A model generated the notes under the pieces. That model worked only from the letters and a program-made list of their open reading frames with translations. It was not told where the DNA came from and searched no databases. Shown here piece by piece: positions 1 to 64,000 of a stretch of DNA of 64,000 nt. The position numbers were made by a program, and so were the translations under genes. The first letter of the stretch is position 1, and the number at the start of each line of letters is the position of its first letter. The DNA is from Vitis vinifera (lineage: Eukaryota > Streptophyta > Magnoliopsida > Vitales > Vitaceae): positions 4,045,001 through 4,109,000 of the forward strand of contig NC_081821.1 in NCBI RefSeq assembly GCF_030704535.1, in the 5' to 3' direction.

Positions 1-16
1 GAAGAAAAATACTCAC

Positions 17-3000
17 TTCTCTGTGGTCTCTGATGCTTTAGATTGAGCAGGGCCATTATTTTCTGTTCGCATAGGAAAACCACCATCAGATGTATCACTT
101 GATCTCTCGTCACAATCTGTCTCCCCAAATCCTAAGGTCGAAGCATCTGCAGGATTATTCTGACCTATGTCCCCACCGGCAAGCTTTGATTTCCGAAGGG
201 ATTCATTTGGTTGTTTAAAGTCTTCCATGGACTGCTGGGAATCAGCATCAGAATGCTTATCACTGTATTCTGAACTGTTGTCCTGATCAGAAGCTGCTCT
301 CTCAGCTGGTCCTAAGCCTTTCCCACCTGGTAGTTTCTGGCTTAGTTGAGCAGTCCCACCCACGAAATTCCTGCTTGGTGGGGAAGATCCATACTTAAAC
401 GAACCTGTAACACTTCTCTCACAGTTGAGACCAGGATGTACATTTTTGAGATCTTTAAGTAGTTGCAACCGTTCGATCTCCTCATCTTTTTTGGCAATTG
501 TGTCTTTGAGAGATGCCACCTGCAGGATCAATAAGGTATTTAGAAAACAAGGAACTACCAGTGCCTTGAAAGATGATTACTAGTTTTGATGTTTAACTAA
601 AATTGAAATGAGTAAACAAGCAGGTATATTCGGTATGAAAAGACCTAGATGGAAATCAGATGATAGAAAATCCACCTTTTCACATGTGCACATATATCAG
701 TAATCAATCAAAAAGGAGTTCTAATGTATATAAACAAAAGAACAGGGTACAGTGTATTGCAAGAGCACAGTACAGGGCGTTCAAGACCGTCTTTGAATGC
801 ACCTCAATATGATCACTAGACTCCAAAGCTCAAGAAAAATGGTGTCCCTCCTCTTAAGCATATAGCTCCAGTTAAGTGATAAATAGAAAAATGCAAAAAG
901 CACATACCTCTCCCAAGTGTTTTCAAATATCTCTTTCTTTTCATCTCCAAGTGTTCCTATATTCCTTCTTGTTTTGTGTATGTACCATGTATACACATAA
1001 AGATATATTTGTGTATTCTGTTTTCAAAACCAAAAGCCAAAAACATTATCCCCTCATTTCCTTATAGCAAAGGGTCAATAATCTCGAACTTATTTTTTCA
1101 CCTTCTAAAACATTGGTGTGGAGGTGACAAAAGCAGGGTCCACAAGGACTCATTTGTAAAGCAAATCAATTATCTATGACAATTTTCCTCCTAGTAAATT
1201 GTTGTTGAACATATGAAAGCAGTAGCCCCTAGAAATCAACTGATATTTTATGTAACCATGTGACCCGACAACTAGAGGAGTAAGATCTCATACATCCTCA
1301 GCAATTATTTTGAGATGAATGTCTGGAATTAAAACACAGTCCCTATTCTGAACGTAAGCTGAATTGGATAATAACTGAAAGATTGATTGATCGCTCTGCA
1401 AGTTAAGAAAGAGCAAGGGAAAAGGAAAACAAAAAAAAGAAAAAAAAGATCTTGAGGTCCACTGAGAAATTAGACCTACTCAACTACTTGAGTAAACCTT
1501 ATATATTTCTATAGTGCTTGCAATACGTCTTGAAAAGCATAAAATTCTATTTAGCACCATGGCTAGTAAATATTCAACAAACTGCTACTTAAATGAATAT
1601 GAGAACCTGATCCATTAATTCCTTAACGTCCCTGCCCTCTTTGCTACTCCGTGCAGCACCTAGCTCGACTCCAGAAACCCTCTCAGCAAATTTCAAAGTA
1701 CTTGCAGTTTCAGAAAATGAATTCACATCAGGATTAAGCTGCACAAACATAAGAGTCTTTGCTTGACCACCTGTAGTTTATAAAGTAGAAAATAAAAATC
1801 CGCTATATGAAGTTCAAAAAGAGGACTATTGGGAGCTAAGGAAATAATTTAGAGTCCTGACGAAACAATAAGACAGGTGAAGGGATTTATTGCTAAAAGC
1901 AACTGGAAAACAGTGAAGTACCAAGAGAACTCTGAAGGACTTGAGTAAGCTTGCTGTTTCTGTATGGTACATGAGAGCTCTTCTGGGCAAGAGCAAAGAT
2001 AACATCTCCAAGGGCAGATAGCGATTTGTTTATATGTTGTGCTTCCCTAAGTCTCTCTCCAGTTACCTCAGAGCGATCTACCCTTTCACTTCCTGCAAGA
2101 TCCACCAAGTGAAGACTGCCACGCAAAGAAGCACCAGTCTTCAAATCCGTCCCCCAAGCATGAATAGTTACAATACTGCAATAACACATCTAAGTGAAGA
2201 TCATAACATGTAGAACATATACAGTCTGAAGATGGTAATATCTAAAAATGAAATGACAACCTGTGGGAGCGGCTACTTCTTTCATTCATAGCAGTGGCAC
2301 CTACAGATCTATTCTTTTGTCCAATGTCCATTAATTCCATTACATCTGAGGTTGATTTGACTGGGAGCATGGTAGCATCAGGAACAGCTAACCCATGGGG
2401 CTGAGAGGTAGTCAAAATCCCAAGTGTGTGCAAATTAAGGAAAACAAAGGATTTCATGCCAAAACACATGAAAACTATTTTTCACTTAATCAAACCCAAG
2501 AAGAAAAAGGCCAAGATGCAGAATTAACAAAGATTTCAAAGAGAATTATACCACACCAGACAGATAAATCTGGAAAAATCTAGAAATGTAACTGGAAGAT
2601 TATAGAGAAATGTTTTATGACAGTTATCTGTCAGACAAAAACTAGTCAATGGATTAGGCAGAACAACTCAAAGCGAAAACAGAAGATGAAAATGAATAGA
2701 GAAGGATATCCTTTTTACATCTTTATGCCAAAGAATGAAAATGAATAGAGAAGGATATTTTTTTTGAGAACTATCACTTGATAGTAAATCACGCACTTGT
2801 TCATTGTATATTTCAACCATTTGAACTCCAATTTCATACATAAATGAGCTTCTCCTGCTTTGAGTGATCTCAAAGAGGTCACTTAGTGCACGATAATTGA
2901 CACCCCATTCCTCCTTGGATGCTGCATTGGGGCCAGTCTAGAGGAAAGACAATACATTACACAAGTTTTTATTGAAAATATCAACACATATGCCATGTAG

Positions 3001-6000
3001 ACTAAAACATATACAAGTTCATACCATTGTGTATGTCTTGCCCGAACCAGTTTGACCATAAGCAAATATACATACATTATAGCCATCAAGAACAGATCGT
3101 ACCAAGGGTTGAGTGTCAGAAAACACCTCAGCTACAAACATTTTCCAAGCATAATATGAGTCAAGCATTATAATGATTTCTTGAAAGAGATCTATTCAAG
3201 GATCCAAATTATAAAATATAAGGATGAAAAACCTTGAGTAGCAGCTGGGCCATAGACCTTATTGAATTTGAACAACCGATGACTGTCTTTTCCTTGTTTT
3301 GAGGGATTCACAATACCGAGCTCCCCATCTTCACCAATATATTCTATGGTTGTCTGCTTTCCATTCTGCCCACGGAGAAATGGCCTTATCCGGCAATACA
3401 CCCTAATGTTTCCTATCCAAGAAATACATGCATCAGCCAAAAGATGCATTCATATAAAACTAGTCGTGATTCCAACAGAGTTAAATTGGGCATGGAACCT
3501 TTTAAATCTTGAACCTCATTATAAAGTCTCCTATTTTCAGCAAGAACTGCATGATAGTTTTCAGAGGCATCTACTAATGCTTTTAGCTTTACTCCTGAAC
3601 AACAGAAAAATCGATCTATGAGAACATGCTACATAAATTTATATAGAATCAGGAGAACTTTGTAGTAACCAACCTCACCTAAGCATTTAAAATCCTCTGA
3701 ATAGCTCTTCTGTGTTTCCAATACTTCTTTCTTGATGGACTCGGAAGTGGACCTCAATCCCTGATTGTTTATTCAAAGTTCCAGTATAAAACATGAGCAT
3801 TAAATAGTATAGTTTGAAAGGTCAAGATCAATTTGGTTAAAGCGGACCTGCAAGGCACTGAATAGAAAATTCACAAGTCTCAGGTAGCTTTGCTCTTTCT
3901 TATCCCACCTTTGGCCTTCTAACCCAGAATAAGCCTCAAGTTTATTTATCTTATTCCTTGAATCGGCTAGGAGCTGCTCAAGTTCCCTTGACCTCTTCTC
4001 AAACTCTGCTTTATCTCCCATACCTTGCTTTTCCATTTCTGAGAAATGTTCTTCATATGTCTTCCTGGCTATTTCCAGTTCTTGCTTCAGAGCAGTAATT
4101 TCGATATTATTTTGATCCTTCTCTTTGTTGGCTATTTCAAGTTCTTGCTTCAAAGCTGAAATTTCAATGCCACTTTGATCCTTCTTCTTCTTGGCCATTT
4201 CCAGTTCTTGCCTCAGAACCAAAATTTTAGAATCATTTGGATCCTTCTCTTTCTTCCTTGCTATTTCCAGTTCTTGCTTTAAAGCTGAAAGTTCCAGATG
4301 GTATTGCTCCTTCTCTTTCTTCCGGGCCATTTCCATTTCTTGCTTCAGAGAAGAAATTTCAAGATTTGTGTCATCCTTCTCTTTTATCAGTCTAGCCATA
4401 TCCTCCTCAAGCTTCTTCTTGTCTTCCACATTGGCCTTTTTAGTCTGAAATAAAAAGAAATAAAATTAAAGACTTCAAAGGTATCCATACAACCAAGAAA
4501 GCAATATTATTTTTTCTCAGGCAAACAAAATATGCACCATGTCATCTCAAGCAACTGATCAACAATTGCAGCAAATTAAGAATAGAATCAATTGTGAATA
4601 CGCCTTCCACTTCCATCATGAAAGGAGAAATTTGATATATCAGTGGGCAGTCAAACCTCACTATTTCCATCCTCATCTTTAACATCATTTAACTTTTGAT
4701 TCTTAATGAACACAAATCAAGGATATCAAACATATTAAAGTGGTTGAAAATTGTGAAAAGAAACACCAGAATCCAGTAAATGAAGGAAGAAGCATTGAGG
4801 GAAGGAGAGGATACCACAGGACTCAAGATTTTTTTTTTTTTTATAACCGAAGAACCTTCCATGGCTAAGCCCTTAGGACTCTCCATGGGAACTCAAACCT
4901 CGGGGTGCTAACCACCCCACAACAACCAGCACCGGGTAAATTCAGAGTATCATCCATAGTAGGATTCAAACCCAGGACCATGTGCAACTTACTAGGACCA
5001 CACTTCCCAATGTTCGCCCTAACCAACTAGGCTATCCTGGCAGGGACCATAGGACTCACATATCTGGCTGCACATGTTTTCATGTAATGTTAACTAAAAT
5101 TTTACTAAATCTTAGACTACCTAAAAGTTGTTTTATGAATCCTTTGTTTTAGGTGCAACAAATTGAACAATTATGGGAAGCAAAAAGCAAAAAATACACA
5201 TCGGTATATTTTGGAACAGAGAATAGTCCCTAAAGGATATCAGATACAGGATGTTTGAAGTAAAAGATGAATAACATAAAAGAGACTTTCTAATATCTCA
5301 ATTAAGAAAAATGCTCACAGATTATAGCCATACCTTTATCTGCTGGAGATGATTCAATACAATCTGCAGCAAATAATTTCATTTGGTGAATCCAGTAGTT
5401 GTACCAAATAAACAAAAAGGCAAACCTGACAATTTAGAATCTTTCAATACAACATATTTGAAGTACCTGGTTTTCATCATTAGTCCCAGTTGCAAGGGTT
5501 TCAAGTACTCTGATTCTCGACTGGTATTTCTCTTCCCGAGACTTAAAGAGATTGTTTTGCTGCAGGCACAAACCAATAGAAAAGAATTGATATGGACTAG
5601 ACAATAAAAACCAATAAAAGAAACAAAGTAAGTATATTACAGTTCTTAAGTGTTCTGCTTGAGTTGATATTCGCCGCTCAATTTCCTGCACAACTTTTCT
5701 CAATAGACATGCCACACGCTGAGGAAAAAAAAACAAAAAATAAAAAGCATCCTCAGATAAGTTTTTTAGCATTAAAAATGCATTTATATTATCAATATAT
5801 ATATATATATATATATATGCCTTAATTTAACACCAGTTGCCCTCTCATTGCCATACGTGAGGTATCTCTTCATTCTTCCTTTCAACGCTTTCATCTAGAA
5901 TTCCATTCACAACACTCAAAAGTGACTGAGTTGGGGCATTCTGCAAAAATGAGATGCTTGAATGCATTAAAGAAGCATAAAACTGAAAAGACCACCTAAA

Positions 6001-7465
6001 AAATCCTAAATCTTGCCCAATTATGTCCATTGACAACATAAGGTGCCATATGACTTACATCTAAACTGTTAGATTTCATCATTTCTGTAAGCTTAGCAGC
6101 AGGAATATCCGCATAGCGTCCTTGTTTCAGTTGAAACACCTCATGGAACTTGTGTCCCACATGATATATTAATGCAGCTGATGGCTCTACAAAAAGGGGA
6201 AAAAGTAAGATAACAACACTACGTCCAAATAAAATTATCATTATTGAAGAGCATCTGCTAGTTTTGTGTTGTTAGAATACAAAAAAACTATCCACTGTCT
6301 CAATATAGCAGATCTCACTTCACAACTTCACTATGGATAAAAGCTGTTATCATATATTCATATGGCTGCATTAGAACAGACAAGCACATAGAGGAATAGA
6401 GTACAAAAAAACCATACCAGACTTGACAGGACTACGCAAAGCACGTTGAAATTTGGATTCTGAAAAACTCTTTTGCCTGTCTTCTCCACATGGTGTAGGC
6501 CCACGCGAAGGATCATCCACTTGAGGACCAATGTTTCCAGATTTAGAAAATGAACTACTGAATGGAAAATTATTTCCACATACAGTTGGTATAGTGTGTG
6601 CTTTAAGTGTTAAAATGCACTCCAAAACAGTCTTCATAGATCCCTGCAACATAAAATCAACATTATGATAAATGCCGAGAGCTCTGGTGATGCTAAGAAA
6701 ACATATACTCAAATTCATTTGAGCAAATTAATCAAAAAAAAATTTGAAATTCACTACTTCAACTTTGAGATGTTTGCAAATTGCTAAGAAAATAAATGTA
6801 AATAAACCTACAATGACTTCAGTGGGAGTACTACTAGTTTGTGTACATAATGGATAGTAATTCTTATAAACAATTGATAGTAGGTCATGAAAACAATTGA
6901 TACCTTTTCCAGGTCTGCAATTTCAAACCCGGGCATCCCTAATGCGTCCAAAGCCTCCAGAAACTTTTTAACATTTTCATAGCGCATCCCAGAAGAATGA
7001 TCATAATCACGCACCTAAAGTAAAAAAAAAATGCACATCAAAACAACAATTCTAACATCCAGAGATGAAATTCAACACTAACTGCATCTAAATGAACAAA
7101 CCTCACTCACAGAACCAGGTCTCAGTCTGTTCAAAAACCGACATAAAACAGCACCATCAATCAAGCAGGCCCTCAATTCCTCTACTGAAGCTTTTACTGG
7201 CAAATTTAAATTAGGAAGCATGGAATTTAACCACTCCGCCACAATGGCTCGCTTCTTGTCTGCATAAAAGGGAATGAAATAAATACAAAGTTCAGTAAAT
7301 TAAGATGGGAAAAACAAAGGAAGAGAGGAGCAAAATCACCCTTTCTTCACCTTTATCATCAGCATTATGAGTTGCCATTGGTTCAAAAACATCCCCATTA
7401 CCAGATACTCTGAAACTGCCAATTCCCCCATATTTCTTTGCGTTGTAATCCAATGTAGAGTCCAT
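17..7465 (-). CDS. KIN14F: KIN-14 kinesin with calponin-homology domain (3' end cut by window)
   Basis: Minus-end-directed microtubule motor of the plant KIN-14 (KCH/KP1) group. Exons, minus strand: 7465-7351, 7259-7102, 7014-6904, 6643-6418, 6186-6059, 5940-5857, 5718-5641, 5559-5467, 5363-5334, about 4701/4692-4657, 4444-3848, 3760-3679, 3594-3499, 3412-3233, 3131-3025, 2937-2759, 2425-2261, 2175-1922, 1770-1607, 519-17. Phases join without a break and give about 1128 residues before the window edge; the final exon ends at a GTGAGT donor, so at least one exon lies outside. Order seen: N-terminal CH domain ([16 protein letters not shown], then [14 protein letters not shown]), coiled coil, neck, then central motor starting [11 protein letters not shown] with P-loop GQTGSGKT, switch I NERSSRSH, switch II DLAGSE and [11 protein letters not shown]. 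The C-terminal tail is Ser/Asp-rich. The start at 7465 precedes the CH domain. The 10th exon's acceptor is ambiguous by 9 nt. The LGIL...AVPDAT stretch most resembles KP1 (KIN-14F) from memory, so the symbol is tentative while the family is secure. Confidence 0.9.
2426..2758 (-). other. Probable U12-type AT-AC intron in the kinesin motor domain
   Basis: No AG acceptor exists where the motor-domain exon must begin. Reading the minus strand, the intron starts ATATCCTTC (2758-2750), close to the minor-spliceosome 5' consensus ATATCCTT. It has TTCCTTAAT at 2442-2434, which fits the U12 branch consensus TTCCTTRAY, and it ends in AC (2427-2426) about 9-10 nt beyond the branch adenosine. Joining 2759 to 2425 restores the frame (SSQKK-LGIL) and the expected motor sequence. 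It lies between the exon ending in VRDLL and the exon carrying the AVPDAT and switch I region. Confidence 0.85.
2686..2758. repeat. 24-bp perfect direct repeat duplicating the U12 5' splice site
   Basis: Positions 2686-2709 and 2735-2758 are identical over 24 bp with a 49-bp period. Each copy contains the ATATCCTTC donor on the minus strand, so the intron has a second potential donor at 2709. Confidence 0.9.
4037..4357 (-). repeat. Coding tandem repeat, five 21-22 residue coiled-coil units in kinesin stalk
   Basis: Inside exon 4444-3848 the protein repeats a unit of the form (I/L)[16 protein letters not shown] five times: two units of 22 residues followed by three of 21. A 21-residue unit is exactly three heptads; the 22-residue units add a skip residue. 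The repeat is evident in DNA too (recurrent ttccagttcttgc on the plus strand). It probably arose by local tandem duplication. Confidence 0.85.
4830..5045 (-). mobile_element. tRNA-derived SINE in a kinesin intron
   Basis: On the minus strand the element begins at about 5045 with an A-box-like TAGCCTAGTTGG, followed by a B-box GGTTTGAATCC, the RNA polymerase III internal promoter pair. It ends in an A-tract (plus-strand T run 4829-4842). Flanks carry an imperfect target duplication: accacaggactca at 4813-4825 and accataggactca at 5046-5058. It is about 216 bp and sits in the intron between exons 5363-5334 and 4701-4657, same strand as the gene. Confidence 0.85.
5796..5818. repeat. (AT)n microsatellite in kinesin intron
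   Basis: About eleven AT dinucleotides in the intron between exons 5940-5857 and 5718-5641. Confidence 0.9.
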
Positions 7466-8150
7466 GATGAAATACAAGGGAAGACATCTAGCTTCAAAGC
7501 TCAAAACCTCAAACTACGAAAAATAAGAAAAAAACCCCCCAGATTGTTTCAATAAAATCCAAAGAAATCATTTGCAGGAAGAAGGGAACAAAAAGTTTAT
7601 TTATCTCCAGACTTCCCCAGAAATGCAACAATCCTGAAAAGTTATTAAAAAAAAAATGTAATCATCACCACAACTTTATTTCACATTCCCTCATCAACTC
7701 AATACATTAAACGATGTTATGCATTAAACCCATGGTTCATGCCTGGTAATGGCATTATTTTAATTTCCAAAGGCAAGAGAATCAAATGCTTCTTTTGCAT
7801 GGTGAGCACGTAACACAACCCATTACCAAACACCAACCAACCATTAAGTCAGAGCTCAAACTCTGACTGGTAGGGAGCCCAAGCAGAAAACGGAAATACA
7901 AATATATTCACCTGCATGGGTGGAAAATGAGAGAGACCCAACTCAGAAAAGATTTCAGCGATGGCCCCTGGGCTCCTCCTCCATCTGGTGTAGCTTCAAA
8001 AGTTTCATTGGCAACAAGGATTTCAAGGAAGAGAAGAGAGGAGAGAAAATGGTGGAAACAAGAGAAGAAAAAAAGTTTGGAAAAGGCATAATGAATGAAT
8101 AAATATTACAGAGAGAGGGAAGAAGATCGATGGACGGCCGGCCGTTTAAT
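7466..8150 (-). promoter_or_regulatory. Kinesin 5' UTR, probable leader intron and core promoter
   Basis: Upstream of the ATG at 7465 the minus strand has an acceptor-like ttttcgtag near 7514 and a donor-like cag/GTGAATA near 7914, suggesting a leader intron of about 400 bp with a non-coding first exon above it. A TAATATTTATT stretch near 8100 could be the TATA region. The segment 7920-8150 is purine-rich, with a GGCCGGCCG palindrome near 8138. No transcript evidence was available. Confidence 0.45.
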
Positions 8151-8795
8151 CCTGGTCAATCGTGGTTGAAATGTGTTGAAATTCATACGTGGCCACGTAC
8201 TATACGGCAATTATATATTTTTTTTTTAAATGTAATATTAATATTTTGAAAGAAATATATTAATAAATAATAATAAGATTATGTTTAATATTTGAATTTA
8301 AAACTTAGAGTGTTGATTTTTGAAAACGTTTCTAGTTTTTTAATATTTTAATAATAAAAATTTTAAAATGTCATAAAATCATTATTAAACAGGTTCTTAA
8401 TTAAGTGATTAGAGGAGTATTAAAGGGACTTAATTTATTTTGTTGGTTATAATTATTTTTATAATAAAAAATAATTTAAAATTTGCCTAGACCAACCAAA
8501 CTTAACCAAGATCTAATTTAATGTTTTATAAATTTTACAATATATTATTATTTATAATTATATATTTTCAAATAATTATAAAAGAAAAATGTCAATTTAA
8601 TTGTATTATGTATTATTTTATTTTTTTTAATAAAAATAAATTCATTTTGCATTTTTATTATTCTTAAAAATAATGTGTCATTTGATATGAAGTGTATCAA
8701 AAATAAAATCAAAATACTATCACTAAGTGGAATTTTCTTTTTTTCCTTTTTTCTTTTACTTTTTTTTTTCTTTTCTTTTTTTTTTTTTTTTGTTA
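8151..8795. other. AT-rich intergenic DNA
   Basis: No gene or intact element recognised. It ends in a long T/C-rich tract (8730-8791). A lysine-rich open frame across 8548-8838 is low-complexity and not credible. Confidence 0.7.
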
Positions 8796-9300
8796 TCACA
8801 ACGAAAGCTTTGATGCAAACATCGTTAATCAAGAACAAAAGATAAAATAATCAATATAAACAGTACACGAGGTTTTAACATGGTTCGACCAACCATGCCT
8901 ACGTCCACGGATAAGATAATCATTTCACAATACAATAAATAATATTACATGACAGAACCAGAACATTAGAGATGACATAACTAGATATAACTATTGGGTT
9001 CTTCAAACATGTCATGTTTCCCCACTCTTTGTATCTCTACCCTACCATGAGCTCTATCGCTTCACCATGTACCTCTTGTTTTTCCTCATATCTCTATTCA
9101 CCTCATATAGTCTTTACAAACTCATCTTCAATTCATAACTTTTTCTCTTTCATAACCTAGAATATTTATAGACATATTTCCAATAACCTTTCTTATTTTA
9201 CAAGGAAGCCTAATATCAACCTAAAAATATTCTATATAATATTTTTTTCTACAAAAGAAGAATATATACTAATTAGGAATTTGAGACACTTCTTAACAAT
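8796..9300. repeat. Dispersed repeat, copy 1 of a diverged direct pair
   Basis: Starts near cgaaagctttgatgcaa and contains aacatggttcgaccaacc. It ends with the signature gagacacttcttaacaat. It aligns along its length with 9484-9951 and, inverted, with about 58855-59150. The family is probably a non-autonomous retroelement, but I could not define termini or a target duplication. Confidence 0.7.
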
Positions 9301-9483
9301 CTCCACATTGGACCAAATTCCATAAAGTCAATCTTCAATGGCACAAACTTTTTTTTATTTTTATACCACGAGAGAGCAATCAACTCCACCTTCATTGAAA
9401 ATTTCTTTTGTTTTCATCTTGTGTACTTTGTGATCTTTTACTTTTCCAGAAATCTTTAACCTAAGTTTTGATACCGGTTTGTT

Positions 9484-9951
9484 GTGTCGGCGAAAGCTTT
9501 GATGCAATCATCGTTAATCAATAACACAAAGATAAAATAATCAACACAAACGATATACTAGGTTTTAATGTGGTTCAACCAACCATGTTTATATTGACGT
9601 ATAAGAAATGATTATTTCACTATACAATAGAGAACATTACAGATGATAAAACTAGAATATTATAGATGATATAACCAAATACAATTATTGGGTTCCTGAA
9701 ACATCTTATATTTTCCCATTCTTTGTATCCCTACTCTACCACAAGTCTTCTCGTTCTATTGGTACCTCTCGTTCTTCCACACATTTCCCCTTATGACCTA
9801 AAATATTTATAAAAATATTTCCAAAGAACCTTCCTTATTCTATAAGGAAATCTAATATTACAATAATATATTAACCTAAAAGTATTCTATATAATATTTT
9901 TTTTTACAAAAGAGAAATATATATTAGGAATTTAGGACACTTCTTAACAAT
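9484..9951. repeat. Dispersed repeat, copy 2 of a diverged direct pair
   Basis: Same order of motifs as 8796-9300 (cgaaagctttgatgcaa, then tggttcaaccaaccatg, then ggacacttcttaacaat), with many substitutions and small indels. About 180 bp separate the copies. Confidence 0.7.
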
Positions 9952-10667
9952 ATTAATTTTAATATAACTTGAATTTACCTTATGTTTGAAAATATGATAT
10001 TATGATACTAGATTAAAATGAATTGAAAAAATATTTATTAATTTAGATTGGGATCTTCAATGCAAACCCAACTTAATCTAATCTAAATTCAACCTTATAA
10101 TAGAATCAAATTTAAATTCATGAATTTGAATAGAAGCTAAACTTAATATTAAATTAAATTAAAGTTTTATAATCCAAGCAATATCTTTTGTTTACTTTAT
10201 ACTCTTAAGAAAACATTATTTTTTTTTATCAACTAAATTTATTTTCCTAATAAGCCATTTTAATTTCCACATTGGACCATGAAATAAGATAAAAAAAAAA
10301 AAAATACTCCTTTACGATAGGACATTTTGTTAAAAAATGGTGGTTGTAAAAATAATTTGGGTGTATAATAGTTTAAAAAATATTTTTAAATGTATGGCTA
10401 AAATGCCAATGAAAAATCGTGTTTTAAAAAGACAACTTGGCTTACATCACATTGAATTTATCTTTTGTAAAAACCATTTCAATATAAATTTTAAAATTTA
10501 AAGTTAAATTTTTTAAAATATAACTTTTATTCAATACTTTTTCAACTACTTATTTTAAAAACAATTATGTAAAAATATAATATTTTTTTCCAAATCCATG
10601 ACGTTTATAACCACACAAGGAAAATAATTTTTTTTTTTAAATAATCATATCATCAATTCAACTAATT

Positions 10668-10822
10668 TTTATAATAATTCCTATAAATTTTTATATTTAA
10701 TAAATAGAAACCATCTGCTTGCGACGTCAATATAGAGCATGGGATGTGAAATCAGTTGATTGAAGGTTTATAATAATTCTCATAAATTTTTATATCTAAT
10801 AAATAGAAACCATCTGTTTGTT
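10668..10822. repeat. Tandem duplication, 99-bp period
   Basis: About 54 bp beginning tttataataattc and including aatagaaaccatctg at 10668-10721 recurs at 10767-10820 with few differences. The surrounding 9952-11187 is AT-rich intergenic DNA with no gene seen. Confidence 0.85.
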
Positions 10823-11187
10823 CGGAGAATGGAATGTAGAATTCATCAGCTATTGATTGTGGTTATAAATTTATCAGATATATATTAAGTAGGTCAGTGG
10901 GTGCAAAACCCCAACTCAAAACTGGTCTAACAGTCCAAAAATCCCAATCTCTTAGACAACCTCTGGCTGTGGGAACCTACATGAAACTTATAAACAATCT
11001 TTGCTATATGTTTTGTTCAGTCTTGGAGAGTTGAGACTTGATGAAACCCAATAATGATGAAAATTGGCTTTTCTCCCTGGGCTCATCTTTAATCTCAGCA
11101 CCACAAGCAAAATTGTAGGCAAACACCCTACACGTATGAAAAACAAAGAACAAAAAGCCATATAATACTTAATGAATTAATCAGTAA

Positions 11188-14100
11188 TTAGAAGATGCTA
11201 TCCTTTATGTTTCCACCAGTAAGCAGACTGAAAAAAGGATCTTCCTTGTTTTCATTGTCACTTTTGATTTCCTCAACAGGGAAAAAGGGTGTGGTAGCTG
11301 CTGATACTGTAGGTCTCTTCACGGAGACAAAAGCCACTTTATTGCTTGAATCAAATTTACGTTTTAAAGGATTTGAACTCGGAAATGAGCTTGTGTGTGG
11401 AAGCAAGCCTTGTTCTGGGAGGAGATTCTCAATAGAGGATCCTTCAACTTCTGAACCATTGCTAACTTGCACACTATCTTCAACCCGCTTCCCATCATCA
11501 CTTTCAAGGGAAGGATTCACCAGTAGAGATTTGTCCTCACTGACCAGAGTTGGACCCTCTTCTGAACTGTGGAGCATGTCTGTCTTCTTGGAGCCAAGTT
11601 CATCATCTACACAAAAGACAAATGTTACAGAACTGGGCAAGAGAAATAGTAGCACCAGAATACAAAGCAACAGCAAGAAACCAGAGGTTAAGGCAGCTGC
11701 AAATAAATTATGAGAATTGGAAATACTCATTTGCAGCATGCTAGCTTGTTTAGCAACAAAATATATAAAACTAGCACCAAAAATCCAATTGACAAGCCTC
11801 GAGGAAATTTTCCATCCAGTCAAAGTGTCCAAGTTGCAGGAAATCAATAGCTTCAGCATAACAACAGGGCTCTGTTGTTTCAAGAATAAATGTTAACTTC
11901 CTAAACGTCTCAAATGGAACCCAACACAGCATCATGCCTCTGGAAGCAACTTTTCATAGCCTCCAGAAAAGTGAGCTCAAGCTTGAATTCAAGAGGACGA
12001 AATTGAATCTTCAGCTATAAACTAAAACATGATGTAGCTCACTTTAGCTTCTGTCAAGTCTATGTCTAAAGTAAATCATCATATGTCTGAGGATTAAATA
12101 GATGGTTAAACAGGAAAATTGAATCATTTTTTACCCTAATGAATATTCTTGATCATGAAATAGATGGAACCATTCTTATCCAATGGTCATTGGTAATGTA
12201 TCTGACATTAATCAGTACTTATAAAAATATGATAGAATAAGTAAAAATGTTGAATATAATGTATTTATAGTATATTATCTTTCCTTGTTAATATAGGTCA
12301 CATGTATGGTAGTTAGGACTCCTAGCCTTGTATATATATATATCTCAATTGTAAGTAGACATTACATGAATGAGAATTAAGGTTTTTCTCCTTTCTCTCT
12401 CTCTCTTTCAACATGGTATCAGAGCCAAGGAAGAAAACCTAATTCTTTCCTGTTTCCCGTGTCATCAACTCCGGGAAACCTTCCGGTGACTGTGTTTCTT
12501 TCCGGTCACCCTCCCCATCTCCCAACACTTTCCGGTCAGTCGGATCATCGTTAGAAACCACTCACCGCCGGCAAAATTTTCCGGCAAATTTTCCGGCGAA
12601 CTTTCCCGGCGACCTATTTTTCCGACACTGACCATACCAGAAGGAGCGCCTGGAGGAGATCTCCAACTTTTGTGAAGGCACCAGCATCAAAAGAGGATCC
12701 ACGCGCCGGCGACTGCATCTCACGCGCCGGCGACTGCATCTCACGCGCCGGCGCGTGAGGGCGCGTGAGGCCTTTTCCGGCGACGCGCCTCCTCCTCCAG
12801 CCTCGCCTGCCGCCGACCAGCATCCCTACCTACCTGGTTCTCCCATCCGAGCCCTGCACGTACCTCTTTTGGGGATTTTTGTCTCCGTCAGCCCTCCAAA
12901 CAACCTTTCCGGCGAAGTTCCGGCTACTTTCTCTCCACCCCAATCCCTGCACGTGCCTTGGGAAGTGTTCATCTACCTTTCTGGTGGTACCACGTCGCGA
13001 TCTGAGGCCGTCTCCCTTTTTCGGTGGTGCCACGCCGCAATCTGAAGCCGTATTAGGGCTCTCTTCGATCCAAATACGTGAATATGACCACCAAAAATCA
13101 GATCTTTACCTCTGTTATCTCTGGATCTCCTATGATTACCTCAGAGAAATTGGTTGGCAGTGAAAATTATCTTTCCTGGTCTGCCTCTGTTGAACTTTGG
13201 TTTATGGGTCAAGGATATGAGGATCACTTGGTTTCCCAGGAGGCAGATATCCCTGAGGTTGACCGCGTACAGTGGAGGAAGATAGATGCACAGTTATGTA
13301 GTGTATTATGGCAATCGGTTGATCCCCGGATTCTTCTTCATCTTCAGGCCTATAAAACTTGTTTTAAATTTTGGACTCAAGCCAAAGGATTATACACGAA
13401 TGATATCCAGCGTCTTTATAAGGTGGCTTCTGCTATTGTCCATCTCAGCCAACAGGACTTGGATCTATCTACTTATATTGGTCAGATTGCCTCTCTTAAG
13501 GAGCAGTTCTTGACTGTGATGCCTCTTACTCCTGATGTTGGGGCTCAACAAACACAGCTTGACAAGTTCTTCATGGTCCTTACTCTTATTGGCCTCCGTC
13601 CGGATCTTGAGCCTATTCGTGATCAGATTCTTGGTAGTTCATCAGTTCCGTCCTTGGATGATGTGTTTGCTCGCCTCCTCCGTATCTCGTCCACTCAGAC
13701 TTTGCCATCTGATAGCGCTTCAGATTCTTCTGTGTTAGTTTCTCAAACTACCTCTCGAGGAGGACGCAGTGGTACCCGAGGTAGAGGCCAACGTCCTCAT
13801 TGCACCTATTGCAATAAACTTGGCCACACTCGCGATCGTTGCTATCAGTTACATGGAAGACCTCCTCGCACTGCCCATATGGCCCAGTCCTCTGATTCTC
13901 CGCTGCCTCAGCCTCCGAGCTCCTCCGCATCTCAGACATCTCAGGCTTCTATTGCCTCTGTTGCCCAGCCTGGTAATGCCTCTGCCTGCCTTACCCACAC
14001 ATCTTCTCTTGGACCCTGGATTCTAGATTCTGGAGCATCTGATCACCTATCTGGTAATAAAGATATTTTCTCCTCTATTACTACTACCTCTGATTTACCT

Positions 14101-17100
14101 ACTGTTACTTTAGCTAATGGTTCTCAAACTGTGGCTAAAGGTATTGGTTTGGCCCTTCCTCTGCCTTCTCTACCTCTCACTTCTGTCCTTTATACTCCTG
14201 AATGTCCTTTTAATCTTATTTCCATCAGCAAAATCACTCGTACTCTTAATTGTTCTATTACCTTTTCTGATAAATTTGTGACCTTGCAGGACCAGAGTAC
14301 GGGGAAGACGATTGGCATAGGACGTGAGTCTCAAGGCCTCTATCACCTCACCTCAGATTCATCTCCTGCAGTTTGCATTTCCACTGATGCTCCTCTCCTC
14401 ATTCACAATCGTCTGGGCCACCCTAGTCTCTCCAAGTTCCAGAAGATGGTTCCTCGTTTTTCCACTTTGTCGTCGCTTCCGTGTGAGTCATGTCAGCTTG
14501 GGAAACATACTCGTGTCTCGTTCCCAAAGCGTTTGAATAATCGGGCAAAGTCTCCTTTTGAGCTTGTCCACACTGATGTTTAGGGTCCTTGTCGGACTGC
14601 GTTTACTTTAAGATTTCAGTATTTTGTCACTTTCATTGATGACTATTCTCGATGTACTTGGTTATTTTTAATGAAAAATCGAGCTGAGTTATTTTCTATT
14701 TTCCAGAAATTTTATACTGAAATCCAAACCCAGTTCAATATTTCTATTCGTGTGTTACGCAGTGACAATGCCAAGGAATATTTTTCAGCCCAATTTACTT
14801 CGTTTATGTCTCATCATGGGATTCTTCATCAGTCTTCTTGTGCTCATACTCCTCAACAAAATGGGGTAGCTGAACGCAAGAATCGACATCTTGTTGAGAC
14901 AGCTCGTACTCTCCTCCTCTATAGTCACGTTCCTTTTCGTTTTTGGGGGGACGCTGTTCTTACCGCTTGTTATTTGATTAATCGTATGCCCTCCTCTGTC
15001 TTACACGATCAGATTCCTCACTCCCTTCTTTTCCCTGACCAACCACTTTATTTCCTTCCTCCTCGTGTCTTTGGTTGTACTTGCTTTGTTCATATTCTCA
15101 CTCCTGGACAGGACAAGCTTTCCGCCAAAGCCATGAAGTGCCTCTTCTTGGGATATTCCAGACTTCAGAAGGGTTATCGTTGCTATTCCCTTGAGACTCA
15201 TCGATACTTTATCTCCGCTGATGTCACCTTCTTTGAGGACTCACCATTCTTTTCCACCACTTCTGAGTCTCTTCCTGTTTCTGAAGTCTTGCCCATTCCC
15301 ATTGTCTTCCCACCTGATGCTATGCCCCCTCGACCACTTCAGGTTTATCATCGTCGCCCTCGTGTCGTTGCTCCTCTCCCTTTTCCTGAGGCACCTGCTG
15401 ACTCACTTCCTATCCCTTCGACTTCACCTGCCCCGGCTCTGCCTTCTCCTAATGACTTACCCATTGCTGTTCGAAAAGGTACTCGCTCTACTCGTAATCC
15501 TCATCCTATTTACAATTTTTTGAGTTATCATCGATTATCTTCACCCTATTCTGCTTTTGTTTCTGCTATATCCTCTGTTTCTCTTCCAAAGAGCACCCAT
15601 GAAGCTCTTTCCCATCCAGGCTGGCGACAGGCAATGGTGGATGAAATGGCTGCTCTGCACTCTAATGGCACTTGGGATCTTGTTGTTTTACCCTCTGGTA
15701 AATCTACAGTTGGTTGTCGTTGGGTTTATGCAGTTAAGGTTGGTCCTGATGGTCAGGTTGATCGCCTTAAGGCCCGCTTAGTTGCTAAAGGCTATACTCA
15801 AGTTTATGGTTCTGATTATGGTGACACATTCTCACCTGTTGCCAAGATTGCTTCTGTCCGCTTGCTTCTCTCCATGGCTGCTATGTGTTCTTGGCCTCTT
15901 TATCAGTTGGATATTAAAAATGCCTTCCTTCATGGTGATCTTGCCGAGGAAGTTTATATGGAGCAACCTCCTGGTTTTGTTGCTCAGGGGGAGTCTGGTT
16001 TAGTGTGCAGGTTACGCCGTTCTCTATATGGCTTGAAACAATCTCCTCGAGCATGGTTTAGCCGTTTTAGTTCTGTTGTTCAAGAGTTTGGCATGCTTCG
16101 CAGTACAGCAGACCATTCAGTTTTTTATCATCATAACTCCTTGGGGCAGTGTATTTATCTGGTTGTTTATGTGGACGACATCGTCATTACAGGCAGTGAT
16201 CAGGATGGTATTCAGAAACTAAAGCAACATCTTTTTACCCACTTTCAGACCAAAGACTTGGGGAAACTCAAGTATTTCTTGGGAATTGAGATAGCTCAAT
16301 CCAGTTCTGGTGTGGTCCTTTCCCAAAGGAAGTATGCTTTAGACATCCTGGAAGAAACCGGTATGTTAGACTGTAAACCGGTAGACACACCTATGGATCC
16401 GAATGTCAAACTTGTACCAGGACAGGGGGAGCCTTTAGGAGACCCTGGGAGATATCGACGGCTCGTAGGTAAATTGAACTATCTCACCATTACTCGTCCA
16501 GACATTTCTTTTCCTGTGAGTGTTGTTAGTCAATTCCTACAGTCACCATGTGATAGCCATTGGGATGCCGTAATCCGTATTCTTCGATATATCAAAAGTA
16601 CACCAAGCCAAGGTGTATTGTACGAGAACAGAGGTCATACTCAAGTTGTTGGTTACACAGATGCAGATTGGGCTGGCTCACCCACAGATAGACGTTCCAC
16701 TTCAGGGTACTGTGTTTTTATTGGAGGTAATCTAATATCTTGGAAGAGTAAGAAACAAGATGTAGTGGCCAGATCTAGCGCTGAAGCCGAGTATCGAGCT
16801 ATGGCTTTGGCAACATGTGAACTCATATGGTTGAGACATCTTCTTCAGGAGTTGAGATTTGGAAAGGATGAACAGATGAAACTCATCTGTGATAACCAGG
16901 CCGCATTACATATTGCATCCAATCCAGTCTTTCATGAAAGGACCAAGCATATTGAAGTTGACTGTCATTTCATTAGAGAGAAGATCGCATCAGGATGTGT
17001 TGCTACAAGTTTTGTCAATTCAAATGATCAACTAGCAGACATCTTTACTAAATCTCTCAGAGGCCCTAGGATTAAATATATTTGTAACAAGCTTGGTGCA

Positions 17101-17298
17101 TATGACGTATATGCTCCAGCTTGAGGGGGAGTGTTGAATATAATGTATTTATAGTATATTATCTTTCCTTGTTAATATAGGTCACATGTATGGTAGTTAA
17201 GACTCCTAGCCTTGTATATATATATATATCTCAATTGTAAGTAGACATTACATGAATGAGAATTAAGGTTTTTCTCCTTTCTCTCTCTCTCTTTCAAC

Positions 17299-17364
<66 letters not shown>

Positions 17365-20300
17365 CCAAGAAAAATAAATGAACTTGGAAATCCCTCTTTT
17401 GATAACAAGCTCAATAACATATTCATATCAAAACCTAAGGCTGAAACTGACTTTTCCACAAGAGAAAAGCAAGGAGAGAGGGAAGGAAAAGGAAATAAAG
17501 AACAGTAATTGTTTTGCTCACCTGCAAGTAAAGCCTCAATACTTTGATATTGTATGGTTGATGTTCCCAGAGAAACATCTTCTCTGGGATCCCCATCTAG
17601 ATTTTTCATCTCGATTTTCTTGATCCTCTCAAGCAATACAAACTTATCCGCTTCCCACACACATTCAAGGGTGACAAATTCTTCATTTGTTGGATAATAC
17701 TCCCTAAAAAACTGCACCAATTATCCAGAGAGAGAGAAAGAAGAACCTAATTTTGAGTCAAAGGGTAACAGCAAAAAGATATTTACCAAAAGAATTTGCC
17801 AAATGTATAGAGCTGCAAAACCAACCTCAATTCCTGCTTGAGTCAATTTTACAGACTGCTCCTTTTGGGAGAGAGAAGAAACCATGTTGAAGACAGAAAC
17901 AACATCAAGTAGTGTCTGGAAAAAAAACAAAGAGCAATCCTAAGTTTTGCCATGGTGTCAACTAAAACAACGCACCAAGTAATTCAGATTGTCCTATTAG
18001 GCACACTAAATTAAGACACCATACAGTCATCCTTCCAACAATGGCCTATTCCTAAGAGTGAATGGTAGTAAGCAAATGCAAACATTGGTGAAAAGAAAGC
18101 ATTTGTCCAATGAGCTACATCAAAGTCCCAAATAACAAGGACAGACTTATATCTGTCCTTGCAACATTTGACACCTTGATTCCAAGTAAGATTTTGCCAC
18201 CATCTCTTTGTCCATCCAATTTTTAGGGGGTGTTGCTGTGTCATATGCTTTGTATCAAAACAAGGCACCCAGGCCCTCTTCATACAACATACAATTTTCA
18301 CCCTCTTGTTATGTTGGCACTAGGATGAGGCCATCAGCTAGACCATTGAGATTGATCACCTTATTGCCATAAACTAACAAGATTCGAAAACCAATTCAGA
18401 TTTTTTTTTTTTTTTTTTTTTGGCTAAGCAAAAACCAATTTAGAAATTTTAATTCTTCCTCAAAATGAAAGCATACTTGCTGAACCAAAACTCGAAGGCG
18501 AGCAAGAAGAGCCAAGATTGTTAGAGAGAATCCCATGAAAAATGACCGAGCAAGCAAAGTAGATATCTCACTGTAGAATAGTTAAGAAGAAAAAATTAAT
18601 AATTTAATTTTCCCAATTCATCCCCACATGATCAAACCAATATTCTAATACAATGATGATGAGCATGCAACCACTCAAAATAGGATGGTTTTAACAAGCC
18701 AAGACAGACTGATATTTGGCCAGTTTGCCTCAAGATGGCAGAAGAAATTGCATCTAAAAAAAAGGTGCAAAACATAAGATAGAAAAATCCAACTATATTT
18801 GAAGAGTGGAAAAGATCAAAAGAGTGCCCTTTTCTTTTTCTTTTTCTACGATCCTTGTAAGCAAAGGAAAAAAAAGGCACGCACACAAACAAACAAAGAG
18901 ACATGGTGGCCAACTGATTAGGTCCAGAAAACCTATCCCAGAAAGATATCTAATTACTGGACTTGAAAAGGAAATGGAAATAATTAAAACCTAGAGACCT
19001 GCAAATAATATAGCGAAACAAGAAATGGCAGAACAAAAAGAAAATTTGATGAACCAGAAATTAAATCTGGCAGAAAAGAGGATCATAGAATTTTTTAGTG
19101 ATAAAAAACTAAAAAGACCCAGACCATGCTATATGCCTTAAAAAAGAAATATATATGATAAACCAATATTGCATTACAATTGTATACCTTTAAACTATAC
19201 TTAAAGGCTTATATTTTGGAGAAATACAGTTTCTGATGAAGCTCATATTTTGGAGAAATACAGTTTCTGATGCAAACAAGTCTACTAAAACTACCAGGTA
19301 AGTAGAAAGACAGCTACACCGTTATGATGGGAAATGATTGGTATAGCCCTTGTTTAGGATGTGGTAAAAAAGATGTGCTAATTTATAAGTCACTTCCACA
19401 ACCAATTCAATCAAGTCATTTTGAGATCTAAGAAAACTAATCAAATGTCCAAATTAGTTCTATTAGTATCACAAAAAGTCCCATAACAATAACAAATTAA
19501 CCAACTAATGAAGGATACATAGCTGCCTTCAACATCGGTTCCACCATCTGCAACAGAAACAGAGAAAACATTAGGAAGAGTAAGCACAACCTAAGGACTT
19601 AGTGGTTTCCTCACTACACAATATATGGGAGATTGTGTAATCTAGCGTATCTGAAGCTGCATTGCAAGTAGCTGCCTCCTAGATTTGACATAATAAAAAT
19701 ACTGATCTGATATATGTATCTGATATATGGTAGCACTTGCACCAATGTACCCTTTTCAAAACCACAGAAGTCATATTAGAAAAATCTAACTTTTCCGATC
19801 AAAGAGGCTTGTATCAGAAGACAGATTGTTGAAATACCAATTTGCATGATTATACAAGGTGGCTAAATGGTTGAACAGGAAAGACCAGCAAACACTGCAC
19901 TTGCATTTGGATCAAGAAAAAGAAAGAATCTATTCAAAGACATTCGGATTCCAATTGTATTCATTTAACAATGTCAGCAAGGTTAATCTTAGTTTAAAAT
20001 GCTAAAAATATCCCAAAGAAGTTAGGTAAGTTTGGATTAGGGCAAGAATGCACTACTGTGTCCCTTCTCCAAAATTACAAAGCATCTAACATCAACATTT
20101 TCCACTCCCATGTGCCAATTCTGGTGAATAATAGGGCTGTTTTTACTCCCCTTGGAATTGAAAATCCTGTATTTACTATCTTTGTAATTTTTTTCTCCTT
20201 TTTTCTTATGGAATCTTTGTCCTTCTTAGTGTATCCCTTTTAAATTCAAAAGAAATTTTCTTGTTTTCTATTAAAAATTTATTGGCTGACAGTAAGCCAG

Positions 20301-23300
20301 ATTTCCTGGTGAGGTTGTACTGTGATGATATCATGTCAATGTCACAACAATATGGCATTTTTCTTCCTTTCCTCCCCCATCTTCTTCATTGATACTCCCT
20401 CTACCAACACTTAGACCCTTGACTTTTCAGATTATTACACTTGTTCAGAGCTCAGAAAAATGCATGAAAAGCTGCTTTTGCAGTTCTTTCAGTGTGACCT
20501 GAATAGTAAAAAAGGCTAAGTTGGGATCATGGCTGCTGATGCCATACTCAAGACATATCATACATATGAGTGAGAACCCTAGGAGTACAAATATCTCTAA
20601 ATAAAAAAGTACACATGGCAAACTGCAATGGAGTAATGCATTAAGGAACTTAGTGATATCATAGAAAAAGAAAAGTATGTTAATGACGAATCAAGCTGAC
20701 CTTTCCTTAACTGAGGGAGATGTGACTGCTGAAGAAACAATCAAATGTGAAAAAGGAAGAAACAGGATATAAGAGGGAGGAAGAAAACAAAGAACATACT
20801 TCAGATAGTAAACGTGCAGCTCCCAGAAGCCGCTCCATAAAATTATATTTACCACCATCGCCTTTTCTCTTCTTTAAACTGCATAGATATAAATAAATAA
20901 ATAGATAAGTGAAAAAACAAGCAAACATGTGTGAGCATATGTATGTACACTCAGAAACTTATGAACATCCTTTTGCTTCAAAGTACATTATTTAAATCTC
21001 AACATAGACATTTACCCCTATCAAATAGTGAGTAAATTAGATGGGGAAAAAATGAGGACAAACATAGACTTCAGTTCAAAAGAGAACCAAACCATCCCTC
21101 TGTAAAGCTACCACGTGATGGTTTGAGATATTTGTGATACTATGCCAAAGCCCCAATGTTAAAGGCAATGTAGAAATAGATGGTCAATCAATTCTCCACT
21201 TCTCATGCATAAAATGCACCAATGAAGACTGAGAGACTTGTAGGATCTGCTTAATTGTAGGATGTCATTGGTGTTTACCTTTTTGTGTACCACTAACCTA
21301 GCAAAGGCCTTAACCTTTGAAGGGGCTTTTGATTTTCAAACAAATTTGGTCAAAAGGAACGGGAGTGGACTTGAGAAATTGGACAAGGTCAAGAAAAAGA
21401 TTTTGTTGAGAATAAACCTAAGAATATAAGTCTTTTAAGATTTTTAATTTCCATGTCAATGAAATTGCGACGAAAGTTAAAATTCTAAGAAATTGGAGAG
21501 GAATTATCAAGGACAACTAAGATGGTGATATTTTTTTTTTTTGATAAATATCACGAATATATTAAAGGGCAAAGGCCACCAAGCATACAGGACGTATACA
21601 AATCTGCCTCAAAACGAGAGCACAAAAAAACACGCACCCTTACCCTCCCTTAAGTGGCCGCTAGCCACTCCAAAAAACCTAAGAGTGAAGAGGACTCCTC
21701 TCCAATATACACCCTAGCCCAACTCCACAAGGTACAAACAAAATAATTTTTGAGTTTCTGTATATTTAACACCCCTCCCTTTAAAGCTAACCTATTCCTT
21801 TCCTTCCATACCGTCCAAAAAATACACAACGGGATAGAATTCCAATTTTTTTTCCTCTTTTTCCCCACAAAGGGGCCCCTCCAACTGAATAACGCCTCCT
21901 TCACCAACTCTGGGAACACCCACTGAACCCCCACAAGGGCAAAAATAATTTCCCATAAGGCCCTTACCACTATACAATGTAAAAGAATGTGATTTACATT
22001 CTCCTCTTCACAACCACACAAAAAACATCGGTTAGGAAACTGCCAGCCCCATTTTTGAAGCCTATCCAGGGTGAGAATCTTCCCCCACGCGGCTTCCCAA
22101 GCAAAAAAAGCCGCTTTGGTTGGGACCTTGTGGTGATATTTTTCAATGTGACAACTCTATAGAGACCTGAAAATTGTGAACACAAATGGTTATCACCCCA
22201 CCACAAATCTTCTCAGAATTGAATTCTCTCCCCGTTACCCACCACAACGCAAGAATATGAGGAAAATTCCTGGCAGACTTGTGCAATAGCCTTCTAAGGA
22301 CATCCTGTGACCATCTAACCAGAATGTTGGAGTCTCATCCATTAGGATGTGTCCTATAAATGCTTGAAATAACTTGATGTCATAGGCCACAATTTTCCTT
22401 AGGGAACCTGTATAGCAACTTCCCTAAATGAGCACGATTTCTCAAGGAAGTCTTCTCAATTCCCAGAACTCCAAACTCCTTTGGCCTACACACTATGTAC
22501 CAACTAATAATAATCTTTTTTACCCTCCCCAATCTTTGACCAAAGAAAATCTCTTTACATTTTCTTGATCTTTAATCCATTTGATTTTTCAAAGCATGAA
22601 TTCCAAACCAAATGAACATAGGAGTATTTACTTGGATGAGTTTTCATATATGTACAATATTCTTCTCTAAATTGATTCTTTTTTACTTCTGGAAATGCAG
22701 AGAAAAACCATTTTCTTTTTTCTTTGTTATTTTCTAATCAAAATTCAAATATAATGTATTCTTTATCAATTGTAAATTTTCTTAATGTTATAAATGATTT
22801 TTTTTTTTGTTTTGGAGCATCATGTTGAATTTGAGACTAAGTTGGAGATAATCTTGGGCACTGATTTTCCTAACAAAACGGTCTTGGAATATCATGTTGA
22901 AAGTTTACTCCTCATAGTTCTTGGTTTCTAGTTCTAGCCAAGGTATAACTAAAAGAAGATCTTGAGGAAGAAGTTCTTGATTTATATTATTGACTCCTAG
23001 ATATTAGAGAAGTGCATTCAATGGTTACTAATCCTTCTTTGTCTTCAAGTTGTTTTCAATTTTAAGAGTGATTAAATTTTTGAAGTCCCATTTTAATGAG
23101 GTTGCCAACTGTTCTAATGGTTACCACATAGGAACCATTGTTGATTCATGTTCATCGTTTGCTTGGAATATCAAAGTTTCTCTTTAAGGGAAGAAACCAA
23201 ACATTTAGGATAGAGAGAGGTTGTCATAGCTTTCTAATATATTGATTTGTCAAAAAGTAGATTCACTCTAACTCACCAAGAACTATTCAAGATAAGATCT

Positions 23301-26300
23301 GTTGATTTGCCAAAAAGCAAATTCCCTTTAACTCGTTAAAGAGTTGTTCAAAATAAGATCTGTCGAAAGCACATTCTCTTTAGCTTGATGAATTTCAACA
23401 CAAGCTTAAAACATTTTGAAGTTTGTTACTCTGATTATTAAAAGACCCTCTGCAAGGAAACCATTGACAAAAAAAATTAAAAAACCTCTTTGAAATCAAA
23501 CCTTATTATCTCTTCTCCCCTTATATATATATATATAGATTTCTTTCGTTGTATACCTTTCATATTCCATACTTCTCAACTGATTTGTAAACTCTGTAAT
23601 CAAGATCTTTGTAAGTCAAGTTTTTTTCAAATATTTTGTTTTTTTCAAGTATTTGTTCCTATTATTATTTTACTCTTTTTGTTTTTATTATGGTTTTACT
23701 ATTTTTACCTTGTTCAATTTTACTCTATTGTTTAATTATAAAGATCCTGAGTAAATGGTATCAGAGCCATAAGTTTTATTTAGTTTAAATTAAGTTGAAA
23801 CTTTAATTAAATTAAACTAAGGAATAGTGTTGATTAGCCCATCAAGCCAAGATATAAGGGGTGATCGCAAAGATAGTCTTACTAGACTTTGGAATTAGTG
23901 AAACAAAGGTATAACAAGCTTTAAAATAAATGAGTACTCTATTGAGAAGGCTCGCACATAATAAGGGTACTAATAGTTTCTCTAAAATCGATAAAAATAT
24001 TAGCTCTCTAAAAACTTCTTCAAGACTAGATAATCCCATGTATCAACAAGGTAGCGCTTATTTTAAGGGGCTACTTATGGATGCTAAAAGTAACATTTGA
24101 AGGTCAAATGCAACTTCTAGGAGTGTTTGGGTGGAATTCTCAAATGTAAGCCTCATATATCATATTGGGAAAGTGGAGAGGCACATGCTTTTCTTCAAAT
24201 TTAAAAATGTATAAATTTCAAAGGAAACATGTGTTGTAGGTTCATCCTATTCAAGCATCTCATAATAATTGTACGCATCAAACCTTATTTTAATTCTTTC
24301 CAAATTAATACAAATCAATATGTCCACAATTTTGTGTGATTGTGCAAGACATGGAATTTATCTATACAAGTATAGTCCCAATTATGAATATCACAAGATT
24401 GAGTCCTCTTAAGGCAATCCACTAGTGATTTTTTAGATATGAAATAATAATATGTAACCATTTTGGTCCGTATCTATGCTTAGTGGACAATACAGTAGAC
24501 ATGCTTTTGCACCAACACAAATGCACAACTCCCTATAATCTAAATATGCAAAAATGGTAATGCATAATTATCTATATGTGTAGACTTTGAGTTCTATGGA
24601 GGCATATTTGTTTATTTATGCATTGTGCACATGCAAATCAATGTTATTTCAACTTATCATCTATTTCAAAGTTAATAGGAATGATAAAGTAACCAAAATT
24701 CATGCCACATCAATGCTTCAAGAATTGTCACAAGGTAAAATGAGAAATACATTAAGAGTGGATCCTACAATGGAAATATAAAACACACCCACCCTTCTCC
24801 ACATTTTCAAAACAAATAAAAGGAAAAATGCCTTTGGGTGTCAAAATTGGATTCAACAAGAGTTTCATGTCAATATGTCTACAACCATTTATAAAAGTAT
24901 TTTGAAGCAAAAACTACGAAGATCGTTACCAAATTTGTCATTCTATTTAAGTTACTTCGCATTCAGATATCAGCCAACATGGGAAAACCAGCCTACCAAA
25001 TAAATAAGGCAAATATAGAGAATTAGAATGTACCTTTCTAAAAGATGGACCTTTTGTTGGGGTTTCTTTCCATGGATAACTTGAAAGCATGAACTCAAAA
25101 GCTCTTCCAAGTTAGCTGATTGCAGGAGTTTCAAGTCCCTCCTCACCTAAAACCATAAACAAGTATGGTAAACTACAATGAACCCATTAAAAAATATATA
25201 GATAGTCTAATGCTCAATTTGATTACAGAAAATTTATATAGGAAAAGAAAAGAAATTGAACTTTTGAAATTTGATAAAATCCACAGTTTGAAAACAAACA
25301 TATTTCAGCTATATGTCTTAATCATGGACAATTTCACATTTTTATGAAAATTGTACACAAATAAAAATTACTATGAGCTATACAAAGCCTAGTCCTCATT
25401 TTTACTTACTAAGAAAATGCACGAAAAGAAAAGAAATCAAACGAGTTTATATTTGCATCCACTTAATCTCTCCACATATCCACCTTATTTACAAATCCAC
25501 CCTAAAACATAAAACTTCTTAATACATACACCTATGTATTTTTAATATACCAAAAGTACTTTCACCATTCCTCTCTTCCACACCACACTTCTTCTACCTT
25601 CTTCTGTTATTGTTCTTCTCTTCAACAAAACCCTAGGGCAAAATATTATTCTTCCAAGCTTGTTTGTCACCCAAAAAGTGTTTTAAGTTCAAAGTTAATT
25701 CCAATATCTTCTATGCATTTTAGTTTGTATCCACGCATTAACATTATATTTGTTTCACATAAATATATTTTAGGGCTTATCATTTATGTAATTATCAATA
25801 ACTATTTATTGTAAAAATAGTTAGGAAATATTTAGGAATAATTTAGAAGTGATTTAAAGGTGAAAACATTTTAAAAAATGGAAAGGGATAAAAAACATGA
25901 TGGGCTATCTGGACCTCAAAAGGTTGAATGCTCTTAAGGATGTCTAGAGGTATAATATCAGACACCCTTGAGAGTGTTCGGAGGTATAGAACCAGAAACT
26001 TCAAAAACCTTCCAACCCTAAAATTACGAACACTTTTCTCGATCCCTTTATTTTTAAGCTCTAAAAAAATGGAAAAAAAACAAAGAACAAAAAAATCATA
26101 CATATACAATTCTAGTATAATTAAAGATGATTATTTGCTTATTCATTGTTCAAAAAAACTTCTTCCAAATATGTTGTTAGTGTTATTAGAAGAAATTGAG
26201 AAAGAAGATGAGTGTGCATTGATTTGAAATGATATTTTGGCCTTTCACTAATGGATATTTTTGTCCTCAAAAAAATCATAATCTAGGCAGATACGTAAAG

Positions 26301-26685
26301 AGATAGTTGGATTCAAATACAAATTCTCAACCTTTGACTATTGGTTTTTTTTCCTTTATATGAAATCTAGGTGGTGCCTCTATTTGCAGCAATGTACCTT
26401 ACTCAAGGTGAGTCTTACATTCCCACAAATCAAAATAATGTAAAAAGGTAAACAAAAGAAATTAAAATTTTCTTTTTTGTCACAGGTTTCTGACCAACCA
26501 AACAGAGAATAAAGCCCATCAAAAGAGGGGAGAAAAGGTACCTTTAGAAGGTATTGAAAGTAGGAGCATCTACGGTGTTGATTCTTGTTCTTGTATACAA
26601 TTCTTTCAAGAATGGCACACTCAGATTGGAGCTGACCAGTGAAAGAGTTCAATCTTTCTTCAACAACTTCAATTCCTGAATCCAT
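11188..26685 (-). CDS. NEPRO-like nucleolar protein
   Basis: Eight coding exons, minus strand: 26685-26542, 25146-25034, 20878-20800, 19547-19519, 18570-18477, 17915-17826, 17711-17522, 11606-11188. They sum to 1158 nt (385 residues plus stop) with every phase consistent. The N-terminal part (LERIVYKNKNQHRRCSYFQ, residues about 26-44) matches my memory of the nucleolus and neural progenitor protein (NEPRO) N-terminal domain; YNFMERLLGAARLL and KLTQAGIEVF are further conserved-looking blocks. NEPRO proteins are nucleolar and linked to rRNA maturation (family knowledge). The last exon (from residue about 247) is acidic and Ser-rich with basic PLKRKF and VKRP patches, a likely nuclear signal. 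The ATG at 26685 lies 7 nt after a probable leader-intron acceptor. Introns hold a copia element, a LINE fragment and a probable U12 intron. The plant gene has no symbol I can assign. Confidence 0.82.
12248..12413 (+). repeat. 5' LTR of the copia element
   Basis: Begins TGTTGAATATAATG and ends TTTCAACA (TG...CA). It is nearly identical to 17132-17299, differing by one G/A substitution and two bases in a TA run. Confidence 0.95.
12414..12426 (+). other. Primer-binding site, initiator Met-tRNA
   Basis: TGGTATCAGAGCC directly follows the 5' LTR. TGGTATCAGAGC is the standard complement of the 3' end of plant initiator methionine tRNA used to prime copia reverse transcription. Confidence 0.9.
12701..12770. 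repeat. GC-rich 21-bp tandem repeat and 20-bp perfect palindrome in copia leader
   Basis: acgcgccggcgactgcatctc is repeated at 12701-12721 and 12722-12742. It is followed by CTCACGCGCCGGCGCGTGAG at 12740-12759, a perfect palindrome. The whole leader (12427-13083) is far more GC-rich than its surroundings and has recurrent CCGGCGA motifs. Confidence 0.9.
13084..17124 (+). pseudogene. copia gag-pol polyprotein, interrupted by one nonsense codon
   Basis: One frame of 1346 codons plus the terminal stop, start at ATG 13084. Domains: gag N-terminus with GSENYLSWSASVELWF; CCHC zinc knuckle CTYCNKLGHTRDRC from about residue 240; aspartic protease DSGASDHL near 315; GAG-pre-integrase HNRLGHP...CESCQLGKH near 440-480; integrase core; reverse transcriptase with YVDD at about 1029; RNase H with ADWAGSPTDRRSTSGY and SSAEAEYRA. 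An in-frame TAG at 14581-14583 (codon 500), in the integrase region where relatives have Trp, is the only break; the frame continues unchanged to TGA at 17122. The copy is therefore probably non-autonomous unless the stop is read through. No frameshifts seen. Confidence 0.92.
17123..17131 (+). other. Polypurine tract
   Basis: GAGGGGGAG lies immediately before the 3' LTR and overlaps the gag-pol stop codon. Such tracts prime plus-strand DNA synthesis. Confidence 0.85.
17132..17299 (+). repeat. 3' LTR of the copia element
   Basis: 168 bp, TGTTGAAT to TTCAACA. It is followed by an A-run and then a (TA)n tract to about 17360, still inside the host intron. Confidence 0.95.
18571..19518 (-). other. 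Probable U12-type GT-AG intron in the NEPRO-like gene
   Basis: On the minus strand the 29-nt exon 19547-19519 is followed by GTATCCTTC, close to the minor-spliceosome donor GTATCCTT. Before the acceptor is CTTCTTAACT, close to the U12 branch TTCCTTAAC, placed 10 nt before the end (TATTCTACAG). The split codon AT/T restores the frame (KAAIEIST). Confidence 0.75.
19211..19272. repeat. 34-bp tandem duplication in intron
   Basis: atattttggagaaatacagt and following bases occur at 19211-19238 and again at 19245-19272, inside the probable U12 intron. Confidence 0.9.
21531..22140 (-). mobile_element. 5'-truncated LINE, 3' end of ORF2
   Basis: The minus strand reads KVPTKAAFFAWEAAWGKILT, then RCFLCGCEEENVNHILLHC and FWTVWKERN. 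These are the zinc-binding reverse-transcriptase-associated region (zf-RVT) typical of plant L1-like LINEs. An A-tail is marked by the T-run at about 21531-21542. The 5' part is missing. It lies in the intron between NEPRO-like exons 25146-25034 and 20878-20800, same orientation as the gene. Confidence 0.85.
22141..25033. other. Intron DNA with probable decayed LTR-retroelement leader
   Basis: Part of the 4.2-kb second coding intron of the NEPRO-like gene. At 23758 TGGTATCAGAGCCATAAG looks like an initiator-Met primer-binding site, but no LTR pair or gag-pol frame could be delimited. A short (TA)n run lies near 23522. No other gene seen. Confidence 0.4.
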
Positions 26686-27905
26686 GCATGGGACTGCAAA
26701 AGAACATTGAGAATAACAAGAGGCAAAACAAAAACACAAGAACCAAATTAGACTGGGGTTAGGGCATCAAACAAGAGTTGATCTTCTTGCTACATTGAAC
26801 TTTTAGGGTTTAGGACTTTATGAAACCGAAACCTTAGAAATGTTGACCATACATCCAAAAATTTATTTTATAATTTTGGTTGCAGAGATGGTAAGCAAAT
26901 TATTTGAGAAAATTTATTCATAATCTAATTTCAAGGTCAGTCCCATTCATAACAACAATGCTATGCTCTTTACATAGAAATTTCTCATATTTTGCTTCCA
27001 AAAAAAGAAAAAGCCCATCTGTGAATTTTAAGTAAAGTGGCATGTTCCTATTCAATCATCTTTGAGAAAAAATTTACAATTCAAATCATGGTGAAAATTT
27101 TAAAAATTTTACAATTCAAGATTTTAATTACTTTTTTCATGTTTTCTATCATATTTTATCTGTATCTAAACTAAATCTATTTTTATACAAGAGAACATTC
27201 CCAAATAGAAAAGACGGTCAACCTCAGAAAAATTTCAATCTGGGCTGTAATCGGCAATAGCTCCACGGCTGTTAAAAAAGAAACACTAAATTGATAGCTT
27301 ACAGCACTAGCATATCCAACTGATAAAGCACACAAGTGAAATCCGACCCTCCGTTTGGTTACCAAGAAAAGAAGGCAAAATAAATAAATAAATAACACAC
27401 ACACATTTTGATTACTAGGCTCTCTCTATCTTAGCCGCCCAAAATCCAAAAAAAAAAAAACCTCAGATCAATTAAGCCAAAGAGTCTTATGAGTTTCAGA
27501 TAAAGTGCAATGTTTAGCATTCTCGAACCCTAGGTGGTGAAAATTTTACGATTGGAAATTTTCTATCAGTTCCCTGTTATTTTCTCAGCATCCAAACGAT
27601 TGTATCATACGTAAATCTATTGCTTGAATTGGGGAAAACAGATTGGAACGGTACCTTTAACACAGAGATCGATCGTCTAAGGATGATTGAATTCTTTTGT
27701 GTAACGAGAAGTTGAATGCTTTTGTGCAGTGACCGGTGTACTCTGAAGCTTGAACTCAGAGATCGACTGAAACGCAGCGTTTGAAGGCTAAATGATTCGT
27801 TGCATTTGTGTAAACAGAAACTTAGGTCAGTTCACTCGGACAAGATGGGTTGAGCATGGGGCCGGGACAATTTTTGAACTATTGGGCTGTAAGTGGGCCT
27901 GATGT
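26686..27905 (-). promoter_or_regulatory. NEPRO-like gene leader, 5' UTR intron and promoter
   Basis: A tttgcag acceptor just above the ATG and a donor-like AAAG/GTACCG near 27656 suggest a leader intron of about 0.96 kb. TTAGGGTTT at 26803-26811 is a telo-box (AAACCCTAA on the gene strand). TGGGCT (27883) and TGGGCC (27894) are site II elements. The telo-box plus site II pair is typical of plant ribosome-biogenesis promoters, agreeing with the nucleolar assignment. Confidence 0.55.
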
Positions 27906-28157
27906 CTAATTTATGTCATGACCAAGTTGAATCTCGCCTTACTTCACTAGTCAGATTTTCAATCCATGCTCAATTTAATATAGTTTGGTTGATTTTAAAA
28001 AATATATATAAGTTAATTTTAGCAATTTCCACAATTCTTTCATTTTGATTCTATGGTTAAAATTAATTTTCTATTAATTTAATAATTATAATTGAACAAA
28101 CAGTAGCCTTGAATATTCGATCGAGAGAAAATCAATATCTCAAAAGTTTTCTAATTT

Positions 28158-28221
28158 GAACAAAATTGTTAATTATAATGTAGACTTATGAACAAAATTG
28201 TTAATTATAATGTAGACTTAT
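28158..28221. repeat. 32-bp tandem duplication
   Basis: gaacaaaattgttaattata and the following bases are repeated back to back at 28158-28189 and 28190-28221, immediately left of a MITE-like element. Confidence 0.9.
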
Positions 28222-28498
28222 GGGGTGTTTGTTTTTTTTACTTTTTGCTGAAAGCAATTAGTTTTCAGAATTTAAGTTATTTGTTTTTCTATTTTTTTCA
28301 TAACTTATTATAAAATTTTTACTAAACAGAAAAAGCCGATATATGTAGTTTTTTCTAAATAGAAAAAATAACATATTGGTTTTTTTATTTTTAATACTTA
28401 ATAGAAATAAAATACTACAAAAATAAATAACATAATATTTAACTATTAAGCATTAAGGTTGTATTTAGAATTAAGTAAAAAAAAAAAACAAACACCAC
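28219..28498. mobile_element. MITE-like element with about 20-bp terminal inverted repeats
   Basis: The left end GGGGTGTTTGTTTTTTTTAC is mirrored by the right end AGTAAAAAAAAAAAACAAACACC. About 280 bp, AT-rich, non-coding, flanked by TTAT on both sides. The superfamily (PIF/Harbinger or hAT) is not settled. Confidence 0.6.
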
Positions 28499-29197
28499 CT
28501 TATTATCCTAACAAATACAAATTATTCATCTTTATTTTTATTTTTATTTTTATTTAAGTTATATGATATTGACCATCAAAATGTAATAATATAAAAAAGG
28601 TGATTATCTTGAAAGCATAATTTCAATCATGTTGATAAAAATTACGTTAAAATAATTTCCTAAATTGTTTCATTTTAGGATAATAAAATAAGTTTTAATT
28701 GATTTAAACATTTGATTTACTTATAAAAATGTATTATAAAATAACTACTTTATTTATATTTTTTTATTTTTAGAAATTAATTTAAGAATTATTTACTTTT
28801 GATGTTACTCTTAACCACTTCTTAAGAATTATTCTCATGTGTGGTGTTGAAATTTTTTAATACATAAAATAATGAATAAAATGTCTTGTTTGACTGTTGG
28901 ATAATTTGAGTTGGGTCCTAACCATTCTATAGTGGGTATCTTACCATCTTCCATTAATTACTATATTGAAAAGTATTTTCAAAACAATCCTAAAAATCAG
29001 ATTTTGAGAACAAATTTTTTAAACCATTTATTAATGTTTTATAAAACAAAAGTCTATTTGATAATTTTAAATATCATTACTTTGTTTCCTATGTTTTTAA
29101 ATATGTTAAAGTAATTTTACTACTTTATTTTTAATTATTTTTATATTTGTATAATTATTTTTATAACAATATTTAAAAAATAAGTTAAAACAAATAA

Positions 29198-29247
<50 letters not shown>

Positions 29248-29248
<1 letters not shown>

Positions 29249-30447
29249 GTTAGTCCAAGGGTTCTCCTAATCGGGTTTTGATGATAACAAACCATGGTTA
29301 AGTAACTAATTGGTTTAATGTTTAAGAATCTTAGGTATAAACTCGGAAATTCATAAAAGGACCAAATGGATACAAGATCGAGACGCTTGGAAGACTTGAG
29401 ATCATAGGAAATGAATGTAAAATGATAGCATGAGTGCACTTAGGATGTTTATACCTTTTCATGCATCTTAGAAAACTCGATTTATTCTTTAAAACTTGAT
29501 TTTCTTTAAAACCCGAGTTTTATCAAATATACCTTAGGCAAATTAATTCAAAATTGGCATATTAACTCACCTATAGACCTTGCCTAAGTGTTAGAAAAGA
29601 AAGGAATCAAAAAATAGGTTTTTCGGGGTCAAAAAGGCTCAATCGGTCGAGGCTAAGGCCAACCGGTTGAGGAACCGGTCGACCGGCTGGGGTCGTTCGG
29701 TCGAGAACCGGTCGAGAAAGGTTAAAAACTTTCTCTCTCTCCCAGTAACCTTCTCTTCCCGGTCGAGGTGATTCTTTTACCGGTCGAGGTCCGGTTGAGG
29801 CAACGGTAACCTGTCATGCATTAAATGCTCCAACGGCTAGTGAACCGGTCGACCCCTAGCTCGACCGGACGATGTTGCTTTTTGCTGTTTTTGACTCCCG
29901 AGCTTAAAAACCTATAAATTGAGAGCTCCACTTCATTTGTTGAAAAGAGAACAATTGCATTCAAAGCCTACCTACCTGTTCTTGATCAAAAAGCTCTCAT
30001 TTCTTTTTTTAGTGTATTAAACCATCACTTGCATATTCTTAGTGCACTCTTGTAAATCATCCTAGCTTCCTCTTGTACTTGAGCCATCCTTAAGCTAGGT
30101 TGAGAGTTTCATCTTTGTGTAAACTGAGTGTGAAAGCCTTCAAGTGGTTCAAATCTTGAAAAGATTGTGTAAGAGCCCATTGGAGTCGGAATCCAAGTGT
30201 AAGAAAATTCAAAGCTTGATTGAAACTTCAAGTTAGTGGAACCCTCACTCGGTTAGAAGATTGAGGAGAGTAGACATAGGCAAGAGAGTGCCGAACCACT
30301 ATAAACCCGAGATTGAATTCTCTAACTTTGTCTCTTTCCTTTATTTATTTTGTGCATATATTATTGTGTGGAAAAAGATTTTGAAAAACCCAATTCACCC
30401 CCCCTTTTAGGTATTTTCTTTAATTATTCATAGCCTTTGTTTTATCA
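29248..30447 (+). mobile_element. Solo LTR, 1.2 kb, copia (SIRE-like) type
   Basis: Starts TGTTAGTCCAAGGG and ends TTTTATCA. It is flanked by TATTA at 29243-29247 and 30448-30452. A TATA-like CTATAAATT lies near 29910 and the AATTCACCCCCCC motif near 30395 is common near the ends of large plant copia LTRs. Repeated CCGGTCGA motifs fill 29640-29870. No internal region or partner LTR is present. The left duplication lies next to a (TA)n run (29197-29242), so its match is less decisive than elsewhere. Confidence 0.75.
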
Positions 30448-30689
30448 TATTATTTATTGTATTGAGAAAAAAAATTATTTTATGTTTTTTTGTTGTTAAA
30501 TATATTTTTCTAATTTTTTTTCTAAATAATAAAAAAATGATTTCTAAAACCGTTACTAAGTAAGAGGTTAATTTAATTGAGATAAGCTATTCAAGGAGGA
30601 AGATTTTTCCTAAGTATTGGAATAAGGGTTTGACTATTCTTTTTAGGCTAAATTTTTTACATAATTTCACCTGGGGTTTATCTACAAAT

Positions 30690-31200
30690 TCAATGGACTA
30701 ATTATTTCAAATTATGTTTTAAAATTATTAATGAATTTAGCACAAATTCACATTTGATTTAAAATTTATTTTCTCTAGTGAAAAAAATTGGAAGAACAAT
30801 TATCTATTTTACTTTGTTTTTAAATATTGTTTTTAAAGAACAGAAAAATGGCAACATGTCTAAATAGGTTTTTATTATTTAATAAAAGAAATTCAAGGAT
30901 TTTTTTAAAATAAAAATAAATAATTATTTTAAACTACATGTAATATGAGAGTTTTTTTAAAATAAAAATTATTTTAAACTATATGTATGCATATAATTAG
31001 TAATTTATTTATTTTTTCAATTTTTATTCTCATTCTTCGTTAACATTGAAATGAAAACAAATTATTATTCTAGTTTTATATTTTTATATGTGTCCAAATA
31101 TAAGAATTAGAATCACCAAAATAATTTATATAAGAGGAAATGAGAGTAAAAACAAAACATTTATTCTCATATACCAAATATGACCTAAAATATTTGACAT
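30690..31200. repeat. Dispersed repeat, paired with 41575-42060
   Basis: Same order of short blocks in both places: aaattcaat..., tctattttactttgttttt..., taggtttttattattta..., aatgaaaacaaattatnatt, then atgtgtccaaatataag. About 500 bp, diverged, same orientation, non-coding. Confidence 0.65.
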
Positions 31201-31235
31201 AGGGTAAAAATATAATATTTTTGTATATTCTTTAA

Positions 31236-31490
31236 GCTATGTTTGGTTTTCATAGAAAAAAAAAACGGATTTAGAATCAATAAATTATTTTTATATGTTT
31301 ATTTAAATTTATTTTACTTATTTTATTTCATTATATAAAAATTAAGTAATTTTAAAGTATATAAATTTTTAACTAATTTTAATTATATATTTATTTATGT
31401 ATTTTTCACCCTGTGAAACCGAACATTGGAAACCATTTTCTTTTAACATATTTTTTTCTTTTCATAATGATTTATAGTACCAAACATAGG
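31236..31490. mobile_element. MITE, GCTATGTTTGGT family
   Basis: Ends gctatgtttggtttt and gtaccaaacatagg are inverted. The core contains aatcaataaattatttttat and taattttaattatat, shared with elements at 57569, 59449 and 60297. About 255 bp and AT-rich. hAT-like by terminal sequence (inference). Confidence 0.7.
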
Positions 31491-32210
31491 ATAAAGGTAT
31501 GGGGACTTTTAGGCTATGTTTCTTTTTCCGATTTCAAGTTCAATGAGATTTAAAACTTGTCGTGTTAAGTTCCCTTTAACAAACTTTAGCACTTTTGTCC
31601 TCATTGGCTCAGCGATATTTAATTCCTTATTAATCCACTACAACGGGGTGAGTCAATGTTAAGAAATGTGTCTTTGCTATTAGTCTACCAAAAGTATCAA
31701 CAAGTTGATGTTTACTAGTTGAAATAAAATATTATAGGAAATCGTGTGGGGGAACATGAAGAAACAGTACGCGTGCAATGTGGTTCATTTAATCCGCTAA
31801 TCCTATCCGAATCCAACCTATCTTTGAGTGAGTTGGCACAATTGTTTTTAATATTTAATTTGAATTTTGATTAAATTTTTTTAATCTGAACTCAATTTCA
31901 ATTAAATTTTGATCACCAATAATTTGAAACTAATTCAAACTTGACTTAATATTTTTATAATATTTACGATATGATCTTGTATAATAATATTTTTTTAAAT
32001 ATCAAATTATAATATAGTTTTTAGAGATACATAAATTTATTTATTTTATTATTATTATTATTATTATAAAATGTTATCATAATTACTATTCAAAATTTAA
32101 TAAAAAAGTTTTAAAAAATATTATTAATGGATTTTAAATCATTCATATCACCCAATTAATTATAATCCCAATGATTCAAATTTCATTTGAATTTTAAAAA
32201 ATAAGGTTAA

Positions 32211-32380
32211 ATTAAACTTGATTTGAGTATTTTGAGTTAGTGGCTCTTCTCTTTCATGGTCGTCCAAATGTCAATCATCCACAAAAATTTTTAAAAATGA
32301 AATTGAATTAAACTTGATTTGAGTATTTTGAGTTAGTGGCTCTTCTCTTTCATGATCGTCCAAATGTCAACCATCCACGT
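32211..32380. repeat. Tandem duplication, 96-bp period
   Basis: The 74-bp segment starting attaaacttgatttgag (32211-32284) recurs at 32307-32380 with two substitutions. The rest of 31491-33437 is AT-rich intergenic DNA without a recognisable gene. Confidence 0.9.
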
Positions 32381-33437
32381 ACGGAGATTCAAACATGTAC
32401 CAATTTCATATTCTTTTAAATAAAAAAATAAATAAAAATGAATAATGATGAGATGGAAACAAGTGAGTAATGTGGAGTGCAACTAAAGGGGTTGAATGGG
32501 TAGGTTTTCAATTAATCATCAAATTAAATACTATTATGACTTTTTGGGTGGTCCTTGTTTATCGATAACAATCAATCTTATAGATATAAATAAAATTAAT
32601 CAATAATCACACAAAAAAATAAATTTTTTATTATAAATGCTAATTATAAGAAAATAGTATAATCCATTAATTATAAAAAAAAAAAAATTTAGTTGATTGG
32701 ATGTATTTAGTTGATAGTGTCAATAACTATCATCATTTTTCACATCTTACAATAGCAAAACGGAAGTTACGGAAGTTTTATGATAAGATATTTAACTTTG
32801 TTGAAATTAAAAGTTCAAATTTTGATCAATTTGACTAATCGAATCTAAATTTGGTGAAGTAAAAGGTTATATTGAGATTTATAAGAACTAAAGAAAATAA
32901 GTTTCATCTAGTTAATAAGAAAGTAACAAAATTTCAACTTGGCATTTTTCTAAGTGCGTAAAGCTTATGAAGTGGCGGCAGCGAAACTGAAACAGCGGGG
33001 GTGTGAAGTGGGTTAGGTGAGCGGTAAGCTCAACAGTATTTTTTTTTTGTTTGTTTGTTTGTTTTCTTCCTCACCATAAATGAGAACGCTCTCCTTCACA
33101 CGTCAACTCCAATTTTGGAGTTGGTTGAAGCCAAAAATCTATTCTTCTCACGATTTTGAATTAAATTCACAGTATCGTATCAAAATCTGACAAAACATCA
33201 TAATACCATTTTTCTAAAAATAGAAACTTACCCACATAATATGTATATTTCTCTGTGACCAAATGTGTACATTCCACACCACCCTCAATACATAATTTAC
33301 CCAAAAAAGAAACTACGCTACTTCCACGATTCTACCCAAAAAAAAAAAAAAAACTCATTGCGATCACAGCCGTTGAATCCAACCCAATCTGAGCCGCCAA
33401 AACTGGTTCTATCTACGGACAAGAAAGTTGTTGTCTT

Positions 33438-34356
33438 TTAACCAGAGTATTCAAGAGCCAGTTCCACTTTACAGGTGTCGTCTTCTGAGCCGGCCATCTC
33501 TTCCTTCTCTCTCACCACGGCACACGCCTTCTGCACCTTTGGAATCGGCTCCAAGCCCAGTGTCAGCTCCAGCTCCACGTCGCTCCCATCACGCGTCGGC
33601 TTCACTAGCGAAGCCTCCACAGTCTCCACCGACATGCTGTCTGCTTCTCCGCTCTCGCGGCTCCCTGGATGACTCACTCTCGAGTCACGACTCAGCTCGC
33701 TTTTATAGCACCGGCTTAGGATAACCCCAGCCGATTCGTCGAACTCCGCAGCCGACTCCACTCTGGCCCTGGGCTTCCCACTCGAGCGCTTGAACCGCCC
33801 CCTGCTCTTAACCTTGTGAAGCTCGTGAGAAGAGCCAGCAGAGTTCTCATCCTTTGACACGTGCCGAATATCTCCTGCTTTCAACGGCGGGCTCATGCTG
33901 CTGACGGCCGACTCAGCCGAAATCTGCATGATCGGAGCGCCGCTGAGCACTGCTTCCACCGCCGACTGACAAAGTTGCCAGCTTCCCGACCACAGAAGCC
34001 CGGCCGAGCCGTATATCGGATTCACGATCCTCCCACAAGCCTCGTACAGCAATGATCTGAATATAGCTGCAAAACCAAAAACAAGAAAATTAACCAGGTT
34101 TCAGAAAGAAAACTTTTGAAAACGAAAACAAAAAAAATCAAAATCAAACGGAAGTAGAGGACTGACCAGGGCGGAGGTGTTCGGGGCCAGCATTGATAAG
34201 GTTGATGAGGCCAGCGCGGCCGTAAAATTTGGCGAGGAAGACGGTGGCATTGGCTTGAAAATCGGGGTTTTTGATCCACTGAAGGCAAGGTCTGAGAGTG
34301 CAGCTATCATTACAGCCTTTGCGAAGGACTCGACAGCCATTACAACTCATCCGCAT
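33438..34356 (-). CDS. Class II LOB-domain (LBD) transcription factor, LBD40/41/42 type
   Basis: Plant-specific DNA-binding regulator acting in the nucleus. Two exons, 34356-34167 and 34066-33438, sharing a split Ala codon; 272 residues. The LOB domain starts at the initiator: [19 protein letters not shown] gives the CX2CX6CX3C zinc motif, followed by [20 protein letters not shown], the GAGPEHL-like AGPEHLRP block, then [20 protein letters not shown]. The incomplete leucine-zipper region, the MRMSC start and the intron after HLRP are typical of class II members. The C-terminal half is Ser/Glu-rich with an [10 protein letters not shown] motif near the end, resembling an EAR-type LxLxL repression motif. 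Class II LBDs in Arabidopsis act in nitrogen/anthocyanin (37-39) and low-oxygen (LBD41) responses; which applies here is unknown. Confidence 0.93.
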
Positions 34357-36412
34357 GGCTGGGGTGTTTGGAAAGGAGGAAAAAAGGGCGAGAAAATGGG
34401 GAAAAGGGGAGGAGAAAGAGTGAGGGGATGGAAGAGGAGATGTGGGGGGATATTTAAGTGAGGGAGGGCGTGGGTTTGAGGGCGCAAGTGGTTTGGGAAA
34501 GAGAAAAGGATGTGAGAAAATTGTAAATTTGTGTTTGATGGGAAACTGCTTGTATTTATTGCCAAATTCTCTCATTGCCCCTCTCTTGTCTGCCTCCGGT
34601 TTTCAACCTTTCCCTCTCTGCTTTCCCCTTTTTCTATTCCTGCTTCCGCCACCCCATCCTTCGTTTTTCCTTTTCTCTCTTACTGCGACCATTCAAAGGA
34701 AAAATACGGGAGAAAGACGGTCAGTTACGTAAAAAGAATCTAATCTAAATCCCACACAAGCAACCACGTCCTTGGTTGATTCTGATGGACGGACGTTGAT
34801 CAAGGTTACTGCGGTCTTTTCAATCCCCCAAACAACGAGGCCAAGATTGTAATTAAAGGGAATCTCAGGGTCAACAGTATCTTCGACGCCATGCATATTG
34901 CTCCAAAACTACATGCAGCATGAACACGACACGTGTAAAGCCTTACAGAGCTCAGAGTGCTGACTAGTCGCCACATAGTGGCTCACACCTTGAGAATAGA
35001 GGCATCCTCGCACGCGCCACATTTACACGCGCCAAACACGGAGATTCATCCCAGTCGGGTGAGTCATCTGCCCACGTGAAAAGTCACACTTAACTGGGGT
35101 ATGATTGGAGGGCAGGAGTGGAGGGCGCGTTGGGTAGGAATAAGAATTGGGGAGCGTGGAAAACGCCGCCCTAAGTTTCCACTCCCGGTTTTGTGGAATC
35201 CGTACACTGGTTTTAAATCGTGACTGTGGGCGCCCTTTGGACTGGGCCTCTGGTTTTGGTGTCCATGCTTATCCTATAAGCGTGGAGCCGACGTTTCCCT
35301 TTTCCAATAATTTAATCCCCTTTTCTAATAATTAAACAAAACCACCACCCTTCACATTAATTTATTCAATTAAAAAACCAATACCTTTGGATTCATTAAT
35401 TATTACCTAATATTCAAATTAAATATTAATCATTCGATTAAAGACCAATAAATTTGGAATAATTTAAATCACACGAATAAAGTCTACCGTCCATCATTAT
35501 TTTATTTATTTAAAATAAAATAATTAAATATAAAAAATAAAAAAATAAAAAAAATTAAGAATTAAGTTGTCATCATGATAGAAAATTTTGTTCTCCGTCA
35601 CCATACTAGAGAATAATAAGGCCACGATTTTTTTTTGGAGATGGATTGTTTGACAAAAGCGGAGTGAGTCTGTGGCAATAATAATTATCCGGCGGAATAT
35701 GAAGAAGTTTGACTCAATTCTTATTCAATATTTTTAATTACAAATTTTATGTTGCAATAAAACAAATATTTTATTTTGGAAACGTTTAAAATATTCGATC
35801 TCAAGTGCTTGACAACTCGTAAACTTTACTAACTATAAAATTATAGATGATTAGGTCTAGAGATATTTGCAATTTGGAAATCTTAGGGACTGTTTGCCCA
35901 CATGATTTAAAAATAATTTTTTAAAATTTATAACATTATTATATCATTGCTTTTTATAAATAATTTGTAGAGAATGAGTAAAAATTATTTTCATCAATTT
36001 TTAAAAAAATATAGGTTTCGGCTTATTATTTTAAAATATTTTTAATTTTAAGTTATTATTTTGTCAATAAAACCATGCTCAATGTATTTAGTGATTTAAA
36101 TTAATAATTAAATTATTTAAATAATTTACCAAATACATTATACTTGTTATTCAATGTTGGATTGTTTGGTTTATTTTGTTAATAGTTTGCAACACCTATA
36201 AAACGTGAGATGGAAACCCATGTGTAAACAAGAATTTCAAAAAGCGTAAGTTCCATATTAGTTTAAATGAGAAGTATGTTTTTATATTTGCCTCATCTAA
36301 CATCTTTTTCTCATTTAAAAAATAAAAAATTTAAAAATTAAATCAATTCAACCGGAATAAGAAGTGTGAATGAACATCTTATTCATTTTATCTTTTATTC
36401 CATACTTGGATG
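34357..36412. other. LBD upstream region and AT-rich intergenic DNA
   Basis: 34357-34700 holds a pyrimidine-rich (on the gene strand) leader. 34900-35120 is more GC-rich, with CACGTG-like cores (gacacgtgta near 34929 and cccacgtgaa near 35072), possible G-boxes. Beyond about 35300 only AT-rich DNA is seen; no gene recognised. Confidence 0.4.
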
Positions 36413-36417
36413 GGTGA

Positions 36418-37159
36418 TGTAGGGACCCCTCCCTCCGAGATACGTGACACGCATCTTACAGTGACACATGATATGCATTGTCATCCGGGTCACCCTCATC
36501 CGGATCTTCCTATAAAGCACACATGACGCGCTTTTTCCATCTGGACTGCCTCAAGGAAGAGCAAACGACGCTTACAAAGCATAGACATCCGGACGGCTTC
36601 CATAAATGCGTCTGCTCCACAATACATCCGGATAACCAACATGGGCTATCCGGATATGATTGTCCGGATCATTGACTAAAGTAAAGCGAGTCTTACACGC
36701 TATCACAACAACCAGACATGACCCACGTCCCATCACTTGCAGAGTGAAAGGACGAGTTGAGGTGACAACAAGTCACTTCCCACGATCTCTGACAGCCGCA
36801 TCACCTACCACGGTTTCTAACAACCGTCCGTAGGATGGTGATGACCCTGCTGCCATCTAATGTCATCATGACAACATAAAATATCTCCCCACCATTAATG
36901 AGAGGAATAGTACTCCTGACACTATATATAAACCTTCACACGAAGAGGAAGGTAATCTCCTGATACCTAGTAAAAGGTCAACTGATTTATATCTCCCTCT
37001 CTAACCATGGCTAACAAAACCATCGGAGGGTGCGTCCGGACACCCTGTCCGAATGCCTTTTGCAGGTATAACGACTGAATCAAGAACCTATTTTGGTTGA
37101 GGTCGCGCATCCATCCATTTGGCAACTACGTGGAACACCAGGAGCGCGAGGTATCAACA
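36418..37159 (+). mobile_element. Solo LTR, 742 bp, with perfect GGTGA target duplication
   Basis: Begins TGTAGGGACCCCTCCC and ends GAGGTATCAACA. GGTGA is at 36413-36417 and 37160-37164. Contains a TATA box TATATATAAA near 36923 and repeated catccgga motifs. No internal domain follows. The short open frame at 36478-36675 is not a gene. Confidence 0.88.
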
Positions 37160-38876
37160 GGTGATAGAAATAAAATTAAAAGTGATTCTAATGGAAATGA
37201 AATTTTATGAAGAAGGTATTTTGATTCTGTAAGATATTTTTAAATATTAAAAAATTAAAGACTCTTTTGAATAAGTTATTTTTTTAAACAATTTTTTTTT
37301 TTTTGTAATACTAAATTCAATTTTATATAATATAATTTTAATTTAATTAACATCTTATTAAAAATATAAAAAAATTTAATCAATAGATTCAAAATATTCA
37401 AAATAAATAATTTTTAATAAAATATTAATATTAATACTATAATAAAGTCATAAATTATATTTTTTTCTATAAATATTATAAAAGTAAAGGCATTAACATT
37501 AATTGATCTATTTTGTTAAAAATAAATAATAATAGTTTTTAATGCCATTTTGTAGACCCCTTTTTTTTTAAACCAAAGTTTTTTTTTTCTTTCTTCTCTT
37601 TTTTATTTTTTTTACCACCCGAGGGGAGCTGGTAGCACCTTGGACGAGTGGGGGACCGACTTCCATGAAGCTTCATGCATGAGACGCATAGCCTTGGACG
37701 TGACCACCTCGCCATTGTGGTGGTTGAAGTTTCAGAGGATGACGGTTGGAGCAACAAAGCAGGTAGCGACTTGCGAGGGAAGAAATAAACAGGGGAGGAG
37801 TGAAAAGCTTAAAAGGGAGCAAGAGAGGTTGAAGAATGGTTCAGAGGAAAATTCAAGAGAGCTTGAGAGGGAACCAGTGAAGAGCCTTAGAGAGAAACTG
37901 AAGAAGAAGTAGGGGAGGAGCTCGTCAGTTCGGTCTAGGTATGGTTTCAGCATTCTTTTGTATTTTCTCATCTCAGACGGTTCTATCCTGTTTCCTGATG
38001 ATTTTTAGGTTCATTTGCTGATTGGTGTGAATATTAAGGGCCACTTGTTTGCTTTGCTATACCTGCTTTTTATGTGCGTGCTCTGTTAGGGCCTCATGTT
38101 TTGATATCTTTATTTATCTCTGGAAAATACTTAATGTATTAATCTTTCCCTGAATTTGATAAATAGAAATCCTGCTCTTGCTTCATGAGATTTTTCCACC
38201 TATATCCAGCTCATTGATCATCATGAAATGGAACTAAATGTAGCATAATTTCTTTCTCTTGTACATTTTTTGTTTTTCTTCATTTTACCTTCTGTTTTTA
38301 GCATTTTTTGGAGTGTTGGTATCATGTTCAGTTTGGCCGTCTGGATTTGGGGTGTTTTTGAGAGAGATTAGCATTAGAGTCTTTGGGAGACATTGCCCCT
38401 ATTGTATATTTGGTAAGCTGAAGGTTATCTATCTAAGGAAGGCTTGAAGGAGTGGCCTGAGTTGTCATCACCAGCTGCATCTCAACAACCAGTTGGTTCA
38501 CTGAATATGTCCAGGGCTGATTTCAGAATGGCTTCCCAACAACATGGATCATTTTCCAGAGTTGGACTATACCCTGCATGCGTGAAACGCTATTTTCGCA
38601 TGGCCACCTTAGATCCTATGTTTTCCATTTCCCACTGAACACACCTCCTGCCCACCGAACCCGTTTCCCCTACACCACATATCCTCCATGCCCACCTTTA
38701 AACCCACTTCTCTCTCTAAATCTTCACATACCCATTTTCTCCATTTATCTCACCCCTTGCAGTAGCTCCCTTCACCATCAAACCATCACCAAACCACCAC
38801 CTGCACCACCACCAACTCCTCCACCAAGCCACCCACGGATAGAGAAAAGAAAAGGAGAGATTTTAGAAAGAGAGAA

Positions 38877-39083
38877 ATGGCACCAGTGTTGCAGAGCTCT
38901 CAGCCATGGGTGGAATAATATCGTCCAAAGCAAGTGAAGGGTGTAGCTCACTAGGACGAGGTGGTTCGAGTGTTTACCAGCGCTCTTGAGACCACAAACT
39001 GCCCGCACATGCTATTCTATGGGTCGCCCGATACCAACAAAACCACCACTGCACTTGCCATTGCTCATCAACTTTTTTGGTTT
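38877..39083 (+). pseudogene. RFC4 (replication factor C subunit) first-exon fragment
   Basis: A single frame reads MAPVLQSSQPWVE, stop, YRPKQVKGVAH, stop, then DEVVRVFTSALETTNCPHML and KTTTALAIAHQLF, matching the N-terminus of plant RFC4 as I remember it. Two in-frame stops and damage to the Walker A region (GSPDTNKT where a GxxGxGK loop is expected) mark it as dead. Sequence after LF looks like the start of an intron and pyrimidine-rich leader-like DNA precedes the ATG, so capture was probably from genomic DNA and not cDNA. It lies inside the 3.65-kb LTR. Confidence 0.85.
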
Positions 39084-39129
39084 ATTCTTATTAGAGGTTT
39101 TGAGGGAGTGAGGGAGGGAGGGGGGGGGG

Positions 39130-39160
<31 letters not shown>

Positions 39161-39723
39161 GTTTGAAGATGATTGGACACTAATGCAATGAAGGAAATAT
39201 CTACTAGAGAAAATATCACTAAATTCAAGATTTCATATTTTTGAACCACTGTGAGTTGGTGGAAGATATTTTTAAGAATCTTACACTAGAACTTCCTGGT
39301 TAAACTTGATGGACCAAAAATGATATCTATAAAAGGAGAATCTTAATAAGAGAAACTAATTCTTGCAATTCATGTTGTTGGTGAGTTTGCAATTATGCTC
39401 AAAGTTGAAATTCCAAGGGAAGTTAGTGGAAGAGAAAAAAACAAAGGTTATTCAATTTTTAAGGGGCACACCCATGGTTATTGATAGTGACATCATGAGA
39501 GAGGTTAATTAATTTGTTAGAAAGTACCAATGACCATGTATATGCCAAATAAACATTTATTAAGACTGACTTTTTTTTTTAAATTTCTTTTTGCTTTGTT
39601 TTGATGTCTAACTGTACTTGTGTGTTTCTAGTTTGTCATATATCCATTTAAATGTTTTTTCAAAATTTCGATTTTTAAATTTAATTTTCAATTTTTCAAA
39701 ATTCCATTTTTCATGTTTATTTA

Positions 39724-40330
39724 TTTAATCATTATTATTTTCATTGTTATTATTATTTCATTTATTTTTAAAATTCCATCTTTAAATAATCCTTCAAAAT
39801 TCCAATTTCCAAAATTTCAGTTTTCACATTTATTTATTTAATCATTATTATTTTCGTTATTATTATTATTCTATTTATTTATTTATTTATTTTTAAAATT
39901 TTATCTTTAAATAACTTTTTAAAATTTCAATTCCCAAATTTAATTCCCAATTTTCAAAATTTTAATTTTTACATTTATTTATTTAATCATTGTTATTTTT
40001 GTTATTATTATTATTCTATTTAATTATTTATTTATTTTTAAAATTTTTCATCTTTAAATAATTTTTCAAAATTCCGATTTTCAAATTTGATTCCCAATTT
40101 CCAAAATTCAAAATTTTCACATTTATTTATTTAATCATTATTATTTTTGTTATTATTATTATTCTATTTATTTATTTATTTTTAAGATTCCATCTTTAAA
40201 TAATTTTTAGAAAATTCCAATTTCCTAATTTAATTTCCAATTTTCAAAATTCCAATTTTCACATTTCTTTTTTATTATTATTATTACTTTATTACTTTAT
40301 TTATTTTTAAATACCATCTTCAAATAATTT
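39724..40330. repeat. AT-rich minisatellite, 113-148 bp units
   Basis: Units marked by tttaatcatt begin at 39724, 39837, 39982 and 40130, with a fifth decayed unit after. Each has tttatttttaaaattccatc and aattccaattttca-like blocks. Low-complexity DNA of the same flavour continues to about 40600. Confidence 0.8.
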
Positions 40331-41574
40331 CCTAAACTCCAATTCTCAAATAATTTTCAAAATCCCAATTTCTTTCAAATTTAATTTCCAAAATTCTAAT
40401 TCTTAAACTTAATCTTCGAAACTCCAATTTTCAAATAATTTTCAAAATTCCAATTCCTTTTAAATTTAATTCCCAAAATTCCAATTCTTAAATATAATTT
40501 TCAAAACGCCAATTTTCAAATTTTTTTTTAGTTTTCAATTTTCGAATAAATTTCAAAACTTTAGTTTTCTTTCAAATAATTTTGATTTCATTCCATTTTT
40601 CAAATATTTCTTTAATCCTACCACACTTCATCTTTCCTTAAGGTTCAGGGTCACTAAAAATCCCATTTTTAATAAATTTGTTGCCTTTTTCTTTGAGGCA
40701 AGTACCTTCATAAATTTTTCTTTGATTTTAAAATAATTTTTATGTTCCTCTTGATTTTTAAATAAACAATAATGAATTTTTTTTTTCATAATTTCAAAAT
40801 AATGGAATTTGTGAAACTAATTCATTCAAGATAAATTGGGCTTTGGTGGAGGTCCTATGCATGAGTTTTCTCTCTTGATTGTCAGCTGTTATACTTAATA
40901 AATATTGTTTGATCTTTGTCTTACTTTTTGATATGAATGTGATAATTTTATACTCAAATTAACCTTGTTTCTATGATAACGCACTATTAATTGTTGTTAA
41001 GGTACGATCTCACAGACTGTCTTTTTCAAATAAGGAGTCACACTTAGAGTTTTTTTCTTATTTTGTTTACCCTTTAAAAATAAAACAAAAATAAGTGGCG
41101 ATTTCAAGCCATTTTTTGAACAATAAATCATTTTTCAAATAAAAAGTGAGTTCGCCAACGAGTGGAAGTGCATGAGCCGAAATGCGGGGTTCACACATTT
41201 ATAAAATTATATAAATATTATAAAAATATGAATATTAATATCTTATAAAAGCATAATTAATTGTTAAAAATAAAGAATAATCATTCAAAATTAATAATTG
41301 TTAATATTATTTTATTTTAAATGTATATAAAAACAAAGACAATTTAATTTTTTAAGGTATCGATGAACCAAAATTTTCATTATATGCATACATTTATTAT
41401 TTAATTATGAATATTGTATTTTAAATTATTTTATTTAATCTATAATTAATTAATCAATTTTTATTTATTTATTTCAAATTATACTTAAAAATTATATGAT
41501 TTATTAAAGAATTCAAAACATTAATTATGTCCATTATTTTTTGTTGTCATTATATATATATTTGAGTTTCAAAA

Positions 41575-42060
41575 TATTTTTTAAAATTATTAAGTTTATT
41601 AATAAATTCAATATAAAATATCACGTGATTTAAAATTCATTTTTTTAAAGAAAAAAAATATCTATTTTATTTTGTTTTTAAAAATTATTTTAAAGAATAA
41701 CAACCATGATATCAATTTTTAAAAACAATTTTGTTTGTAAATTATGTGCCCAAATAGGATTTTATTATTTAGCAAAAAAAAAATCTCAAGTATTTTTTTT
41801 AACTGAAAATAAAAAATTATTTTAAATCATATATACAAATATTATTGACAAATTATTTTTATTATTTTTATTTTTATTCCTATTTTTACTTAACATTTGA
41901 ATGAAAACAAATTATCATTACTACCTCACATTTCTATATGCATCCAAATACAAGAGTTGAAACCACTAAATTCATTCATATTTAAGAGAAAATATTAATA
42001 GAAACAAAATATTTATTTTCATTTCTCATTCTCACGTACGAAAACACTCCATTAGATTAA
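41575..42060. repeat. Dispersed repeat, partner of 30690-31200
   Basis: Diverged direct copy of 30690-31200, ending near cattctcacgtacg. The rest of 42060-43660 is AT-rich DNA with small MITE-like tracts and a 31-bp tandem duplication near 43013-43074 (aattatgcaaa...agaaggatta). No gene seen. Confidence 0.6.
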
Positions 42061-43669
42061 CCATTGATTGAATGCAAAAAATAATTTTTAAATGTTCAAT
42101 TCAGATAATTGTATGATTTGTTTTAATCAAACACAAAACATTTGTTTTTTTTTCAAGATTTAAACAAATTATATATATAAAAAAATAATAATGAATTTTA
42201 AAACTCAATTTTACTTTTTTTTTTAAGTAAAATTTTCACTACTTAAATAAAAGGTAATTTTATTTATAAAAAAGAAGTAAATAATAATGGTAAAATTATT
42301 CTTCTTCTTAAAAGTACTAAATGGGATTTTAGAGAAGCTTTAAACAAAAATATAAATAATTGAAACATACAAACCTGTGCATTTGGTAATGATTTTAGAA
42401 AGTGTTTTTAATTTTTTTAATACATGAAAAATAAAATATTTCAAGTGTAAGAAAGTTTAAAAGCATTTTATAAAATTACTACCAAATATACTCCAAGTCA
42501 TTAATAAAAAAGATTTTAGAAATTAGAGTAACATTTACATGTCATTTATTTTGATGGCATGTAAAATGACACGTCAAATATATTTTTTTAATTTATAAAA
42601 ATATGAAAATGAGGGCATTTTAGGTATTATATTTAATGAAATAAAATGTATTGTAATATTTTTTGGATTCAAAAAGTGAAAACAGGACATATTTTCATAT
42701 TAGGAAAATGGGAATTAATGTCTACATTTTTTTTTTAAAAATGAAGACGTGAGAAAAAAAATCAGTATACATAAATTTTAATTATTTATGATACATGTAC
42801 ATATAATAAAGTATAATTATCTAATTTAATTTAAATAATTAAATATTTGGGTAGTGTCAATTGCTTAGGGCTTATTTGATAATTATTTTAGCACATTTGA
42901 CAATCACAATTGATAACAAAAAATATGATGTTTTCAGAAAACATATTTTAATTTTTTTTATTTATTTTATGTTTTATGTTTTTACTTGTTTTCTTATAGA
43001 TGTTTTAAAAATAATTATGCAAATATATAGAAGGATTAAAAAATAATTATGCAAACTTATAGAAGGATTAAAAATAAAACACTAGATATAAATATTATTT
43101 TAAAAATAGGTTAAAAATATTTAATATTTTTAAACAAAATCTTGTTTTATAAAGTATTAGAGAACAATACTAAAAAATCATTCTCAAAAACTATTTTTGA
43201 GAGCTATTTTCAAAAATGGTTGTCGAATTCCAAACCCTATGCTAATCTAAATCCTAAAAAGGTTACACAAGGTTTTGAAAAATAGTTGTGGAGAACTATT
43301 TTTGGATTTTTTGTAAATAAATAGCTATTTGGGAATTTGAGAAATATTCTTAATCCATTTTTCTATATTTTTAAATATTTTTTAAAAATAAATTTTATCT
43401 GTAATATTTTATTTTGGATTATTCTCAATATTTGTATAATTATATTTTAAAATATTTGTAAGAAAATATTTGAAAATAATAAAATAGATTATTAGAAAAT
43501 AAATTTTATGAATAAGGAACGATTTTTTTTTTAATTTATTTTTTTAATTATCAGGTATGTCTACCAAACTGTTTTAAAAAACAACGGTAAAACAGGGCCT
43601 AGTGTTTTTGTAATCACATTATGTTCTCATTTCTGTAATTCTCAACCCTTATACTACCGCATTATTTGA

Positions 43670-43799
43670 GCAGGCCTGGCCCAACCTGTTAATCGTGTGA
43701 GGGCCTGGGCCCATAATTAATTCCTCTAGCCCAAACCAGGCCCTTATATATCGAATTAGGAGAGGAGTGTGTCGCGAGAGCAGAGGGAGGAGAGGAGAA
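43670..43799 (+). promoter_or_regulatory. NDUFB10 promoter with site II elements
   Basis: Site II motifs (TGGGCC/T, either strand) at 43678-43683, 43706-43713 (the palindrome TGGGCCCA) and 43728-43733. A TATA-like TTATATATC is at 43744-43752, about 50 bp before the ATG. Clustered site II elements are typical of plant nuclear genes for mitochondrial respiratory subunits and are bound by TCP factors (established knowledge). Confidence 0.75.
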
Positions 43800-44229
43800 A
43801 TGGGGAGAAAGAAGGGAACCGTGGAGTTCGATGAATCGCCGCCGGACGGGTACGATCCGGAGAATCCGTACAAGGATCCGGTGGTGTATTTCGATATGAG
43901 AGAGTATCAGGTGAGGGAGAAGTGGATTGACATAGAGAAAGCCAAGATCTTGAGAGAGAAGCTTAAGTGGTGTTACCGCATCGAAGGTGTCAACCACCTC
44001 CAGAAGTGCCGCCACCTTGTTCAGCAGTACCTCGACGCCACCCGTGGTATAGGTTGGGGCAAGGACGGACGTCACCCGTCCCTCCACGGTTCGCCCCTTA
44101 ATTCTCTGTTTGGTTTCCATGGACATGAAAATTTTTGTTTGTTTCTATTTCCATTCGTTCCGCCAGCTGTTTGATTTTGTCTTTTGATTTTATGGAGCAG
44201 GTCCTAAGGTTGAAGCCGAGTCGGAATGA
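43800..44229 (+). CDS. NADH dehydrogenase (ubiquinone) complex I subunit NDUFB10
   Basis: Accessory subunit of the membrane arm of mitochondrial complex I. Exons 43800-44088 and 44201-44229, joined through a split Gly codon; 105 residues, the usual length for the plant protein. It begins MGRKKGTVEFDESPPDGYDP and contains REKWIDIEKAKILREKLKWC and NHLQKCRHLVQQYL, the conserved core, including the paired cysteines of this twin-Cys family. It ends KVEAESE. No cleavable presequence, as expected. A possible 3' UTR donor (TTCAAG/GTATTG) is at 44252. The match to Arabidopsis NDUFB10-type proteins is strong from memory. Confidence 0.93.
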
Positions 44230-46739
44230 GCCACCCTGCGTGGATTGTTCAAGGTATTGGAAATTTCTTGGTATCATAATCTGTCGTTAGTTCGTAATCG
44301 TTGATTGCTACTTCTTTTGCTTTTTTGTTGAAAATGCATATGAACTACTTTTTTCTTTTTCTCTGTCAAACGAATACTAAAGATTCGGTTAGTTTCGATT
44401 ATTATTTTCTCAGCTCTACATGCTTAGTTACAATTATTTGTATAATTATGATCGTTGTGGCATTACATGGTCCTAAAATTGTAGGGGTAGTATACAGATA
44501 AGTGGATTAGTGACTCCAAATGTTATGATTAGTTTAGATGATTGGATCCTGATCATAGTCTTAGCTTGTTAAGGTGGCTTGCACCTGTCACCAACAACTT
44601 GAAGACATGTATATTTGTTTAATATCATTTATGGTAGTTTAAACTACTACAGAATGAGCAAGCAGTGGTAGAGTAGTTTGGAATGGAGCACATTATAATG
44701 GTTGGAATAAGATATCATGTTGTGCAATGCTGTGGAACGTTGTAGAGTTGTTGAAAAAGTTGGGAATAACAGGAGTATATTTAGTTATACAGAATTATTT
44801 AGATTTCCAATTTTATTGGGATATGAGACCAAATAAAGTTTATTTGAAAGGATTGTCTTTGATGTTGTATTCTTGAGTACCGTCCCATGTGGTGCTTTGG
44901 TATCTCATATGTTAATTCATTTATTAGTGTAAGCAACCCCGTGTATTCAAGTGTGTGCTTTGGCTAGGGTTTGCAGTTAGCTTGAATTCTTGTGTGCCTT
45001 ACAGGGTTGAGCAATAAAATTGGGTGTTTTGAGTGGTTGACATTCTTAAAAGTGTTATACAAGTCTATTAGGATAGACCACTTAGCATCCTTGATTGAAA
45101 GGCTGTTTTTTCATCCTCACCCTCGTTCAACTTTTTAGTCTTTTCCTCTCTTTTTCTTGCCCTTTTTATTGAAAGGTAATAATAATATTAGTGAGAAAAA
45201 GAGAAAGAAGCAAGGTCTTGTACCAGCAAGGTATACATATACACAGTCACACCTGTAGCTCAAGGAAAGACCATTTACAAAGTGCAAAACATTAGGATTT
45301 CAAATCTTCCAAGATTACTGTCCATAAAACCAAAATATCACAATAGTTCATTCAGTCTACGACCAGAGAGGAAAGGTTCTTGTTCTAAGCTATTATGATT
45401 TGGATTACAATGTATATCATTCAAACTTTGTGATTGTAGATAAATAGAGAGATAAATATTGGGGGGAGGATTCAAACTCAAGATCTCTAGTTAACCCAAA
45501 CTTTTATGCCATGTTGAGTTACCAACTTTCTTAAAAGCCCAAGCTTTTAGGATTTGGACCCATAATGTATATCATGCTCTAACACTTCACTTAAAAGCTC
45601 TTTTAGTTCACTCATCCTAAATGCAAGACAAAGCAGAAAAGAGGCTGCTGCTTTCCAATATTGGAGTTCCTTTTTCATAACCATGGACTAAGTCAATCAA
45701 TCACTTTCCAGTTCCTCTCGGAATTCTATTATTGGGTTTATTACCTAAAGCCTAGTGCAAATGTGAATTGCTAAATTTCAATGAGAGGATGGTGAAGAAT
45801 AGCATGATTTTCTGAATTTTCCTTACCACTAGCATATTCAAAATCCAGGACAAATTTTCCATGTCTACTCATCAAATGATCTATAGCTAAGATATTATCG
45901 CTATCAGTTGTCACGCAAAAAAGGCAACTTTCATGGGTGCAAAGTATTCCCATGCAGCCTTCATCAGAAAGTCCTCATTATCTGATGCTTGCCTCATTTG
46001 GAGAATTTGACCAATAAAAACCATTTCTATTATCCCCAAACCAACTTGGCCTCCTATTCACATCCACTTGAGAACCAGAAACTTGACTGTTACCCCTTTC
46101 ATCCTGGTTGAGAATGGGGAGGTGTGGTTTTATGTTTGAGGGTGTTGATTTGGTAGGGCTTTTAAAATTTTCATGATTAGAAACCTTGGGCAACTCAGGC
46201 CTCTTAAAATAGCATTCTTTGTATGGAGAAAAATTTGACTATTGACCAGGCTATGCACTAAGCACTGGCATTTCTAAGTTGCTTGGATTGCATCCATTGG
46301 AAACTTCTTGAAAACCAGAAACCAATTTGTTTAGTGCCGGCAAGCTATTAAATTGGTTTTTGAAAAACCAGTTTTCTCATTGTCCCAAATAAAATAAAAT
46401 AATAATAAATCACATTTACCCAGATCATTTTGCCATGAAATATGTAACTACAAAGAAAGATGAGGGATCCTTCTCTAATCACACAATCCTCTATATAAAT
46501 ATGATCAAAAGTAAGAATAATTGTCTGTTCTAGAAAGCAAATATAATGATACAATTGAAAGCAATTACAATTGCAAAATTAATAATCCCTGAAATCAAAT
46601 GGTTGGCTCCTCTTTTTACGAACTTATCCACCATGGGATTACTTGAGTGAGGAATCCAAGTACTGAAGTTTCTAATTCTAAAGCAATATAAAAAATTTGG
46701 TAAAACTATTCATCAAACTTCCATGAGCCGCCTCCTTTC
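44230..46739. other. Intergenic or 3' UTR-intron DNA with repeat debris
   Basis: No intact gene. 45450-45600 holds one copy of a dispersed repeat (taaaagcccaagctttta, then tttggacccataatgtat) related to 60605-60950. If the NDUFB10 3' UTR is spliced, this is intron. Short minus-strand frames at 45771-46193 have no recognised homology. Confidence 0.4.
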
Positions 46740-47100
46740 TTATTCAGCTAGAATAGGATGACAACTGAATCTCTCTTTATTAGAAGATTGGATAAATCCT
46801 GAGATTTGGTTAGCTTTAAGCCTTTCCACAAAGTACTTTGCCTCCATGGCAATTCCAACTCTAGCATGTTTAGAGAATGCTCTCACTACTGTTCCATGAT
46901 GATTCATAAACCTTAATCCAATTTGTAGTGGTCTTGGGTAACCTAAGAAGCACTCATCAAAATTCAACCTGACACAATGCAATGTAGGAGTCCATATATA
47001 GAGTTTCTCCTCAACCAATAGGTTCCTATCTAACAATATAGTGCTCAATGGGATGCCAATGAATGTTGCATTAGTTGAGGCCTAGAGAGGAGGAAAAATA
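46740..47100 (-). pseudogene. LINE-derived RNase H-like fragment
   Basis: The minus strand reads WTPTLHCVRLNFDECFLGYP, then FMNHHGTVVRAFSKHARVGI and AMEAKYFVERL, the pattern of the RNase H-like domain (RVT_3) at the C-terminus of many plant LINE ORF2 products. It is degenerate and lacks upstream reverse transcriptase. 47100-48950 has no recognised gene; ttgttcag/GAGTAGGC at about 48015 could be a 3' UTR exon acceptor. Confidence 0.7.
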
Positions 47101-48954
47101 GATTAAATCCCACATTGTCTCCAAAGTCCTCCATTTGTCCTAAAAGATCCTTACATTTCTCTCCTGCTATGTAGTCCAAATTAATGTGAGACTAGCAGCA
47201 TCACACCACAATGACTTCTCTAAAGGGTGATTTCCAAAACTGCTTGTGCTTTCCTCATTAGGGAAATTGGGTTTAAAAAGAAAAAAAAAAAAGAACCCTT
47301 TTAATGATTCAGGAGGCTTTTGCATGATTATCACTTCTTTTTTCTTCACTTATCAACAATTCTGTTATTTTTAATCAATTAGCAAAGAGATCTATTATAA
47401 AAAAGCAGAAGTTGATTTCTGAATATGCAAGGAATTTGTTAAATTTGTTGATATCAATCTTTATCCATATTTGGACTGATGTAAGGGCTAATTGGTCCCA
47501 CACTATGGTTTACTAGTGCATGAGACATGAAAAAATTAGGCCTGATGAAAGAACATAAATAAGTTGTGCTTTCTTTCTGCAGGTGACTGAAATGGCCATC
47601 TGGTAATTGCTTAAAGCAGAGGGATATTGGAACCTGCCTATTTATCAGTTTAGTTTCTTTGCTGTTAATTGTCTTATGCTTCAATGGTTTTCCCTTCATT
47701 CTTGTTATATCCAGATGCCGGATGTTATTGGCATTGGTTTGGATGTTAGATCTTTTTGCTTGTTAGCATCCAGAAACTGATAATGATTTGAACCAAGGCA
47801 ATGAATCCAAAGATATCCTCTATGAAATAAGTTACAACTTGTGATTTGTTCCTTGTTGATAATGAATGGCATCTTTTATGCAATGTTTGTTTTCTAATAA
47901 ATGCATTGCTGGACATGATTGTGTCAGAATTGTCAAAGCATTTTTTTTGTTTTAATTTAAGAATTTATTTATTTATTCTGAAACTTGGTCAATTGAAAAT
48001 TTGACTTTGTTCAGGAGTAGGCAGTTTGGGAGGTTTAGGGTCTACAGAACTATGGTAGATGTCTTTTGTGTTCACCCATTCACTGCCAGATGTTTTCCTG
48101 GACTATTTGTTAGACGATGGTAAAAGGAAAAAGAAATGTGATTTTATGCAGTTTTGTTCATTTCAAATGCCAAATACAAAGTATTATAGCTTGATACTCC
48201 TCTTTTGCAACTTCTGCTTCGGAACTTGGGAAGCACAAAATAGGTCAACTTATCTGGAGTCTTGCCCTCCACCCCAAACAGACTAAATTCATCCAATTAA
48301 GTGAAGCAAAACAATATCAAATTTAGTGCTTGTAACGTTCTGATTTTTGAAGGCAGTAATGAAACAAGTCTTAGAGACAATAAGAAGTAATGGCCTTTTC
48401 TTGCCCATCTCTTAGGTGCTTTTAATATATTTACTTCTTTGCCTAGGAAAAAAAAAAAAAAAGAAGACAAGAAGTAACATTTATGATTTACCTTTTCAAA
48501 AAGCACTGTGAAGAGTCCTTTTTTTCTTAGTCTTAGGCTCCAAAGTAGGATTAGTGATGCTATTGAGACATGCTGATTGGACACCATCTTAATGATTACA
48601 ATATAGTTGGGACTGTGAAAGCATGGATGATAGGGTTTTTGATTTCATGATGTGGTTTTCTAATGAGACTATAAGAAATCAAGGATGGTAGCTGCTTTCC
48701 TACCTTGAGATATTGTGTGCGCATAGCCACAGCTGGAACCTCTCAAACTCATCACTCTTCACTACTCTTCTTTCCTGGAAAGCAGACAAACTTGAGGAAA
48801 TTAAGGTTAAATGTGTGAAGGAGCAGATTAGTGACAACTAAAATGAAACAACCATAAAAACTAATTAACAGTTATAATGAAAATCCTATCACAGAAATGG
48901 ATAATGACTATAGACCAGGTCTAGAAGGAAACATATATTTCTTGGGAAAACTGA

Positions 48955-49180
48955 GATCTGCCCTGGGAGCTCCCTTCAGTCCAATGAGTGGGCAAAGCGT
49001 GCGGAGGAGTTGCTCCCATGTCATGCATCAGGCTAAACTTAGCATTTGTCACTCCACAGCCATACTCGAACCGAATTGATTGAGAAAAGAATAAGCATAG
49101 CCAAGTGCATGAGATGGCAGCTCTGGCCGCCCCTCAGCCCTCTTTATTGGACTAAAAGGAGCTCTTCAGCTGTTCCCCCA
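48955..49180 (-). ncRNA. MIR319: MIR319 microRNA precursor
   Basis: The minus strand contains TTGGACTGAAGGGAGCTCCC (48984-48965), the exact mature miR319. About 165 nt upstream, GAGCTCCTTTTAGTCCAA (49164-49147) pairs with it along its length using two G:U wobbles. Between them more inverted segments occur (CTCATGCA with TGCATGA, GGGC with GCCC), giving the long stem typical of miR159/319 precursors, which are processed from the loop downward. The mature miRNA is on the 3' arm, as expected. miR319 represses CIN-type TCP transcription factors controlling leaf growth. Position 2 onward distinguishes it from miR159 (which has GGATTGAAGG). Confidence 0.95.
48965..48984 (-). ncRNA. MIR319: Mature miR319
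   Basis: 20-nt sequence on the 3' arm of the hairpin, 5' U at 48984. Confidence 0.95.
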
Positions 49181-49414
49181 AATCATGTATTATCCTGCAC
49201 ATGCCTCTCCCTCACACGCACATATGGTAGTAGTAGAAGAGAATGAGAAGGAGCAGAAAGGTATCACATGCTCCCTCCCTTGTGCTTCCTTTAAACGCAG
49301 CTTGTCACTCCCACAAAAAATGTTTTAAGATATGCTGTGAAAGTACCTTTTCCTGGGAAAGAGATTCATGGAAATCCTCTCATTTCATTTTCAGATTTTT
49401 CACCACATTCCTGG

Positions 49415-49423
49415 ATTTATATA
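49415..49423 (-). promoter_or_regulatory. Candidate TATA box for the MIR319 primary transcript
   Basis: The minus strand reads TATATAAAT here, about 250 nt upstream of the hairpin start, a plausible pol II core promoter position. 49250-49330 lies in the presumed 5' part of the transcript. Confidence 0.45.
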
Positions 49424-49429
49424 ACCCTT

Positions 49430-51980
49430 GGCTCCGAGCATCAGCCTTACCAGTCTTGTGCCAATTGCACTGTGCCATATAACACAGCACGTGTATGTCA
49501 TGCATACCATGTTTGCTTCTTCTCTGTGCTGTAGTTGTGGATAGTGGATGCATCATCATGTCTACCCATTGGTTTGATGTTCTGGTCTAGCTTTTCTTGA
49601 ACTGTTGTCAACTTTGGTGAAAGAATCATCGAACCATTTTATAAGTGAGAGAATCATTGGTTATATTGGGGTTTTTTTTTGGCACATTTTTGGGTGAGTA
49701 GATTAATAATCCCCAGGCTACTAGGTTCTCTGCCAGCATTCTGACATTTGAAAATAATTCAAAACTTTAAATATGAATCTTTACCTTCTTTCTACATTCT
49801 GATTATGCTACACTCCAAACTTATCTTAGATGGCAGTGCATACAAGTTTCCACATTTGACTTCTGGCACATAAAAGAAAATCATAGAAGAGTGGAGCATA
49901 GGTATAGGATGGTCAAAGGGCAATTGAATACAGCCATCCTCTGAACTATGTAAGTTGCGGAGAAAGGACAAGGCTTTTAGCATAAAATTGTAAAAGTATT
50001 GGGGCAATGAAATCTCGAAAAGAGATTCAATAGTACTGCATTATTCGCATGAGGTCACTTCTGAGTTCTGGCTTTCTCAAGTCTCAACAGCAAACACCCA
50101 CAGCAACCCTTTTTCTTCTTCACTCCACAGAACTGCTCAAAAGCAAAAGGCAGAGAGCAGTACTCTAATGCCCCGCTTTGCTACTGTCAGACCCACCATA
50201 CTCAAGTGCACCCCAACTCCACATCCTCTGGATTAGTCATCAACTCAAGGCTAGTCCTTGTGATGAAGGGTGGTAGGGGTGACATCATGGGTTCCGTGTG
50301 TATGGTACGGCTGTGAACTTAAGTGTTTGTCCTGCTTCCGATATGTGGGATTCTGATTCTCTTTTGCAATATGATTCCAGCTGAAATGCTGAATCCCTCC
50401 TTCACCTAGGAAAATAATGAAATGATATAAAAAAAAAGCTTTTTTTTTTTTGGTAATAAGAAAAATGGATTAGCAACAGAGCAGATGCAGTAAGAAGAAT
50501 GGGAGAATGAGTAAAGCAGAGAAAGTCACTGCTGTATTCTGCATCTCTCCTCCATACTTGTGAAGGAAGGACTCTTGTTTATAGCCTTATAGGCTTGTGG
50601 GTCATAAAAGTAGCCATACATAACTTGTCCAATGAGGGGCCTTCAAGAAGATCGGTGGCACAGAGGGCTTCCTCTTGGGAGCCAAGAGCCCTCCTGGTCT
50701 TTCACTAACAAGCTCAAAATGAATGGGGGTTGTAATTGCATCGGAAATTTTTATACTTTTGACCTTTATGTGGGAGACGCAAGAGAGAAAAAGAGTTTTA
50801 GAGAAGCAAAGGAGAAATCTTTTTAACGAGTTTTAAACTCTTTTTTCCCCCCTTTTTCTACCTTATTTTCTTTTCTACATTTTGCCCTAATTTTCAAGTT
50901 CGTGGAAATAAATAAATAAATATGATTAAAATTATTTAATACACATTTTGAAATTCTTTATTTTCCTATTTTTTTCCCTTTTTGTATGGAAGGAGAAAAA
51001 GAGAGATTAATTAAGAGAAATATGTGATGGATTTTGTCGGTTTAAGCCTAATTTTTATTTTTTTTCATTTCTTTTGCATTTTTCTAAATATTTTACTTCT
51101 CTTTTCTCCAAACTTTAAGATAGAATGATAAATTTTCGGATTCAAAAAGTGAGTAGGAGAGAAAAAGGAGCTCCTTTCTTAAAAATATTTTCCTGTTTCT
51201 TTAAAATAAGAAAAATATTTTCTAACTTCAAAAATGACAAATTTTAGATTGAAAATAGTTGTACCAAAATTCATTTTGTAAATGGTTTTTAAGAAGTTAT
51301 TTAAACAATTTGGGCATTTTACTACATAACAAAACCGATATGAAAAATAATTGTGTTAAAAACATAAGCTCAAATATTATCTAATTATTACATATATATA
51401 TATATATAACCTATTTAACCCATTTAATATTTGAGTTCTTTTTTTTTAATAATCTAGTTAAATTAAGTCTTATATATGACTTAATTAACCTATTTTTTTA
51501 AAAATAAATTTTAAATAAGTCAAGTATGGATTAAATAATTTAAATATATAATTATGTTAATACTAAGATTATTAGATAGGTAAATTTATGTTAAATTTGT
51601 TTTACAGACCTAAGAATTATCTCTATTTGTTAAACGGGTTAAATGGGTTGATATAAATTTTACTCAAATTTATTTATATTCAACCCAAATATGCAAACGG
51701 GTAAATTATATCTAACTTTTTCACTCCTATTTTCAAATATTTTTGTTGTCGCATGGTGGATATTGAAATGACCTCCACGCACAGCATAGGCCCAGGCTCC
51801 AGTAGACGCTGTGGATCACTCTTTTGGTTGTTGCCTGCAACTCTGCAACACTCCTAACATGATAAGTACAACTAAAATAACTAATCAAAATAGGGTCCAA
51901 CGGCTACAAAAAATCTGAGGTATGGTACCTCCCTCAGCACCATAGAAGTTTCCTTTAGTTATATGATTTCCATGCATCCT
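49430..51980. other. Intergenic DNA upstream of MIR319
   Basis: No protein gene recognised. 49430-50400 has fairly complex, less AT-rich sequence that may contain MIR319 control regions. After about 50820 it becomes AT-rich, with a (TA)n run near 51392. Confidence 0.4.
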
Positions 51981-52402
51981 AAAATGTGGTTGCAATGATG
52001 ACATTATTTCAAACTATTCAATTCTGTTCAGTCGCCTTCTCTGCTGCAACTCGTTTTGTCTTTTGTTTTGTCTTTGTTTTGTTTGTTTTTAAACATGGGC
52101 AAGGCCATCACTCCTTTCTTCTTAAGCTTATGCTTTACACTTTTTTTTTTTTTTTGCTTTCTTTTTTCTTTTTCTTCAGTGAGATTGTTGGTTGTTTTGA
52201 GGTGAGTCCTACACCCTCCATTAAAGAAATCTCATATTCATGAATATTCCAGAGATGAGAATGCTAACTAAGAAACACCCATATGAAAAAATCTTACATG
52301 ATGCATGCCATATAGTTGCATATGCCTTGCAGATACACCGGAAGAATTCACAATCTCAACCCCTTTATGTAGATGGTTTGTTTCATAAAAAAACAAAGAA
52401 CT
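51981..52402. repeat. Segmental duplication, copy 1
   Basis: Shares with 54178-54732 the ordered blocks gtcgccttctctgctgcaac, gaggtgagtcctacaccctc and ccttgcagatacac, then cataaaaaaacaaagaactt. It lacks about 150 bp present in copy 2. Confidence 0.85.
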
Positions 52403-52499
52403 TCCGGTGGCGAGTTCCCCTCCACGTGTTCTTTTCTAACTCAAGACACTTTGGCCATCCAGGACAAGTATGAAATCCAATCAAATAGTTGCATTCAAA

Positions 52500-53045
52500 C
52501 TAGGTTAAGATCCGTTTGACACCAGAAGTGAGGGGATTCCTTTTCCCTACAGGGCCCACGGTATTAGGAGTCTGAACTTCCAAAAGGAAAGGACTACCCA
52601 ATCATATCTTAAAGACCTTTGGCATGCATGATCATTCATGCTTGACATTTGAGTGGTTGATGGGACTCCATTCGTCTACAAATCCATTTCAACTAATTAC
52701 TACTCATAATCCAAGACGACGATGGATTGAAGGGATAGACAACTGTACAATCCGAAATCTCAGCACATCAATAGATGGCACCTACCAGCCACCCTTAACT
52801 GTGATGATTTCCCAACAGCTCTCAAGACATTCATCATTACAGAAGAAGGTCAGAATGCCTAGTCAGCACTACAATGACTGTGCCATTAGCTCTATAAAAA
52901 CCTTCTAAAAAGTACGAACAAGGGATATGCATGAAAAAACTCATCCTCTCTTAAAAATAATTAGTACTACTCTTATCTGACTTAAGCTTCGAAGGGGTGT
53001 ACCCAGACTACTTGTTTGGACATCCTTTTATATAGGAAATAAGTC
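52500..53045. mobile_element. Probable decayed LTR fragment
   Basis: Ends in tgacttaagcttcgaagggg, then tgtacccagactacttgttt, which resembles the acttgagcgtcggagggg motif near the 3' part of many plant gypsy LTRs. It is more GC-rich than its surroundings. Termini and target duplication not found. Confidence 0.4.
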
Positions 53046-54177
53046 TATTGAATAAATAGACTTTTGGGATTGATCAAAATTAGAGTTTAACTCTATATCC
53101 TTAAGACAAATTTCACCCTGTTCATATGCTTATGATATATGTGATTGTTTCTCATGATACAACGATCACTTTCTTGTGAGAATAACACTCCAAATTATAA
53201 TAAACAACGAATCGTTTGATGATTTGTACCTTTTTAAATAAAAAATAAAAAATAAAAAGCTTAGTAAAAAAAATGACCAAATTTGAAACTAAGGACTTGA
53301 AAGTTTAAGAAATGAGAAAGGAGTGAAAAAAATGGATGAATAAGAAAATACAAGGAACCTATTTATAGATTTTGTTAGTGACTATAAGACAAAGATGTGT
53401 CTTTAAGGCACTAGACATATCATTTGAAAAATGTTATGTCTTTAAAATATTAGACTCATCATTTGAAACAAGTTGTATCTATTAAAAAATAACATGTCTT
53501 CCAAGAGAAAAAAAAGACTTAATTTCAATTCCATAATCACCCTTAAACAAAAACTCGTTATTTTCTTTTATCAATATCGTTAGGATCATTACATTTCTTT
53601 TTAGATTAATATTTAGAGAAAGAAACACAAAGAATAGATCATTTTTATTTTTATTTTGTATTTTATGTAAGTGTATTATGCCTTCAAAATTGAAAAAACT
53701 ATTTTTCATATTTGAATCCTAAATAAAATTTGGCTTTTCGAAAACCTATGAATATTTTTAAGAATTATTTTCAAAAACTTATTCTATTAGAACAGCTCCA
53801 AAGCAATGTTGTCAAATAAGCTTAATATTTCAAGTTTAAGAATGGTTTTTGAAGATGCAGCTAAACAAACCTAAGATTTCAAGTTTAAGCCTATCTAAAA
53901 ATTAAGGTTGTATTTGATTTTTGAAATTTTGGGGGAAAAATACGAGGAAATGAAAATATAGAAAAAAGTAGCAAAAAAAAAAAAAAAGTGTTGGAAAATA
54001 AAAAAATGATTTAATTCTCAATAAAGTGTAGTAATCTCATGCTTACTACCTTGACAAGTGAACGCACTCTTTAACATGACCTTGAGTATATATACTACTC
54101 AAGCATAGACTTGGCAGTACTGATCATAAGATGATAACAGCACTACAAATCAAAAACACTTTGTTTTTGGACTGGTA

Positions 54178-54732
54178 AAATGTGGTAGCAATGATGACAT
54201 GATTTCAAGCAATTCAATTCTGTTATGTCGCCTTCTCTGCTGCAACTCCTTTCGTGTTTTGTTTTGTTTTGTTTTGTTTGTTTTTGAATATGGACAAGGC
54301 CGTCACTACTGATCCTTTCTTCTTCAGCTTATGCTTTTCTTCCTTCTTCTCCATTTTTCTTTTTGGCACTGAATTGGTAATTTGAGGTGAGTCCTACACC
54401 CTCCATTAAAGGCTTCTCATATTCATGATCCTAGAGATGAGAATTGACTGAAAAACCCACATGAAACTCAGTTCTTGAACAACTAATCAATCAATTGTAG
54501 AAATGAAAACAATCTATGAGATTTGTGTGAAATAAATATAGCCAGTCACTGTTTCATTGTCAAAATTAAATTAGTTACAAGTCTACAACTCCTCTATTTT
54601 CTTCTTCTTTCTTGCAGTGCAGTTGGAGATGTATGCTATATAGCTGCATGCCTTGCAGATACACATCAAGCATTGATCACAATCTCAACCCATTTATGAA
54701 GATTGTTGTTCCATAAAAAAAACAAAGAACTT
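54178..54732. repeat. Segmental duplication, copy 2, next to the COL gene
   Basis: Direct, diverged copy of 51981-52402 lying just beyond the COL 3' end. About 54475-54620 has no counterpart in copy 1. Both copies have a T-rich tract in the middle. No coding capacity seen. Confidence 0.85.
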
Positions 54733-54912
54733 TACAAAATTGAATGATGTCTAAGAAGAAAAGAGAGGGTTGTAGCTAGCTAGGTACAAGGTTGAAGGTG
54801 CTTAAGAAGCTAAACTCACTTCAACTTATTGTACAATATATATATAGCCATCAGAAGTCCAACCAAAACATACCAATTTTGCTAGCAAATAAGCAAACTT
54901 GGCAGTTGACGG

Positions 54913-55277
54913 TTATTTAACATTCAAGATAGGAAAACAAGGTCCTGCAGCAAAGGATGCCCTCTTCACAAACCTTCCTTTCATTCTAGGCCTTTTCTCC
55001 GCATTCAATTTCCTAACCTCGTACCTTATCTTCTTGGAAAACAGCCTAGTCCTTCGCTTCTCTCGGTACCTCAACACTCTTGCTTCTCTACCCCCATCCC
55101 TGCCTCCAAAATTTCCTCCCACTCCTCCCACATCTCCACACGGCCCATGAACATTTGTAGGACAAGCACCCTGAAAGATTCATCACAAAAATGGCAATTG
55201 TAAGCCAGTCATCACTATTTGATCAAATTATAATTAAGGGCATTCAACATTAATAAATACTTTGGATCATCATATAT

Positions 55278-55347
<70 letters not shown>

Positions 55348-56367
55348 ATGCATCTCTTCAATTGGATTTTATGTTTGTGTGGGGGAGATTACCATGTAGT
55401 CTGGCCAGTAGTCGTTGGGATCGAATTCTGGACGATTTCCTGTTGTCCATGGAGAGCCTTGGCTGGCCCAGGCAGTGATGACATCCTCGTAATTAAGACT
55501 CAAAGATATCTTTCTCCTCATCTCCACTGCAGCCACCATCTTCTCCTCATGTTCCTCCTCGTCCATTACAGTTGACTCATAATCTAAGTTCCATGCTAAC
55601 AATTCTTTTGTCATGTCCAATTCCGGGTCCAGATGGAAGGTTGCATCAGTTTCCACTCGTTCCTCTTTAACTTTCACCTTTTGGTCTCCAAAACAAGCAT
55701 CCATGTCACCTTGCTCACAATCCAAGACACCTATTCCTTTGATTCCGCACGAGTCCTCATCCAGGCCTGCTCCTAGATAGCTCTCAACATCAGCAGCAAA
55801 CTCTGCAAGATCCATTTCTGAGGGCAGAAACCCAGTTAGAGAATCCAAGTCACCTATTTCTTCATGTCCGTAATCCGATAAAGGCTTTGAATCATTTTCC
55901 ATGCCGATTTCACGTATCCCGTCATTGTTGAGTTCCGCAACGAAGGGATCAAAGGTTGGAACCCGAAAAAGGAACTGCTCTTCATTCTCATCAGGCGATG
56001 CTTCTTCACTCCCAATCTCCGGAACAAGTGGGGGAGGAGTTGGAAACTTGTTCTCATGTTTAGATGGTTGCACCGAGGTGCGCTTCACATTGCGTGGGCT
56101 TCTGGCCTTGCGAGTGAACCCCTGGTGCCAGGCGGGAGTAGAATTATCACGCATTGAGTCAGCGTTCTTACAAGACGCGGCCTGGAGCCGAACCCTTTCA
56201 TGCCTTTCGGCTAATTGGTTTGCCGAATGCACTGATGCATCGCATGCTTGGCATAGGAAAGCATCATCAGCGCCACAGTACCAACGAGCCCGCTTGTGCA
56301 GGCAGTTATCGCAGGCCCTTGCAGTCTTGCCTCCCATGGCATTTGCAACTTTCTTGTCAGTGATCAT
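54913..56367 (-). CDS. CONSTANS-like B-box/CCT transcription factor, COL6/7/8/16 group
   Basis: Nuclear transcriptional regulator of the group II CO-like family. Exons 56367-55393 and 55170-54913; 410 residues, close to the usual length of COL16-type proteins. An N-terminal B-box is at about residues 17-60: [33 protein letters not shown]. The middle is acidic. The C-terminal CCT domain ([20 protein letters not shown], then [20 protein letters not shown]) is encoded by exon 2. Only one canonical B-box is present, as in group II. An in-frame ATG 15 codons upstream (56412) exists; 56367 is preferred because relatives start just before a short basic run and GGKTARACD. The intron holds a long (TA)n tract. 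COL7/COL8/COL16 members act in light and shade signalling and plastid pigment control; the exact role here is unknown. Confidence 0.93.
55277..55344. repeat. (TA)n microsatellite in the COL intron
   Basis: About 30 TA units in the single intron of the COL gene; likely length-polymorphic. Confidence 0.9.
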
Positions 56368-56742
56368 GGAAGAAGAGAGAGGAGAAGAATATGGAAAATT
56401 GGGCAGAAACACAGAAACTAAAGACCCAGAACGAAGCGCAAATTGTAACAGCTAGCGGTGACTCTTCATATTAGTGGGAGGGCCAAATGATGGAGTTATG
56501 GGGCCCATGAGCCCACACACAGAGGGTTGCAGCGAATGGGCGCTTTGCCCATGCAATTTTTGGTTGGTTTTGTCCATGAAAAGAGATTGCTAGTTTGGGG
56601 ACTTATCTCGATGCTGAATGGCTGAAGTTATGAAATATGTCCTATTCTCCGCCTTCTTGTGGCTCTCTCTTTGAGTCATTTGGACCCTACTGGATTGTGG
56701 CCTTGAGAGAGCCTTTGCTGAGGGTGGGCACCATGAAAATTA

Positions 56743-56806
56743 ACTCTCTCCCTCTCTCCCTCTCTCTCTCGTCTCTCTCTGTGTCTCTCTCTGTTTCTCT
56801 CTCAAA
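56743..56806. repeat. CT-rich microsatellite upstream of COL
   Basis: Imperfect CTCTCTCCCT and CTCTGT runs (GA-rich on the gene strand) about 380-440 bp above the COL start codon, possibly in the leader or promoter. Confidence 0.85.
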
Positions 56807-57568
56807 ATTTCAATTGTCAATATGAAGAGGACCCATTTGGTGTTCTGTCCTCTACATTTCAATTATTCATGCTTCAACTTTATGGTCTTTGTTTGCGGTC
56901 CCCTATGGTTGCAATCACCACTGTCTCAGCCTCTCTCTCACAGCTTGAGTTAGATCCATTTGCTGTTTTGTCTCTACATTTCCAATTATTCCTCTTACAA
57001 CTTTATAAACCTTGTTTGCATGCTCTATAGTTGCTTTCATCTCTGTCTCTCCCTCAACGCCTCTTAGCCACTCTCCACCAGTTAACGCATTTGCAGTCGA
57101 AGAAGCATCCAGATGCTCCTCTTTCAACTTAAATTCATTCCCATCATGCATTTCTCCCATTCATGACCCACCTTAGTCTGTGACCTTTTGGATCCATAGT
57201 TGGTCCTCCTTAATAATTCATGTAGCCCAACTTCACTTACATATTTGATGAATTTTCATTGAATCATCATTTTGTAAATATTGAAAGATTTAGTTTTTCA
57301 TATGTTTTACTACACCCAAAATTAAATTGACATAGCCCTCGTTTGGGATTTCTGCTTTTCACTTTAATCAGAGATTGAAATTCAAGTAAAATTTACACTT
57401 CTTAAAGATATCATAAGTAAAAAAAACACAACATTTTTTTTAATTATATATCAAATTCTTTTTTTAAGTTTAAAAAAGACTTTTTTATTTCTTAAAAGTC
57501 AATCCAAGCATGACTTAATGATTTAATATAGCTTTTTTTAAAATACATGTAAAAATATATATATTTAA

Positions 57569-57783
57569 GGTTATGTTTGGTTTGAGAAAAATTTTAAAGA
57601 AAATGTGAAGAAAAATAAAAGATAAATTTAAAATTAATAAATTATATTATATGTTGTTTTAAATTCATTTCATTTATTTTTCTTTTTATGTAAAAATTAA
57701 TAAATTAAAAATATATAAAATATTAATTAATTTTAATTATATTTAATTTTCTTTTCCCTTTTTCATATTAAAACTAAACATAA
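57569..57783. mobile_element. MITE, GCTATGTTTGGT family
   Basis: ggttatgtttggttt at the left and aaactaaacat at the right, with the shared core aattaataaattatattatat. A long A-run follows. Confidence 0.55.
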
Positions 57784-58334
57784 AAAAAAAAAAAAAAAAA
57801 ATTTAATATTTTTTTTCTTTTCTTAATATTTCACGGTAGCCGAGCCTAATAGTTGAAAGTGGGGATTCTTAGGCCAGGTATAATACTTCTTTAGTTCTTC
57901 ATCTATTGGACAAATGGTCCCATTCCTGAGTGCGTTGTTGAAAAAAAAAAATCACTAATATAGGATGACGTTGGAGATATTTTCTATTTCTGCTTTAAAA
58001 ATAAAATAAAATTATACAAAATATAAGTACATTTTTGTATTTTTAAAAATTTTTAACGTTTGAGGAAATAAAAAATTTTAATTTCCTCAAAATTTTAAAA
58101 ATTTAAAAAGAATTTTCAAGAATATAAGATAATTCTTTAGTTTTTTTATACATAGGTTATTATATTTTCTATTAAAAAATAAAAAATAAAAAATATATGC
58201 AAACTTCACCTACAGCCTTTTAGCATTTCAATTGCAAAACCATCACTTACAAGTCAAAGTTGTTAATGAAATAAAAAAAAAAATCTTTAAATCTCATATC
58301 AAAAAGTATAATCTAATTAAAAGTCACTAACTAT

Positions 58335-58700
58335 GTTTGACAGCTATTTTTAAGAACAATTTTTAAAAATTATTTTTTGATATTTTTTAAAATAAAAGTC
58401 TGTTTGAAAATCTAAATTATTTTTAACATGTTTTTAATATTTTAAAATGTGCTTTAAAAATAATTTTTATGTTTGATATTTTATTTTTAATCATTTCATA
58501 TATTTATATAGATATTTTTTTAAACAACTTTTAAAAAACTACAAAAAACAACTAAAAAATATTATATGAAAATATCATATTTTTTGTTCTTAAGAATAGA
58601 CGACAGAAAACATTTTTTGATTACTAAACCTGTTTTCTAATTTTTTTGTTTTGAAAAACGAAAAATTTGTTCTAAAAAATAATTACCAAACATGCCCAAT
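58335..58700. mobile_element. Foldback MITE-like element
   Basis: Left end actatgtttgacagctattt and right end aaaataattaccaaacatgc are partly inverted; AT-rich, non-coding, about 360 bp. Confidence 0.45.
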
Positions 58701-58854
58701 CTTTCTATATCTTGCATGTCATCTCATCTTTTTATATTTAAGAAAGGTTTTTTACTATAATAATGAATTTATACATATCAAAAAAGTGGAACCAATTATG
58801 ATGTAATACATATGTAATTAGATTTTATTGTTTTACACGTAAATCCGTTACATT

Positions 58855-59150
58855 ATTTGTTGGAAAGTGTTACAAATTCCTAACCCAAATTCTTAATTAA
58901 TATTCCTAAATTGATATATTATTATAATATTATATATATTTTTATATAAATAAGAAAAATTATTGAAAATATCTTTATAAATATTTTAGGTCATGAGAGT
59001 AAAAAGTTATAAAATGAAAATGAACTTATAAAAATTATATAAAATGGATGGAGATATGATAAAGAATAGAAAACACCTGATGGTGGGAAAATACATAATA
59101 TTTTAGGAATCCAACAATTATATATAATTTTATCCTTTATAATATTCTAT
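58855..59150. repeat. Inverted third copy of the 8796/9484 repeat
   Basis: Reads as the reverse complement of the right part of 8796-9300: ttggaaagtgttacaaattc, then tctttataaatattttaggt and aatccaacaattatat. Confidence 0.6.
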
Positions 59151-59448
59151 ATAATATGATAAAATGATTTTTTTCTCTTATTTATGAATATAAACATAGT
59201 TAACGGAACCACGTCAAAACCCCATCTTTATATGAATTATTTTATTTTTGTATTTTTCAATTAACATTGTTTTCATTAAAGCTTCTGTTGCCATAATATT
59301 ATTTTATATTATGATTTTATTGTTATATAAGTTGGTGTCATTTTTTATCATTTACACTCTCATAAAAAGACATAAATTTCAAGGTACATTTTGATCTATG
59401 GAGGTCACAAAATCGATGGCTAAGGTTTAGGAGCCTAACGTTTTCCCT

Positions 59449-59769
59449 GTTATGTTTGGTTCCTTAAAAATACTAAGGAAAGAAAAAAAAAATGTAAAGA
59501 AAAATGATTTATTCATGTTTGGTTGTCTTATGAAAAAAAAAAAAAACAAATATAATTAAAACTAATTAACACTTATGTATTTTTAAATTATTTAATCTTT
59601 ATATTGATAAATTAAAATAAATAAAATAAGTTTCAAGTAACAAAAATAATAATTTATCAATTATTTATTTATTTATTTATTTATTTTTCGTTTTTTTTTT
59701 TTCTACTTTTCCTTTGCATTTTCTTTTGCGGACGTTTTTCTTCAAATTTTTTGAGACCAAACATAGCCT
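59449..59769. mobile_element. MITE, GCTATGTTTGGT family
   Basis: gttatgtttggttcc at the left, gagaccaaacatagcct at the right, giving clear inverted ends. An internal catgtttggttgtct at about 59514 suggests a second nested end. Confidence 0.65.
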
Positions 59770-60296
59770 ATAAAAGAATCATTAGGAAGGTACATTGAAT
59801 TGATGTAACATCTAACATAAAATCCAGGAGAGGCCGTGTGAAATGTTTGGTACTAGATTGTCTCAGTTACATCCATTTAAATGGATAAGTCTTAGAAATG
59901 AAAAGAATCTTGGGTAATATCAAATAGATGCTGGTGATGATGACGATGATGGGGCTTGTGGGGTGTAAAATCAGGGAGCTGAGGCGACATTGTGACTAGG
60001 ATTTTGATTGAAGTTGTTGCACACATGTTGCATTTTCTGAGGTCTGCCAGTTGAACTCATCTCCATCGTTACGTGGTTGTTGGAGCAGTGAGGCCCGTGA
60101 GGGCCACCCATTAAACTAGATCGCTACCAAAAAAAAATTCAACCGAATGTGGGCATCCACCTTAATCCGAGGATAATCATCCTCATTTGTTTTTCTGGTT
60201 TTTTTTTTAAATATCATTTTTAAAAAGTATTAAACCCGAACCCACTCTCCTATCAAGTCAAATTTTGATATCACATTGAATTATCATTTTTTTTAA

Positions 60297-60590
60297 ATAT
60301 TTGGTTCCGAAAAATTTGAAGGAAAATATGAGGGAAAGAAAATAAAAAAGAAAAATGAAATAAAAGAAAAAATGAAGTAAAATTAATAAATTGTTTTTAT
60401 ATGTTTTTTTCAAACTTATTTTATTTAATTTTTTTGATTATATAAAGATTAAATAATTTTAAAAGGTATAAATTTCTAATTAATTTTAATTATATTTATT
60501 TTATTTTTTTATAGTGAAGTCAAACATGAAAAAATCATTTTCCTTTATATTTTTTTTCTTTCCTTGGTATTTTTCGGGAACTAAACATAA
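60297..60590. mobile_element. MITE, GCTATGTTTGGT family
   Basis: tttggttccgaaaa at the left and ttcgggaactaaacat at the right are inverted; the core aattaataaattgttttta is shared with the other copies. Confidence 0.65.
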
Positions 60591-60604
60591 AAACGTTTAA
60601 ATTT

Positions 60605-60950
60605 ATAGAATTTGAATGCATAATGTATATTATATATTTTAACACTCTTCCTCACGTATGCTTTGATGTTTCCTTGAACTATCAATTTTCCTAAAAATTT
60701 AAGTATGTAGGATTTGGATGCAAAATGTATATGATATACTTTAACACCATTCCTCACGTATACTCCATTCTTAAGCTTACATTTAAACTTAATAAATTAG
60801 ATAAATAAATATGCATCAAGGAGGGCTGAACACTTAATCTCCCTTTAGACAAATCTATCATATTAAATTATCAATTTTCTTAAAAATTTAAACTTATAGG
60901 ATTCAGACTCAATATACATATCATGCTCTTTAACATTTTTTTATCACTTA
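60605..60950. repeat. Three diverged copies of a short dispersed repeat
   Basis: The block taggatttggatgcaaaatg (or close variants) followed by tatgatatactttaacac recurs near 60605, 60700 and 60885, and once near 45540. Confidence 0.65.
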
Positions 60951-61634
60951 TTTTATTTTCTATTGAACTCTTTTTATTTTCATTTTTTATTTTTTGCATT
61001 AAAACAATGAGTTTAAAAGACGAATTTACTTTTATACTAAATTCATCTCTTTAAAAAATAATTTCCACTTGAAATTCAAAACAATGGTAACTTTAGAACG
61101 ATTTTTTATTGTATGGTTTTTTAAAAAATATTTAAAAAAATTATATTACTCCTGCTAGAGACCTCCTTTTTCCACTTATTATAAATTTGATAATATTTTT
61201 AAAACTATTAGTCTATTACATTTTAATTTCTTAATTTACTTTATTTTTTATTTTTCAAAATCTCCTCTCGACCTCCTATTTATTTATTTATATTGGATTG
61301 AGGCTTAGAATTTGGCCGGATGCAAGGCCATGCCAAATCTATCTATTTCTTCAATTAATGCCAAATTCAACTTGAGATCAGTTCGAATCATATCAAGTGT
61401 GCAAGCAGCTTGACTTTCTGAGTCTTGGCCATGAATTATTACTAAATAAAAAACTTAAAATTGACTCTTTTAATAAAAAATAATTATCTAAAAAATATAA
61501 AATACAATTATATTATAAAATAAGATCTCTCGAAATCATAAAATATATTATCAATTATTAATTTATATTATTTAAAAGGATGTTTGTATTTTATACCTCA
61601 AAATCATAACATTGACTTATTTATTTTATGTTAG

Positions 61635-62100
61635 CCAAATCATGTATACATACAAATAAAAAATAAAAAAACAATGATTAATGTATGGAGTGCACTAACA
61701 CTCGACGATCTACTAATAAAAAGAAACTAGAAGAATTATAATAGTGAAACTCTCTAAATCACCTTTTAATTGCGGCCGCATTCTCTAAAAAATAAAACTC
61801 TAAAATATAAAATGGTTAAATATATAATAAGGGGTAAATTCGTAACTCATTTCATGAAAAAAATAAAAAATAAAATCTCTAGTACATGTTTGTCCCTTCA
61901 ACCCTTGCGAGTTAACTAGTTGATTTTTGTGAGCTTAGCAATAAGCTCGACCTCCACGAGTGAACTAAACAACTTGACCCTTGACATCATGAGTGAAATG
62001 TAACAAATCTAATTCAAGATTCATATTAATCCAATATTTTATTAAACTTGATAGTTCACTACCTATCAAACCCTTTTTGTTCCAAAATAAATAAATTATA
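61635..62100. repeat. Dispersed repeat, first of a direct pair
   Basis: Shares with 62172-62668 the blocks cactaacactcgacgatcta, gagtgaaatgtaac and ccctttttgttccaaaa in the same order. Confidence 0.75.
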
Positions 62101-62171
62101 AAAAAAATTGTCTTATTTTTAAAACAAATATGTAACAAAAATTCAAGCCCTTATTATTATTTTCATTCCCA

Positions 62172-62668
62172 CCAAATCACCAACACACACGAACAAAAAA
62201 TAAATAAAACACAAGATTTCTAACATGGTTCGACAATCAATGTGATCTTTATGTCCATGGAATGCACTAATACTCAACAATTCACTAATAAAAAAGAACA
62301 ATAAGAGTTATAATGGTGAAAGTTTTTTAAAACACCTTTCAATTACGACTGTACTCTCTTTGAAAAAAAAACATTTAAAATATAAAAGGATGAAATATAT
62401 AATAAAGACAAACTCATCATTCATCTCATAAAAAAAAAATTCTCCACAAGGTGCTACCCCCTTCGACCCCCCGCGAATTAACCAGACAACTTGATAATTG
62501 CAAGCTCAACTGTGAGTTTCACACCTTACGAGTTGACTAGGCAACTCAACTTTCAACATTCTAAGTGAAACACAATAAAATTGATTCAAACTTTATAATC
62601 TAACATTTTATTAGTCTTGATAAGTCACTAACTATCAACCCTTTTTGTTCCAAAAAACCAAGCTATAA
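62172..62668. repeat. Dispersed repeat, second of a direct pair
   Basis: Diverged direct copy of 61635-62100 that also carries aacatggttcgacaatca, a motif shared with 8796-9300, hinting at a related family. Confidence 0.75.
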
Positions 62669-63425
62669 ATGTTTTGTATTATTTAAAACAAAAATACTTA
62701 TTATTAAAACATATCAAAAAAAAATTATTTCCATTTCCATGATATAGAAGTGAAGTCTTGAGTTGTTATTATTATTTATTCTTTACTTGAATAAAAACCC
62801 AAAAAAAAAAACACCTATTATTTGTTAATAACATATGTGATGATTATACAAGAAAGTCCAAAACACCTTATTCCAAACTTGAAAGTTTGTTGTACCTTTC
62901 ACTCTTTATTTGTCCTTTATTAACATATTAAATTTATAAAATATTAATTAGATATAGTCATGCTATTTCTTTAATTTCTATTTGTTAAATAAAAAATCTG
63001 AATTTATGAAAGTGCCTAAACCATACTTTTAATGGAAATTAATTTTGATATCTATAAAATTTTATACACTAAAAATTTATGGGTGAAATCCTGGAAAGAG
63101 TTTAAGATAAAGATAAATAAATTTACGGTGAGTTTTAGAAGTTTTTAAAAACCTACTAGTATGACTTGTTTGGATTTGATTATATATAATTTTTGTTTTT
63201 ATAAATAAAAATATTATTTCTATATCCATCTCATTTTGCCCCGTTCTATTTAAAAACAAAATTTGGACAATAATGAAAATACATATAAATAAATTAGACG
63301 GAGTAGGGATGGGGTCAATTGACTTGAGTTGAACCCGTTTCATTAATGTCATTCCTATTTGCGACCACCACTTGCAAGACACATGGCGATAATTTATAAT
63401 AACAAAATCATATAAACATAAACCC

Positions 63426-63806
63426 TCATTTCAAAATAAATAAAGTGACAAGTTGTAAAATCAACAAACTAAAGCACGAAATACTTAGACTAAGAAACAC
63501 TCCACTAGAAGAATTAGAGGTTTGGTTACTTCTAGAATCGGATGCAGTCCCTGCACCAAAAACTGAAAACGGGGATGGAGCCGAAAATGGAGATGGAGAT
63601 GGAGACAATGATATGGATGGGAACATGGTTTCCGGAGACGGGGATGCCATGGGCGATGTCTCCCAGTAACTCTCATTACCTGCAATACATTCATCATTAG
63701 TGTACGTACTCATAAATATTAGAGTTGGAGAAAGCTTCTGAATGGAGGAATTTCTCAAGCTCGATGGCAATTACCTGAGCAATTAACATGAGAAGAATTT
63801 ACCAAG
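63426..63806 (-). CDS. Last two exons of an unrecognised secreted/GPI-anchored-like protein (5' part outside window)
   Basis: Exons 63806-63775 (32 nt) and 63679-63426, joined through a split Gly codon, read LVNSSHVNCSGNESYWE and then a Ser/Pro-rich segment (MASPSPETMF, SLSPSPSPFSAPSPF). An Asn/Ser linker (SNQTSNSSS) and a hydrophobic C-terminus (VFLSLSISCFSLLILQLVTL) follow. The Ser-rich linker before a terminal hydrophobic segment is the pattern of a GPI-anchor signal, and the SP repeats suggest arabinogalactan-type O-glycosylation. Two upstream exons may end near 63989 (…CAG AAG/GTATGA) and lie near 63880-63915. I do not recognise the family; a GPI-anchored protease or phytocyanin-type protein is possible but unproven. 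Confidence 0.55.
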
Positions 63807-64000
63807 CTGCACCAAGAGAAAAAAAATTAGGAACTTTTAACAAAGCTTTACATACGTAGTGAAGAAAAGCAGTAGTTGATTTGGTCTACATATATCTTGG
63901 ACATGCAGGTTCTGTAAAATTATTTGGTCATATTTGGCTTGATTTTTAGAAAATGGGAGAGCCCCACATGAATAAAAGGGTTGTCATACCTTCTGAAAAT

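Follow-up and report, generated by a model that had tools for sequence, protein, structure and literature searches.

The question raised by this locus is whether the motor domain of a plant kinesin is interrupted by an intron of the AT-AC subtype, of the kind removed by the minor (U12) spliceosome, and how such an intron stands among the related genes of the same plant. The window, i.e., the whole stretch of 64,000 nucleotides of Vitis vinifera DNA analysed here, contains in its first 7.5 kb, on the minus strand, a gene with an N-terminal calponin-homology (CH) domain and a kinesin motor. The relevant features, in window coordinates, are these:

6593..7263, minus strand: exons of the N-terminal CH domain of this gene (PF00307, 8.3e-14)
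1607..3412, minus strand: kinesin motor domain, over six exons (PF00225, 2.2e-110)
2759..2937, minus strand: upstream motor exon of the exon model, ending in ...SSQK plus AA
2426..2758, minus strand: U12-type AT-AC intron, phase 2, 333 nt, placed by coordinates, signals and frame
2750..2758, minus strand: 5' splice site ATATCCTTC (the conserved donor, called donor 1), placed by its motif and by the same codon in paralogues
2434..2442, minus strand: U12-type branch site TTCCTTAAT, with the branch A taken as 2435 (2436 is also possible)
2426..2427, minus strand: terminal AC at the 3' end of the intron (an alternative AC ends at 2428)
2261..2425, minus strand: downstream motor exon of the exon model, starting A CTT GGG ATT (LGI...)

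Host gene, splice signals and reading frame

Joining the six motor exons yields an open frame, and the spliced product gives one continuous match to the Pfam Kinesin model, covering positions 1-325 of 327. It also aligns through the junction under study to solved kinesins, the best of them being KIFC3 (5wde). The CH domain was recognised on exons joined by eye. With both a kinesin motor and an N-terminal CH domain found, the identity supported here is that of a CH-domain KIN-14 gene, which is less specific than the KIN-14F label used in the first-pass annotation. Scans of prokaryote and viral contig collections with the motor protein gave, as expected, no relative. Another intron of the gene has two further matches to ATATCCTT, at 5240 and 4726 on the minus strand, that are probably due to chance. 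A tRNA-derived SINE-like insertion, with A-box-like and B-box-like stretches and an A-rich tail recognised by eye, is also located in an intron of the gene (window ~5040-4830, minus strand). Elsewhere in the window, translations inspected by eye show open frames of a Copia-type retrotransposon at 13057-17124 on the plus strand, and a MIR159 precursor scores 96.5 bits at 48953-49176 on the minus strand.

Motor exon 3 of the six ends at 2759 and motor exon 4 restarts at 2425, exactly where the first-pass annotation had put the boundaries. The donor at 2758, ATATCCTTC, agrees with the pattern ATATCCTT(T/C). U12 branch sites have the consensus TTCCTTRAY, and TTCCTTAAT is of this type and lies near the 3' end, with 9 nt from the branch A to the end of the intron. 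The donor, branch, terminal AC and short branch spacing described in the first-pass annotation are thus all present. With the window roughly modelled as a first-order Markov chain, the chance probability of the donor 9-mer is ~1.9e-5 per position, and that of its combination with a branch motif within a 13-position range is ~1e-8, a rough value that carries no correction for the search made in the first-pass annotation.

We examined the reading frame for pairs of donors and acceptors with exon ends at 2800-2691 and exon starts at 2460-2386. From the donor at 2758, the frame is kept by three AC acceptors (exon starts 2425, 2410 and 2407) and by no AG. Of the three, the exon start at 2425 is the only one that retains the residues aligned among paralogues (LGIL...), in phase 2, which bears out the view that the AC junction restores the frame. 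The companion statement that no AG fits the frame holds for this donor and this range of exon starts, but not in general, since other GT-AG pairs in the tested range keep an open frame at the price of deleting conserved residues. If the intron were retained, translation would reach a stop codon.

The host genome also encodes components of the machinery. Searches above the Rfam cut-offs yielded two U11 loci, two U12 loci and eight U6atac matches; U4atac (RF00618) gave no match, a result of this search that does not imply absence. U11 starts with UAAAAGGGU, which can pair with the donor, and U12 includes GUAAGGAAA, which can pair with the branch, under the established pairing rules. In the proposed mechanism U11 would recognise ATATCCTTC and U12 the TTCCTTAAT branch, U6atac would then take the place of U11 at the donor, and the ends 2759 and 2425 would be joined to restore ...SSQK-K-LGIL.... 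Both the splicing and the pairing of the snRNAs in vivo are what we infer from the sequence, and expression of the motor would likewise depend on minor splicing.

The same codon in the paralogues

The strongest evidence comes from the equivalent junction in related genes of the host genome. The host genome (495.6 Mb in 21 contigs) was searched with a 431-base query around the intron, and the window locus was the single full-length match; the remaining three matches, on C2 and C8, were to exon parts only. The paralogue set consisted of 20 kinesin regions plus eight loci, and both exons could be located in 12 KIN-14 genes besides that of the window. CH exons were found in six genes, namely that of the window, L009 (for which the fetched stretch covers the second CH exon only), L010, L011, L016 and L017.

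Each of the six CH-domain KIN-14 genes examined, that of the window among them, has a U12 donor at one and the same phase-2 codon, and in each intron a U12-like branch lies 9-11 nt before the end. The donor is ATATCCTTC or ATATCCTTT in five of them and ATATCTTTT in L011, the intron ends in AC in five and in AA in one, and the lengths vary between 100 and 333 nt. The exception in the terminus is L016, a CH-domain KIN-14 gene on C8, with an AT..AA intron after ACAACAAA and the branch TCCTTGAC 11 nt from the end. The window gene and L010 have the shortest spacing in this 9-11 nt range, 9 nt, which counts against the U12-type reading.

A different picture emerged for five KIN-14 genes (L012, L013, L014, L015 and L020) that have an unambiguous junction and for which the search gave no CH exon. 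In 5/5 a GT-AG intron interrupts the same codon, also in phase 2, and in the final 45 nt of these introns the branch search used for the six CH genes had no U12-like hit. The failure to find a CH exon refers to ~6 kb upstream of the junction, and the CH exons of the six CH genes fall within a comparable distance. Outside this comparison of six and five genes are L018 and L021 (GT-AG, phase 2, codon alignment not unique), L019 and L022 (a GT donor, but no acceptor located), L027 (no downstream exon found) and the other fetched kinesin loci, which either were not taken as KIN-14 or gave no hit to the motifs. A rough 12-gene tree, built from stitched tblastn pieces that possibly include intron residues, with stop letters omitted and four of 16 genes dropped for short coverage, placed the six AT-A(C/A) genes apart from the six others with a local support of 0.949.

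Taken together, the sequence, the frame, the conservation among paralogues and the presence of minor-spliceosome snRNA genes make it almost certain, as far as sequence can tell, that the motor domain of this CH-domain kinesin-14 gene contains a true U12-type AT-AC intron, one common to this plant's CH-domain KIN-14 genes, as the first-pass annotation had proposed for the single gene. The KIN-14 genes for which no CH domain was detected have, at that phase-2 codon, a GT-AG intron devoid of U12 signals, which indicates that the position is old and that the type of intron has switched at least once. The AT-AC form is probably ancestral, because as a general rule conversion runs from U12 to U2; its direction here would follow from that rule.

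A separate observation concerns L017, the CH-domain KIN-14 gene on C7, of which there are at least seven dispersed fragment copies, intron included (L038-L044, on C2, C2, C13, C11, C1, C9 and C10 of G000). Their main pieces have 91-95% identity to L017 and ~90-97% among themselves, and their flanks are common to the copies and have no match to L017. In four of the seven there is an extra piece of 62-80 bp from within the AT-AC intron of L017. This looks like a gene fragment captured by a mobile element.

A second copy of the donor, and other readings of the intron

The intron contains a further element that the first-pass annotation did not mention:

2701..2709, minus strand: donor 2, a duplicate ATATCCTTC, 49 nt downstream of donor 1

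Donors 1 and 2 are identical at 24/24 nt from +1 and diverge beyond, and a donor match anywhere in the intron 2758-2426 has a chance expectation of ~0.006. The identity over 24 nt points to a short local duplication that placed a copy of the donor 49 nt into the intron. No second copy of the first 12 nt was found in the other five CH-domain KIN-14 introns; those of L010 and L016 have one additional internal ATATCCTT each. Donor 2 together with its upstream bases forms a perfect palindrome, AAGGATATCCTT (window 2713-2702, minus strand). RNA folding of the region of the duplicated donor revealed nothing special (z 0.51).

The consequences for the protein differ between acceptors. Donor 2 joined to the exon start at 2425 produces a frameshift that leads to a stop, and joined to the exon start at 2427, with the AC located 2 nt upstream, it leaves the frame open with an insertion of 17 residues, at a site near the motor's loop-8 region. 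With two identical U12 5' splice sites and one branch point, the choice of donor could switch the motor on or off or between isoforms, donor 1 giving the normal motor and donor 2 either a premature stop or the 17-residue insertion, the latter with the alternative AC. We consider such a switch unlikely.

The identity of the two donors, and the frame that stays open with the exon start at 2427, could also suggest that the intron is mainly removed from donor 2 at 2709, with either the insertion of 17 residues (AC ending at 2428) or the frameshift (AC ending at 2426) as the usual outcome. This seems quite improbable, as donor 1 is the one that sits at the codon where five paralogues have their donor, the residues that donor 2 would insert are absent from the aligned solved kinesins, and an AC ending at 2428 would be just 7 nt from the branch A. 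In all likelihood donor 1 serves as the main splice site. Whichever way the minor spliceosome chooses, the duplication offers a natural test of its choice between sites identical from +1 to +24.

Some AT-AC introns are spliced by the major (U2) spliceosome (PMC2831892), and the one studied here might be thought to belong with these few. The sodium-channel examples given in that source have a G at +5; here there is a C at +5, within a full ATATCCTT, and a U12 branch is present in the intron 2758-2426, so that we regard splicing by the major spliceosome as very improbable. Finally, that the locus is a pseudogene or a misassembly in which the AT-AC signals match by chance is hardly conceivable given the open frame across six motor exons, the one full-length match in the genome, the signals common to six genes and the ~1e-8 of the rough model.

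We retain the reading of a U12-type AT-AC intron most likely removed from donor 1. Such an intron makes a subfamily of plant motor proteins dependent on the minor spliceosome, if spliced as proposed, and for this reason defects in plant minor splicing should hit the CH-domain kinesins as a group.

Relation to known minor introns

The intron is a well-supported example of a rare but known type, and its extra interest comes from its being kept in six CH genes, with GT-AG in the sister genes, an AT-AA variant and a duplicated donor. Lists of plant U12 introns include kinesins. Our literature search found no report of a U12 or AT-AC intron in kinesin or KIN-14 genes; supplementary lists and most subscription papers are outside its scope, and the intron may well be listed there. 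The word kinesin has no occurrence in the main text of the papers on U12 introns or splice sites that were checked, PMC6865273 included. An alternative 3' splice site common to genes annotated as "kinesin-like protein KIFC3" in four fruit species has been described (PMC8547070), with no tie to the intron 2758-2426 established.

As for rarity, AT-AC accounts for ~0.06% of splice-site pairs as an average over 121 plant genomes (PMC6310983). The first-pass annotation had AT-AC introns as a small part even of the U12 class, which looks too strong: the ratio of GT-AG to AT-AC is 565:204 in U12DB clusters and goes from 3:1 to 1:1 by genome, figures that derive from metazoan genomes (PMC2831892).

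In donor, branch and termini the intron is the same as known U12-type AT-AC introns; what differs is the host, here the plant CH-domain kinesin-14 family, and the duplicated donor of the window copy. The gene itself has the CH domain and kinesin-14 motor of the CH-domain kinesin-14 family of flowering plants, and no difference in domain content was seen from what that source describes (PMC1434745). Gene families rich in minor introns are known. As in the voltage-gated channel families, the intron is common to a paralogous gene family (PMC6865273). A further parallel is found in positions converted from U12 to U2, which make up 87 of the nearly 1000 U12DB clusters, AT-AC being the subtype in 5 of the 79 converted clusters with a single subtype (PMC2831892). 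In those positions, as here, some genes have a U12 intron where others, at an identical codon and phase, have a GT-AG intron lacking U12 signals; the difference is that in the present case the comparison is between paralogues of one genome and involves the AT-AC subtype. The direction of conversion is taken to be nearly always from minor to major (PMC10639083). A single codon that has an AT-AC U12 intron in one branch of KIN-14 and GT-AG introns devoid of U12 signals in the other branches offers a clean within-genome case in which to study conversion of the rarer subtype.
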